Assembly: GCF_001083795.1 (NCBI RefSeq)
Contig: NZ_LAVK01000014.1
Span: 1 to 45,219 of the forward strand
Reading direction: 5' to 3'
Length of the DNA stretch: 45,219 nucleotides
Origin: Streptomyces sp. SBT349
GTDB taxonomy: Bacteria; Actinomycetota; Actinomycetes; Streptomycetales; Streptomycetaceae
Below are positions 1 to 45,219 of this stretch, piece after piece (the stretch's first letter is position 1; each line of letters starts with the position of its first letter). Position numbers and translations under genes: made by a program. The notes beneath the pieces are model-generated. The model made no database searches, had not been told where the DNA came from, and saw only the letters and a list, made by a program, of their open reading frames with translations.

Positions 1-38
1 GGGGGGACGGCGCCGGCGCGGGGCGGCGGGGAGCGGCC

Positions 39-44
39 TACCGT
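39..44 (+). promoter_or_regulatory. Candidate -10 box of a leaderless acyl-CoA dehydrogenase gene
   Basis: A TACCGT hexamer (TANNNT form) ends 6 nt before the ATG at 51, and no Shine-Dalgarno sequence lies between them. Transcription would start at or next to the A of the start codon. The -35 region cannot be judged well because the window begins only 38 bases upstream. Confidence 0.4.
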
Positions 45-50
45 TGCGGC

Positions 51-1703
51 ATGACGCGCAGCACTCACTCCGTGACCAATCAGGCCACCCCCCTGGTGGG
101 GTACGACGTCTTCGGCCGGGACGCGGCCCTCTCCGAGGCGTTCGCCCGGCACATCGGCGCGGAGGTGGCCGAGGAGGCGACGGCCGAACTGAGCGCGCTC
201 GGGCGGGCGGCGGGCTCGGCCGAGGCGCAGGAGTGGGGCGCCCAGGCCAACGCGAACCCGCCGGTGCTGCGCACCCACGACCGTTACGGGAACCGCGTCG
301 ACGAGGTGGACTTCCACCCGTCCTGGCACCGGCTGCTCGGCCACGCGGTCTCGGCCGGGCTGACCGACGCCTGGTCGCGCCCGCACGGGCAACTGCGCCG
401 GACCGCCGGGTTCCTGGTGTGGACGCAGGTGGAGGCGGGGCACGGCTGCCCGGTGTCGATGACGCACTCGGCCGTGCCCGCGCTGCGCGCTCAGCCGGAA
501 CTGGCCGCCGTGTGGGAGCCGTTGCTGACGTCACGGGCCTACGACCCGGCGCTGCGGCCCGCGCGCGAGAAGGCCGGGGTGCTGGCCGGGATGGGGATGA
601 CGGAGAAGCAGGGCGGCTCGGACGTGCGGGCCAACACCACGCGCGCCGAGCCGCTGGCCGAGCCGGGCGCCTACGCGCTGACGGGCCACAAGTGGTTCTG
701 CTCGGCGCCGATGTCGGACGCGTTCCTGGTGCTGGCCCAGGCGCCGGGCGGCCTGACGTGCTTTCTGCTGCCGCGGGTGCTGCCGGACGGCGCGCGGAAC
801 ACGTTCCTCGTCCAGCGGCTCAAGGACAAGCTGGGGAACCGGTCGAACGCCTCGTCCGAGGTGGAGTTCGACGGGACCACCGTCGCGTGGCGGGTCGGCG
901 AGGAGGGGCGCGGGGTGGCGACCATCATCGAGATGGTCAGCGCCACGCGCCTGGACTGCGTGGCGGGCTCGGCGGCGATCATGCGCCAGGCGGTGGCCCA
1001 GGCGGCCCACCACGCGGCGGGGCGGGAGGCGTTCGGCGGGAAGCTGATCGACAAGCCCCTGATGCGGAACGTGCTGGCCGACCTGGCGCTGGAGTCGGAG
1101 GCCGCGACCGCGCTGACGATGCGGCTCGCGGCGGCGGCCGACGCCGCGGCGGCGGGCAGCGCGCAGGAGCGGCACCTGCTGCGGCTCGCGGTGCCGGCGG
1201 CGAAGTACTGGGTGACCAAGCGGTGCGTGCCGGTGGTGGCGGAGGCCCTGGAGTGTCTGGGCGGCAACGGCTATGTCGAGGAGTCGGGCATGCCGCGGCT
1301 GCTGCGCGAGTCGCCGCTCAACTCCATCTGGGAGGGCTCGGGCAATGTGCAGGCGCTGGACGTGCTGCGCGCGCTGCAACGGGAGCCGGGCGCGCTCAAC
1401 GCGTTCCTCGCCGAGGTGGGCCGGGCGTCGGGCGCCGACCACCGGCTGGACGCGGCCGTCAAGGACCTGCTGACGGAGATGTCCGACCTGGAGGGCATCG
1501 AGGCGCGCGCCCGGCGCCTGGTGGAGCGGCTGGCGCTGGTGCTCCAGGGCACGCTGCTGGTGCGGTACGCGCCGCCCGCGGTGGCGGACGCGTTCTGCGC
1601 GTCGCGCCTGGGCGGCGAGGGCGGCGGGGCGTTCGGCACGCTGCCGGGGGGGGGCGATCTCGGCGCGCTCGTCGAACGGGCACGGCCGGTGAACGAGGCC
1701 TAG
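51..1703 (+). CDS. Acyl-CoA dehydrogenase, AidB-like
   Basis: This is a 550-residue flavoprotein of the acyl-CoA dehydrogenase superfamily, closest in layout to AidB, the alkylation-response protein. The N-terminal third carries the AidB-type block around residues 75-100 (RTHDRYGNRVDEVDFHPSWH). The flavin and substrate loop GMGMTEKQGGSD is at about 180-191, and the C-terminal helix motif IWEGSGNVQALDVLRAL starts near residue 425. The length matches AidB (about 540 aa), longer than a normal FadE (about 380 aa). It would bind FAD in the cytosol. AidB-type proteins also bind DNA through their C-terminal domain, but the substrate here is unknown. The ATG at 51 follows a TACCGT -10 box directly, which suggests a leaderless start. 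It stands apart from the next gene by 83 bp. Confidence 0.9.
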   Translation: MTRSTHSVTNQATPLVGYDVFGRDAALSEAFARHIGAEVAEEATAELSALGRAAGSAEAQEWGAQANANPPVLRTHDRYGNRVDEVDFHPSWHRLLGHAVSAGLTDAWSRPHGQLRRTAGFLVWTQVEAGHGCPVSMTHSAVPALRAQPELAAVWEPLLTSRAYDPALRPAREKAGVLAGMGMTEKQGGSDVRANTTRAEPLAEPGAYALTGHKWFCSAPMSDAFLVLAQAPGGLTCFLLPRVLPDGARNTFLVQRLKDKLGNRSNASSEVEFDGTTVAWRVGEEGRGVATIIEMVSATRLDCVAGSAAIMRQAVAQAAHHAAGREAFGGKLIDKPLMRNVLADLALESEAATALTMRLAAAADAAAAGSAQERHLLRLAVPAAKYWVTKRCVPVVAEALECLGGNGYVEESGMPRLLRESPLNSIWEGSGNVQALDVLRALQREPGALNAFLAEVGRASGADHRLDAAVKDLLTEMSDLEGIEARARRLVERLALVLQGTLLVRYAPPAVADAFCASRLGGEGGGAFGTLPGGGDLGALVERARPVNEA

Positions 1704-1786
1704 CCGCGGCAGGTTTGGGCTCGGGGCTTCGGGTTACGCGAAGTCATGACAACCCGCGGGAGCAGTTCCTCTGCGAAAGGGAAGTC

Positions 1787-2431
1787 ATGTCAACCGTAAT
1801 GATCATCGTTGTAGCCCTGGTCGTCGTCGCCATCGTGGGCGTGCTCGCGCTGCCGACCGTCGGACCGGGGAACGGCAGGCTCCAGCGCCGTTTCGGCCCG
1901 GAGTACGAGCGGACCGTGGCGCGGCACGACGGGGATGTCAAGGCGGCCAAGAAGGAGCTCTCCGAACGCCTGCGGCAGCACGGGCGCCTGCGGGCGCGAC
2001 GGCTCACGACCGGTGAGCGGGAGCAGTACGAGGCCAAGTGGACGCGCGTCCAGGAGCAGTTCGTGGAGTCCCCGGCCCACGCCATGGCCGAGGCCGACCA
2101 CCTGCTGACGCATCTCCTGCACGACCGCGGATACCCGTCGGCGGCGTATGACGACCAGGTGGCGGCGGTCTCCGTGCACCACCCGCGCCATGTCGACGCC
2201 TACCGCTCGCTGCACGGGCTCGCGGCCACGGCCAGCACCGGCGGCACCGGGACCGAGGAGTTGCGCGAGGCCCTGCTCCGGGCCAGGGACCTCTTCCACG
2301 AGGTGCTGACCGCGGGGCCGCGGGAGGGCGGGGAGCAGGGTCCGGCGCAGCGGCGCGGGATCCACGTGCGCTGGCCGCGGACCGGCGACCGGCAGCGGCA
2401 CGGCGCCACCACCACGAAGGGCGGCGTGTGA
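1787..2431 (+). CDS. Membrane-anchored protein of unknown function (upstream partner)
   Basis: I do not recognise a named family. The 214-residue product begins with one hydrophobic segment (residues 4-24, rich in I, V and L), which should act as an uncleaved signal anchor. A mostly charged, helical body follows. A conserved-looking block (LTTGEREQYEAKWTRVQEQF, about residues 75-94) is followed by a helix running to LLHDRGYP. The C-terminal tail is basic and probably disordered. The start at 1787 is chosen because the hydrophobic segment begins there; an in-frame ATG far upstream would run through the dehydrogenase gene in the wrong frame. A GAAAGGGAAG stretch upstream serves as the ribosome binding site. 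The stop overlaps the next start (TGATG), so the two genes are translationally coupled. Confidence 0.8.
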   Translation: MSTVMIIVVALVVVAIVGVLALPTVGPGNGRLQRRFGPEYERTVARHDGDVKAAKKELSERLRQHGRLRARRLTTGEREQYEAKWTRVQEQFVESPAHAMAEADHLLTHLLHDRGYPSAAYDDQVAAVSVHHPRHVDAYRSLHGLAATASTGGTGTEELREALLRARDLFHEVLTAGPREGGEQGPAQRRGIHVRWPRTGDRQRHGATTTKGGV

Positions 2432-2886
2432 TGGAGGGACCGCGCACGGCGTCACACCCCGGGCCGGACACCAAAGCGGGGGCCACCGAGCGGGCCGGTG
2501 ACGGCCCGGACCTCCCGGCCGGGGCCGGCACCGCCCCGCCGGTCCCCGAGGAGGCCCCGGCGATCGGGGCCGCGCCGCTCCCGGCCACCACGGCCGAGTC
2601 GGCGCCCGCGGTCAGGACGAACGGGCCGCTCTTCCCGCCGGACCAGGCCGAGCGGCTGAACACGGGCTTCCAGCGGGCGGTCGTCGGCTTCGTCGACGGC
2701 CCGGAACGGTCGCTGACCGACGCGGACTTCCTCGTGGAGGAGACCGTGGCACAGCTGACCGAGGCGCTGGGCGCCAGGAGGCGCGAGCTGCGCGCCGCCT
2801 GGCAGCACCGGGAGGCGGACACCGAACGGCAGCGGGTGCTGCTGCTCGACTACCGCGACCTGGTGGAGCGGCTGCTCGGCGTCTGA
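2431..2886 (+). CDS. Unknown protein coupled to the membrane-anchored protein
   Basis: This is a 151-residue protein of unknown function. The first 65 residues are a Pro/Ala/Gly-rich, probably disordered segment. Residues 70-151 look like a helical bundle (FPPDQAERLNTGFQRAVVGF onward, ending in a Leu-rich helix DLVERLLGV). It overlaps the stop of the upstream gene as TGATG. A GTG at 2428 is an alternative start adding one residue. The coupling suggests the two products act together, perhaps with this soluble protein meeting the cytosolic part of the anchored one. It is followed by a strong terminator hairpin, so the pair forms a two-gene unit. Confidence 0.75.
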   Translation: MEGPRTASHPGPDTKAGATERAGDGPDLPAGAGTAPPVPEEAPAIGAAPLPATTAESAPAVRTNGPLFPPDQAERLNTGFQRAVVGFVDGPERSLTDADFLVEETVAQLTEALGARRRELRAAWQHREADTERQRVLLLDYRDLVERLLGV

Positions 2887-2927
2887 CGGGAGCCGGAGTC
2901 CGACGAGGACCAACCGTCCCCCCACGA

Positions 2928-2962
2928 GACGGCCCCGGGAGTGCGTGCCTCCCGGGGCCGTC
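2928..2962 (+). terminator. Strong intrinsic terminator hairpin
   Basis: A perfect 14-bp stem (GACGGCCCCGGGAG at 2928-2941 pairing with CTCCCGGGGCCGTC at 2949-2962) encloses a 7-nt loop, 41 bp after the stop at 2886. No U-run follows, which is common for Streptomyces terminators. A second partial copy of the right arm (CGCCCGGGGCCGTC) follows directly. Confidence 0.8.
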
Positions 2963-3011
2963 GCCCGGGGCCGTCGCCCGTCCGGGTGAGGGGGCGTGGT
3001 GGAATGGCCAG

Positions 3012-3605
3012 GTGAACGGTGCACCGACGGTCCGCGTGACGACCTGGTGGCTGGAGCAGACCTCGCCCGGCGACCTCTCCCCCGCCGTGCGCGCGCCGGA
3101 GGCGCCCCCGCTGCCCGCGCCGGTGCGGTCCGGGGTGCCGAGCCCCGAGTTCAGCCGCTTCCTGTATACGGCCGTGGGCGGCGACGTCACCTGGACCGAC
3201 CGGCTGCCCTGGGACCACGCGCGGTGGCTGGCGTTCCTCGCGCGCCCCGGCGTCGAGACCTGGGTGGCCTACGAACGGGGCACGCCCGCCGGCTTCGTCG
3301 AGCTCGACGGGCACGACGAGGGCACCGTGGAGATCAGCTACTTCGGTCTGCTGCCCGCCTTCCGCGGCCGGGGCCTGGGGGGCCATCTCCTCTCCTTCGG
3401 AACGGAGCGCGCCTGGGACCTGGGGGAACGCTGGCGGGGCCGGGCGGCGACCCGGCGGGTGTGGGTGCACACCTGCACCAAGGACGGCCCGCACGCGCTG
3501 GCGAACTACCGGCGCCGCGGCTTCCGGCTGTTCGACACGACGGTGGAGGACGAGCCGGCGGCCGAGGCTCCCGGCCCCTGGCCGGGGGCTCACGACCGAC
3601 AGTGA
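3012..3605 (+). CDS. GNAT family N-acetyltransferase
   Basis: A 197-residue GCN5-related acetyltransferase that should transfer an acetyl group from acetyl-CoA to an unknown amine. The core runs from about residue 70 to 175. The acetyl-CoA pyrophosphate-binding loop is visible as LLPAFRGRGLGGHLL (R-x-x-G-x-G type), and the family's C-terminal strand and helix appear in ALANYRRRGFRLFDT. The start is a GTG at 3012, six nt after a TGGAAT box and with no ribosome binding site, so it may be leaderless. It is monocistronic: a terminator lies upstream and the promoter of the sulfur leader overlaps its stop codon. The substrate cannot be read from sequence. Confidence 0.88.
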   Translation: MNGAPTVRVTTWWLEQTSPGDLSPAVRAPEAPPLPAPVRSGVPSPEFSRFLYTAVGGDVTWTDRLPWDHARWLAFLARPGVETWVAYERGTPAGFVELDGHDEGTVEISYFGLLPAFRGRGLGGHLLSFGTERAWDLGERWRGRAATRRVWVHTCTKDGPHALANYRRRGFRLFDTTVEDEPAAEAPGPWPGAHDRQ

Positions 3606-3631
3606 CCGCCGGATCACCTGTATCATATACT
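3602..3631 (+). promoter_or_regulatory. Candidate promoter of the sulfur assimilation operon
   Basis: GTGACC (3602-3607) and TATACT (3626-3631) are separated by 18 bp, in one of the few AT-rich patches of the region. The predicted start near 3638 lies about 60 nt before the leader peptide. An 11-bp element GTATCATATAC (4-bp inverted arms) overlaps the -10 box and could be an operator. A second candidate -10, GATAAC at 3655-3660, would give a shorter leader. Confidence 0.45.
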
Positions 3632-3642
3632 GGGACTCTACT

Positions 3643-3667
3643 GTCCACATGTCGGATAACGGTGGAC
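3643..3667 (+). promoter_or_regulatory. Inverted repeat ahead of the Cys leader peptide
   Basis: GTCCAC (3643-3648) and GTGGAC (3662-3667) form perfect 6-bp arms around a 13-nt spacer. If transcription starts near 3638 this is a hairpin at the very 5' end of the leader RNA. If it starts further down, it is a candidate repressor operator. I cannot tell which. Confidence 0.4.
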
Positions 3668-3697
3668 GCGCGGGTCACCGCGTGCCACGCTGCCGTC

Positions 3698-3781
3698 ATG
3701 CCTCAAGCTGGAATCGCCCTGGTGAGTCGGCGCCATGTCGATCTTGGCCGCATGTCCAGCGCCATCTGTCCGGCATGCTGA
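3698..3781 (+). CDS. 27-aa Cys-containing leader peptide upstream of the sulfur operon
   Basis: The peptide has the motif VSRRHVDLGRMSSAIC at residues 9-24, with Cys24 and Cys27; Cys27 is the final codon before the stop. It matches the actinobacterial putative leader peptide family (SRRHVDL-x-R-x-x-SA-x-C) found ahead of sulfur genes. In mycobacteria, short upstream ORFs ending in Cys codons sense cysteine supply by ribosome stalling. The start at 3698 is the only ATG giving the whole motif. The peptide itself probably has no function; its translation is the signal. Three GC-rich hairpins lie between it and the sulfite reductase start. A second family member lies at 14492-14578. Confidence 0.85.
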   Translation: MPQAGIALVSRRHVDLGRMSSAICPAC

Positions 3782-3791
3782 GCACCTCCGC

Positions 3792-3895
3792 CTGAGCCTC
3801 CTCAGCCTCCCCTGCCCGCGGGCGCGCGCCCGCTTCTGACCAGGACTCCGCCCTGCCCCCGCGCCGTCGCGGGCGCGCCACACCGGGTGGAGTCC
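3792..3895 (+). promoter_or_regulatory. Leader RNA hairpins between the Cys peptide and sulfite reductase
   Basis: Three successive inverted repeats follow the leader stop codon: CTGAG (3792-3796) with CTCAG (3801-3805); GCGGGC (3818-3823) with GCCCGC (3828-3833) around a GCGC loop; and GGACTCC (3843-3849) with GGAGTCC (3889-3895), enclosing an inner GCGCC/GGCGC stem. This is the expected place for attenuator structures controlled by ribosome position on the Cys codons. Which folds compete is not resolved. Confidence 0.5.
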
Positions 3896-3944
3896 GAGCC
3901 CTGCTGCCCCGCACCCGCAGCCGTTCACAAAGGATGCCGCGACG

Positions 3945-5657
3945 ATGTCCGATCCCGCCAAGAAGCCCGCGGTCGCGAAGAAGCCCACTCCCCCGTCCCG
4001 TCGCAAGGCCGGCCGCCACCGCGGCGAAGGCCAGTGGGCGGCGGGACACTTCACGCCGCTGAACGCCAACGAGCAGGTCAAGAAGGACGACGACGGCCTC
4101 AACGTGCGCACGCGCATCGAGACCATCTACGCCCACCGCGGGTTCTCCTCCATCGACGGCCAGGACCTGCGCGGGCGCATGCGCTGGTGGGGCCTCTACA
4201 CGCAGCGCAGGCCCGGCATCCCCGGCGGCAAGACGGCGATCCTGGAGCCGGAGGAACTGGACGACGAGTACTTCATGCTCCGCGTCCGCATCGACGGCGG
4301 CCGGCTGACCACCGCGCAGCTGCGGATCATCGGGGAGATCTCGCAGGAGTTCGCGCGCGGCACCGCGGACATCACCGACCGGCAGAACGTCCAGTACCAC
4401 TGGATCCGCATCGAGGACATGCCGGAGATCTGGCGCCGCCTGGAGGGCGTGGGCCTGTCCACCACCGAGGCGTGCGGCGACACCCCGCGCGTGGTCCTGG
4501 GCTCGCCGGTCGCGGGCATCGCCGAGGACGAGATCATCGACGGCACGCCCGCCATCGACGAGATCCACCGGCGCGTGGTGGGCAACAAGGCCTACTCGAA
4601 CCTGCCACGGAAGTTCAAGACCGCCGTCTCGGGGTCCCCGCTGCTCGACGTGGCCCACGAGATCAACGACGTGGCGTTCGTCGGCGTGCACCACCCCGAG
4701 CGCGGCCCCGGGTTCGACGTGTGGGTCGGCGGCGGCCTGTCGACCAACCCCAAGATCGGTGTCCGGCTGGGTGCCTGGGTGCCGCTGGAGGAGGTCGCCG
4801 ACGTCCACGAGGGCATCGTCGGCGTGTTCCGCGACTACGGCTACCGGCGGCTGCGGACCCGGGCCAGGATCAAGTTCCTCGTCGCCGACTGGGGCCCCGA
4901 GAAGTTCCGCGAGGTGCTGGAGCGGGAGTACCTGCTGCGGACCATGGCCGACGGGCCCGCGCCCGAGAAGCCCGTTCAGGACTGGCGCGACCATGTGGGC
5001 GTCCACCGCCAGCGCGACGGCCGCTACTACGTCGGCTTCGCCCCCCGCGTGGGCCGCGTCGACGGCGGCACGCTGGCCAAGATCGCCGACCTGGCCGAGG
5101 CCCACGGCTCGCTGCGCGTGCGCACCACCGTGGAACAGAAGATGATCATCCTCGACGTGCCGGAGGAGCGGGTCGAGTCCCTCACCGAGGGGCTGGCCGC
5201 GCTCGACCTGACCACCACGCCCTCGACGTTCAGGCGCGGGACCATGGCCTGCACCGGCATCGAGTTCTGCAAGCTCGCCATCGTCGAGACCAAGAGCCGC
5301 GCGGCCTCGCTCGTCGAGGAGATGGAGCGCCGCCTCCCCGAGTTCGACGAGCCCCTCACCATCAACGTCAACGGCTGCTCCAACTCCTGCGCCCGCATCC
5401 AGGTCGCGGACATCGGTCTCAAGGGGCAACTGGTCCTGGACGAGGAGGGCGAGCAGGTCGAGGGGTACCAGGTGCACCTCGGCGGCTCCCTGGGCCTCGA
5501 ACCGGGATTCGGGCGCAAGGTCCGCGGCCTGAAGGTGACCGCCGCCGGGCTCCCCGACTATGTCGAGCGCGTCCTGCGCCGCTTCACGGAGCAGCGCGAG
5601 CCGGGCGAGCGCTTCGCCCGCTGGGCGGCGCGGGCCGACGAGGAGTCGCTGTCATGA
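3945..5657 (+). CDS. sirA: Ferredoxin-type sulfite reductase (nitrite/sulfite reductase family)
   Basis: This 570-residue enzyme should reduce sulfite to sulfide with six electrons from ferredoxin, using a coupled siroheme and [4Fe-4S] centre. The cluster cysteines are clear: C436 and C442 in CTGIEFC, and C478 and C482 in NGCSNSC. This is the C-x5-C/C-x3-C pattern of the family. The length fits ferredoxin-dependent enzymes such as mycobacterial NirA/SirA. The first 30 residues are a basic Lys/Pro-rich extension. The ATG at 3945 is preceded by AAAGGA at suitable spacing. Placement with cysH, cysCDN and a siroheme chelatase argues for sulfite rather than nitrite as substrate. The stop overlaps the next gene (ATGA). 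Confidence 0.95.
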   Translation: MSDPAKKPAVAKKPTPPSRRKAGRHRGEGQWAAGHFTPLNANEQVKKDDDGLNVRTRIETIYAHRGFSSIDGQDLRGRMRWWGLYTQRRPGIPGGKTAILEPEELDDEYFMLRVRIDGGRLTTAQLRIIGEISQEFARGTADITDRQNVQYHWIRIEDMPEIWRRLEGVGLSTTEACGDTPRVVLGSPVAGIAEDEIIDGTPAIDEIHRRVVGNKAYSNLPRKFKTAVSGSPLLDVAHEINDVAFVGVHHPERGPGFDVWVGGGLSTNPKIGVRLGAWVPLEEVADVHEGIVGVFRDYGYRRLRTRARIKFLVADWGPEKFREVLEREYLLRTMADGPAPEKPVQDWRDHVGVHRQRDGRYYVGFAPRVGRVDGGTLAKIADLAEAHGSLRVRTTVEQKMIILDVPEERVESLTEGLAALDLTTTPSTFRRGTMACTGIEFCKLAIVETKSRAASLVEEMERRLPEFDEPLTINVNGCSNSCARIQVADIGLKGQLVLDEEGEQVEGYQVHLGGSLGLEPGFGRKVRGLKVTAAGLPDYVERVLRRFTEQREPGERFARWAARADEESLS

Positions 5658-5851
5658 GCGAGGGCGCGGGCGAGCGGGCCGCCCCGTTCTACTGCCCCTA
5701 CTGCGGGGACGAGGACCTGCGCCCCAACGAGGAGGGCCCCGGCGCCTGGGAGTGCGCGGCCTGCAACCGCGCCTTCCGCCTCGCGTTCCTCGGCCTCCTC
5801 GCCAGGGGCCTGGTCCGCCCCACCGAGGGGGACGACGCCCAGCCGCGCTGA
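5654..5851 (+). CDS. Small zinc-ribbon protein of the sulfite reductase operon
   Basis: A 65-residue protein with two CxxC pairs (YCPYCGDE near residues 13-20 and ECAACNRAF near 34-42) spaced like a zinc ribbon. A short hydrophobic helix (LAFLGLLARGL) follows. The start overlaps the sirA stop as ATGA, so translation is coupled. A small protein at this position between sirA and cysH recurs in Streptomyces sulfur clusters, as far as I recall, but I know of no assigned function. It could bind zinc as a scaffold, or be a rubredoxin-like iron carrier feeding electrons to one of the two flanking iron-sulfur reductases. The second option is speculation. Confidence 0.82.
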   Translation: MSEGAGERAAPFYCPYCGDEDLRPNEEGPGAWECAACNRAFRLAFLGLLARGLVRPTEGDDAQPR

Positions 5852-5885
5852 CGGCCTTCGCTGACGACGTTCAAGGAAGGGCACC

Positions 5886-6617
5886 ATGACCGCCACCACC
5901 ACAGAGCACCTCCCGGAGGGGACCCTCCCCCGGGCGGAGCGGCTGCGCGCGCTCGCCGAGCGCGCCGGCCGCGACCTCGAGGGCGCCCCCGCGCTCGACG
6001 TGCTGCGCTGGGCCGCGGACACGTTCGGCCGACGGCTGTGCGTCACCTCCTCGATGGAGGACGCCGTCGTGGCCCACCTCGCCTCGCGCGCCCTGCCCGG
6101 CATCGACGTGGTGTTCCTCGACACCGGCTACCACTTCCCCGAGACCATCGGCACCCGTGACGCGGTCGCCGCCGTCATGGACGTCAACGTCGTCACGCTC
6201 ACGCCCCGTTCGACCGTCGCCGAGCAGGACGCCGCCCACGGCCCCCGGCTGCACGACCGCGACCCCGACCTGTGCTGCGCCCTGCGGAAGGTCGAGGTGC
6301 TCCGGCGCGGCCTCGAAGGCTACGACGCGTGGGCGACCGGAGTCCGCAGGGACGAGTCGCCGACCCGCGCGAACACCCCCGTGGTCGCCTGGGACGCCAC
6401 ACGCGAAAAGGTGAAGATTGCCCCGATAGTCGGCTGGACCCAGGGCGATGTGGAAGCCTATGTGGAAGAGCACGGGGTGCTCACCAATCCGCTCCTCCAG
6501 GACGGCTACGCCTCCATAGGCTGCGCCCCCTGCACCCGCCGGGTCGCGGCGGGCGAGGACCCACGGGCCGGACGCTGGGCCGGGCTCGGCAAGACCGAAT
6601 GCGGATTGCACGGCTGA
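5886..6617 (+). CDS. cysH: Adenylyl-sulfate (APS) reductase
   Basis: A 243-residue thioredoxin-dependent reductase that converts activated sulfate to sulfite and AMP. It is the APS-using, iron-sulfur type. The four cluster cysteines are present as a CC pair (C130, C131) and CxxC (C213, C216), and the catalytic cysteine C239 sits in the C-terminal ECGLHG motif. The nucleotide-binding segment is SSMEDAVVAHL and the substrate loop is VFLDTGYHFPET. It lies 34 bp after the zinc-ribbon gene, with AAGGA just upstream of the ATG. With APS as substrate, the APS kinase encoded next is not strictly needed for reduction and would instead supply PAPS for sulfotransferases. Confidence 0.95.
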   Translation: MTATTTEHLPEGTLPRAERLRALAERAGRDLEGAPALDVLRWAADTFGRRLCVTSSMEDAVVAHLASRALPGIDVVFLDTGYHFPETIGTRDAVAAVMDVNVVTLTPRSTVAEQDAAHGPRLHDRDPDLCCALRKVEVLRRGLEGYDAWATGVRRDESPTRANTPVVAWDATREKVKIAPIVGWTQGDVEAYVEEHGVLTNPLLQDGYASIGCAPCTRRVAAGEDPRAGRWAGLGKTECGLHG

Positions 6618-6645
6618 GATGACGCCGACGACGAGGAAGCGCGAG

Positions 6646-7212
6646 ATGAACGGCACAGGCGCGAGTGACGCGGGCCGGACGCGGGGCGCCACGGTCTGGC
6701 TCACCGGACTGCCCAGCGCCGGGAAGACCACCATCGCCCGCGCGCTGGCCGGGCGGCTGGCGCGCGAGGGCCACCGGGTCGAGGTGCTGGACGGGGACGA
6801 GATCAGGGAGTTCCTCTCCGCCGGGCTCGGCTTCGGCCGCGAGGACCGGCACACCAACGTCCAGCGCGTCGGCTTCGTCGCCGGACTGCTCGCCTCGCAC
6901 GGCGTGAAGGCGCTGGTCCCGGTGATCGCCCCCTACGCGGACAGCCGGGAGGCGGTGCGCAAGCGCCACCAGACGACGGGCACGGCCTATGTCGAGGTGC
7001 ACGTGGCCACGCCCGTCGAGGTGTGTTCGCGGCGGGACGTGAAGGGCCTGTACGCCAAGCAGGCGGCCGGCGCGCTCTCCGGGCTGACGGGGGTCGACGA
7101 CCCCTATGAGATCCCGGCCGACCCCGACCTGCGGATCAACGCCCACGAGCAGACGGTCGAGGAGTCGGCGACGGCGCTCCACGTGCTGCTGCGGGAGCGG
7201 GGGCTCGCATGA
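6646..7212 (+). CDS. cysC: Adenylyl-sulfate (APS) kinase
   Basis: A 188-residue kinase phosphorylating APS to PAPS. The Walker A loop is GLPSAGKTT near the N terminus, followed by the family motifs LDGDEIREFLSAGLGF and EVHVATPVEVCSRRDVKGLY. I chose the ATG at 6646 because GAGGAAG sits 6-7 nt upstream. An in-frame ATG at 6619, two bases after the cysH stop, would add nine residues of unconserved look. The stop overlaps an ATG at 7209 (ATGA), see cysD. Since the reductase upstream is of the APS type, PAPS made here probably serves sulfation. Confidence 0.93.
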   Translation: MNGTGASDAGRTRGATVWLTGLPSAGKTTIARALAGRLAREGHRVEVLDGDEIREFLSAGLGFGREDRHTNVQRVGFVAGLLASHGVKALVPVIAPYADSREAVRKRHQTTGTAYVEVHVATPVEVCSRRDVKGLYAKQAAGALSGLTGVDDPYEIPADPDLRINAHEQTVEESATALHVLLRERGLA

Positions 7213-7310
7213 CCACCGCCGCGAGCACGGGAAACGCGGGCAGCGCGGGGGGCGCGGGACGAGGCACCGGGGGCGGCCGGGGGACGAACGACGAACGAGA
7301 GGAAGGCAGC

Positions 7311-8252
7311 ATGACCACCACGGCGCACCGGGCCGGCGGCGGCCTCACCGGCAGCCCCTACGCCCTGTCCCACCTGGACGTGCTGGAGTCCGAGGCGGTG
7401 CACATCTTCCGCGAGGTGGCGGGGGAGTTCGAGCGGCCGGTGATCCTCTTCTCCGGCGGCAAGGACTCCATCGTCATGCTGCACCTGGCGCTGAAGGCGT
7501 TCGCGCCCGCGCCGCTGCCGTTCGCCCTGCTGCACGTGGACACCGGGCACAACTTCCCGGAGGTCATCGCCTACCGGGACCGCGTCGTCGCCCTGCACTC
7601 CCTGCGCCTGCACGTCGCCTCCGTCCAGGAGTTCATCGACAGCGGCAGGCTGCGCGAGCGCCCCGACGGCACGCGCAACCCGCTCCAGACCGTGCCGCTG
7701 CTGCACGCCATCGAGAGCGACCGCTTCGACGCCGTCTTCGGCGGGGGCCGGCGCGACGAGGAGAAGGCGCGCGCCAAGGAGCGGATGTTCTCGCTGCGGG
7801 ACGAGTTCGGCGGCTGGGACCCGCGCCGCCAGCGGCCCGAGCTCTGGAACCTCTACAACGGGCGCCACGCGCCGGGCGAGCACGTGCGGGTCTTCCCGCT
7901 GTCCAACTGGACCGAGCTCGACGTCTGGCAGTACATCGCCCGCGAGAAGATCGAGATCCCCGAGATCTACTACGCCCACGAGCGCGAGGTCTTCCACCGC
8001 GACGGCATGTGGCTGGCCGCCGGGGACTGGGGCGGCCCGCGGGGCGACGAGTCCGCCGAGGCGCGCCTGGTGCGGTACCGCACGGTGGGCGACATGTCCT
8101 GCACCGGGGCGGTGGACTCGGACGCCGGGACCATCGAGCAGATCATCGCGGAGATCGCCGCCTCCCGGCTCACCGAGCGGGGCGCGACCCGGGCCGACGA
8201 CAGGCTGTCCGAGGCCGCCATGGAGGACCGCAAGCGCGAGGGGTACTTCTGA
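7311..8252 (+). CDS. cysD: Sulfate adenylyltransferase, small (catalytic) subunit
   Basis: CysD is the PP-loop subunit of ATP sulfurylase, making APS from sulfate and ATP in a complex with the GTPase CysN. The ATP-binding motif SGGKDS is at residues 48-53, with LLHVDTGHNFPEV and GGGRRDEEKARAKER further on, all typical. The ATG at 7311 is preceded by GAGAGGAAGG and gives 313 residues, the usual family length. An in-frame ATG at 7209 overlaps the cysC stop as ATGA and would add 34 low-complexity Gly/Ala/Thr residues. Coupled translation from 7209 cannot be excluded. The stop overlaps cysN (TGATG), keeping the subunits in balance. Confidence 0.95.
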   Translation: MTTTAHRAGGGLTGSPYALSHLDVLESEAVHIFREVAGEFERPVILFSGGKDSIVMLHLALKAFAPAPLPFALLHVDTGHNFPEVIAYRDRVVALHSLRLHVASVQEFIDSGRLRERPDGTRNPLQTVPLLHAIESDRFDAVFGGGRRDEEKARAKERMFSLRDEFGGWDPRRQRPELWNLYNGRHAPGEHVRVFPLSNWTELDVWQYIAREKIEIPEIYYAHEREVFHRDGMWLAAGDWGGPRGDESAEARLVRYRTVGDMSCTGAVDSDAGTIEQIIAEIAASRLTERGATRADDRLSEAAMEDRKREGYF

Positions 8253-9604
8253 TGACCGGCGCGACCGCTCCCGGGGCCCCGGCCCCCGCCGGGTCGCCGC
8301 ACACGACGGCGCTGCTGCGCTTCGCCACCGCGGGCTCGGTGGACGACGGCAAGTCCACGCTGGTCGGGCGGCTGCTGCACGACTCCAAGTCCGTGCTGGC
8401 CGACCAGTTGGAGGCCGTCGAGCTGGCCTCGCGCAACCGCGGCCAGGAGTCGGTGGATTTGGCGCTGCTCACCGACGGCCTGCGGGCCGAGCGCGAGCAG
8501 GGCATCACGATCGACGTCGCCTACCGCTACTTCGCCACGCCGCGGCGGCGTTTCATCCTCGCCGACACCCCGGGCCACGTGCAGTACACGCGGAACATGG
8601 TGACCGGCGCCTCGACGGCCGAGCTGGCCATCAACCTGGTCGACGCGCGCAACGGCGTGGTCGAGCAGACCCGCAGGCACGCCGCCGTCGCCGCGCTGCT
8701 GCGCGTCCCCCATGTGGTCCTCGCCGTCAACAAGATGGACCTCGTCGACTACGCCGAGAACGTGTTCGCCCGCATCGCGGGGGAGTTCACCGCGTACGCC
8801 GCCTCGCTCGGCATCCCCGAGGTCACCGCCATCCCCATCTCGGCGCTGGCCGGGGACAACGTGGTGACGGCCTCGCCCGCCATGGACTGGTACGGCGGCC
8901 CGACCGTGCTGGAGCACCTGGAGAGCGTCCCGGTCACGCACGACCCGACCGAGGACCCGGCCCGCTTCCCGGTGCAGTACGTCATCCGTCCCGGCACGCC
9001 CGAGCACCGCGACTTCCGCGGCTACGCCGGGCAGATCTCCTCCGGGGTGCTGCGCGTCGGGCAGCGCGTGGTGGTCCAGCCCTCGGGGCGCACCAGCACG
9101 ATCGAGCGGATCGACGCGCTCGGCCAGTCCCTCGACGTGGCCTGGGCCCCGCAGTCGGTGACCCTCACCCTCGCCGACGACCTGGACATCTCGCGGGGTG
9201 ACCTGATCGCCCCGGCCGACGGCTCGGCACGTCCGACGCGGGACATCACCGCGACCGTGTGCCACCTCCACGACCGGCCGCTGACCCCCGGCGCGCGCGT
9301 GCTGCTCAAGCACGCCACCCGCACGGTCAAGGCCCTGGTCAAGGAGATCCCCTCCCGGCTGACGCTGGCCGACCTCTCCCTGCACCGGGAACCGGGGGAA
9401 CTGGTGGCCAACGACATCGGCCGGGTGGTCGTCCGCACCTCGGAACCGCTGGCGATGGACGCCTACGCGGACTCCCGCACCACCGGCTCCTTCCTGCTCA
9501 TCGACCCCGCGGACGGCGCCACGCTGACCGCGGGGATGGTGGGCGACGCCTTCGCGGGGGCCGCGGCGCCCGCGGAACCGGAGGCGGACGCGTGGGACTT
9601 CTGA
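8252..9604 (+). CDS. cysN: Sulfate adenylyltransferase, large GTPase subunit
   Basis: A 450-residue translation-factor-type GTPase that drives APS synthesis by CysD. GTPase motifs are in order: GSVDDGKST (residues 28-36), DTPGHVQYTRN and NKMDLVDY, followed by beta-barrel domains. It ends without the APS kinase domain that is fused to CysN in some bacteria, consistent with the separate cysC upstream. The start overlaps the cysD stop (TGATG). A 167-bp gap separates it from the transporter genes, the longest gap inside the operon. Confidence 0.96.
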   Translation: MTGATAPGAPAPAGSPHTTALLRFATAGSVDDGKSTLVGRLLHDSKSVLADQLEAVELASRNRGQESVDLALLTDGLRAEREQGITIDVAYRYFATPRRRFILADTPGHVQYTRNMVTGASTAELAINLVDARNGVVEQTRRHAAVAALLRVPHVVLAVNKMDLVDYAENVFARIAGEFTAYAASLGIPEVTAIPISALAGDNVVTASPAMDWYGGPTVLEHLESVPVTHDPTEDPARFPVQYVIRPGTPEHRDFRGYAGQISSGVLRVGQRVVVQPSGRTSTIERIDALGQSLDVAWAPQSVTLTLADDLDISRGDLIAPADGSARPTRDITATVCHLHDRPLTPGARVLLKHATRTVKALVKEIPSRLTLADLSLHREPGELVANDIGRVVVRTSEPLAMDAYADSRTTGSFLLIDPADGATLTAGMVGDAFAGAAAPAEPEADAWDF

Positions 9605-9771
9605 CGGCGACCGGCGGCGTGTACGCCACGTTCGCCAAGGAGGGCGGGCGCATAGGCAGCGGCGCACGCGGCAGCGGCTACGGCGGCATGGGGCCTTGTG
9701 CGGGCTGACCTCGCCCCCCGTCCGTTCCGTTCGCCGCTTGCCCGTTCCGCCCCGAGAGGACCCGAATCACC

Positions 9772-10914
9772 GTGACCGCCTCCCGCACGCCCGTCCTGAG
9801 ACGACCGCGCCGCCTGCGCGCCACCGCCGTCGTCCTCCCCCTGCTGCTGACCGCCGTCGCCGCCTGCGGCTACGGCTCCGACTCCGGGAACGAGGGGGAC
9901 CCCGCGCCCTCGGGCGACGAGAGCGCGGGCGGCGAGGCGCTGTCCGCCGACGAGGTCAGCATCGGCTACTTCGCGAACATCACCCACGCCACGGCCGTGG
10001 TCGGCCTCCAGGACGGCGGTCCGATCACCGAGCAGCTGGGTGGCACCGAGGTCACCACGCAGATCTTCAACGCGGGCCCCTCCGCGATCGAGGCGCTGAA
10101 CTCGGGCGACCTCGACCTGACGTTCATCGGTCCGAACCCGGCGATCAACGGCTGGGCGCAGTCCGGCGGCGAGAGCCTGCGGGTCGTCTCCGGCGCGGCC
10201 TCGGGCGGCGCCTCGCTGGTGGCCGACCCGGAGGCGGTGTCCGGCCTTGACGACCTGGCGGGCGCGCGGATCGCCACCCCCCAGCTGGGCAATACGCAGG
10301 ACGTCGCCCTGCTCAACTACCTCGCCGAGGAGGGGTACGAGGTCGACGCGCAGGACGGCACGGGCGACGTCGAGGTGTTCCGCATCCCGAACGCCGAGAT
10401 CCCCGCCGCGTTCGACAACGGCGACATCGACGGCGCGTGGGTCCCCGAGCCCACCGCGGCGAACCTGGTCAGCCGAGGCGCCGAGACGCTGCTCGACGAG
10501 GGCGAGCTGTGGGAGGACGGCCGGTTCGTCGTCACCCACCTGATCGCCTCGCAGGACTTCCTGGCCGAGCACGAGGACGTGGTCGAGGCCGTCGTCCGGG
10601 GCGTGGTGCGGACCAACGCGTGGATCAACGAGAACCGGGACGAGGCCAAGGAGCGGTTCAACTCGGAACTGGCCTCCCTCCCCGGCGGCAGCGAGCTGCC
10701 CCCGGAGATCCTCGACCCGGCCTTCGAAAACGTCGAGTTCCTCGACGACCCGCTGGCGGCGACCCTCCGGACCGGCGCGGAGCACGCGGTGACCGCCGGG
10801 CTGCTGGAGGAGACCGACCTGACGGGCATCTACGACCTGTCCATCCTCAACCGGGTGCTGGCGGAAGAGGGTCTGCCGGAGATCACCGATGACGCCGGTC
10901 TCGGCGTCGAGTGA
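9772..10914 (+). CDS. ssuA: ABC transporter substrate-binding lipoprotein (sulfonate/taurine type)
   Basis: A 380-residue extracytoplasmic solute-binding lipoprotein of the SsuA/THI5-like family. The N terminus has a basic stretch, a hydrophobic core (VVLPLLLTAVAA) and a lipobox ending at Cys32 (AVAAC), so it should be lipidated and held on the outer membrane face. The mature part shows family motifs GYFANITHATAVVGLQDG, FNAGPSAIEAL and GARIATPQLGNTQD. The start is a GTG at 9772 after GAGAGGA. The ligand is not fixed by sequence: alkanesulfonates, taurine or other sulfur oxyanions fit the operon. The next gene starts 37 bp downstream. Confidence 0.9.
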   Translation: MTASRTPVLRRPRRLRATAVVLPLLLTAVAACGYGSDSGNEGDPAPSGDESAGGEALSADEVSIGYFANITHATAVVGLQDGGPITEQLGGTEVTTQIFNAGPSAIEALNSGDLDLTFIGPNPAINGWAQSGGESLRVVSGAASGGASLVADPEAVSGLDDLAGARIATPQLGNTQDVALLNYLAEEGYEVDAQDGTGDVEVFRIPNAEIPAAFDNGDIDGAWVPEPTAANLVSRGAETLLDEGELWEDGRFVVTHLIASQDFLAEHEDVVEAVVRGVVRTNAWINENRDEAKERFNSELASLPGGSELPPEILDPAFENVEFLDDPLAATLRTGAEHAVTAGLLEETDLTGIYDLSILNRVLAEEGLPEITDDAGLGVE

Positions 10915-10951
10915 CGGTTCCCCTTCCCGGCCCGCCCAGGAGGCGACACCG

Positions 10952-11746
10952 ATGGCCATAGCTCTCAGCAAGCCCGACAGCGAGGACGGCACCGGCTCCC
11001 CGTTCGCCGTCCGCCTCGACCGTGTCTCGAAGTCGTTCGGCCGCCCCGGCAAGCAGCAGCTGGTGCTCGACGACATCAGCCTGGACGTCGCGCCGGGCGA
11101 GTTCGTCACCCTGCTGGGCGCCTCGGGCTGCGGGAAGTCCACCCTGCTCAACCTGACGGCCGGGCTCGACGCGGCGTCCGCCGGCGCCATCTCGGTGCCG
11201 GGCGGGCGCCCCGCCCTGATGTTCCAGGACCACGCGCTCTTCCCGTGGCTGACCGCGGGCAGGAACATCGAGCTGGCGCTGCGGCTGCGCGGCGTGCCGA
11301 AGGCGGAGCGCCGCGAGGAGGCCGACCGGCTGCTGACGCTGGTGCGGCTGTCCGGGGCCCACGACAAGCGGGTCCACGAGCTGTCCGGCGGCATGCGCCA
11401 GCGCGTCGCGCTGGCGAGGGCGCTGGCCCAGGACAGCCAACTGCTGCTGATGGACGAGCCGTTCGCCGCGCTCGACGCCATCACGCGGGACGTGCTCCAC
11501 GAGGAGCTGACCCGCATCTGGAACGAGACGGGTGTCTCGGTCCTCTTCGTCACGCACAACGTGCGCGAGGCCGTCCGCCTGGCGCAGCGGGTCATCCTGC
11601 TGACGTCGCGGCCGGGGCGGATCGCGCACGAGTGGCGGGTGGACATCGAGCAGCCGCGCCGCATCGAGGACGCCGAGGTCTCCGCGCTCTCCGTGGAGAT
11701 CACCGAACGGCTCAGGGAGGAGATCCGCCGTCATGGCCAGCAGTGA
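10952..11746 (+). CDS. ssuB: ABC transporter ATP-binding protein (sulfonate type)
   Basis: A 264-residue ATPase powering the SsuABC-like importer. The Walker A loop GASGCGKST is at residues 56-64. A Q-loop (MFQDHALFPW), the ABC signature LSGGMRQR and the Walker B LLLMDEPFAALD follow in order, with the switch His in FVTHNVREA. AGGAGG lies 8 nt before the ATG at 10952, which beats an in-frame ATG at 10889 that overlaps the ssuA end. The gene overlaps the permease start by 14 bp, so the ATPase and permease are coupled. Confidence 0.94.
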   Translation: MAIALSKPDSEDGTGSPFAVRLDRVSKSFGRPGKQQLVLDDISLDVAPGEFVTLLGASGCGKSTLLNLTAGLDAASAGAISVPGGRPALMFQDHALFPWLTAGRNIELALRLRGVPKAERREEADRLLTLVRLSGAHDKRVHELSGGMRQRVALARALAQDSQLLLMDEPFAALDAITRDVLHEELTRIWNETGVSVLFVTHNVREAVRLAQRVILLTSRPGRIAHEWRVDIEQPRRIEDAEVSALSVEITERLREEIRRHGQQ

Positions 11747-12632
11747 GACGCGGCCCGGCCGCGAGCGTTCCACCGACCTCGCCGGTCTGGAGGCGGGGCT
11801 CGACGCGCTGGAGACCACCGCCGCCCCCGAACGGCTGCCCGTCGGCCGCATCCTGGTGACCAAGGTCCTGCCGCCCGTCGTGGCGATCGCCCTGGTCCTG
11901 CTGGTGTGGCAGATCGCGTACTGGTCCGACGTCCAGAAGGACTACTCGCTGCCGAGCCCGCTGGACGTGTGGGACGAGTTCGACCGGATGTGGCGGGAGG
12001 GCACCCTGTTCGAGTACATCTGGACCAGCGTCTCGCGCGGCGTCCTCGGCTTCGTGATCGCGGTCGCGATCGGCACCCCGCTGGGTCTGGTGGTGGCGCG
12101 GATCAAGGTGGTGCGGGCGGCCATCGGGCCGATCCTGACCGGGCTCCAGTCGCTGCCGTCGATCGCCTGGGTCCCGGCGGCGATCATCTGGTTCGGCCTG
12201 ACCAACGGCACCATCTACGCGGTGGTGCTGCTGGGCGCCGTGCCGTCCATCGCCAACGGGATCGTCTCGGGCGTGGACCAGATCCCGCCGCTGTACCTGC
12301 GGGCCGGCCGGATGCTCGGCGCGCGGGGCCTGACCAGCGTCCGCCACATCCTGCTCCCGGCGGCGCTGCCCGGGTACCTGGCGGGGCTCAAGCAGGGCTG
12401 GGCGTTCTCCTGGCGGTCGCTGATGGCCGCGGAGCTGATCGTCCAGTCGCCCAGCCTGGGCACCGGGCTCGGCCAGCTGATGGACGGCTACCGGACCATG
12501 CAGAACATGTCGGGCGTCCTGGCCACGATCATCCTGATCCTGGTCGTCGGCGTCGCGATCGACCTGCTGTTCTTCTCCCCGCTCGAACGCCGGGTGCTGC
12601 GCGGCCGCGGGCTGCTGGCGCGTGTCTCGTGA
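11733..12632 (+). CDS. ssuC: ABC transporter permease (sulfonate type)
   Basis: A 299-residue inner-membrane permease of the BPD_transp_1/SsuC family. An N-terminal cytosolic stretch of about 45 residues precedes the first membrane segment (VVAIALVLLVWQIAYW). Further segments include GVLGFVIAVAIGTPLGLVVA and the last, VLATIILILVVGVAIDLLFF. The EAA-type cytoplasmic loop that docks the ATPase is near AGRMLGARGLTSVRHILLPA. The start overlaps ssuB and the stop overlaps the chelatase GTG (GTGA). No desulfonating oxygenase is encoded alongside in this operon. Confidence 0.93.
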   Translation: MASSETRPGRERSTDLAGLEAGLDALETTAAPERLPVGRILVTKVLPPVVAIALVLLVWQIAYWSDVQKDYSLPSPLDVWDEFDRMWREGTLFEYIWTSVSRGVLGFVIAVAIGTPLGLVVARIKVVRAAIGPILTGLQSLPSIAWVPAAIIWFGLTNGTIYAVVLLGAVPSIANGIVSGVDQIPPLYLRAGRMLGARGLTSVRHILLPAALPGYLAGLKQGWAFSWRSLMAAELIVQSPSLGTGLGQLMDGYRTMQNMSGVLATIILILVVGVAIDLLFFSPLERRVLRGRGLLARVS

Positions 12633-13417
12633 CCCGGCCACCGGCCGGGGCCCGGCCGCCCGCGCTGCTGATCGTGGCGCACGGCAGCCGCGATCCGCGG
12701 CACGCGGCGACCGTGTCCGCGCTCACCGCGCGGGTGCGGCGCCTGGCACCCGGGCCGCGGGTGGCCACCGGCTTCCTGGACTTCACGGTGCCGGGCGTGG
12801 ACCAGGCCCTCTCCCGGCTGTACGCGGAGGGGGAACGGCGCGTCGTCGCGCTCCCGCTGCTGCTGAGCCGCGCCTTCCACGCCCGGCAGGACATCCCGGC
12901 CGTGCTCGCCGAACAGCGAGTCCGCATGCCGGGACTGACCATCCACCAGGCGGACGTTCTCGGTCCTGGGCCGCTGGTGCTCGCCGCCCTGGAACGGCGG
13001 CTGGGTGAGGCGGGCGCGGGGCTCGACGCGGCGGACCGGGCGGCCACCGGCGTGATACTGGCCTCGGCCGGGACCTCGGACCCCGAGGCGCTCGCCGCCA
13101 TCGGCGCCCTCGCGCGCCGCTGGCGGCGCTCCGGGGGGTGGGGCGCGGTGCGGACCGCGTTCGCCTCGGCGGTGGCGCCCACGACGGCTGAGGCCGTCCG
13201 CGCGCTGCGCGCGGACGGCTTCGCGAGGGTGGCCGTGGCACCCTGTGTCATCGCGCCCGGCCGGCTGCCCGACCGCATCGAGTCGGGCGCGGCCGAGGCC
13301 GGGGCCGACGTCGTCGCCCCGGTCCTCGGCGCCGCGCCCGAGCTCGCCCGGCTGCTGCTGCGGCGCTACGCGGCGGCGGCGGCCGGGGCGCGGCGGCCCG
13401 CGCTGCTCGCCGGCTGA
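12629..13417 (+). CDS. Sirohydrochlorin chelatase (CbiX/SirB-type)
   Basis: A 262-residue two-repeat chelatase of the CbiX family. The N-terminal repeat carries the metal-binding LLIVAHGSRDPRH motif and a second conserved region around LPLLLSRAFHARQDIP. The C-terminal repeat (residues 140-250) is more diverged. In this operon it most likely inserts iron into sirohydrochlorin to make siroheme for the sulfite reductase. A cobalt chelatase role is less likely without cobalamin genes. Mycobacterial nirA-cysH operons carry a similar chelatase gene next to them. It starts with GTG overlapping the permease stop (GTGA) and ends the operon before a terminator hairpin. Confidence 0.9.
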   Translation: MTRPPAGARPPALLIVAHGSRDPRHAATVSALTARVRRLAPGPRVATGFLDFTVPGVDQALSRLYAEGERRVVALPLLLSRAFHARQDIPAVLAEQRVRMPGLTIHQADVLGPGPLVLAALERRLGEAGAGLDAADRAATGVILASAGTSDPEALAAIGALARRWRRSGGWGAVRTAFASAVAPTTAEAVRALRADGFARVAVAPCVIAPGRLPDRIESGAAEAGADVVAPVLGAAPELARLLLRRYAAAAAGARRPALLAG

Positions 13418-13423
13418 CCGGGC

Positions 13424-13446
13424 CGGGCGGCCGTGGTGGCCGCCCG
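13424..13446. terminator. Bidirectional terminator between chelatase and winged-helix gene
   Basis: CGGGCGGCC (13424-13432) and GGCCGCCCG (13438-13446) form a 9-bp stem with loop GTGGT. It lies between two convergent genes, 7 bp after the chelatase stop and 14 bp from the end of the minus-strand gene, so it probably ends transcription from both sides. Confidence 0.7.
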
Positions 13447-13459
13447 CCCGGCGTGCGTG

Positions 13460-13996
13460 TCAGCCGCCGTGCGGGGGCACGTACTTGTAGCCCACCCGGC
13501 GGACGGTCACGATGCGCTCGCGGTAGGCGGCGCCCAGCTTGCGGCGCAGCCTGGCGATGTGCACGTCCACCGTCCGCTGGTCCCCGACGGGGCCGTAGCC
13601 CCAGATCGTGGCGACCAGCTGCTCCCGGGTGTAGACCCGGTGCGGGTGCCGCACCAGGTGGGCCAGCAGCTCGAACTCCAGGTAGGTCAGCCTCAGGTGC
13701 TTCCCGTCCACGGTGGCGGTGCGCTCGTCGGCGTCCACCGCGATGGCGGGCCGCGCGGGCGTGGGCTCCGGCACCGGCGGGGCCGCCGAGAGCAGTTCGC
13801 CGAGCTGGGTGAGCTGCGTCCCGGCCGGGGCGAGCACCAGGTATCCGACCAGCGGCACGGCGCTGTCGGCGGTGCCCGCCGCCGCCTGCGGGACGAGCGT
13901 CACGGTCACGTCGGTCAGGTCGGGCAGGGCTGCGAGGTGCCGCATGGTCGACAGGGCCGACTCCTTCCACTGGGAGGTCCTCTGGGAGGGGATCAC
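13460..13996 (-). CDS. OmpR-type winged-helix regulator lacking a receiver domain
   Basis: A 178-residue protein whose C-terminal 95 residues form a complete OmpR/PhoB winged helix: LTYLEFELLAHLVRHPHRVY, REQLVATIWGYG, then the recognition region RTVDVHIARLRRKLG and wing RIVTVRRVGYKYVPP. The N-terminal 75 residues are not a receiver: there is no DD pair, phosphoacceptor loop or conserved Lys. It should bind DNA without phosphorylation. Its position next to the sulfur operon makes it a candidate sulfur regulator, which is inference. The GTG at 13996 overlaps the stop of the dioxygenase remnant; an ATG at 13945 (MRHLAAL) is an equally plausible start. Confidence 0.85.
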   Translation of the reverse strand: MIPSQRTSQWKESALSTMRHLAALPDLTDVTVTLVPQAAAGTADSAVPLVGYLVLAPAGTQLTQLGELLSAAPPVPEPTPARPAIAVDADERTATVDGKHLRLTYLEFELLAHLVRHPHRVYTREQLVATIWGYGPVGDQRTVDVHIARLRRKLGAAYRERIVTVRRVGYKYVPPHGG

Positions 13997-14136
13997 GCGG
14001 CGGCCTTGTGCTCGGTCGGGGCCGAGTCGATTTCTGGGACGACGGCGGGATCGGGATCGCGGGATATGTCCACGCCGGTGATCCGGGCGCCGACGCGCCC
14101 ACCGACCCGGGAGATGTCGAAGCCGGTTGTGGTCAT
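13993..14136 (-). pseudogene. N-terminal remnant of a TauD/TfdA-family dioxygenase
   Basis: An intact 47-codon minus-strand reading frame starts at 14136. Its middle matches the N terminus of TauD/TfdA 2-oxoglutarate dioxygenases: VGGRVGARITGVDIS and then AVVPEI and TEHKA. Full enzymes continue with VFFRDQ-like sequence and the His-x-Asp iron ligands over another 230 residues. Here the frame ends with AAA-stop, and the winged-helix gene begins at the same bases. No later dioxygenase motif is seen. Taurine dioxygenases release sulfite from taurine, so a former member beside the SsuABC-like importer makes sense. I read it as a deletion remnant. It could still be translated and coupled to the regulator (GTGA overlap). 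Confidence 0.65.
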
Positions 14137-14425
14137 GCTGGAGCTGCCTTTCCGCATTGTCTGTGCCGGGTTACGGCCGTGTCCGGGGGAAACGGCAGCC
14201 GAATTCCTCCCGCAGGACCTTCACGGCACGACAGGTGCGGCGAGTCCGGGAATACGGAGGGGGTCAACACGCCGATGGGCGCGGGGAATACGGGAGTGCT
14301 TCGGCTGGGGCGCGGGTCAGAGACCGGCGGCACAGATGGCGCTGGCCTGCCGTCGGAGATCGACGTGCAGGCGCACAACGAGGAAATCAGCCTGGCTCAC
14401 GATATGTGAGCATGACAGCACTTCC

Positions 14426-14438
14426 CTTGACCGTCAAG
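14426..14438. promoter_or_regulatory. Palindromic operator candidate CTTGAC-C-GTCAAG
   Basis: Perfect 6-bp arms around one central base lie 15 bp upstream of the -35 box of the cysteine dioxygenase leader promoter. The position suits an activator or repressor site. It is not a copy of the inverted repeat upstream of the sulfur operon. Confidence 0.45.
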
Positions 14439-14453
14439 ACGTGCATTCCCCGG

Positions 14454-14483
14454 TTGACCTTTATGGCTTCGACCGGCTATCTA
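14454..14483 (+). promoter_or_regulatory. Promoter of the cysteine dioxygenase leader transcript
   Basis: TTGACC (14454-14459) and TATCTA (14478-14483) are 18 bp apart, a good vegetative-type promoter. The predicted transcription start (about 14490-14492) coincides with the ATG of the leader peptide at 14492, so the leader would be translated from a leaderless mRNA. An overlapping TATGAT at 14482 is an alternative -10. Confidence 0.6.
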
Positions 14484-14491
14484 TGATCACC

Positions 14492-14578
14492 ATGGCAACC
14501 AGCAAGCGCTTCTTCTCGCGATGGCACGTGGACCTCGTCCGCGTTGCCAGCGCGCTCTGTTGCCGCGGCCGTTTCTGA
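14492..14578 (+). CDS. 28-aa leader peptide with tandem Cys codons
   Basis: The sequence includes FSRWHVDLVRVASALCC at residues 8-24. It shares S-R-x-H-V-D-L-x-R-x-x-S-A-x-C with the leader at 3698-3781, so both belong to the same actinobacterial leader peptide family. Cys23 and Cys24 are encoded by adjacent TGT and TGC codons. A 9-bp hairpin begins immediately after them and contains the stop codon. Cysteine dioxygenase follows 87 bp later. Ribosome progress over the Cys codons should therefore set the fate of the downstream RNA. Confidence 0.82.
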   Translation: MATSKRFFSRWHVDLVRVASALCCRGRF

Positions 14579-14586
14579 CGGCCGCG
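14564..14586 (+). promoter_or_regulatory. Attenuator-type hairpin spanning the leader stop codon
   Basis: CGCGGCCGT (14564-14572) pairs with ACGGCCGCG (14578-14586) around loop TTCTG. The stem begins one base after the second Cys codon (14561-14563), and the stop TGA is at 14576-14578. A ribosome waiting on the Cys codons would cover the left arm. Confidence 0.6.
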
Positions 14587-14665
14587 CTCGCCCGGTGCCT
14601 CTCGGTCGCGGGCGCGGTGATGACTCCCGCTTCGCCCCGCTCACCGACACGTATCGAGGACCCTC

Positions 14666-15133
14666 ATGCCCGCGCCCTCCCCCGCCGTCGTCACCCCCGC
14701 CCAACTCGCCGGGACCGCACGTTCCTTCGCCGCCCGCCGTGAACTCTGGGAGCCCCTGGTCCGGTTCACGCGGTCGGAGCGCTTCTACCGCCGCCTGGAG
14801 CGGACGGCCGACCACGAGGTGTGGCTGCTGACCTGGCTGCCCGGCCAGGGAACGGAGATCCACGACCACGGCGGCTCCTCCGGCTCGTTCACCGTGGTCA
14901 GGGGGGCGCTGAGCGAGCGGTCCTTCGCCTCGCCCGAGCCGACGACCAGGCGCCTGGAGACCGGCGCGGTCCGGCCGTTCGGCCCCCGGTACATTCACGA
15001 GGTGACCAACCGGGGCACCGAGCCCGCCGTCAGCATCCACGCCTACGCGCCCGCGCTGACGGCCCAGAACTACTACGGCTGGGCCGCGGACGGCGGCCTG
15101 AGCCTGCTGCGCACGGAGGCGGTGGACGAGTGA
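14666..15133 (+). CDS. Cysteine dioxygenase family protein
   Basis: A 155-residue cupin that should oxidise cysteine to cysteine sulfinate with O2 and one non-heme iron. The iron ligands are His66 and His68 (in EIHDHGGSSG) and His111 (in YIHEVTN). The sequence HAYAPAL near residues 125-131 is typical of bacterial cysteine dioxygenases. The length fits the short bacterial form. It has a leader peptide with two Cys codons upstream and overlaps a rhodanese gene at its stop (GTGA). Related thiol dioxygenases act on 3-mercaptopropionate, but the Cys-codon leader supports cysteine as substrate. Confidence 0.9.
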   Translation: MPAPSPAVVTPAQLAGTARSFAARRELWEPLVRFTRSERFYRRLERTADHEVWLLTWLPGQGTEIHDHGGSSGSFTVVRGALSERSFASPEPTTRRLETGAVRPFGPRYIHEVTNRGTEPAVSIHAYAPALTAQNYYGWAADGGLSLLRTEAVDE

Positions 15134-15531
15134 GCATCGACACGTACCTGGTCGAGGCGCGGAGCGGCCTGGACCGGCTCGGCCCGCACGAGGCGCGGGC
15201 CGCGGCCGAGGAGGGGGCGGTCCTGGTGGACACCCGCCCGGCGTTCCAGCGCGAGGCGAGCGGAACGATCCCCGGCGCGCTCGTCATCGAGCGCAACCAC
15301 CTGGAGTGGCGCTGCGACCCGGAGAGCGGGGCGTCCGTCCCCGAGGCGAAGGGGCGGGACGTGCGGTGGATCGTCTTCTGCGACGAGGGCTACGCCTCCT
15401 CGCTGGCCGCGGCCTCCCTGCGCGCGATCGGCCTGCGCCGCGCGACGGACCTGACCGGCGGCTTCCAGGCGTGGCGCGCCGCGGGCCTCCCGGTCACGCC
15501 CCCCGCCCGGCCGGGGAACGCCCCCGGCTGA
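15130..15531 (+). CDS. Rhodanese-like sulfurtransferase
   Basis: A 133-residue single-domain rhodanese. The domain runs from about residue 14 to 122, with VLVDTRPAFQREASGTIPGALVIER near the start and the active-site loop FCDEGYAS containing Cys84. It should carry persulfide sulfur on that cysteine. The GTG start overlaps the dioxygenase stop, so both enzymes are made together. This suggests joint handling of cysteine or persulfide excess, with sulfane sulfur transferred or detoxified. Acceptor and donor are unknown. Confidence 0.9.
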   Translation: MSIDTYLVEARSGLDRLGPHEARAAAEEGAVLVDTRPAFQREASGTIPGALVIERNHLEWRCDPESGASVPEAKGRDVRWIVFCDEGYASSLAAASLRAIGLRRATDLTGGFQAWRAAGLPVTPPARPGNAPG

Positions 15532-15568
15532 GCCGGGCGCGGTGGGGACGTCCGGGCCCCCGGCGGCC

Positions 15569-16579
15569 TCAGCCCCGCCCCAGCACCTCGGCCTCCCTCT
15601 CCGCCGCCAGCCCGAGCGCGCCGCGCTCCGGGACGTCGGGAAGGTCCCCGCCAAGGCCCCGGATCCACGCCCAGGTGTCGGCGACGGTCTCGGCGACGGG
15701 ACGGCACCGCAGTCCCGAGGCCAGCGCCCTGGAGACGTCGGAACGGTGCAGCGACGCGTGGAACTCGCCGGGGGAGGTCCAGATGGGCAGCTCGGTCCAG
15801 GGCGCGATCCCCGCGGCCAGGATCGTCTCGGGATCGGTCCACCTGAGCTCCGCGTCCGAGCCGGTGACGTCCACGCACGCGTCGAGGAGCTCCCCCATCG
15901 TGGTGTGCCCCGACGCGCTGACGAGGTCGTAGGGCCCGGCCAGGCCACGTTCCGCCGCGTCCAGGATCCAGCGCGCCAGGTCGCGGACGTCGACGTACTG
16001 GAGCGGCAGGCCGGGCGGGCCCGGGGCCAGCACGGGACCGCCGCGGGCGATCCTGGCCAGCCACCACGGCAGCCGCCCGACGTTCTCGTGCGGCCCCAGG
16101 ATGAGGCCGCAGCGCACGAACAGCGACCGGTCCGCGCCGAAGGCGGCCTCGGCCGCCAGCTCCCCGCCCCGCTTGTCGGCCGCGTACTCCGTGACGTCCG
16201 CGTCGGGCGAGGCGTCCACCACCGGGGCGTCCTCCGTCGCCCCGGCCGGGATCGGCCAGCGGTAGACCGACCGGCTGGAGACATAGGTGAAGTGCCCGGC
16301 CCGGCCGGCGAGGAGCCCGGCGGCGTCCCGCACCGCCCGCGGCGCGTCGCTCCAGGTGTCCACGACGAGGTCCCACGCCCCCTCGGCCAGCGCCGCGAGG
16401 CCGCCCTCCTCGGTCCGGTCGCCGACCAGCGGGACCACGCCCGGGGGTGCGGCGGCGCGGCCCCGGTTGAAGGCGGTGACGGACCAGCCGCGGGCCAGGG
16501 CCTCTTCGGCGACGGCCCGGCCCGCGAACGTCGTGCCGCCGAGGATCAGCAGTGATGTGCCACTCATGCGCCCACTCAT
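15569..16579 (-). CDS. NAD-dependent epimerase/dehydratase family protein
   Basis: A 336-residue extended short-chain dehydrogenase. The nucleotide-binding turn is ILGGTTFAG (residues 12-20), and a YxxxK pair is visible in EYAADKRGGE. The central FTYVSSRSVYRW segment is typical of the family. C-terminal motifs LPLQYVDVRDLARWIL and YDLVSASGHTTMGELL resemble reductases related to sugar-nucleotide epimerases. The substrate cannot be assigned. Two ATGs in frame (16579 and 16567) are both possible; neither has a clear ribosome binding site. It is convergent with the rhodanese gene and has no obvious partner. Confidence 0.87.
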   Translation of the reverse strand: MSGRMSGTSLLILGGTTFAGRAVAEEALARGWSVTAFNRGRAAAPPGVVPLVGDRTEEGGLAALAEGAWDLVVDTWSDAPRAVRDAAGLLAGRAGHFTYVSSRSVYRWPIPAGATEDAPVVDASPDADVTEYAADKRGGELAAEAAFGADRSLFVRCGLILGPHENVGRLPWWLARIARGGPVLAPGPPGLPLQYVDVRDLARWILDAAERGLAGPYDLVSASGHTTMGELLDACVDVTGSDAELRWTDPETILAAGIAPWTELPIWTSPGEFHASLHRSDVSRALASGLRCRPVAETVADTWAWIRGLGGDLPDVPERGALGLAAEREAEVLGRG

Positions 16580-16722
16580 GCGCCCAGGGTCCCCGCGCTC
16601 CGCGGGCCGGAGAAGTCCTCGTCGCTCTCAGCGAATTCGCCGAGGGCGTAATCGGGCCCCGCCCGCGGAGGTACGGCCTGCTCGCGTCCGTGGCGGCCTG
16701 GTCCCTCTGCCGAGGACCGCGC

Positions 16723-17952
16723 TCAGGAGACGGGCCGGGAGTGCTCCCACGCCCACTCGAACTCCTCGCGGTAGGTCTCGTACAGGCTGAGCTCGCCGTC
16801 CAGGGTGGGGTCGTTCCGCTGCACTATCTCCCGGCCGCCCCGGCGCAGCACCATCGCGGGGGTCTCCATGCCGCGGCTGCGCCTGAGGTAGGACTGCACG
16901 ACGGCGACGCCGCCGGGGGTGTGGGCGTCCACGAAGTAGGCGCTGAAGCGGGGGGTGTCGTCGGAGACGCGGATCTCGAACGCCTCGGCGTCGCGGACCC
17001 GGCTGCGGACCCGGCGGGTGTGGAGGATGTTGGTCTCCACGGAGCGGCCCAACTCACCCCGCTTGAGGCCGAGTTCACGCTCGCGGCGCCTCGTCGCACC
17101 GCTGGCCGGGTTGAGGAAGAGGAGCCGGAAGCGGCAGCCGCTGTCGGCGAGGCGGACCAGGCGGCGGCCGGGGAAGTTCTGCACGAGGAGGCCGAGGGCT
17201 ATGCCCACGGCGTCGAGGCGGCCCGCGCCGGAGAACAGGTCCTCGGCGGGCAGCTGCCGCTGGAGGCGCACCCGGTCCGGATGGACCCCCGCCACATCGG
17301 TGAACCTGTCCCCCACCAGCCGCTCCACGGCGTCGGCCGGGAGCCGCCCCGCGGACGGCGGGGCGCCGGAGTCCAGCAGCCGCAGCAGCCGGGCGCAGCC
17401 GCGTTCGGCCTGCTCCAGCACGGCGCGGCTCATGCCGCGGTTGCGGCTGACGGCGCTGCGGGCCACCTCCAGCTCGTCCAGGGTCAGCTCGACCTCGCGG
17501 CGGTTGTCCAAATACGGCGCAAAGCACGGCCAGTGCTGCACCATGAGTTCACGCAGTTGCGGGAGGGTGAGGAAGGCGAGCACCGTGTCATCGGCAGGAT
17601 CGATCAGATGCCCCTTGCGGCGGCTGACCTCGCGCAGCGCCGCGGCGCGCTGCACCCACTCCTGCCCGGTCGGCCCGGCGGCCGCGATCTCCCACTCCGC
17701 GCCGTGCACCGGCTCGTACACCGGGCGCAGCACCGCGGCCACCACGGACCGCAGCCGCTGCTCCACCAGGTTCAGCCAGACGTACGCGCGGCCCGCCCGT
17801 TCCACCCGGGTGCTGACCTCGGACCAGTCCTGGGCGGTCCACTCCAGGTCGGCTCCGATCTCCACCGGGCGCGGCACCGGGACGGCACCGGCCTGCGCCT
17901 CGGCTGTCTCACCCCCGTTTCCCGAGGGCAGCTCCAGCCCCGAAGAGCTCAC
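16723..17952 (-). CDS. HEPN and DUF5919 domain protein (SAV2148-like)
   Basis: A 409-residue protein matching the Streptomyces SAV2148-like family as I recall it. The N-terminal half (about 40-190) is helical and HEPN-like, with WLNLVEQRLRSVVAAVL and RRKGHLIDPADD. The C-terminal half (about 240-400) resembles DUF5919: DLFSGAGRLDAVGIALGLL, RLLFLNPASG and AYFVDAHTPGGVAVV. The classic HEPN RNase signature R-x4-6-H is not evident, so nuclease activity is uncertain. The GTG at 17952 is preceded by GGAAGG with 8-nt spacing. It diverges from treY across 120 bp. HEPN/DUF5919 combinations suggest a signalling or defence-like role, but no function is established to my knowledge. Confidence 0.8.
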   Translation of the reverse strand: MSSSGLELPSGNGGETAEAQAGAVPVPRPVEIGADLEWTAQDWSEVSTRVERAGRAYVWLNLVEQRLRSVVAAVLRPVYEPVHGAEWEIAAAGPTGQEWVQRAAALREVSRRKGHLIDPADDTVLAFLTLPQLRELMVQHWPCFAPYLDNRREVELTLDELEVARSAVSRNRGMSRAVLEQAERGCARLLRLLDSGAPPSAGRLPADAVERLVGDRFTDVAGVHPDRVRLQRQLPAEDLFSGAGRLDAVGIALGLLVQNFPGRRLVRLADSGCRFRLLFLNPASGATRRRERELGLKRGELGRSVETNILHTRRVRSRVRDAEAFEIRVSDDTPRFSAYFVDAHTPGGVAVVQSYLRRSRGMETPAMVLRRGGREIVQRNDPTLDGELSLYETYREEFEWAWEHSRPVS

Positions 17953-18072
17953 CTGCACCGCCTTCCGCCCCGCTGATGGATCAAGGAAGCCTACTGCGGA
18001 GCCCGCCGCGCGTGCAGCACACTCGGGAATCAACTGCGCTTGTCCGCACGGTCGTCGGGGCAGAGGGTTTCC

Positions 18073-20484
18073 ATGACGCCAGCGCGCCGCACGCCCACGT
18101 CTACCTACCGGCTTCAGCTCCAGCCGGACTTCCCGTTCTCCGCGGCCGAGGAGATCGTGCCGTACGCGGCGTCGCTGGGCGTTTCCCACCTGCATCTGTC
18201 GCCGGTGCTCGAAGCCGTGCCCGGCTCCGCGCACGGCTACGACGTGACCGATCACACGGCGGTCAGGGCGGAACTGGGCGGCGAGGAGGGGCTGCGGCGG
18301 CTGGCGGCGGCGGCCGGGGAGCGAGGGCTCGGGCTGGTGCTGGACATCGTGCCCAACCACATGGCGGTGCCGGGCCGCATGGAGCTCAACGCACCGCTCT
18401 GGGAGGTGCTGCGGGACGGTCCCACGGCGGAGCGGGCGGACTGGTTCGACATCGACTGGGCCGCGGGCGGCGGCCGGGTGCTGCTGCCGGTGCTGGGCGG
18501 GCCGCTGGGCGAGGAGCTCGACCGCCTCTCGGTGGAGGAGGGCACGCTGCGCTACGCCGACCGGACCTTTCCGCTGCGGCCCGGCACCGAGGAACTGCCG
18601 CTGCCCGAGCTGCTGGACGAGCAGCACTACCGGCTGGCCTGGTGGCGGCTGGGCCGGACGGAGCTGAACTACCGTCGGTTTTTCGCCATCTCCGAGCTGA
18701 TCGGGGTGCGGGTCGAGATCCCCGAGGTCTTCGAGGCGACCCACGCGACGGTGCTGCGCCTGCTGGAGGAGGGGGTGGTCGACGGGCTGCGGATCGACCA
18801 CCCGGACGGGCTCGCCGACCCGGGCGGGTATCTGGAGCGCCTGCACCGGCGGACGGGCGGGGCGTGGATCGCGGCCGAGAAGATCCTCGGCTCGGGCGAG
18901 CGGCTGCCCACGGCCTGGCCGGTCGCGGGGACGACGGGGTACGACGCGCTGCGGTACATCGACGCGATGTTCACCGACCCGGAGGGCGCGGCCGAACTGA
19001 CCGAGCACTACCGGGCGTTCACCGGAGCGCCGCCGGACCTCGGCGGCGAGTGGACGGCGACGGTGCGGCGCGCCGCGTACAAGATGATCACGCACGAGCT
19101 GGCGGCGGAGAACGAACGGCTCACCCGCGCGGCGGTCCGGGTCTGCGCGGTGGTCCCCGAGCTGAGGCTGCGCGACCACGCGCCGTGGGCGCTGCGTTCC
19201 GCGCTGATCGAGCTGCTGGTGCGGCTGCCGGTCTACCGGCCCTATGTCACCGGGGACGCGCCGCCGTCGCCGGTCGACGAGGCGATGCTGGTCACGGCGG
19301 CGGACGGGGCGCGCACCAGGTTCGCGGTGCCGGCGGAGGCGACGGCGGTGGACACGGTGCGGGAGCTGGCGCTCGGCCGCTTCGGCGAGGGCGAGGATCT
19401 GACGGACTTCCGCGTCCGCTTCGCCCAGGTGTCCTCCGCGCTGCGCGCCAAGGCCGTCGAGGACACGGCCTGTTACCGGTACGCGCCGCTGCTGTCGGCG
19501 GCCGAGGTGGGCGGGGATCCGGGGGAACCGGCGCTGCCGCCCGCCGCGTTCCACTCCTTCTGCGCCCGGGTGCAGCGGCACTGGCCGCTGACGGGGACGG
19601 TGCTGTCGACGCACGACACCAAGCGCAGCGGCGATGTGCGGGCGACCATCGCGACGCTGAGCGAGCACCCGCACGGCTGGGCCGAGTTGGTGACGCGGCT
19701 GACGGAGGAGACGGCGCGCGCCGGGGTGCGGGCCCCCGATCCGCATCTGGCGTGGACGACGTGGCAGACGGCGTTCGCGCTGGGGTTCCCCGACCGGGAG
19801 CGGCTGCTGTCGACGATGCTGAAGACGGTGCGGGAGACGGGGCTGCACACCAACTGGACGGAGCAGGACGGGCCGTACGAGGCGGCGCTCGAACGCTTTG
19901 TGCTCGCCGGTCCCTGCGGGCCGCCGCTGTATCCGCTCACGGAGTTCGCGCGCGAGCTGGCGCCGCAGGCCAGGGCGAACATCCTGGGCACGGCCCTGCT
20001 CCATCTGACGATGCCGGGGGTGCCGGACGTCTACCGGGGCACCGAGCGGCACTATCTGGCCCTGGTGGACCCGGACAACCGGCGCCTGCCGCAGCTGCCG
20101 ATCGCCCAACTGGCGGCCCTGGACGACGCGTTGACCACCGGCTACGACCTGGCCACCGAGAAGCTGCGGCTGACGGCGACCGCGCTGCGGCTGCGGCGGG
20201 ACGAGCCCGAGTGGTTCGGCGAGCTGGCGGACTACGAGCCCCTGCGCGCGGAGGGGCCCGCGGCCGACCACTGCCTGGCGTTCGTCCGCTCGGGCCGGGC
20301 CGTCCCCGCGGTCACCCGCCTGTCGCGCCGGCTGGCCGCCTCCGGCGGCTGGGAGGCCACCCACCTGCCGCTGCCTCCCGGCACCTGGCACGACCTGCTG
20401 ACCGGCCACATCGCGAGCGGGAAGGCGCGCCTGACGCAGCTGCTCGGGGCCACCCCGGTCGCGCTGCTGGTGCGGGAGGACTGA
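18073..20484 (+). CDS. treY: Malto-oligosyltrehalose synthase
   Basis: An 803-residue GH13 enzyme that isomerises the reducing-end linkage of maltodextrins to an alpha,alpha-1,1 bond, giving maltooligosyltrehalose. Motifs include the start STYRLQLQPDFPFSAAEEIV, DIVPNH at 91-96, the nucleophile Asp242 in GLRIDHPDGL, the acid Glu269 in AAEKIL, and STHDTKRSGDVRA near residue 514. The length is standard. The ATG at 18073 follows AGAGGG; a GTG at 18040 would add 11 residues. TreZ, its partner that releases free trehalose, is encoded about 9 kb downstream (29267-31012) instead of next door. Confidence 0.95.
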   Translation: MTPARRTPTSTYRLQLQPDFPFSAAEEIVPYAASLGVSHLHLSPVLEAVPGSAHGYDVTDHTAVRAELGGEEGLRRLAAAAGERGLGLVLDIVPNHMAVPGRMELNAPLWEVLRDGPTAERADWFDIDWAAGGGRVLLPVLGGPLGEELDRLSVEEGTLRYADRTFPLRPGTEELPLPELLDEQHYRLAWWRLGRTELNYRRFFAISELIGVRVEIPEVFEATHATVLRLLEEGVVDGLRIDHPDGLADPGGYLERLHRRTGGAWIAAEKILGSGERLPTAWPVAGTTGYDALRYIDAMFTDPEGAAELTEHYRAFTGAPPDLGGEWTATVRRAAYKMITHELAAENERLTRAAVRVCAVVPELRLRDHAPWALRSALIELLVRLPVYRPYVTGDAPPSPVDEAMLVTAADGARTRFAVPAEATAVDTVRELALGRFGEGEDLTDFRVRFAQVSSALRAKAVEDTACYRYAPLLSAAEVGGDPGEPALPPAAFHSFCARVQRHWPLTGTVLSTHDTKRSGDVRATIATLSEHPHGWAELVTRLTEETARAGVRAPDPHLAWTTWQTAFALGFPDRERLLSTMLKTVRETGLHTNWTEQDGPYEAALERFVLAGPCGPPLYPLTEFARELAPQARANILGTALLHLTMPGVPDVYRGTERHYLALVDPDNRRLPQLPIAQLAALDDALTTGYDLATEKLRLTATALRLRRDEPEWFGELADYEPLRAEGPAADHCLAFVRSGRAVPAVTRLSRRLAASGGWEATHLPLPPGTWHDLLTGHIASGKARLTQLLGATPVALLVRED

Positions 20485-20580
20485 GGGCATCCCCCGTCGG
20501 GGGCGGCCCGGTGACGCGCGCGTTCCTGGGCGGGGCGGCGCGACCGGTGTCCGGGGCGGGCCGCGGGGTACCCGTCCCGC

Positions 20581-21657
20581 GTGCTGAGGACCGTGGGTGT
20601 CGAAGAGGAACTGCTGCTGGTGGACGAGGCGACCGCCGAGCCGCGCGCCGTGGCGGGCGCGGCGCTGGCCGACGGGCCGCCCTCGGACGAGGTCGTCGCC
20701 GAGTTGCAGCAGCAGCAACTGGAGACCAACACCACGCCCTGCGCCACCCTGGCCGAGCTGGCGAAGGAGGTGCGGCTGTGGCGCCGGCGCGCGGCCGACC
20801 TCGCCCGCCCCCAGGGCGCCCGCGTCGCCGCGCTCGCCACCTCCCCGCTGCCCATCTCGCCCCGGCTCACCCCGGAGGGGCGGTACCGGCGGATGGCCAG
20901 GGAGTTCGGCCTCACCGCGCAGGAGCAGCTGACCTGCGGCTGCCACGTCCACGTCGCCGTCGAGTCGGACGAGGAGGGGGTGGCGGTGCTCGACCGGATA
21001 CGCCCCTGGCTGGCGCCGCTGCTCGCCCTCAGCACCAACTCGCCGCTCTGGCAGGGCCGGGACACCGACTACGCCGGCTACCGCTACCAGGTCTGGGGCC
21101 GCTGGCCGAGCGCCGGGCCCCCGGAGGCGTTCGGCTCGGCCGAGGGCTATCACCGCGCCGTGGCGGCGCTCCTCGCCACCGGGACCCTGCTGGACCGGGG
21201 GATGGTCTACTTCGACGCGCGGCTCTCGGCGCGGCACCCGACGGTCGAGACGCGGATCTGCGACGTGTGCCAGGATCCGCGGGACACGGTGCTGCTCGCG
21301 GCCCTCGTGCGGGGCCTGGTCGAGACGGCCTCCCGCGCCTGGCACGACGGCCACCCGGCGCCCGAGGTGGGAACGGCACAGCTCCGGCTCGCGGCCTGGC
21401 GCGCCAGCCGCTCGGGGCTCGGCGGGTCGCTGCTGCGGCCGGACACCCACCGGCCGGCACCGGCCCGGGAGGTCGTCGAGGAGCTGGTGGCGCATGTCGC
21501 GCCCGCGCTGAAGGACTTCGGCGATCTGGCGATGGTGCGGGAGGGCGTGCGCCGCCTCCTGACCGAGGGCACCGGCGCCGACCGGCAGCGCGCCACGTTC
21601 CACCGGGGCGGCCCCACCGCCGTGATCCGCGAGGCGACCGGGAGAACGGCCGCCTGA
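20581..21657 (+). CDS. Carboxylate-amine ligase (glutamate-cysteine ligase 2 family)
   Basis: A 358-residue member of the YbdK/GCS2 ATP-dependent carboxylate-amine ligases. Family motifs are VGVEEELLLVD at residues 5-15, LQQQQLETNTTPC near 42-54, CGCHVHVAVE near 119-128 and the ATP/metal region HPTVETRICDVCQDP. YbdK makes gamma-glutamylcysteine only weakly in vitro, and streptomycetes use mycothiol, so the real substrate is open. The GTG start has no Shine-Dalgarno; a TACCCG box sits just upstream (20569-20574). It may be leaderless. It follows treY by 96 bp, with a short CCCCC/GGGGG hairpin at 20491-20503 between them. Confidence 0.87.
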   Translation: MLRTVGVEEELLLVDEATAEPRAVAGAALADGPPSDEVVAELQQQQLETNTTPCATLAELAKEVRLWRRRAADLARPQGARVAALATSPLPISPRLTPEGRYRRMAREFGLTAQEQLTCGCHVHVAVESDEEGVAVLDRIRPWLAPLLALSTNSPLWQGRDTDYAGYRYQVWGRWPSAGPPEAFGSAEGYHRAVAALLATGTLLDRGMVYFDARLSARHPTVETRICDVCQDPRDTVLLAALVRGLVETASRAWHDGHPAPEVGTAQLRLAAWRASRSGLGGSLLRPDTHRPAPAREVVEELVAHVAPALKDFGDLAMVREGVRRLLTEGTGADRQRATFHRGGPTAVIREATGRTAA

Positions 21658-21715
21658 GCGGCCGGTCCTCGCGCCGCGCGCCGCGCGGCCCACGCCCCCT
21701 CCCCCGCGGCCGGGT

Positions 21716-21901
21716 TCACGCCCGGCGGGCCTCCTCGCGGACGCAGTCGCGGCACACCCAGGCGGCCCGCAGCACGCGCGCCGTCCGTCCCCTGGGGTGC
21801 TTGCCGCACCAGCGGGACATCGGCTGCCGGTCCGGCAGGGACCGAAGGATCATGTCCACCGCGCGCGGCGGCTCCGCCGGGTCGACCGCGTTACCGGCCA
21901 T
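21716..21901 (-). CDS. Small Cys/His protein, possible zinc-binding
   Basis: A 61-residue protein with WCGKHP and VCRDC near the C terminus, forming a C-x2-H/C-x2-C arrangement that could bind one zinc ion. The remainder is basic. It overlaps the end of the preceding 32-codon gene by 11 bp and probably forms a two-gene unit with it. I do not recognise the family. Confidence 0.6.
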   Translation of the reverse strand: MAGNAVDPAEPPRAVDMILRSLPDRQPMSRWCGKHPRGRTARVLRAAWVCRDCVREEARRA

Positions 21902-21989
21902 CGCTGTCCTCGTCGTCCTCCTCGGGCTCGGGGAGCGCCACGATCTCCTCTCCCGCCAGATCGTGCCCGTTCACCTCGTCGTGGGTCAT
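21891..21989 (-). CDS. Very acidic 32-aa peptide
   Basis: The short frame begins MTHDEVNGHDLAGEEIVALP and continues as a Glu/Asp run ending in SDGR. GGAGG sits about 5 nt before its ATG, and the stop overlaps the 61-residue gene, both signs of real translation. It diverges from the beta-propeller gene at 22125. The function is unknown. The small-peptide format with a charged tail and a nearby lyase-like enzyme recalls peptide-modification loci, but nothing here proves that. Confidence 0.5.
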   Translation of the reverse strand: MTHDEVNGHDLAGEEIVALPEPEEDDEDSDGR

Positions 21990-22086
21990 GATCGCCTCCT
22001 CCGTCCCCGAGTCTGCCCCGCACACCGGCCCCCGCACCGGCGCGTGGTGGTGCGGAGGAGGCGCGACGCGCTCCCGGCGCCCGGGT

Positions 22087-22092
22087 TACGAT
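22087..22092 (+). promoter_or_regulatory. Candidate -10 box of the beta-propeller gene
   Basis: TACGAT lies 32 nt before the ATG at 22125, giving a short 5' leader that contains the GGGAGG ribosome binding site. No good -35 match is seen 17-18 bp upstream. Confidence 0.35.
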
Positions 22093-22124
22093 GCCGGGCC
22101 TCCACGCCCCTGGGAGGGACACGC

Positions 22125-23141
22125 ATGGCTGTCGGACCCGCGACCAGCGAGACCGTGTACGAACCGGTGCCGTTCTGGGCCAGGATCCCGCACGGGATAT
22201 GGCTCAGGGAGGCCACCTCCGTGGCCGTCGACTCGCAGGACCGGGTCTACGTCTTCAACCGCGGCAACATGCCGGTCCTGGTCTTCGACCGGGACGGGAA
22301 CGTGGTCGACATGTGGGGGAACGAGACCCCGTTCCACGGGACCGAGCTGTTCGAGGACCCGTACGGGAACATGATGCCGCGCTGGAAGGGCTGCCGCTTC
22401 ACCCGCGCGCACGCCATCACCGTCGACCACGAGGACAACCTCTGGCTGGTGGACGACGTCGGGAACACGATCACCAAGACCGACCGGCGCGGCACCACGC
22501 TCCTCACCCTCGGGACCGGCAGGCCGAGCGGCTTCCAGAGCGGCGAGCCCTTCAACCGCCCCACCGACGTGGCGGTCTCGCCGGTCACCGGCGACATCTT
22601 CGTCTCGGACGGCTACCGGAACTCGCGGGTCCACCGCTATGACGCGACCGGCGCCCCCCTCACCTCGTGGGGCGAACCCGGCACGGACCCCGGCCAGTTC
22701 AGCCTGCCGCACAACGTCGCCATGTTCGGCGAGGACGCGGTGATCGTCTGCGACCGCGAGAACCACCGGGTGCAGGTCTTCTCCCTCGACGGCGCCTTCA
22801 GGACGGCCTGGCACGCGCACAAGGCCGTCGCCGTCTGCGCGGGCCGGGGCGAGGACACCAACGTCTACGTCGCCGAGCAGGGCCCGCCGCCCGTCCAGCA
22901 CGGCGTGCCCAACCTCGGCCACAAGATCCAGGTCTACGACCGCGAGGGCCGCAGGGTGGCCAGGATCGGCGCCGACCTGCCGGGCGAGGCCCCCGACCGG
23001 TTCAACTGGCTGCACAGCGTCGCCGTGGACTCCGAGGGGAGCGTCTACGCCGCCGAGGTCTCCTATGTGGAGGTCGGCAGCAAGGAGACGCCACCGCGCG
23101 AGATGGTCAGCCTCCGCAAGTGGCGCCGCGTGCGCGGCTGA
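22125..23141 (+). CDS. NHL-repeat beta-propeller, peptidylglycine amidating lyase-like
   Basis: A 338-residue six-bladed propeller built of NHL repeats. Blades are visible at EATSVAVDSQDRVYVFNRGN, RAHAITVDHEDNLWLVDDVG, RPTDVAVSPVTGDIFVSDGY, LPHNVAMFGEDAVIVCDREN and LHSVAVDSEGSVYAAEVSY. The pattern and length resemble the lyase half of peptidylglycine alpha-amidating enzyme, which cleaves hydroxyglycine-extended peptides. Bacterial relatives are mostly uncharacterised and may be lactonases or other hydrolases. No signal peptide is present, so it acts in the cytosol. The GGGAGG site precedes the ATG at 22125. Confidence 0.82.
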   Translation: MAVGPATSETVYEPVPFWARIPHGIWLREATSVAVDSQDRVYVFNRGNMPVLVFDRDGNVVDMWGNETPFHGTELFEDPYGNMMPRWKGCRFTRAHAITVDHEDNLWLVDDVGNTITKTDRRGTTLLTLGTGRPSGFQSGEPFNRPTDVAVSPVTGDIFVSDGYRNSRVHRYDATGAPLTSWGEPGTDPGQFSLPHNVAMFGEDAVIVCDRENHRVQVFSLDGAFRTAWHAHKAVAVCAGRGEDTNVYVAEQGPPPVQHGVPNLGHKIQVYDREGRRVARIGADLPGEAPDRFNWLHSVAVDSEGSVYAAEVSYVEVGSKETPPREMVSLRKWRRVRG

Positions 23142-23173
23142 ACGCGGGCCGGGCGCGGCGCGGGCCGGGCCGC

Positions 23174-23701
23174 TCACGCGTGGGACTCGTAGCGCGCGTG
23201 CGGGCGGGGCCAGGAGAGGTCCATGAACGGTGGCCGGTCCCTCCGTTCGAAGCAGCGGACGAGGAAGTCGGTGAACGTCCCGGCCGTCTCGTACCACTCC
23301 CCCTCCTCGCCCGCGGCCACGATGCCCCACTGGTCCGGGTCCGGCTCGCGCGCCAGGAAGAAGTAGCTGCCGCCGTGCTCGTCGTACCCCCAGGCGATCA
23401 GGCCGCCCTCCTCGGGGTGGAAGGGGTAGGGGAAGAGGCCGGGAGCGCTGCGCCGCGCCCGCCGCCAGGTCTCGCAGGACCACAGCCGCTCCTGCTCCGC
23501 CCGCGCCGTCCCCGTCGGCCGGTGCAGCGACAGGTACCCGTCGACCGCGCCCGGCCCGTAGAGATCGAGGAACGCCTTGTAGTCCGAGGGAAGCCGGACC
23601 CCCAGATAGCGCTCCGACGCCTCCCAGAGCCGGGGCCGCGCCCGCCCCCAGTGCTCGGGCTCCCCCAGCCACGCCTTCAACTTGTCCAGTCCCGATGCCA
23701 C
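23174..23701 (-). CDS. SMI1/KNR4 (SUKH) family protein
   Basis: A 175-residue protein with SUKH-fold signatures: EASERYLGVRLPSDYKAFLDLYGPGAVDGYLSL near the N terminus, GLIAWGYDEHGGSYFFL in the middle and ETAGTFTDFLVRCF near the end. SUKH proteins often neutralise polymorphic nuclease toxins, and others have housekeeping roles. No toxin gene is adjacent, so it may be an orphan immunity gene or serve another role. It converges on the beta-propeller gene and diverges from the MerR gene. Confidence 0.85.
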   Translation of the reverse strand: MASGLDKLKAWLGEPEHWGRARPRLWEASERYLGVRLPSDYKAFLDLYGPGAVDGYLSLHRPTGTARAEQERLWSCETWRRARRSAPGLFPYPFHPEEGGLIAWGYDEHGGSYFFLAREPDPDQWGIVAAGEEGEWYETAGTFTDFLVRCFERRDRPPFMDLSWPRPHARYESHA

Positions 23702-23798
23702 GAGTCATCACCCCACGCGTCGCGGTCGTCCACCAGGAGCATCATCCACGCCGCCACTGACAGCGCGGCCGTGCCCGGCCCCGGCTCGCGCCCCGGGC

Positions 23799-23829
23799 TT
23801 GACCCTCGCACCGTGTCAGGCGCTGAACT
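23799..23829 (+). promoter_or_regulatory. MerR-type promoter with 19-bp spacer
   Basis: TTGACC (23799-23804) and TGAACT (23824-23829) are separated by 19 bp, the overlong spacer characteristic of promoters untwisted by MerR-family activators. TGAC (23800-23803) and GTCA (23815-23818) form short inverted arms inside it. The MerR gene starts 10 bp after the -10, so autoregulation is likely. Confidence 0.45.
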
Positions 23830-23839
23830 CGGAGACATC

Positions 23840-24664
23840 ATGTTCACCATCGGAGACTTCGCCCGGCACGGCCGCGTCTCGGTCCGGATGCTGCGCCACT
23901 ACGACGCCACCGGACTGCTGCGCCCGGCCCATGTCGATCCCGTCACGGGCTACCGCCACTACACCGCCGCCCAACTCGCCCGCCTCAACCGCCTGATCGC
24001 GCTCAAGGATCTCGGCTTCACCCTCCGTCAGGTCCGCGACATCCTGGACGAGCGGGTCGGAACGGAGGAGCTGCGCGGCATGCTGCGGCTGCGGCAGGCG
24101 GAGCTGGAGGCCACGATGACCGCGTCGGCCGCGCGACTGGTCCAGGTCGAGGCGAGGCTCCGGTCGATCGAGAGCGAGGGGCACATGCCCACGAACGACG
24201 TCGTCCTCAAGAGCGTCCCGGCCACCCGGGTCGCCCGGCTGACCGCCACCGCCGCGAGCTTCGAGCCCGAGGACATCGGCCCCGTCATCCAGCCGCTCTT
24301 CGCCGAGCTGCTGGAGCGCATGAAGGCGGCGGGCGTCGCCGGGACGGGCCCCGGCATCGCCTGCTACGAGGACGCCCCCGAGGGCGGCGGCGCGATCACC
24401 GTCCACGCGACGATCGAGGTCGCGGCCCCGCTCGCCGAGGACGGCGACCTGCGGATCGTGGACCTGCCCCCGATCGGGGAGGCGGCCACGATCGTCCACC
24501 GCGGCGCCATGGAGACGGTCCTCCCGACGGTCCAGACCCTGGCCCACTGGATCGAGCTCAACGGCTACCAGGCGCACGGCTACCCCCGCGAGGTCTCGCT
24601 GGAGTGCCCCGAGGACCTCGACGCGTGGGTGACCGAGCTCCAGTCGCCGGTGACCAGGCCGTAG
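23840..24664 (+). CDS. MerR family regulator with GyrI-like effector domain
   Basis: A 274-residue two-domain regulator. Residues 1-70 form the MerR DNA-binding domain (TIGDFARHGRVSVRMLRHYD, then GYRHYTAAQLARLNRLIALK), followed by a dimerisation helix (about 75-115). The C-terminal 150 residues are a GyrI/BmrR-type ligand-binding domain with VLKSVPATRVARLTATA and a conserved-looking Glu/Tyr-containing end (YQAHGYPREVSLE). Such proteins sense drugs or other hydrophobic compounds. No efflux pump is beside it. It stands as a single gene and ends at a strong terminator. Confidence 0.9.
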   Translation: MFTIGDFARHGRVSVRMLRHYDATGLLRPAHVDPVTGYRHYTAAQLARLNRLIALKDLGFTLRQVRDILDERVGTEELRGMLRLRQAELEATMTASAARLVQVEARLRSIESEGHMPTNDVVLKSVPATRVARLTATAASFEPEDIGPVIQPLFAELLERMKAAGVAGTGPGIACYEDAPEGGGAITVHATIEVAAPLAEDGDLRIVDLPPIGEAATIVHRGAMETVLPTVQTLAHWIELNGYQAHGYPREVSLECPEDLDAWVTELQSPVTRP

Positions 24665-24675
24665 CCCTCCGGCGG

Positions 24676-24709
24676 ACGCCCCGGCCACCGGCACCGGTGG
24701 CCGGGGCGT
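24676..24709. terminator. Terminator between convergent merR and tetR genes
   Basis: ACGCCCCGGCCACCGG (24676-24691) and CCGGTGGCCGGGGCGT (24694-24709) are perfectly complementary around CA, an unusually long and stable stem. It lies between two convergent genes and should stop transcription in both directions. Confidence 0.8.
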
Positions 24710-24743
24710 TCACGGGGTGGCGAGGTGGCGGGGTGGGCGGTCG

Positions 24744-25352
24744 TCACGCGACCGCGTGCGCGCCGGCGCGGCGCAGTGCCGCGAGCGCCTCGCTCAGCGC
24801 GACCTCCAGATAGCTGAGGCGCCCCGTCGCCTGGAGGATCGCGACGCCGCCGGCCAGCGCCGTCAGCACGGCGGTGGCGGCCTGGTCCGGATCGGCCTCC
24901 CGGGGGATCTCCCCGCGCTCCCGCAGGGCCCGCACCCCCGCCGCGAGGTGTCCGTGCCAGCGCTCGTACAGGTCGCTGATCACGCGTCGCGTGGACGGAT
25001 CCGCCCGCCCGAGCTGGGCGGTGAGCGCGGACAGCGGGCACGTCTCCCGCTGGGCGTCGTACTTCTCGATCACCCGCTCCCGCCACGCCTCCCAGGCGCC
25101 CCACGTGGTCAGCTCGCCCAGCATCGGCTGCTGGTCCTCCAGCACCTGGTCCGCCTCGTACTCGGCCACGGCCAGCAGCAGGTCGGACTTGCCGTCCGGG
25201 AAGTAGTGGAAGAGCTGGCTCTTGCTGGTCGAGGTCGCCGCGCGGACGTCGTCCAGGCTCACGTTCGCCACGCCGCGCTCGCGCACCAGAACGGCCGCGC
25301 CCTCGACGATCCTCCGCCGCGTGGCGGCTCCCCTGGCGGTCAGCGCGCTCAT
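24744..25352 (-). CDS. TetR family transcriptional regulator
   Basis: A 202-residue repressor. The N-terminal helix-turn-helix covers about residues 8-55 (RRRIVEGAAVLVRERGVANV, SLDDVRAATSTSKSQLFHYF). The C-terminal domain resembles the TetR_C_16/YxaF group (LEDQQPMLGELTTWGAWEAW, CPLSALTAQLG). The ATG at 25352 gives the standard length; a longer frame to 25463 would run across the operators. It diverges from an SDR gene, and two identical-half-site palindromes lie between them, so it very likely represses both itself and the dehydrogenase. The ligand is probably a substrate or product of that enzyme. Confidence 0.92.
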   Translation of the reverse strand: MSALTARGAATRRRIVEGAAVLVRERGVANVSLDDVRAATSTSKSQLFHYFPDGKSDLLLAVAEYEADQVLEDQQPMLGELTTWGAWEAWRERVIEKYDAQRETCPLSALTAQLGRADPSTRRVISDLYERWHGHLAAGVRALRERGEIPREADPDQAATAVLTALAGGVAILQATGRLSYLEVALSEALAALRRAGAHAVA

Positions 25353-25371
25353 GCCCCGAGCGTAACCCGAC

Positions 25372-25387
25372 TGGACTTGACAGTCCA
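25372..25387. promoter_or_regulatory. TetR operator 1, TGGAC-N6-GTCCA
   Basis: A 16-bp palindrome with perfect 5-bp arms (extended to CTGGAC/GTCCAG at 25371-25388). Its centre is TTGACA (25377-25382), a consensus -35 hexamer for rightward transcription into the SDR gene. Binding here would block RNA polymerase directly. Confidence 0.75.
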
Positions 25388-25405
25388 GATTCCCCGTCGC
25401 ACTGT

Positions 25406-25421
25406 TGGACCAGACGGTCCA
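25406..25421. promoter_or_regulatory. TetR operator 2, TGGAC-N6-GTCCA
   Basis: A second 16-bp palindrome with the same half-sites and spacing as operator 1, starting 34 bp downstream. It lies over the region expected to hold the -10 box and start point of the SDR promoter. Two matching sites in a divergent gap strongly suggest cooperative repressor binding. Confidence 0.75.
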
Positions 25422-25496
25422 GTGTGGCCGTCCGTCACCACGGCCCTCCGGGGCCACCCCCATCCGTCACCGAGCAGCGGAAAGCGACACGGCACC

Positions 25497-26267
25497 ATGG
25501 GCACACGCCTGGCGAACAAGACGGCTCTCGTCACCGGAGCCACCAGCAACATCGGCCGCGCCATCGCGGTCGCCTTCGCGGCCGAGGGCGCGCACGTCGC
25601 CGTCTCGGGCCGCAGCCTGGAGCGCGGGGCCGCGGTCGTCGAGGAGATCCGCTCCGCCGGGGGCCGCGCCGACTTCGTCGCGACCGACCTCGACGGGCGC
25701 GCCGCGACCTCGGGGGCCCTGGCCGAGCAGGCCACCCGCGCCCTCGGCGGACGCGTCGACATCCTGGTCAACAACGCGGGCATCTTCCCGGGCCCGACCA
25801 CCACCGGGACGGACGAGGCGACGTTCGACCAGGTCTACGCGGTGAACGTCAAGGCGCCGTTCTTCCTCACCGCCTCCCTCGCCCCGGCCATGATCGAGAA
25901 CGGGGGAGGCGCGATCATCAACCTCGGCTCCTGGGTCGCCCGCCTCGGCATCCCGGTCGGCACGCTGTACGCCTCGACCAAGGGCGCGATGGAGACCCTG
26001 ACCCGGTCGTGGGCGGCCGAGTTCGGCCCCTCCGGCGTGCGCGTCAACGCGATCGCCCCCGGCGTGGTCCAGGCGCGGATCCCCGGGGCCACCGAGCCCC
26101 ACCCCGCCCAGGCGATGATGAACGGCACCCCCGCGGGCCGCATCGGCGACCCCGAGGCCATCGCGCACGCGGCGGTGTACCTGGCGAGCGACGAGGCCGC
26201 GTTCGTGCACGGCTCGGTGATCGACGTCGACGGCGGCCGGGTCGGGGCGGCGGTCATCGCCGCCTGA
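25497..26267 (+). CDS. SDR family NAD(P)-dependent oxidoreductase
   Basis: A 256-residue classical short-chain dehydrogenase/reductase. The cofactor loop TGATSNIG is at 13-20 and NNAG follows in DILVNNAGIF. The catalytic residues are Ser145, Tyr158 and Lys162. A Ser-Arg-rich segment after strand 2 (SGRSLERG) suggests a preference for NADP(H). The C terminus has the family ending HGSVIDVDGG. The ATG at 25497 is preceded by GGAAAG. It is divergent from the TetR gene and controlled by the shared twin operators, so it is probably inducible by a small carbonyl or alcohol compound. Confidence 0.92.
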   Translation: MGTRLANKTALVTGATSNIGRAIAVAFAAEGAHVAVSGRSLERGAAVVEEIRSAGGRADFVATDLDGRAATSGALAEQATRALGGRVDILVNNAGIFPGPTTTGTDEATFDQVYAVNVKAPFFLTASLAPAMIENGGGAIINLGSWVARLGIPVGTLYASTKGAMETLTRSWAAEFGPSGVRVNAIAPGVVQARIPGATEPHPAQAMMNGTPAGRIGDPEAIAHAAVYLASDEAAFVHGSVIDVDGGRVGAAVIAA

Positions 26268-26599
26268 GCGCCACGAGCGCCGCTTCCCCCCGCGGCCGTG
26301 GTCTCGTACCAGGTGACGTCAGGACCCTTTACAGGAGCGAGTCGCGCAGCGTACGGTCCCGTTTTGGGAGCGCTCCCACGGACCGTCCCCCACGCTCCGG
26401 CCTGTCGTCCCACCTCCCAGCCCCCGCTAGGGCGGCAGGCCGGCTCTTCACCCCCGGCCCGACCGGGGCCGCCACACGCCCCCTCCGCCGGATTTTGTCG
26501 GTTTTACCCCTTTCGTTCGGCTAGCTTGGCCCCGAGGCGTCCGCAGGACGCCCGCGCCGCCGGGCGCCACGCACCGGCTCCGACCGAGAGGAAGCCCAT
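26268..26599. other. 332-bp intergenic region with CebR-type palindrome
   Basis: No gene is seen. The left part holds the 14-bp palindrome at 26365-26378. The right part has an AT-richer stretch (about 26490-26525, TTTTGTCGGTTTTACCCC and CTAGCTT) that probably contains the promoter of the hydrolase gene. I could not fit a clean -35/-10 pair. Confidence 0.5.
26353..26386. promoter_or_regulatory. CebR-type operator inside a larger inverted repeat
   Basis: TGGGAGCGCTCCCA at 26365-26378 is a perfect 14-bp palindrome identical to the consensus box of the LacI-family cellobiose/cello-oligosaccharide repressor CebR of Streptomyces. Outer arms ACGGTCC (26353-26359) and GGACCGT (26380-26386) flank it. 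The outer dyad centre is offset by 2 bp, so the RNA could also form a hairpin. Confidence 0.65.
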
Positions 26600-27427
26600 A
26601 TGGGGCACCAGCACATCACCACGCACGACAAGACCGCCATCTCCTACAAGGACTGGGGCGACGGGCAGCCCGTCGTCTTCAGCCACGGCTGGCCGCTCAA
26701 CGCCGACGTCTGGGACCCGCAGCTGCGCCTGGTCGCCGAGAACGGCTACCGCGCCGTCGCCCATGACCGCCGCGGCCACGGCCGTTCCGGGCAGCCGTGG
26801 GAGGGCAACGACATGGACACCTACGCGGACGACCTGGCCGAGCTGATCGAGAAGCTCGACCTCCGCGACGCCGTCCTCGTCGGCCACTCCACCGGCGGCG
26901 GCGAGGTCGCCCGCTATCTGGGGCGCCACGGCACGGCCCGCGTCTCCCGGGTCGTGCTGCTGAGCTCGGTGCCGCCGTTGATGCTCAAGACGCCCGCCAA
27001 CCCCGAGGGCGCGCCGATCGACGTGTTCGACCAGCTCAGGGCCGGCCTGCTGGCCGACCGCTCGCAGTTCTACCAGGACCTCAGCGCCATGTTCTACGGC
27101 GCCAACCGCTCCGGCTCCACGGTCTCCCAGGGCACGCGTGACGCGTTCTGGATGATGAGCATGCAGGTCGGCCTCAAGGCGGCGTACGACTGCGTCAAGG
27201 AGTTCTCCGAGACGGACTTCACCGACGACCTCAAGCGCATCGACGTCCCCACCCTGATCGCCCAGGGCGAGGACGACCAGATCGTGCCGATCGTCGCCGC
27301 CGCGCCCAAGGCGGCCGAGATCGTCGCCGACTCCACGCTGAAGACCTACCCGGGCGCCCCGCACGGGCTGACCGGCTCGTACCAGGACGCGTTCAACAAC
27401 GACCTGCTCTCGTTCATCAAGAGCTGA
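26600..27427 (+). CDS. Alpha/beta hydrolase (non-heme chloroperoxidase type)
   Basis: A 275-residue alpha/beta hydrolase of the non-heme haloperoxidase/arylesterase group. The oxyanion motif HGW is at 29-31. The nucleophile is Ser97 in GHSTGGG, the acid Asp225 or Asp226 in GEDDQIVP, and the base His255 in GAPHGL. These enzymes hydrolyse esters or lactones and show side perhydrolase activity. GAGAGGAAG precedes the ATG. It stands alone, 330 bp downstream of the SDR gene, with a CebR-type palindrome in the gap. A carbohydrate link for such an enzyme would be unusual. Confidence 0.92.
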
Positions 27428-27443
27428 CCCGCCGGGAACCGGC

Positions 27444-28007
27444 TCAGACGGCGGCCAGGCGGTACGCCACGCTGCCGAAGCTGACCTGGTCCCCCGGGCC
27501 GACGGGGACGCTGTCGGCGACCCGGCGGCCGTTCACCCAGGTCCCGTTCGCCGAGCCGAGGTCCCGCAGCAGCCAGCCCGTCCCCGTGCTGAACAGCTGC
27601 GCGTGGTGACGCGAGACGCTCCGGTCGTTGAGCCGGAGACCGCTGCCCGCCCCCCGTCCTATGGCCAGTGGCTGAGGGCCGGGCGCGGGCAGCACCAGCT
27701 CGGGCAGCCCGCGTGACTCCCAGGCCAGGCGCATCCGCTGACGGAACGTGATCACGCGCGTCACGGACTCCACGACCCACCCGGTGCGGACGGGGGGCGG
27801 CGGCGGGGGCAGCCGGTAGGGCAGGTCCCTGAGCACGGCGAACAGCTCGTCCGGAAGGCGCGCGGCCATGATCTGCTCGATCCGCCGCTCGAAGGTGTCC
27901 TGCGACACGCGGCCCTCGACCATGCCCTCCCGGAGCGCATCGAGCGCGCGCTCCCGGTCCGCGTCCGATACGCGCGGAGGCGGGGTGCCGTACTCGACAG
28001 AGCTCAT
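27444..28007 (-). CDS. DUF1707 and FHA domain protein
   Basis: A 187-residue two-domain protein. Residues 11-64 form a DUF1707 domain (VSDADRERALDALREGMVEG, RRIEQIMAARLPDEL), and residues 115-185 form an FHA domain with IGRG, SRHHA (132-136) and GSANGTWVNG (151-160). A Pro-rich linker (66-72) joins the two. FHA domains bind phosphothreonine, so it likely serves a Ser/Thr kinase pathway in the cytosol. DUF1707 is common near actinobacterial membranes, but no membrane segment is visible. The ATG at 28007 is preferred over 28034 because the DUF1707 domain follows it at the usual distance. Confidence 0.9.
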   Translation of the reverse strand: MSSVEYGTPPPRVSDADRERALDALREGMVEGRVSQDTFERRIEQIMAARLPDELFAVLRDLPYRLPPPPPPVRTGWVVESVTRVITFRQRMRLAWESRGLPELVLPAPGPQPLAIGRGAGSGLRLNDRSVSRHHAQLFSTGTGWLLRDLGSANGTWVNGRRVADSVPVGPGDQVSFGSVAYRLAAV

Positions 28008-28101
28008 GGCGGAATTGTCCGCGACAGCACGCACCCCTGTCCAGGTGGTGTCGCGCGCCGGGACCGCCCCGGAGCGGGCCGCGACCGCCCCCGGATATGC
28101 G

Positions 28102-28131
28102 CTGGACCGCGGGAGTGGGCTCGGTTAGGGT
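28102..28131 (+). promoter_or_regulatory. Promoter of the GNAT leader transcript
   Basis: CTGGAC (28102-28107) and TAGGGT (28126-28131) are 18 bp apart. The predicted start near 28138 would give a leader of about 130 nt containing a short ORF and a hairpin with U-run before the GNAT gene. Confidence 0.45.
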
Positions 28132-28171
28132 TCCACCCACGCCCCGGAGCTGAAGGAAGGAGGCGGCTGAC

Positions 28172-28231
28172 ATGTCTGTTCTGACGCACGCGCGCCTCCG
28201 CCGCCCCTTCGCCGGGCGTTCCCAGGGCTGA
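28172..28231 (+). CDS. 19-aa leader ORF upstream of GNAT gene
   Basis: The short frame reads MSVLTHARLRRPFAGRSQG. It has one of the best ribosome binding sites of the window (GGAAGGAGG, about 8 nt upstream), which is hard to explain unless it is translated. Four of its 19 residues are Arg (ARLRR and GR). It ends two bases before a hairpin that precedes the GNAT start. Confidence 0.5.
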   Translation: MSVLTHARLRRPFAGRSQG

Positions 28232-28232
28232 C

Positions 28233-28265
28233 CGGAAGCGCGTCGCAGCCTTCCGAAGGGTTTTT
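28233..28265 (+). terminator. Attenuator-like hairpin with U-run before the GNAT start
   Basis: CGGAAG (28233-28238) pairs with CTTCCG (28250-28255). The overlapping alternative CCTT/AAGG hairpin (28249-28259) is followed by TTTTT at 28261-28265, right before the ATG at 28267. A U-run after a stem is rare in this GC-rich DNA. The alternative hairpin also sequesters the GAAGGG ribosome binding site. Confidence 0.5.
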
Positions 28266-28266
28266 C

Positions 28267-29193
28267 ATGACCGACCGACTGGTCATCCGCGCGCTCGCCG
28301 AGCACGAGGCGCGCGAACTGTTCACCTCCCTGCCCGACCCCGGGCTCGTCGGACGGCCCCTGGCCGACCCGCCGTTCAACGTCTACGGGACCCGCGCCAC
28401 CGGGGGCGAGTACCGGCCCGACTGGACCTGGGTCGCCCTGCGCGACGGGAAGGTCGTGGCCCGCGCCGCGTTCTGGGCCGGGCCCGACGACGAGAAGCCG
28501 GTGGCCCTCGACTGGTTCGACTTCACCGACCGCGAGGCGGGCGTCGCGCTGCTGCGCGCGACACCGCTGCGCGCCGACTACGAGCTGCTCCTCCCGCCCG
28601 GGTGGCGCGAGGACCCCGGTGTCCGCCTCGCCGCCGAGGCCAGGATCGACGCGGCGGCGGAGGCGGGGTACCGCCCGCTGGTGGAGCGGTACCGCTATCT
28701 GTGGACGCCGGAGTGCGGGCTGCCCGAGCGGCCCGGACGCCTGGAGTTCAGGCAGGAGCCGGACGACGACGCGATCCTCGCGGTGCTGCGCCGGGTCCAC
28801 GGCAGCACCCTGGACCACCACGCCCGCCGGGCCGTCGCCACCGGCGGCGTCGAGGCGGCGGCGCGGGAGGAGATGGACTTCTTCCGCTGGTGCCCCTCGC
28901 CGCGCGCGTGGTGGCGGCTGGCGTACACGCCGGGCGGCGAGCTGGTCGGCATCCAGGTACCGGCGGCCAACCAGCACATGCCGGTCGTCGGCTTCATCGG
29001 CGTGGTGCCCGAGCAGCGCGGCCACGGGTACGGGTACGACCTGCTGGTCGAGTGCACGCACCAGCTCGCGGCCGAGGGCGCCGACCGGATCGCGGCGGCC
29101 ACCGACGTGCCGAACGCCCCGATGGCGGCGGCGTTCGCCCGCGCGGGCTATCCGGTGACACAGCACCGTTTCTGCATGTCGCACCCGGCGTAG
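28267..29193 (+). CDS. GNAT family N-acetyltransferase
   Basis: A 308-residue acetyltransferase with a degenerate N-terminal GNAT-like half and an active C-terminal half. The acetyl-CoA loop VVPEQRGHGYGYDLL is at about 241-255, and the C-terminal ATDVPNAPMAAAFARAGY motif follows the usual pattern in which an Asn and a nearby aromatic complete the site. Dual-domain GNATs of this kind acetylate small amines, and some give drug resistance. The ribosome binding site GAAGGG lies inside a hairpin, so expression is probably regulated by the short leader ORF upstream. Confidence 0.87.
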   Translation: MTDRLVIRALAEHEARELFTSLPDPGLVGRPLADPPFNVYGTRATGGEYRPDWTWVALRDGKVVARAAFWAGPDDEKPVALDWFDFTDREAGVALLRATPLRADYELLLPPGWREDPGVRLAAEARIDAAAEAGYRPLVERYRYLWTPECGLPERPGRLEFRQEPDDDAILAVLRRVHGSTLDHHARRAVATGGVEAAAREEMDFFRWCPSPRAWWRLAYTPGGELVGIQVPAANQHMPVVGFIGVVPEQRGHGYGYDLLVECTHQLAAEGADRIAAATDVPNAPMAAAFARAGYPVTQHRFCMSHPA

Positions 29194-29266
29194 GTGCCCG
29201 CCGCGGCGGCCGGTCCACCGGACTGGTCCTAGCCACCGGGGCGGTGCGGCGGTGACCATGGTGCCC

Positions 29267-31012
29267 ATGCTCTTCGAGGTATGGGCACCATGGGCCCAGC
29301 ATGTGTCGCTGCACCTGTCGGGACGGCCGGTCGCCATGGCGCGGGACGAGGGTCGCGCGGGGTGGTGGCTGGCCGAGGAGGAGGCGCCGCCGGGTGCGCG
29401 GTACGGGTTCGCGCTGGACGACGGTCCCGTGCTGCCCGACCCGCGCGCCCGGCGGCTGCCGGAGGGACCCGAGCGCCCGGGGGCCGTCACCGACCCCGGG
29501 GCGTTCCCCTGGCGCCACGCCTGGGCCGGGCGGGGGCTGCCGGGCGCGGTGCTCTACGAGCTGCACATCGGGACGTTCACCGGCGAGGGCACCTTCGACG
29601 CGGCGGTGGAACGGCTGGGGCACCTCGCCGCGCTGGGCGTCACGCACGTCGAGCTGATGCCGGTCTGCCCGTTCCCCGGGCGGCACGGGTGGGGCTACGA
29701 CGGGGTGGCGCCCTGGGCGGTGCACGAGCCGTACGGCGGGCCCGAGGGGCTCGCGCGCTTCGTCGACGCGGCGCACGGCCACGGCCTGGGGGTCGTGCTC
29801 GACGTGGTCCACAACCACCTGGGTCCCTCGGGGAACAGGCTGCCGGAGTTCGGCCCGTACTTCACCGACGGGCACCACACGCCGTGGGGTTCGGCGGTGA
29901 ACCTGGACGCCGAGGGCTCCGACGAGGTGCGGGCGTACTTCATCGGCAGCGCCCTGGCGTTCCTGCGGGACTTCCGGCTGGACGGGCTCCGCCTCGACGC
30001 CGTCCACGCGCTGATCGACGACCGGGCCGAGCACATGCTGGCCGAGCTGTCGGCGGCCGTGGACGCGCTGTCCGGGGAGCTGGGCAGGCCGCTGTTCCTG
30101 ATCGCCGAGTCCGACCGGAACGACCCGCGCACCACGGCCCCGCGGAAGGCCAACGGGCAGGGGCTGCACGCCCAGTGGAACGACGACTTCCACCACGCGC
30201 TGCACTGCGCGATGACCGGCGAGGGCCAGGGCTACTACGCGGACTTCGCCCGCGCTCCGCTGGAGACCCTCGCGAAGGTGCTGAGCGACGGCTTCTTCCA
30301 CGACGGCGGCTACTCGGCGTTCCGCGGCAGGCGCCACGGCCGGCCGCTGGACCGGGAGACCACGCCCGCGCACCGGCTGGTCGGCTACGCCCAGACCCAC
30401 GACCAGATCGGCAACCGCGCGCTCGGCGACCGGATGACGGCGCTCGCCGGGGAGGAGCGGGCCGCGCTGGCGGCGGCCCTGGTGCTGTGCGGGCCGTTCA
30501 CGCCGATGCTGTTCATGGGCGAGGAGTGGGGGGCGACCACGCCCTGGCAGTACTTCACGGACCATCAGGACCCCGAGCTCGCCGAGGCGGTGCGCAGCGG
30601 CAGGCGGCGCGAGTTCGGCGCGCACGGCTGGACCGAGGAGGAGATCCCCGACCCGCAGGACCCGGCGACCCGGAACCGCTCCTGCCTGGCCTGGCCCGGC
30701 GGCCCGCGGGAGCCCTGGCTGCTCGGCTGGCACCGCAGGCTCATCGCCATCCGCCACGAGCACCTGCCCCCCGACCTGCCGCTCGCCGACGTCCGCGCCG
30801 AGGCGGACGAGGGCGCGGGCTGGCTCGTGGTGCACAGCGGCCCGCTGACGGTGGCCGTCAACTTCTCGCGCGAGGAGGCGGCGACGGCCCGCCTCGGGGA
30901 GGGCGGCTTCGAGCCCCTGGCCGGTACCCACCGCTGCCCGCCGCCCGGCCGCTCGGGCGGGCTGGAGCTGCCGCCGCAGTCGGCCACCGTGCTGCGCCGC
31001 GCCTCCGTGTGA
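29267..31012 (+). CDS. treZ: Malto-oligosyltrehalose trehalohydrolase
   Basis: A 581-residue GH13 enzyme that cuts trehalose from maltooligosyltrehalose made by TreY. An N-terminal carbohydrate-binding fold (FEVWAPWAQHVSLHL) precedes the barrel. Motifs are LMPVCPFPGRHGWGYDG, DVVHNH at 179-184, the nucleophile Asp244 in GLRLDAVHAL, the acid Glu281 in FLIAESD and TPMLFMGEEWG. The start is not certain: GTG 29252, ATG 29258 and ATG 29267 are all in frame without a clear ribosome binding site. I chose 29267 because TreZ proteins usually begin one or two residues before FEVWAP. An SRPBCC gene follows by 14 bp. Confidence 0.95.
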   Translation: MLFEVWAPWAQHVSLHLSGRPVAMARDEGRAGWWLAEEEAPPGARYGFALDDGPVLPDPRARRLPEGPERPGAVTDPGAFPWRHAWAGRGLPGAVLYELHIGTFTGEGTFDAAVERLGHLAALGVTHVELMPVCPFPGRHGWGYDGVAPWAVHEPYGGPEGLARFVDAAHGHGLGVVLDVVHNHLGPSGNRLPEFGPYFTDGHHTPWGSAVNLDAEGSDEVRAYFIGSALAFLRDFRLDGLRLDAVHALIDDRAEHMLAELSAAVDALSGELGRPLFLIAESDRNDPRTTAPRKANGQGLHAQWNDDFHHALHCAMTGEGQGYYADFARAPLETLAKVLSDGFFHDGGYSAFRGRRHGRPLDRETTPAHRLVGYAQTHDQIGNRALGDRMTALAGEERAALAAALVLCGPFTPMLFMGEEWGATTPWQYFTDHQDPELAEAVRSGRRREFGAHGWTEEEIPDPQDPATRNRSCLAWPGGPREPWLLGWHRRLIAIRHEHLPPDLPLADVRAEADEGAGWLVVHSGPLTVAVNFSREEAATARLGEGGFEPLAGTHRCPPPGRSGGLELPPQSATVLRRASV

Positions 31013-31026
31013 GGTAGGCAGGCACC

Positions 31027-31551
31027 ATGACGGAACCCCTTCCCCAGCAGCCGGTGCGCGGCGCGGTCGGGCCCGCGGCGCACGGCCGGTGGGCGCTGGT
31101 CCTGGACCGGGAGCTCGCCAGCACCGCCGAGGAGGTCTGGGCCGCGCTCACCGAGGCGGAGCAGGTCGCCCGCTGGGCGCCCTACACCCCCGGCCGCGAC
31201 CTGGACTCCCCCGGTCCCGTGGCCCTGCCGGAGACCGACCCGGCCGACCCCGCGCCCCAGGGCGCCGTCCGCGCCGCCGAGCCGCCGCGGCTGCTGGCCC
31301 TCGCCTGGTACGAGGACGGGCTGCGCTTCGAGCTGTCCCCGGCCGACACGGGGACGGCGCTGCGCCTCACCCATGTCTTCTCCGACCGGGAGCGGGCCGC
31401 TGACCGGGCCGCCGGCTGGCACCTGTGCCTGGCCGCGCTCGCCGGTGTGCTGGACGGGCTCGACGTGCCGCCCGTCACCGGCGAGGCCGCCCGTGAGCAG
31501 GGCTGGGACCAGCTCCGCGACCAGTACGCCGACCTGTTCGAGGGGAGGTGA
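31027..31551 (+). CDS. SRPBCC family protein (AHSA1-like)
   Basis: A 174-residue START/Bet v1-like fold of the AHSA1/SRPBCC type. The N-terminal strand and helix ALVLDRELASTAEEVWAALTEAEQVARWAPYTP and the central LLALAWYEDGLRFELSPADTGTALRLTHVF are typical. It ends in a long helix that closes the ligand pocket. These proteins bind hydrophobic ligands or act as small-domain co-factors. The ligand is unknown. The gene follows treZ after 14 bp with GAGGTAGG upstream of the ATG, so it is probably cotranscribed. Confidence 0.88.
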   Translation: MTEPLPQQPVRGAVGPAAHGRWALVLDRELASTAEEVWAALTEAEQVARWAPYTPGRDLDSPGPVALPETDPADPAPQGAVRAAEPPRLLALAWYEDGLRFELSPADTGTALRLTHVFSDRERAADRAAGWHLCLAALAGVLDGLDVPPVTGEAAREQGWDQLRDQYADLFEGR

Positions 31552-31600
31552 GGCCGGCCCGCGGTGGCGCAGCGCCGGAGGCGACGGGCCCGGCCTTCCG

Positions 31601-31606
31601 TACCCT
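31601..31606 (+). promoter_or_regulatory. -10 box of a leaderless PfkB-type gene
   Basis: TACCCT ends 6 nt before the ATG at 31613 and no ribosome binding site is present, the expected layout of a leaderless transcript. Confidence 0.5.
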
Positions 31607-31612
31607 GTCGCC

Positions 31613-32566
31613 ATGGATGACGTGCTGGTGATCGGCGGCTCGGGTGTGGACACGATCGTGCGCGTGGAGCGGCTCGAAGTGCCGGACCGGGACCTGCTGC
31701 ACGTGGAGCCGGTCCGCGACTGCGTGGCGCACTCGGGCACGGGCTACGCGCTCGGCTTCCACGCGCTCGGGCGGCGGACGACGTTTCTCGACTACCTCGG
31801 CGACGACCCGCAGGGCGGGCTGATCAGAGCGAGGCTCCGGGGTGCCGGGCTCGCGTTCGAGACGCTGCCCGCGCCCAACGGGACGCCCCGCAGCGTCAAC
31901 CTGGTCGACGCGGAGGGGCGGCGTTTCTCCTTCTACGACGGACGGCACCCCGAGGACCTGCTGCTGCCGACGGACTTCGCGCTGCCGCGTGTGGAGCGGG
32001 CGCGCCATGTGCACGTCTCGCGCAGCCACTTCAACCGCGAGCTGCTCGGCGAGCTGGAGCGGCGTGGCGTGCCCACCTCGACGGATCTGCACGCCTGGGA
32101 CGGCGAGGAGCCCGCGACACAGCCGTGGGCGTTCCGCACGGACTTCGTGTTCCTGTCGGCCGCCGGGATCCGGGGGCGGGTGCCCGAGGTGCTGCGGATG
32201 ATCCTGGCCAAGGGCCGGGCGCGGCTCGCGGTGGCCACCGACGGGGCGAACGGCTGCCATGTGCTGTCCCGGGCGAGCGGCGAGGTGCGGCACTACCCGG
32301 CGGTGGTGCCGCCGCGGCCGGTCGTCGACAGCAACGGCGCGGGCGACGCGTTCGCGACGGCGTTCCTGCACACCTGGTTCGGCGGGGGCGGCGAGGGGGA
32401 CGGCGGCCTCGACCGGTGCGCGCTGGCCGGGCTGGCGGCCGGGGCGTTCGCCTGCACCCACCACGGCACGGCCGAGCGCCACATCACCGCCGCGGAGCTG
32501 GCCGCGGCGGTGAACCGGATCAGGCGGCCCGGTCCTGCGGATCCAGCCGGATGGCGATGGAGTTGA
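31613..32566 (+). CDS. PfkB family carbohydrate kinase
   Basis: A 317-residue ribokinase-like sugar or nucleoside kinase. Motif 1 is near GYALGFHALGRRTTFLDYLGDD. Motif 2 is DSNGAGDAFATAFLHTW with the catalytic base Asp245 and the GAGD anion hole. The C-terminal helix GLAAGAFACTHHGT is typical. The substrate is not evident (ribose, fructose, adenosine and others are all possible). The mRNA appears leaderless. Its last 47 bp overlap the end of msrB on the other strand. Confidence 0.9.
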   Translation: MDDVLVIGGSGVDTIVRVERLEVPDRDLLHVEPVRDCVAHSGTGYALGFHALGRRTTFLDYLGDDPQGGLIRARLRGAGLAFETLPAPNGTPRSVNLVDAEGRRFSFYDGRHPEDLLLPTDFALPRVERARHVHVSRSHFNRELLGELERRGVPTSTDLHAWDGEEPATQPWAFRTDFVFLSAAGIRGRVPEVLRMILAKGRARLAVATDGANGCHVLSRASGEVRHYPAVVPPRPVVDSNGAGDAFATAFLHTWFGGGGEGDGGLDRCALAGLAAGAFACTHHGTAERHITAAELAAAVNRIRRPGPADPAGWRWS

Positions 32567-32936
32567 TGCAGTACCGCTGGTCGGTGGGGGTGTCATAGCC
32601 CTCACCCGCGAAGACGTGCCCGAGGTGCGAGCCACAGGTGGCGCAGAGCACCTCGGTGCGCGGGCGGCCGGGCAGCGAGTGGTCCTCCCGGATCTCGACC
32701 GCGTCGCTGTCCTTCGGGTCGAAGAACGACGGCCACCCGCAGTGCGACTCGAACTTGGTGTCCGAGCGGAACAGCTCCGAGCCGCAGGCGCGGCACTGGT
32801 AGACGCCGACGGTCTTGGTGTCGGTGTACTCGCCGGTGAAGGCGGGCTCCGTCCCGGCCTGGCGCAGCACGCGGTACTCCTCGGGCGTGAGCTGCTCGCG
32901 CCACTGCTCGTCCGTCTTGTCGACCTCGTATCCCAT
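32520..32936 (-). CDS. msrB: Peptide-methionine (R)-S-oxide reductase
   Basis: A 138-residue MsrB that reduces the R isomer of methionine sulfoxide in proteins, using thioredoxin. The four zinc ligands are Cys48, Cys51, Cys98 and Cys101, and the catalytic cysteine is Cys123 in RYCINS. The active-site histidine lies in CGSHLGHVF. GGAGG lies upstream of the ATG at 32936, which is the usual start; an in-frame ATG at 33032 would extend into murC. It is the last gene of a minus-strand run with murC (19 bp apart). Confidence 0.96.
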   Translation of the reverse strand: MGYEVDKTDEQWREQLTPEEYRVLRQAGTEPAFTGEYTDTKTVGVYQCRACGSELFRSDTKFESHCGWPSFFDPKDSDAVEIREDHSLPGRPRTEVLCATCGSHLGHVFAGEGYDTPTDQRYCINSIAIRLDPQDRAA

Positions 32937-32955
32937 GGTGGTTGCCTCCTTCGGT

Positions 32956-34350
<1,395 letters not shown>

Positions 34351-34417
34351 GCGTGTTCTCTCCCTGGTCGAGGCGTGCCGCTCGATTGTCGCACCAACCC
34401 CGGGCGGCGGTGGCGTC

Positions 34418-34885
34418 CTACTCCGCGTGGGCGAAGAGCTTCAGGACCGGGACGCCGACCTTGTGCCGGGCGCGGGAGGCCCAGTCGCGGTGGAACAGTT
34501 CCTCGACGTAGTGCGGCGCGGTCAGCACCACGACCTCGTCGGCGCTGGTCTGCTCGACCACGGAGGTCAGCAGGTCGAGCGGGTGCTCCTCGATGACCTG
34601 GCCGACGGCCTCGGCCCCGGCGGCGCGCAGCGCCGTGAGGGAGTGCTCCAGGGCGCGCCTGGCCGGCCGGAGCGCGTCCTCGCCCTCGGGCACGTCGCTC
34701 TCGCGCACCGCGTCGCCGAGCTCGCCGATCGCGACGTCGTCCAGCGCGCGCAGCAGCCGGTCCTGGTCGCCCCTGGGCTGCATCAGCACCACGAAGGACG
34801 GCGTCTCCTCGCCGTGCAGGGTGGTGACGAGGTCGACGTCGGTGGGCACCATGGGCTTTTCGATCATGAGAACTGTCGTGATCAT
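34418..34885 (-). CDS. Usp-like alpha/beta protein of unknown function
   Basis: A 155-residue protein with a three-layer alpha/beta look: VTTLHGEETPSFVVLMQPRG, then an acidic helical middle, ALEHSLTALRAAGAEAVGQV, SADEVVVLTAPHYVEELFHR and a final SRARHKVGVPVLKLFAH. It resembles universal stress proteins, without the usual G-2x-G-9x-G ATP loop. I recall homologs in Streptomyces labelled as indole-3-glycerol phosphate synthase. That label is not supported here: there is no TIM barrel and the length is too short. The ATG at 34885 has GAAGGG upstream. It is the first gene of the minus-strand run with murC and msrB. Confidence 0.72.
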   Translation of the reverse strand: MITTVLMIEKPMVPTDVDLVTTLHGEETPSFVVLMQPRGDQDRLLRALDDVAIGELGDAVRESDVPEGEDALRPARRALEHSLTALRAAGAEAVGQVIEEHPLDLLTSVVEQTSADEVVVLTAPHYVEELFHRDWASRARHKVGVPVLKLFAHAE

Positions 34886-35018
34886 GGAAAGCGCCCTTCG
34901 TCGGGGCCGGGTCCCGCGCATCCCGGCAGAAACCATCCTTCCCCGTGGGCGCACGGGACGTTGTGCCTTTTCAGTCTGCCCACACCAGGATAAGCGGAAC
35001 GTCACATTCCGCAGTTTG

Positions 35019-35780
35019 TCAGACCCGGCGATACCGGTTGAAGAGAAAGCCGGATTCTTCCAGTACGTCCGTCAGGACCAGGTCACTCGGGTCGGCGACC
35101 TCGGGTCCGCTCATCACGCGCGGAGCCGTCCCCACGGTGACCCTGGGTGAGACCGTGAGACAGAGCTCGTCGACCACCCCCGCGCTCGCGAGCAGGCCGA
35201 GGAGCCGCGGGCCGCCCTCGGTGAGCATCCGCCGGTGGCCGCGCGCGGCCAGGGCGGACTTGAGGCGCTCCGGGGCGACCATGGCCTCCTCGCCCGCCGT
35301 GACCACCTCGACCCCGGCCGCCGCCGCGGCGGCGAGACCGGCGCGCGGGGCCCTGGCGCCGGTGATCACCAGCGTGGGAACGACCGGCTCGGTGAACAGC
35401 GGCAGGCCGAAGTCCAGGTGCAGGCTGGCGCTGACGACGGCGATGGCCGGCACCGTGGTCTGCCCGGCGGCCAGACGGCGCTCGGCGAACTGCGCGCGCC
35501 GGCGCGCGGGGCGGTAACGCTCCTCCCGGACCGTCTCCGCCCCCACGATCACCACGTCGGCCAGCGCGCGCAGCACCCCGAAGATCCTCATGTCGGCGGG
35601 GCCCGAGAGGGGCTTGGAGCGCCCCCCGTGGTGGGCGGCGCCGTCGGCGGAGGACACCATGTTGGCCCGCAGCCAGCCGTCGCCCGACGGCTGGTCCTCG
35701 GGATAGGCGTAGGCGTCGGCGAGCTCGGACAGCTCCCACTCGCGGTCGTCGCCGGCGGACTCGGGGAACAGGCGTCGCAT
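35019..35780 (-). CDS. RibD C-terminal-like pyrimidine reductase family protein
   Basis: A 253-residue member of the dihydrofolate-reductase-like fold (RibD C-terminal domain). Motifs include WLRANMVSSADGAAHHGGRS, LRALADVVIVGAETVREERY and LTEGGPRLLGLLASAGVVDELCLTVSP. It probably uses NADPH to reduce a pyrimidine or pterin-like substrate. It lacks a deaminase domain, so it is not a complete RibD; a stand-alone riboflavin-pathway reductase or an unrelated reductase are both open. The ATG at 35780 gives the normal start. It diverges from the ZapE-like gene across 74 bp. Confidence 0.88.
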   Translation of the reverse strand: MRRLFPESAGDDREWELSELADAYAYPEDQPSGDGWLRANMVSSADGAAHHGGRSKPLSGPADMRIFGVLRALADVVIVGAETVREERYRPARRRAQFAERRLAAGQTTVPAIAVVSASLHLDFGLPLFTEPVVPTLVITGARAPRAGLAAAAAAGVEVVTAGEEAMVAPERLKSALAARGHRRMLTEGGPRLLGLLASAGVVDELCLTVSPRVTVGTAPRVMSGPEVADPSDLVLTDVLEESGFLFNRYRRV

Positions 35781-35840
35781 GGGGCGCAGTCTCGCACAGG
35801 GCCCGTTCCCACCTCGGGCGCCGGGTGCCGGTCCGGCGCG

Positions 35841-35846
35841 TACAGT
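35841..35846 (+). promoter_or_regulatory. -10 box of a leaderless ZapE-like gene
   Basis: TACAGT ends 8 nt before the GTG at 35855. GGGAAAAC lies between them but is too close to the start point to serve as a normal ribosome binding site. Confidence 0.4.
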
Positions 35847-35854
35847 GGGAAAAC

Positions 35855-37075
35855 GTGTCACCTCGCACCGCCCCGGACTCCCGTGGCCCGGACTCCCGTG
35901 GCCCGGACTCCCGTGGCCCGGACTCCCGTGGCCCCGCGGACCGGGCCGCCGACGCGTCGCCCGTCCGCCTGAGCGCCCGCGAGCCACGGGTGCCGGCCGA
36001 GCGGCTGGTCGCCGGGCTGGTGCCGCCGCCCCGCTTCGACGGGGTGCGTTTCGACACCTACGAGCCCGACCCCCGGCAGCCGAGCCAGTACGCGGCGCTG
36101 ACGTCGCTCGGCGCGTTCGCCGCCGGCCTCGGCGGCGCGCACGCCGTCGGCGCCCGCCGGCGCGGACCCTGGCCCGGCCGCTCCCGGCGGCGGCCCGCGC
36201 CGCAGGCGCGCGGCGTCTACCTGGACGGCGGCTTCGGCGTCGGGAAGACGCATCTGCTCGCCTCGCTGTGGCACGCCGCCCCGGTGGCGGCCGAGCGGAA
36301 GGCGTTCTGCACCTTCGTCGAGCTGACGCACCTGGTGGGCGCGCTCGGCTTCCGGGGAACGGTCGAGGCGCTGAGCGCCCACCGCCTGCTGTGCGTCGAC
36401 GAGTTCGAGCTCGACGACCCGGGCGACACGGTCCTGGTCTCCTCCCTGCTGGGCAGGCTGGCCGACGCGGGCGTCGGCCTGGCCGCCACCTCCAACACCC
36501 TGCCGGGGCGACTCGGCGAGGGCCGGTTCGCCGCCGCCGACTTCCTCCGGGAGATCCAGGGCCTCGCCGCCCGGTTCGACGCCCTGCGCGTGGACGGCGA
36601 GGACTACCGGCACCGCGGCCTGCCCGCAGCGCCGAAGCCGCCGCCCGAGGCGGAGGTGGTGCGCGCGGCGCACGCGCTCCCCGGCGCCTCGCTCGACGCG
36701 TTCCCCACGCTGCTCGGCCACCTCGCGCGCGTCCACCCCAGCCGGTACGGGGCGCTGTGCGACGGGGTCGCCGCGGTCTGCCTGACCGGCGTCGCGCCGG
36801 CGCCCGACCAGACGACCGCGCTGCGGCTCGTGGTGCTCGCCGACCGGCTCTACGACCGGGAGGTGCCCGTGCTGGCCTCGGGCGCCCCGTTCGACCGGCT
36901 GTTCGGCGAGGAGATGCTGAACGGCGGGTACCGCGCGAAGTACGTCCGCGCCGTCTCGCGGCTGACGGCCCTGGCGAGGGAGGGCGACGGCCTGCTGCCC
37001 GCCGCCCCAAGTGGCGGACGGGGCACCGCGGGACCATCATCGGGGGATGGGGAGCGACGAGCCGAGATCCGATGA
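35855..37075 (+). CDS. zapE: ZapE/AFG1-like AAA+ ATPase
   Basis: A 406-residue AFG1-type ATPase. The Walker A loop GGFGVGKTHLL contains Lys131, Walker B is LLCVDEFEL with Asp182 and Glu183, and the sensor region ATSNTLPG follows. In E. coli ZapE acts at the FtsZ ring during division; in actinobacteria the role is untested as far as I know. The N terminus has a non-conserved tract with four PDSRG repeats encoded by perfect 15-bp units. The C-terminal 25 residues are low complexity. The GTG at 35855 is chosen for its closeness to the -10 box. It overlaps the following kinase gene by 29 bp. Confidence 0.85.
   Translation: MSPRTAPDSRGPDSRGPDSRGPDSRGPADRAADASPVRLSAREPRVPAERLVAGLVPPPRFDGVRFDTYEPDPRQPSQYAALTSLGAFAAGLGGAHAVGARRRGPWPGRSRRRPAPQARGVYLDGGFGVGKTHLLASLWHAAPVAAERKAFCTFVELTHLVGALGFRGTVEALSAHRLLCVDEFELDDPGDTVLVSSLLGRLADAGVGLAATSNTLPGRLGEGRFAAADFLREIQGLAARFDALRVDGEDYRHRGLPAAPKPPPEAEVVRAAHALPGASLDAFPTLLGHLARVHPSRYGALCDGVAAVCLTGVAPAPDQTTALRLVVLADRLYDREVPVLASGAPFDRLFGEEMLNGGYRAKYVRAVSRLTALAREGDGLLPAAPSGGRGTAGPSSGDGERRAEIR
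35872..35931 (+). repeat. Four perfect 15-bp tandem repeats inside zapE
   Basis: The unit CCCGGACTCCCGTGG is repeated four times without mismatch and encodes PDSRG each time. As it keeps the frame, unit gain or loss by slippage would only lengthen or shorten the disordered N-terminal tract. Confidence 0.92.
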
Positions 37076-37913
37076 CCTTTCCCTGCGGCCACTGCTGCGC
37101 TGCGCCCCGGGCAAGCCGCCCGAGCTGACGAGGAGCGCGACGGACGCCACACCCGGGTTCGAGGGGAAGAAGAAGCGGGCGGTCGCGTGGACCGCCGAGA
37201 TGGGCAAGGAGCTGGGGCAGCTCCAGGAACGGCTCTTCGCGGCCGGCACGGCGGGGGACCGCCGCAGGCTGCTGCTCGTGCTCCAGGGCATGGACACCTC
37301 GGGGAAGGGCGGCACGGTCAAGCACGTGGTCACGCACTTCAATCCGGCGGGCTGCCGCATCAGGGCGTTCAAGGCGCCCGGCGAGGAGGAGCAGAGGCAG
37401 CACTTCCTGTGGCGCATCGGGCTCGGGCTCCCGCGGGCGGGCGAGATCGGCATCTTCGACCGGTCCCACTACGAGGACGTGCTCGTGGCCCGCGTCCACG
37501 GCCTGGTGCCCGAGGCGATCTGGACGCGCCGCTACGACGAGATCAACGCCTGGGAGCGCATGCTCGCCGACGACGGCGTGACCTGGGTGAAGGTCTTCCT
37601 CCACCTCGGCAGGGACGAGCAGCGCGAGCGCCTCCTCGCCCGCCTCGACAGGCCGAGCAAGCACTGGAAGTTCAACCCGCGCGACATCGCGGAACGGGCC
37701 CTGTGGGCGGACTACCAGGAGGCGTACGCCGCAGCCCTGGCCCGCTGTTCGACGCCCGCCGCCCCCTGGTACGTGATCCCCGCGGACCGCAAGTGGTACC
37801 GCAACTGGGCGGTGAGCCGCCTCCTGCTCGAACACCTCAGGGAGCTGGACCCGCACTACCCACCGGGCGACATCGACGCGGCGGGCAGCAGGGCCGCGCT
37901 GATGGCCGACTGA
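37047..37913 (+). CDS. ppk2: Polyphosphate kinase 2 family protein
   Basis: A 288-residue PPK2-type P-loop kinase that transfers phosphate between polyphosphate and nucleotides. Walker A is [10 protein letters not shown] at 81-90, the lid-type motif is [15 protein letters not shown] near 138-152, and the C-terminal [24 protein letters not shown] is conserved in the family. The length fits a one-domain PPK2. Whether it prefers AMP, ADP or GDP is not visible. The ATG at 37047 lies within the end of zapE. A GTG at 37011 would add 12 residues. Neither has a strong ribosome binding site. Confidence 0.93.
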
Positions 37914-37947
37914 GCGGCGCCCCCGGCCGCCCCGTTCCGGGCCAACC

Positions 37948-37963
37948 TCAGAACGAGCTCTGA
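37948..37963. promoter_or_regulatory. Inverted repeat upstream of the MNIO unit
   Basis: TCAGA-N6-TCTGA lies 71 bp before the DUF692 start, in the 120-bp gap after ppk2. It is a candidate operator, next to a CCGCGG-CC-CCGCGG palindrome-like stretch. No regulator gene is beside it. Confidence 0.35.
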
Positions 37964-38034
37964 ACCCGCGGCCCCGCGGTTCCCCCCGTGTCGGAAGGGG
38001 ACAACACTGGCACGACGGACAACGGGGAGGCGCC

Positions 38035-38868
38035 ATGGGGCGATTGGGGACGGGGATCGGGTGGAGACCCGATATCGCCGAGGGGATCGAGGAGTTGCCC
38101 GGCATCGACTGGGTCGAGGTGGTGGCGGAGAACGTGTGCGCCGACCACCTGCCGGAGAGCCTGGCGCGGCTGCGCCGGCGCGGCACGACCGTCGTGCCGC
38201 ACGGCGTCTCGCTCGGGCTCGGCGGGGCGGAACGGCCCGCGCCGGGGCGGCTGGCGGCGCTGGCGCACGTGGCCGAGGCCCTGGACGCGCCGCTGGTGAC
38301 GGAGCACATCGCGTTCGTCAGGGCGGGCGGGCCGCTCACCGGCACCCGGCGCATCGAGGCCGGGCACCTGCTGCCGGTGCCGCGCACCCGGGACGCGCTG
38401 GACGTGCTGTGCGAGAACGTCAGGATCGCGCAGGACGCGTTGCCCGTGCCGCTGGCGCTGGAGAACATCGCGGCGCTCTTCGCCTGGCCGGGCGAGGAGA
38501 TGACGGAGGGCCGGTTCCTGACCGAGCTGGTGGAACGCACCGGCGTCCGGCTGCTGATCGACGTCGCCAACCTGCACACGAACCACGTGAACCGGGGCGA
38601 GGACCCGGCCGCCGCGCTCGATGCGCTGCCGCTGGACGCCCTCGCCTACGTGCACGTCGCCGGAGGGGTGGAGCGGGACGGGGTCTGGCACGACAGCCAC
38701 GCCCACCCCGTTTCGCCCCAAGTGCTGGGCGTGCTGGAGGAGTTGTGCGCCCGGACCACACCCCCGGGGGTGCTGCTCGAACGGGACGACGCGTTCGGGC
38801 CGATGGCCGGGCTCGCCGCCGAACTGGACGCGATCAGGGCCGTGACCGACGGGGTGCGCCATGGCTGA
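38035..38868 (+). CDS. DUF692 multinuclear non-heme iron-dependent oxidase (MNIO)
   Basis: A 277-residue TIM-barrel protein of the DUF692 family, now known as MNIO (MbnB, TglH, ChrH and BufB are characterised members). Candidate iron ligands are visible at the expected places: Glu32, His56, His91, Glu143, Asp176, Asn179, His181, His207, Asp220, His222 and Glu249. Known members oxidise cysteine or nearby residues of peptide substrates into groups such as oxazolone-thioamides or thiooxazoles, often with a dedicated partner protein. GGGGAGG precedes the ATG. It overlaps the partner gene by 8 bp. The Cys-rich tail of the third gene is the likely substrate. Confidence 0.92.
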
Positions 38869-39298
38869 GACGGCGTCGAGGGGGACCGAGGTGGAGGCCG
38901 CCCGGCGGCGGCTGGCCATCGCGCAGGCCGCGCTGCTGACCGCCCTCACGGACGGGGGCCCGCTGCCCGACGGCTTCGACCGCGCCCGCATGCGCGTCCA
39001 GCGCGAGGCGCTGGCGGCCAAGCGGGTCGGCGTCCTCGCCAGGGTGGCGCCCGAACTGCCCGAGATCCTGGGCGACCGGTACCGGCCCGCCGCGCTGGCC
39101 TATGTCAGGGTCCGCCCGCTGACCGGCGGTTACCGGCAGGACGCCCTCGCCCTGGTCCGGCACCTGCTGGCGGGGGGACGCGTGCCGGAGGGCGACGTCA
39201 GGCGCCGCCTGGAGCTGTGGCTGCGCGAACGCGCCGAAGGCCCGCCGCGCGCGGGCCGCCTGACGCGCCTACTGCGCCGCCGGGCCCCCCGTGCGTGA
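38861..39298 (+). CDS. Small helical partner of the MNIO enzyme
   Basis: A 145-residue, mostly helical basic protein that I cannot place in a named family. Residues 14-30 form a strong helix ([17 protein letters not shown]). The middle contains [21 protein letters not shown] and the tail is Arg-rich. Its size, position and 8-bp overlap match the partner proteins that recruit substrate in other MNIO loci (for example MbnC, or DUF2063-type BufC), although there is no obvious sequence match. The most likely role is to bind the membrane protein encoded next and present its tail to the oxidase, which is inference. Confidence 0.72.
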
Positions 39299-39353
39299 CC
39301 GGGGCCCAGGACCCCGTACCCGTACCGGAAGACATGAAGGGCCGAGGTGACCC

Positions 39354-40274
39354 ATGACTGTTCTGATAGGCGCGGCATTCGCCGTGCTCGCGGCCGTCCT
39401 TGCCCAGGTGATCGTCGCGAACGCCCGTGTCCAGCGCACCATCTCGCCCGGCGGCACGGGCGACTGCACGCTGCACGAGGTGGCGTTCCTCAGCGGCGGC
39501 CCCGAGCGGGTGGGTGAGACGGTGATCTGCGCGATGCGCGAGAAGGAGCGCATCGCCGTCGAGGGCGGCGCGGTGCGAGTCCAGCGCCCGGTCGCCGACG
39601 ACGAGTTCGAGCGGGAGCTGCTCTCGCTGTGCGGGGACTGGGAGGCGCCGCTCTCCACGGTCCGCGCCGGCCTGGCCCGTTCGGCGCCCGTGCAGCGCGT
39701 GGGTGACGCGCTCGCGGCCCGGGGCCTGCTCTGGCTGCCGGGGCTCTACCGGCCCTGGCGGCGGGCGGCGTCGCGCAACGCGGCCGTCGGGTCGGTGGTG
39801 TTCCTCCTGGCGACCGCCCTGCTGCTGTGGTCCGACGCGCCGCCCCTGGCGGCGGGGGCGCTGATGGGCGCCGCCGCGCTCACGCTGACCGTCGGCGCCG
39901 CGCTCGCGCCGGGCCGCGGCGGGAGGCTGACCGACAGCGGGCGGGGCACGCTGGGGAGGCTGCGCCGCCGTGGCGCCGCCGCGGCCGAGGCACCGGTCGC
40001 CATGGCCTTCGCGCTGGGCGGCGCCGCCGTCCTGACGGACGTGGTGCTGCGGGACCAGCTCACCGCCGCGGCGCCGTCGGCGGCCGCGGCCGCCTCCTCC
40101 CCGGGTGGCGTGGGCTGGGTCGGCTGCGGCGCCGCGAGCGACGGCGGAGACCCGGGCGAGGAGGACGGCGGCGGGAGCGGCGGAGGCGGGAGCGGCGGCG
40201 GAGGCGGCGGCTGTGGTGGTGACGGCGGTGGCGGCTGCGGAGGAGGTGGCTGCGGCGGGTGCGGCGGCGGCTGA
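39354..40274 (+). CDS. TIGR04222-type membrane protein with Cys/Gly-rich tail
   Basis: A 306-residue membrane protein. An N-terminal membrane segment (residues 2-22) is followed by a soluble region (about 30-130) with the TIGR04222-like block CTLHEVAFLSGGPERVGETVICAM. Two more hydrophobic segments lie at about 143-185, and possibly another near 222-238. The last 57 residues are nearly all Gly, Ser and Asp, with cysteines in GCG near 254 and at 287, 295, 300 and 303. The tail ends C-G-G-C-G-G-G. It looks like a core peptide fused to a membrane anchor and a substrate for the MNIO enzyme. GAGGTGA precedes the ATG. Confidence 0.82.
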   Translation: MTVLIGAAFAVLAAVLAQVIVANARVQRTISPGGTGDCTLHEVAFLSGGPERVGETVICAMREKERIAVEGGAVRVQRPVADDEFERELLSLCGDWEAPLSTVRAGLARSAPVQRVGDALAARGLLWLPGLYRPWRRAASRNAAVGSVVFLLATALLLWSDAPPLAAGALMGAAALTLTVGAALAPGRGGRLTDSGRGTLGRLRRRGAAAAEAPVAMAFALGGAAVLTDVVLRDQLTAAAPSAAAAASSPGGVGWVGCGAASDGGDPGEEDGGGSGGGGSGGGGGGCGGDGGGGCGGGGCGGCGGG

Positions 40275-40287
40275 GGGCCGGGGCCGC

Positions 40288-40998
40288 TCAGGCCAGCGCC
40301 GCGACCAGCTCGGCCACCGGGCGGCGGCGGCCGGTGTAGAAGGGGACCTCCTCGCGGACGTGCCGCCGCGCCTCCGAGCCCCGCAGATGGCGCATCAGAT
40401 CGACGATGCGGTGCAGCTCGTCGGCCTCGAACGCGAGGATCCACTCGTAGTCGCCGAGCGAGAAGGAGGCGACGGTGTTGGCCCGGACGTCCGGGTAGCC
40501 GCGGGCCATCCGGCCGTGGTCGGCGAGCATCCGGCGGCGGTCCTCGTCGGGCAGCAGATACCAGTCGTAGGAGCGGACGAACGGGTACACGCTCACCCAG
40601 TCACGGGCGGTCTCGTCCGCGAGGAACGCCGGGATGTGCGACTTGTTGAACTCGGCGGGCCGGTGGAGCGCCATGTTCGACCAGACCGGCTCCAGGTGGC
40701 GGCCGAGCCGGGTGCGGCGGAACCGGTTGTACCCCTCCTGGAGCGCGTCCGCCGTCGCCGCGTGCCACCAGATCATGAGGTCCGCGTCGGCCCGCAGCCC
40801 CGACACGTCGTAGGTGCCCCGGACGGTGACGTCCTTGGCCGCCAGCTGCGAGAAGAGATCCTCCACCTCCGCCGAGAAGCCGGTCCTGTCCTCGGGCAGC
40901 ACGTCCCTCAGCCGGAAGACCGACCAGAGGGTGTAGCGGATGGTCTCGTTGAGCTCCTTGGCACGCTTGCCGACGGGCTTCTCGGATGCGCTTGTCAT
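40288..40998 (-). CDS. hemQ: Coproheme decarboxylase (HemQ, chlorite dismutase family)
   Basis: A 236-residue member of the chlorite dismutase fold that converts coproheme III to heme b with peroxide, the last step of the coproporphyrin-dependent route. The catalytic-Tyr region is [14 protein letters not shown] (Tyr138 or Tyr144), and [10 protein letters not shown] carries His161, a candidate axial ligand. It lacks the distal Arg environment of true chlorite dismutases as far as I can judge. It is the third gene of hemE-cgoX-hemQ on the minus strand, 18 bp after cgoX. It is convergent with the MNIO unit (13 bp apart). Confidence 0.95.
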
Positions 40999-41016
40999 GC
41001 GGCCATTCTCCCGCCT

Positions 41017-42432
41017 CTACTCCTCCGCCTCGTCGCGGGCCTCGTCCCGGGCCACCGGGGGCAGGGTCCGCAGCAGGTCGCCGACCGCGCGGGTGGCCCC
41101 CGCGATGCAGGCCGGGATGCCGATGCCGTCGTAGGCGGCGCCGCACAGGCGCAGCTCGGGGTGGCCCGCCAGGAAGCTGCGGACCCGGGCGACGCGGGCC
41201 GCGTGGCCGACCGTGTACTGGGGGAGCGCCCGGCGCCAGCGCGTGACGGCGGTGTCGACCGGCTTGGCCGGGAGGCCGGCCGCCTCGCCCAGGTCCTCGA
41301 CGGCGGCCCGCACCAGCTCGGCGTCGTCCCAGTCGAGCGGGCCCTCCTCCCCGTGGCGGCCCACCGAGGCGCGCAGCACGAACAGGTCGGGGTCCGCCGC
41401 CGCGGCCCAGTCCCACTTGCCGCTGGTGAAGGTGGCCGCCTTGATGATCCGGCCGTCCACGGCGGGGACGAGGAAGCCGCTGCCGCGCGGCAGCCGGGGC
41501 AGGTCAGCGCGGCGGAAGGCGAGGGTGATGATCGCCATCGACGCGTACTCGATGGCGGACAGCTCCCGCGCGGCGGCGGGCACCTCGGCCGCCAGCAGGC
41601 GCGCGGCGGCCCCGGCGGGGACCGCGAGCACGACGCCGTCGGCCGCGAGCGAGCGCCCGTCGCCCAGCGCCGCGGCCCAGCCGCGGGCGGTGCGGCGCAG
41701 GTTGGTGACCGCGACGCCAGTCTCCAGGGCGGCGCCCTTGGCGCGGCAGTCGGCGGTGACGGCCTCGGCCAGCGTGCCGATGCCGCCGTCGATGCCGGTG
41801 AAGACCGGCTCCCCCGGCGCCCGGTCGGCCGACTGCCGCTGGATGGCGCGGACGGCGGCCAGCAACGAGTCGTGCTCGCGCGCCATCTCGTACAGCTTGG
41901 GCACCGCCGAGCGCAGCGAGATCCGGTAGGCGTCGCCCGCGTAGACGCCGCCGAGCAGCGGCTCGACCAGGCGGTCCACGACCTCGCGGCCCATGCGTTC
42001 GGCGACGAGGGCGCCGACGGCCGCGTCCTCGCCGACCTCCAGGGGGGGCAGCTCCGCGTCGCGGGCGATCTGCGCCAGGCCCGCGTCGGAGAGCACGCCG
42101 GCCAGCGAGGCGGCCGTCGAGGGAACGCCCATGACCTGACCCTGCGGCATGGGCCGCAGCGCTCCCCTGGTCCAGATGGCGGCGCTGGTGACGGCGGGCG
42201 GGCGCAGCGCCTCGCCGAGCCCGACGGCCCGGGCCAGCTCGGTGCCCTCGGGGCGGCGCGCCAGGATCGACTCGGCGCCCAGGTCGACGCGGACGCCGCC
42301 GACCCGCCCGGTGCGCAGCTTGCCGCCGAGCCGGTCCGAGGACTCCAGCACGGTGACGCGGAGCCCTGCGGCCAGCAGGCGGTGGGCGGCGGCGAGTCCG
42401 GAGATGCCGCCGCCGACGACGATCACATGCAT
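41017..42432 (-). CDS. cgoX: Coproporphyrinogen III oxidase (HemY/CgoX)
   Basis: A 471-residue FAD enzyme of the HemY/protoporphyrinogen oxidase family. The dinucleotide-binding motif GGGISGLAAAHRLLAAG starts at residue 7, and the C-terminal FAD motif LCGAAYDGIGIPACIAG is present. In actinobacteria the HemY homolog oxidises coproporphyrinogen III to coproporphyrin III. With hemQ next to it, that reaction is the better assignment. The ATG at 42432 follows AAGGG; an in-frame ATG at 42576 would run into hemE. The intergenic gaps of 25 and 18 bp indicate one transcript. Confidence 0.93.
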   Translation of the reverse strand: MHVIVVGGGISGLAAAHRLLAAGLRVTVLESSDRLGGKLRTGRVGGVRVDLGAESILARRPEGTELARAVGLGEALRPPAVTSAAIWTRGALRPMPQGQVMGVPSTAASLAGVLSDAGLAQIARDAELPPLEVGEDAAVGALVAERMGREVVDRLVEPLLGGVYAGDAYRISLRSAVPKLYEMAREHDSLLAAVRAIQRQSADRAPGEPVFTGIDGGIGTLAEAVTADCRAKGAALETGVAVTNLRRTARGWAAALGDGRSLAADGVVLAVPAGAAARLLAAEVPAAARELSAIEYASMAIITLAFRRADLPRLPRGSGFLVPAVDGRIIKAATFTSGKWDWAAAADPDLFVLRASVGRHGEEGPLDWDDAELVRAAVEDLGEAAGLPAKPVDTAVTRWRRALPQYTVGHAARVARVRSFLAGHPELRLCGAAYDGIGIPACIAGATRAVGDLLRTLPPVARDEARDEAEE

Positions 42433-42457
42433 GGGTGCACCCTTCGGCGGCGGCCGC

Positions 42458-43489
42458 TCAGCGCGCGGTCTGCTCGTGGACGTAGGCGACGAGGCGGGTG
42501 AGGGCATCGGGGTCGGTGTCCGGGAGGACGCCGTGGCCGAGGTTGAAGATGTGCCCCGGCAGCCCGGAGGCGGCATCGAGCACCCGCCTGGCCTGCTCCT
42601 CGACCGCGTGCGGGGGGGCGAACAGGACGGCGGGGTCCAGGTTCCCCTGGAGGGCCTTGCCGGGGCCGACGCGGCGGGCGGCCTCGTCCAGCGGCACCCG
42701 CCAGTCGACGCCGACGACGTCGGCGCCCGCCTCGCCCAGCAGCCCCAGCAGCTCGCCGGTGCCGACGCCGAAGTGGATGCGCGGCACCCCGTACCCGGCG
42801 ACGGAGTCGAAGACCCTGGCCGAGGCGGGCATCACCGAGCGCCGGTAGTCGGCGGGGGCCAGCGCGCCGACCCAGGAGTCGAAGAGCTGGACGGCGGAGG
42901 CGCCCGCCTCGATCTGCACGGCGAGGAAGGTGGAGGTGATGACCGCGAGCCGGTCGAGCAGGTCGGCCCAGAGCTCGGGGTCCCCGTACATCAGGGCCTT
43001 GGTGTGCTCGTGGTTGCGCGAGGGGCCGCCCTCCACCAGATAGCTGGCCAGGGTGAACGGGGCGCCGGCGAAGCCGACCAGCGGCGTCGGGCCGAGCTCG
43101 GCGGTCACCATCCCGATGGCCTCGGTCACATAGGCGACGTCGTCCGGCTCCAGCGGGCGCAGCCGCGCGAGGTCGGCGCGGGTGCGGATCGGCTGGGCGA
43201 CGACGGGGCCGACGCCGGGCTTGATGTCCAGGTCGACGCCGATGGCCTTGAGCGGCACCACGATGTCGCTGAAGTAGACGGCGGCGTCGACGCCGTGGCG
43301 GCGGACGGGCTGGAGAGTGATCTCGGTGACCAGCTCGGGGCGCATGCAGGAGTCGAGCATGGCGATGCCCTCGCGGGCCTTGCGGTACTCCGGGAGCGAA
43401 CGCCCGGCCTGGCGCATGAACCACACGGGCGTGTGCGGAACGGGCTCGCCGCGGCAGGCCCGGAGGAAGGTGGAGTCGGTCACTGTCAC
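42458..43489 (-). CDS. hemE: Uroporphyrinogen III decarboxylase
   Basis: A 343-residue decarboxylase that turns uroporphyrinogen III into coproporphyrinogen III, feeding CgoX. The N-terminal signature [15 protein letters not shown] is intact, followed by [32 protein letters not shown] and the C-terminal [15 protein letters not shown]. The start is one of two GTG codons (43489 or 43483); I used the first. It is the promoter-proximal gene of the heme operon. It diverges from the DUF3000 gene across 91 bp. Confidence 0.96.
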
Positions 43490-43566
43490 ACCCCGAAGTC
43501 TCCCATGGCCCGTGGAATGACCGGCGCTCACGGGTGTGGCTACCGCCGGGCGGCCGCGCCTGCGCC

Positions 43567-43572
43567 TAGGGT
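43567..43572 (+). promoter_or_regulatory. -10 box of a leaderless DUF3000 gene
   Basis: TAGGGT ends 8 nt before the ATG at 43581, with no ribosome binding site between them. It supports the start at 43581 rather than the internal ATG at 43623. Confidence 0.5.
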
Positions 43573-43580
43573 TACCGGCC

Positions 43581-44213
43581 ATGGCAGCGTCTCGCACCCA
43601 CCAGGCGGAGGAGTCCGGAGATATGAACGACTCCGGCGCGGGGGTCCCCTTCCCCTTCCGGCAGGCGGTGGCCGCCCTCGACGCGGCCCTGCCGCGGCCC
43701 GAGGTGCTGCTGTCACCGCTGCCGCCCCCGCGCCGGCTGGCCCCGTTCGCGCACGCGCTCGGCGCGACGGTCGCCGTGGATGGCGAGGAACTGGCCGACG
43801 GCCGGTTCATCCTGCTGCACGACCCCGCGGGAGACGACTCCTGGCGGGGGGACTTCCGGATCGTGACGCTGACCCGCGCCGACCTGGACCCCGAGGTGGC
43901 CACCGATCCGCTGCTGCCCGAGGTGGCCTGGTCCTGGCTGACCGAGGCGCTCGACGGCCGGGGCCTGGACCGCCGGGAGGCCAACGGCACGGTGACCAGG
44001 GCGGGTTCGAGCTTCTTCGGCGGCCTGGCGGAACGCCCGCCGCGCGCCGAGCTGGAGCTGCGCGCCTCGTGGACGCCGGACGACGCGGCCGAGACGGGGG
44101 CGCACCTGCTGGCCTGGTGCGGGCTGCTGGTGCAGTGCGCGGGGCTGCCGCCGGAGACCAGCGGCTCGCCGGTGACCGCACTCCCCCGCCGCCGCGGCCC
44201 CCGGCCCGCCTAG
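43581..44213 (+). CDS. DUF3000 family protein
   Basis: A 210-residue actinobacterial protein of the DUF3000 family. Recognisable segments are [65 protein letters not shown] and [20 protein letters not shown]. No membrane segment or signal peptide is visible. It lies opposite hemE, a position I associate with streptomycetes, but no function is known to me. The start at 43581 is supported by the adjoining -10 box. A shorter form from 43623 has GGAG upstream. Confidence 0.88.
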
Positions 44214-44248
44214 GGTCTGTCCGGCCCGTTCGGCCGCTGCCCGTCCTC

Positions 44249-44277
44249 CGCCCCCGCGCGGTGCCCGCGTGGGGGCG
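44249..44277 (+). terminator. Terminator of the DUF3000 gene
   Basis: CGCCCCC (44249-44255) pairs with GGGGGCG (44271-44277), with an inner CGCG/CGCG stem, 35 bp after the stop. Confidence 0.6.
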
Positions 44278-44293
44278 TTCGCCTGTCGCGGGC

Positions 44294-44338
44294 CCGGTGT
44301 GACCCCTCCGGAGTGATCCGTCCCGATCCGGTGTGATC
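44294..44338 (+). repeat. Three direct repeats CCGGNGTGAYC
   Basis: CCGGTGTGACC (44294-44304), CCGGAGTGATC (44308-44318) and CCGGTGTGATC (44328-44338) stand in the same orientation at 14- and 20-bp spacing, a likely multi-site binding region for a regulator. Confidence 0.5.
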
Positions 44339-44342
44339 TGGT

Positions 44343-44356
44343 CCGGTCTGGACCGG
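44343..44356. promoter_or_regulatory. Palindrome CCGGTC-TG-GACCGG
   Basis: Perfect 6-bp arms around TG, 5 bp after the last direct repeat. Candidate operator for the response regulator gene. Confidence 0.4.
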
Positions 44357-44484
44357 TCGAGGGGGGTCCCGCTGGATTCGCTTTTCTGTCCGGCCGTGAT
44401 GACGAATCACCGGTTCGTGATCATTCCCTCAAGGCGGCATGGGTTCGTGCCGAAGGAGTCAGTGACCCTTCCATCCGGATCGCC

Positions 44485-44507
44485 CCGACTCCTCCCCGAG
44501 GAGTCGG
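44485..44507 (+). promoter_or_regulatory. 10-bp hairpin just upstream of the response regulator RBS
   Basis: CCGACTCCTC (44485-44494) pairs with GAGGAGTCGG (44498-44507) around CCC. It lies 24 bp before the GGGAGG ribosome binding site. A second GGAG-rich arm next to the true site could modulate initiation or stabilise the mRNA. There is no U-run. Confidence 0.55.
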
Positions 44508-44540
44508 TTCCTTCCGTCCCCATCCCACCCGGGAGGCCCG

Positions 44541-45200
44541 GTGTCTGTTCTTCTTGAGCACCCCACAAGCCTCGTCGCCTACCGCCCCAACAAGCCCACC
44601 GCCATGGTCGTCGTGGCCGACCCCCGGGTCCGTTCCACCGTGACCCGCCATCTGTGGGCTCTCGGTGTGCGGGATGTGATCGAGGCATCGTCCATCGCGG
44701 AGGCGCGGCCCCGCGTCGCGAACCCACGTGACATCTGCGTCGCGGATGTCCATCTCCCCGACGGCTCGGGGCTGACCCTGCTGTCGGAGACCAGGGCGGC
44801 CGGCTGGCCCAACGGACTCGCCCTGTCCGCCGCCGACGACATCGGCGCCGTCCGCAACGCGCTGGCGGGCGGCGTCAAGGGCTACGTCGTCACCGGCACC
44901 AGGAACAACCTGGGCCCACCCACCCGTCATGGGGCGGCGCACATCGGCGCCGCCTCCCGCATGCACCGCCGACAGCCGGGCGCCCCCGCGCACCAGGGGG
45001 GCTACCGCGAGCTGTCGGGGCGCGAGGTCGAGGTACTGAGGCTGGTGGCGGAGGGCCAGTCGAACAAGGCGATCGGCGTCTCCATGGGCCTCTCCGCCCT
45101 CACCGTCAAGAGCCACCTGGCGAGGATCGCCCGCAAGCTGGGCACCGGCGACCGGGCGGGCATGGTCGCGGTCGCGCTGCGCACCGGCATCATCCACTGA
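44541..45200 (+). CDS. LuxR/NarL-type response regulator, atypical receiver
   Basis: A 219-residue regulator. The receiver-like domain covers about 21-118 and has Asp69 at the phosphoacceptor position (CVADVHLPDGSG) and Lys113 (GVKGY). Only one acidic residue, Asp27, is seen where two normally bind magnesium. A 35-residue linker follows. The NarL/LuxR helix-turn-helix occupies 157-215 (LSGREVEVLRLVAEGQSNKA, then LTVKSHLARIARKLG). The weak acidic pocket suggests an atypical receiver like those of Streptomyces orphan regulators such as BldM or WhiI, working without a kinase. No kinase gene is adjacent. The GTG at 44541 follows GGGAGG. The gene ends 19 bp before the window edge. Confidence 0.88.
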   Translation: MSVLLEHPTSLVAYRPNKPTAMVVVADPRVRSTVTRHLWALGVRDVIEASSIAEARPRVANPRDICVADVHLPDGSGLTLLSETRAAGWPNGLALSAADDIGAVRNALAGGVKGYVVTGTRNNLGPPTRHGAAHIGAASRMHRRQPGAPAHQGGYRELSGREVEVLRLVAEGQSNKAIGVSMGLSALTVKSHLARIARKLGTGDRAGMVAVALRTGIIH

Positions 45201-45219
45201 CAGGCGCTCCCGCCGCTCC

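Follow-up and report, generated by a model that had tools for sequence, protein, structure and literature searches.

The window, by which we mean the whole 45,219-nucleotide stretch of DNA that was analysed (Streptomyces sp. SBT349, contig NZ_LAVK01000014.1), contains the following features, all on the forward strand:

37946..37965, + strand: promoter motif, a variant of CTCAAAT-N4-CTCTGAA (pattern search of the window's own genome)
38035..38868, + strand: MNIO (DUF692) enzyme, 277 aa (PF05114, 259 bits; metal-ligand positions conserved)
38861..39298, + strand: very likely MNIO partner, 145 aa, all-helical, DUF2063-like (PME-type 2) (PF09836, E 0.0012)
39354..40274, + strand: TIGR04222 membrane protein, 306 aa, with a Gly/Cys tail (TIGR04222, 94.8 bits)
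40122..40271, + strand: Gly-rich low-complexity tail with Cys 258, 287, 295, 300, and 303 (sequence; similar tails in homologs)

A sequence-only reading had described this group as an MNIO enzyme, a small partner, and a membrane protein with a Cys-containing tail. The group was borne out: the genes encode an MNIO (PF05114), a small DUF2063-like protein, and a TIGR04222 membrane protein. The 8 bp overlap between the first two genes is exact, and the four Cys residues placed among Gly in the last 20 residues are Cys 287, 295, 300, and 303, with Cys258 besides. A PPK2-like gene lies 5' of the trio, and HemQ- and HemY-like genes lie 3' of it in convergent orientation (all named by reading their sequences). 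The 80 best named relatives were from Streptomyces throughout.

The first product is an MNIO by computation. It matched PF05114 with 259.4 bits (E 4.2e-77; gathering score 25), and it is the sole MNIO of its genome. We took nine positions (His/Glu/Asp/Asn) to be the MNIO metal ligands. As the sequence-only reading had supposed, the ligand set is visible: H56, H91, E143, D176, N179, H207, D220, H222, and E249 align with 3bww, and the seven from E143 onward align additionally with 8hci and 7dz9. All nine positions were invariant across 137 classified MNIOs. The enzyme fell below the cut-off of every NCBIfam MNIO equivalog that it matched, the closest being MNIO_BufB (176.7 bits; cut-off 310). 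The bufferin system (BufA, BufB, and BufC) resembles the locus in combining an MNIO with a partner and in supplying the best NCBIfam match. It differs in that the window MNIO is under the cut-off of 310, the window partner is under the DUF2063 gathering score, and the bufferin precursor is small and Sec-exported, whereas the putative substrate here is a 306-aa membrane protein. No bufferin family was among the Pfam and NCBIfam matches of the TIGR04222 protein at E ≤ 1, and only TIGR04222 exceeded a cut-off. Three other loci (L107-L109) carry a different MNIO type (PF05114, ~358–371 bits) that is followed by two genes and has no TIGR04222 nearby; this type is probably bufferin-type.

The second product scored 19.5 bits against PF09836 (DUF2063), under the gathering score of 27.2, which places it outside PME-type 1; among 40 partner homologs, 14 had DUF2063 matches at E ≤ 1 (best 3.1e-6). 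It has the placement of a PME-type 2 partner, directly after (or fused to) the MNIO and without a full DUF2063 signature; the structural criterion for this type is a relation to TglI/NGO1945. The AlphaFold2 model of the protein was all-helical (pLDDT 90.3). Foldseek returned no hit under E 1 (chain C of MbnABC stood third), and a partner profile searched against PDB sequences gave no match below E 0.2. When the model was compared with 342 realigned chains, 8hci_A (TglHI) ranked first (Z 6.1, 124 residues, rmsd 6.5) and 7dz9_C (MbnABC) fourth (Z 4.7), values that are moderate for helical proteins and no proof of a relation; aligned identities were 8% and 6%, respectively. We take 8hci_A to be TglI, because chain D is the DUF692 chain, and 7dz9_C to be MbnC. 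The partner domain and the MNIO were in one open frame at 58 of 69 loci with both visible in an MNIO-centred sample, and at 59 of 78 loci in a second, overlapping set. Because two MNIO partners stood near the top of the structural ranking and fusions were found at most sampled loci, a partner role is likely by computation, and we regard the small protein as very likely to be the MNIO partner, in agreement with the earlier proposal. TglHI and MbnBC likewise join an MNIO with a partner; their substrates are small peptides, unlike the TIGR04222 protein of the window.

The third product scored 94.8 bits against TIGR04222 (NCBIfam domain cut-off 43). It has three predicted TM helices (about 2–29, 129–159, and 164–184), and three hydrophobic stretches are usual among TIGR04222 proteins. 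Its structure model had a pLDDT of 81.5; similarities found by Foldseek (best E 0.08, to flagellar stator chains) and by VIA-align (Z up to 10.6, mostly over long helices) were not used to assign a fold. The segments that follow TM1, precede TM2, and follow TM3 had Lys plus Arg densities of 0.20–0.21, against 0.05 in the TM2-TM3 loop, and the positive-inside rule gave an N-out/C-in orientation for all 42 aligned proteins, whether tailed or not. Among the solitary relatives, 8 of 10 had no 19-residue stretch above hydropathy 1.56, and two reached 1.86. Because of the charge pattern and the solitary relatives without a clear TM stretch, the tail is most likely on the cytosolic side, which would place it within reach of a cytosolic MNIO and is opposite to the published extracytoplasmic reading.

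Open reading frames came from a codon-composition caller of our own; as it got some tails wrong, Cys tails were counted on six-frame segments. Near the MNIOs of two overlapping locus sets, 80 TIGR04222 proteins had 3–11 Cys after the domain (median 8) and 89 had 0–1. Tails with one Cys numbered four, three of them truncated close to or at the end of a contig, and the Cys tails are thus nearly all-or-none. Their SSC/GGC spacing is regular across Streptomyces. Within their last 60 residues, the proteins from four genomes outside the genus contain 5, 4, 3, and 1 Cys, and three of these tails end in runs such as CGGGGCGG. No Cys was found inside the Gly run of 18 distant, DUF2207-like relatives (below the cut-off, from genomes with no PF05114 match), three of which have a single Cys upstream of it, in a WWCYP stretch. 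Solitary TIGR04222-like tails had 0–1 Cys in 9 of 10 cases. At one contig end (L241), the TIGR04222 tail reads into SLIHISEPTRH, which we take to resemble a translated sequencing adapter; this contig end is therefore probably contaminated.

The sequence-only reading had called for a survey of co-occurrence across actinobacteria. In the phylum (296 genomes), an MNIO was present in 10 of the 11 genomes with TIGR04222 over the cut-off and in 5 of the 285 others (p = 3e-14 in a Fisher test that ignores relatedness). Outside Streptomyces, the corresponding fractions were 4/5 and 3/282 (Fisher p = 6e-7, relatedness again ignored). In those four genomes (families f3, f6, and f20) the two genes are adjacent with TIGR04222 first, which is the reverse of the window order. 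Within Streptomyces, 199 genomes divided into 170 with both, 17 with the MNIO only, 6 with TIGR04222 only, and 6 with neither (p = 7e-4, Fisher, relatedness ignored). TIGR04222 was matched in 176 of the 199, three of the 23 genomes without it (G445, G450, and G456) being assigned by their absence from the list of matches; PF05114 was matched in 187 of the 199, some of these matches being other MNIO types.

A promoter motif connects the two families further. CTCAAAT-N4-CTCTGAA was found with at most two mismatches within 400 bp upstream of the MNIO at 139 of 150 loci (121 exact), three further loci had it with three mismatches, and eight were without it. In the rest of the same loci (3.19 Mb, both strands together) there were no sites at this stringency. 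The window motif departs from the genus consensus at two positions; a relaxed pattern matched the window's own genome exactly at this site alone, and with one mismatch at one further site. Searched at no more than one mismatch, the motif was present in 51 of 61 Streptomyces genomes, and a reversed control was found in none. The ten genomes without it were the window's own, three that lack an MNIO, and six other MNIO genomes. In a further set, it was present in 20 of 21 MNIO genomes and absent from 5 of 5 MNIO-less ones; all seven MNIO-less genomes examined in the two sets were without it at this threshold. Sites in two genomes (G307 and G340) were taken as MNIO promoters without the gene being seen.

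In the search of 61 genomes, 22 motif sites lay away from an MNIO. Fifteen belong to one common element, 13 of them adjoining a convergent acetolactate-synthase-like gene. The other seven sites all carry one mismatch; three of these lie upstream of solitary TIGR04222 genes (profile E 6e-27 to 3e-14), and the remaining four do not. Among 24 copies of the common element from the two genome sets together, a solitary TIGR04222-like ORF followed 10 and none followed 14. As the motif precedes both the MNIO and some solitary TIGR04222-like genes, the two are linked independently of adjacency. We conclude that the MNIO and TIGR04222 are linked, a conclusion supported by their co-occurrence, their adjacency in both gene orders, and the shared promoter motif. 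The motif is probably an activator binding site, and the 11 bp spacing of its direct repeats suggests an activator of the OmpR type. CutR was rejected as the regulator, since its site is TAWATAAA (PMC12802291, accessible text). SCO6045, a tentative candidate for this locus, is listed a single time among regulated genes in one table (PMC4991794, accessible text); it was set aside because it could not be equated with this MNIO. About 75 bp after the motif, all 24 second-site loci (L217-L231, L352, L366, L368, and L371-L376) carry a hairpin composed of GGGGCCCGCCG, a loop containing CACGGGG, and CGGCGGGCCCC. Its loop letters are invariant, four pair positions show double changes, and a few pairs are broken. 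The hairpin pattern had no match in the fetched MNIO loci, and 601 bases around one copy had no Rfam match over the gathering score; the hairpin is possibly a small RNA or a leader element.

The linkage has clear exceptions. The MNIO-centred sample comprised 75 loci, every second of the score-sorted matches listed, and weak MNIOs are missing from it; exclusion of four other MNIO types and seven loci cut at contig ends left 64 informative loci. TIGR04222 with at least three tail Cys was found at 39 of these, untailed TIGR04222 only at 17, and no TIGR04222 at 8, so that 25 of 64 had no neighbouring Cys tail. The second set (80 loci), which overlaps the first in species and is biased toward close relatives of the window, gave 41 tailed, 23 untailed only, 9 without TIGR04222, and 7 cut (32 of 73 without a Cys tail). 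The sequence-only reading had named loss of the tail Cys in most homologs as evidence against itself; such loss was observed in a large minority, and not in most. The MNIO ligand positions were invariant in all three classes. A quick MNIO tree, on which many branches are weak, implied that tails were gained or lost roughly a dozen times (12 if L152, a broken gene with an out-of-frame artefact that we counted as untailed, is taken as tailed). Three near-complete MNIO genomes (G317, G023, and G398; 1–3 contigs) had no TIGR04222 match at E ≤ 0.05 with all candidates scored, two others (G445 and G193) had weak matches only (E 0.011 and 0.003), and the ligands were intact in all five. These data do not support an obligate unit of the three genes. 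The MNIO thus retains a function for which an adjacent tail is not required, because the ligands are invariant in every class and intact in genomes without TIGR04222, and the tail-less loci and the three genomes without TIGR04222 indicate another or a dispersed substrate.

There are converse cases as well. Four MNIO-less genomes (G341, G394, G471, and G455; three single-contig and one draft) have TIGR04222 at the same place, untailed only. G485, listed with the MNIO-less cases, has a Gly tail without Cys, and G391, a draft of 1420 contigs with no MNIO match, has a 3-Cys tail at a different place. No Gly/Ser/Cys-rich stretch was found within 5 kb downstream of the MNIO at 17 loci without a neighbouring TIGR04222. 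At four tail-less loci (L127, L140, L174, and L312; Pfam was run for L140), the gene after the MNIO encodes a DUF4142 protein whose N terminus includes a hydrophobic stretch; this protein was rejected as a Cys substrate since none of the four copies contains Cys.

The idea that such tails are substrates is not new, because it has been predicted (Antoine et al., 2025; PMC12452194). According to the accessible text of that paper, there are more than 3,500 TIGR04222 proteins, mostly in Actinomycetota, with Cys-rich C-terminal regions; their genes are frequent neighbours of MNIO genes with PME-type 2 partners; subsets of the Cys tails are predicted MNIO substrates; and one third of the TIGR04222 genomes lack an MNIO. 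A literature search for TIGR04222 found no experiment on these tails as MNIO substrates. The published TIGR04222-MNIO-PME-type 2 clusters share with ours the three protein types, the Cys-rich tails, and the mostly actinomycetotal distribution. What differs here is the MNIO-partner fusion, the promoter motif, the dispersed co-regulated genes, the cytosolic topology, and the counted exceptions, none of which was found in the accessible text of PMC12452194, where the word "promoter" is absent. The trio is a member of a published, predicted class, to which the fusion, the shared promoter, and the predicted topology add new support and the exceptions new limits.

Our preferred reading, to which we assign a probability of roughly 0.45, is that the TIGR04222 tail is modified by the MNIO in this strain. 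The MNIO and its DUF2063-like partner would form a cytosolic modification enzyme, in which the partner would bind the substrate and hold the Cys residues of its flexible Gly/Ser/Cys tail at the iron centre. There they may be oxidised, for example to a thiooxazole or an oxazolone-thioamide. The substrate in the window would most likely be the adjacent tail, cytosolic and anchored by three TM helices, and the same co-regulated enzyme of other strains might target proteins, TIGR04222-like or not, whose genes lie at other places. We infer each of the modification, its chemistry, and its possible outcome, a membrane-anchored metal-binding site. A wider version of this reading posits a genus-wide system, with one MNIO-partner enzyme, a dedicated activator, several TIGR04222-like tails modified at the cytosolic membrane surface both in cis and in trans, and a conserved structured RNA element at a co-regulated second locus; as a whole, we hold it to be doubtful.

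In a rival reading, the MNIO and its partner have a different, genus-wide substrate elsewhere, and the Cys-tail protein is a co-regulated accessory whose unmodified thiols serve in metal binding or redox sensing. The persistence of intact ligands where Cys tails, and even TIGR04222, are gone fits this reading, as do the repeated changes on the tree, weak as many of its branches are. However, Cys tails stand beside the MNIO in four families and are absent from the Gly runs of the 18 MNIO-less relatives, and the four MNIO-less genomes retain only untailed TIGR04222 at the same place; we therefore consider this reading possible, if somewhat unlikely. That the Cys residues are functionless by-products of G-rich low-complexity codons would agree with the Gly-rich composition of the tails and with GGC being one base from TGC, but it is very improbable given that the tails are nearly all-or-none, that their SSC/GGC spacing is regular, and that the Gly runs of the 18 relatives have no Cys.

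Another reading concerns the side of the membrane. The tail might lie outside, modified before or during export in the manner of a tethered bufferin (Antoine et al., 2025); in the accessible text, published models made with AlphaFold for two other members of the family are read in this way (PMC12452194). In 7 of the 42 aligned proteins, the window's included, TM3 is followed by a further hydrophobic stretch, which could form a fourth TM helix. The positive-inside rule gives the opposite side in all 42, the window model breaks the segment into short helices at 215–226 and 230–239, and a clear TM stretch is missing from most of the solitary relatives, so that we judge an exported tail unlikely.

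If modification of the tail by the MNIO is correct, oxidative enzymes of a kind familiar from small peptides would also modify membrane proteins in nearly all of the sampled Streptomyces, and they would leave a tethered metal or redox site. The strongly conserved motif, the natural MNIO-less strains, and the tail-less strains offer ways to test what the system does and what its true substrate is, and the exceptions warn that an MNIO neighbour is not automatically an MNIO substrate.

Some minor observations concern the surroundings of the MNIO loci. The loci without the motif at up to three mismatches were L112, L123, L128, L171, L248, L280, L295, and L300; a different AT-rich stretch, such as TTTATAAGG, lies upstream at L112, L128, and L171 and is perhaps another regulator's. 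The HemQ-like gene convergent to the operon (region 40288–42432 of the window) was also seen at L132, L133, L144, L149, L153, and L184, and many further loci have ORFs that match it in size and direction.
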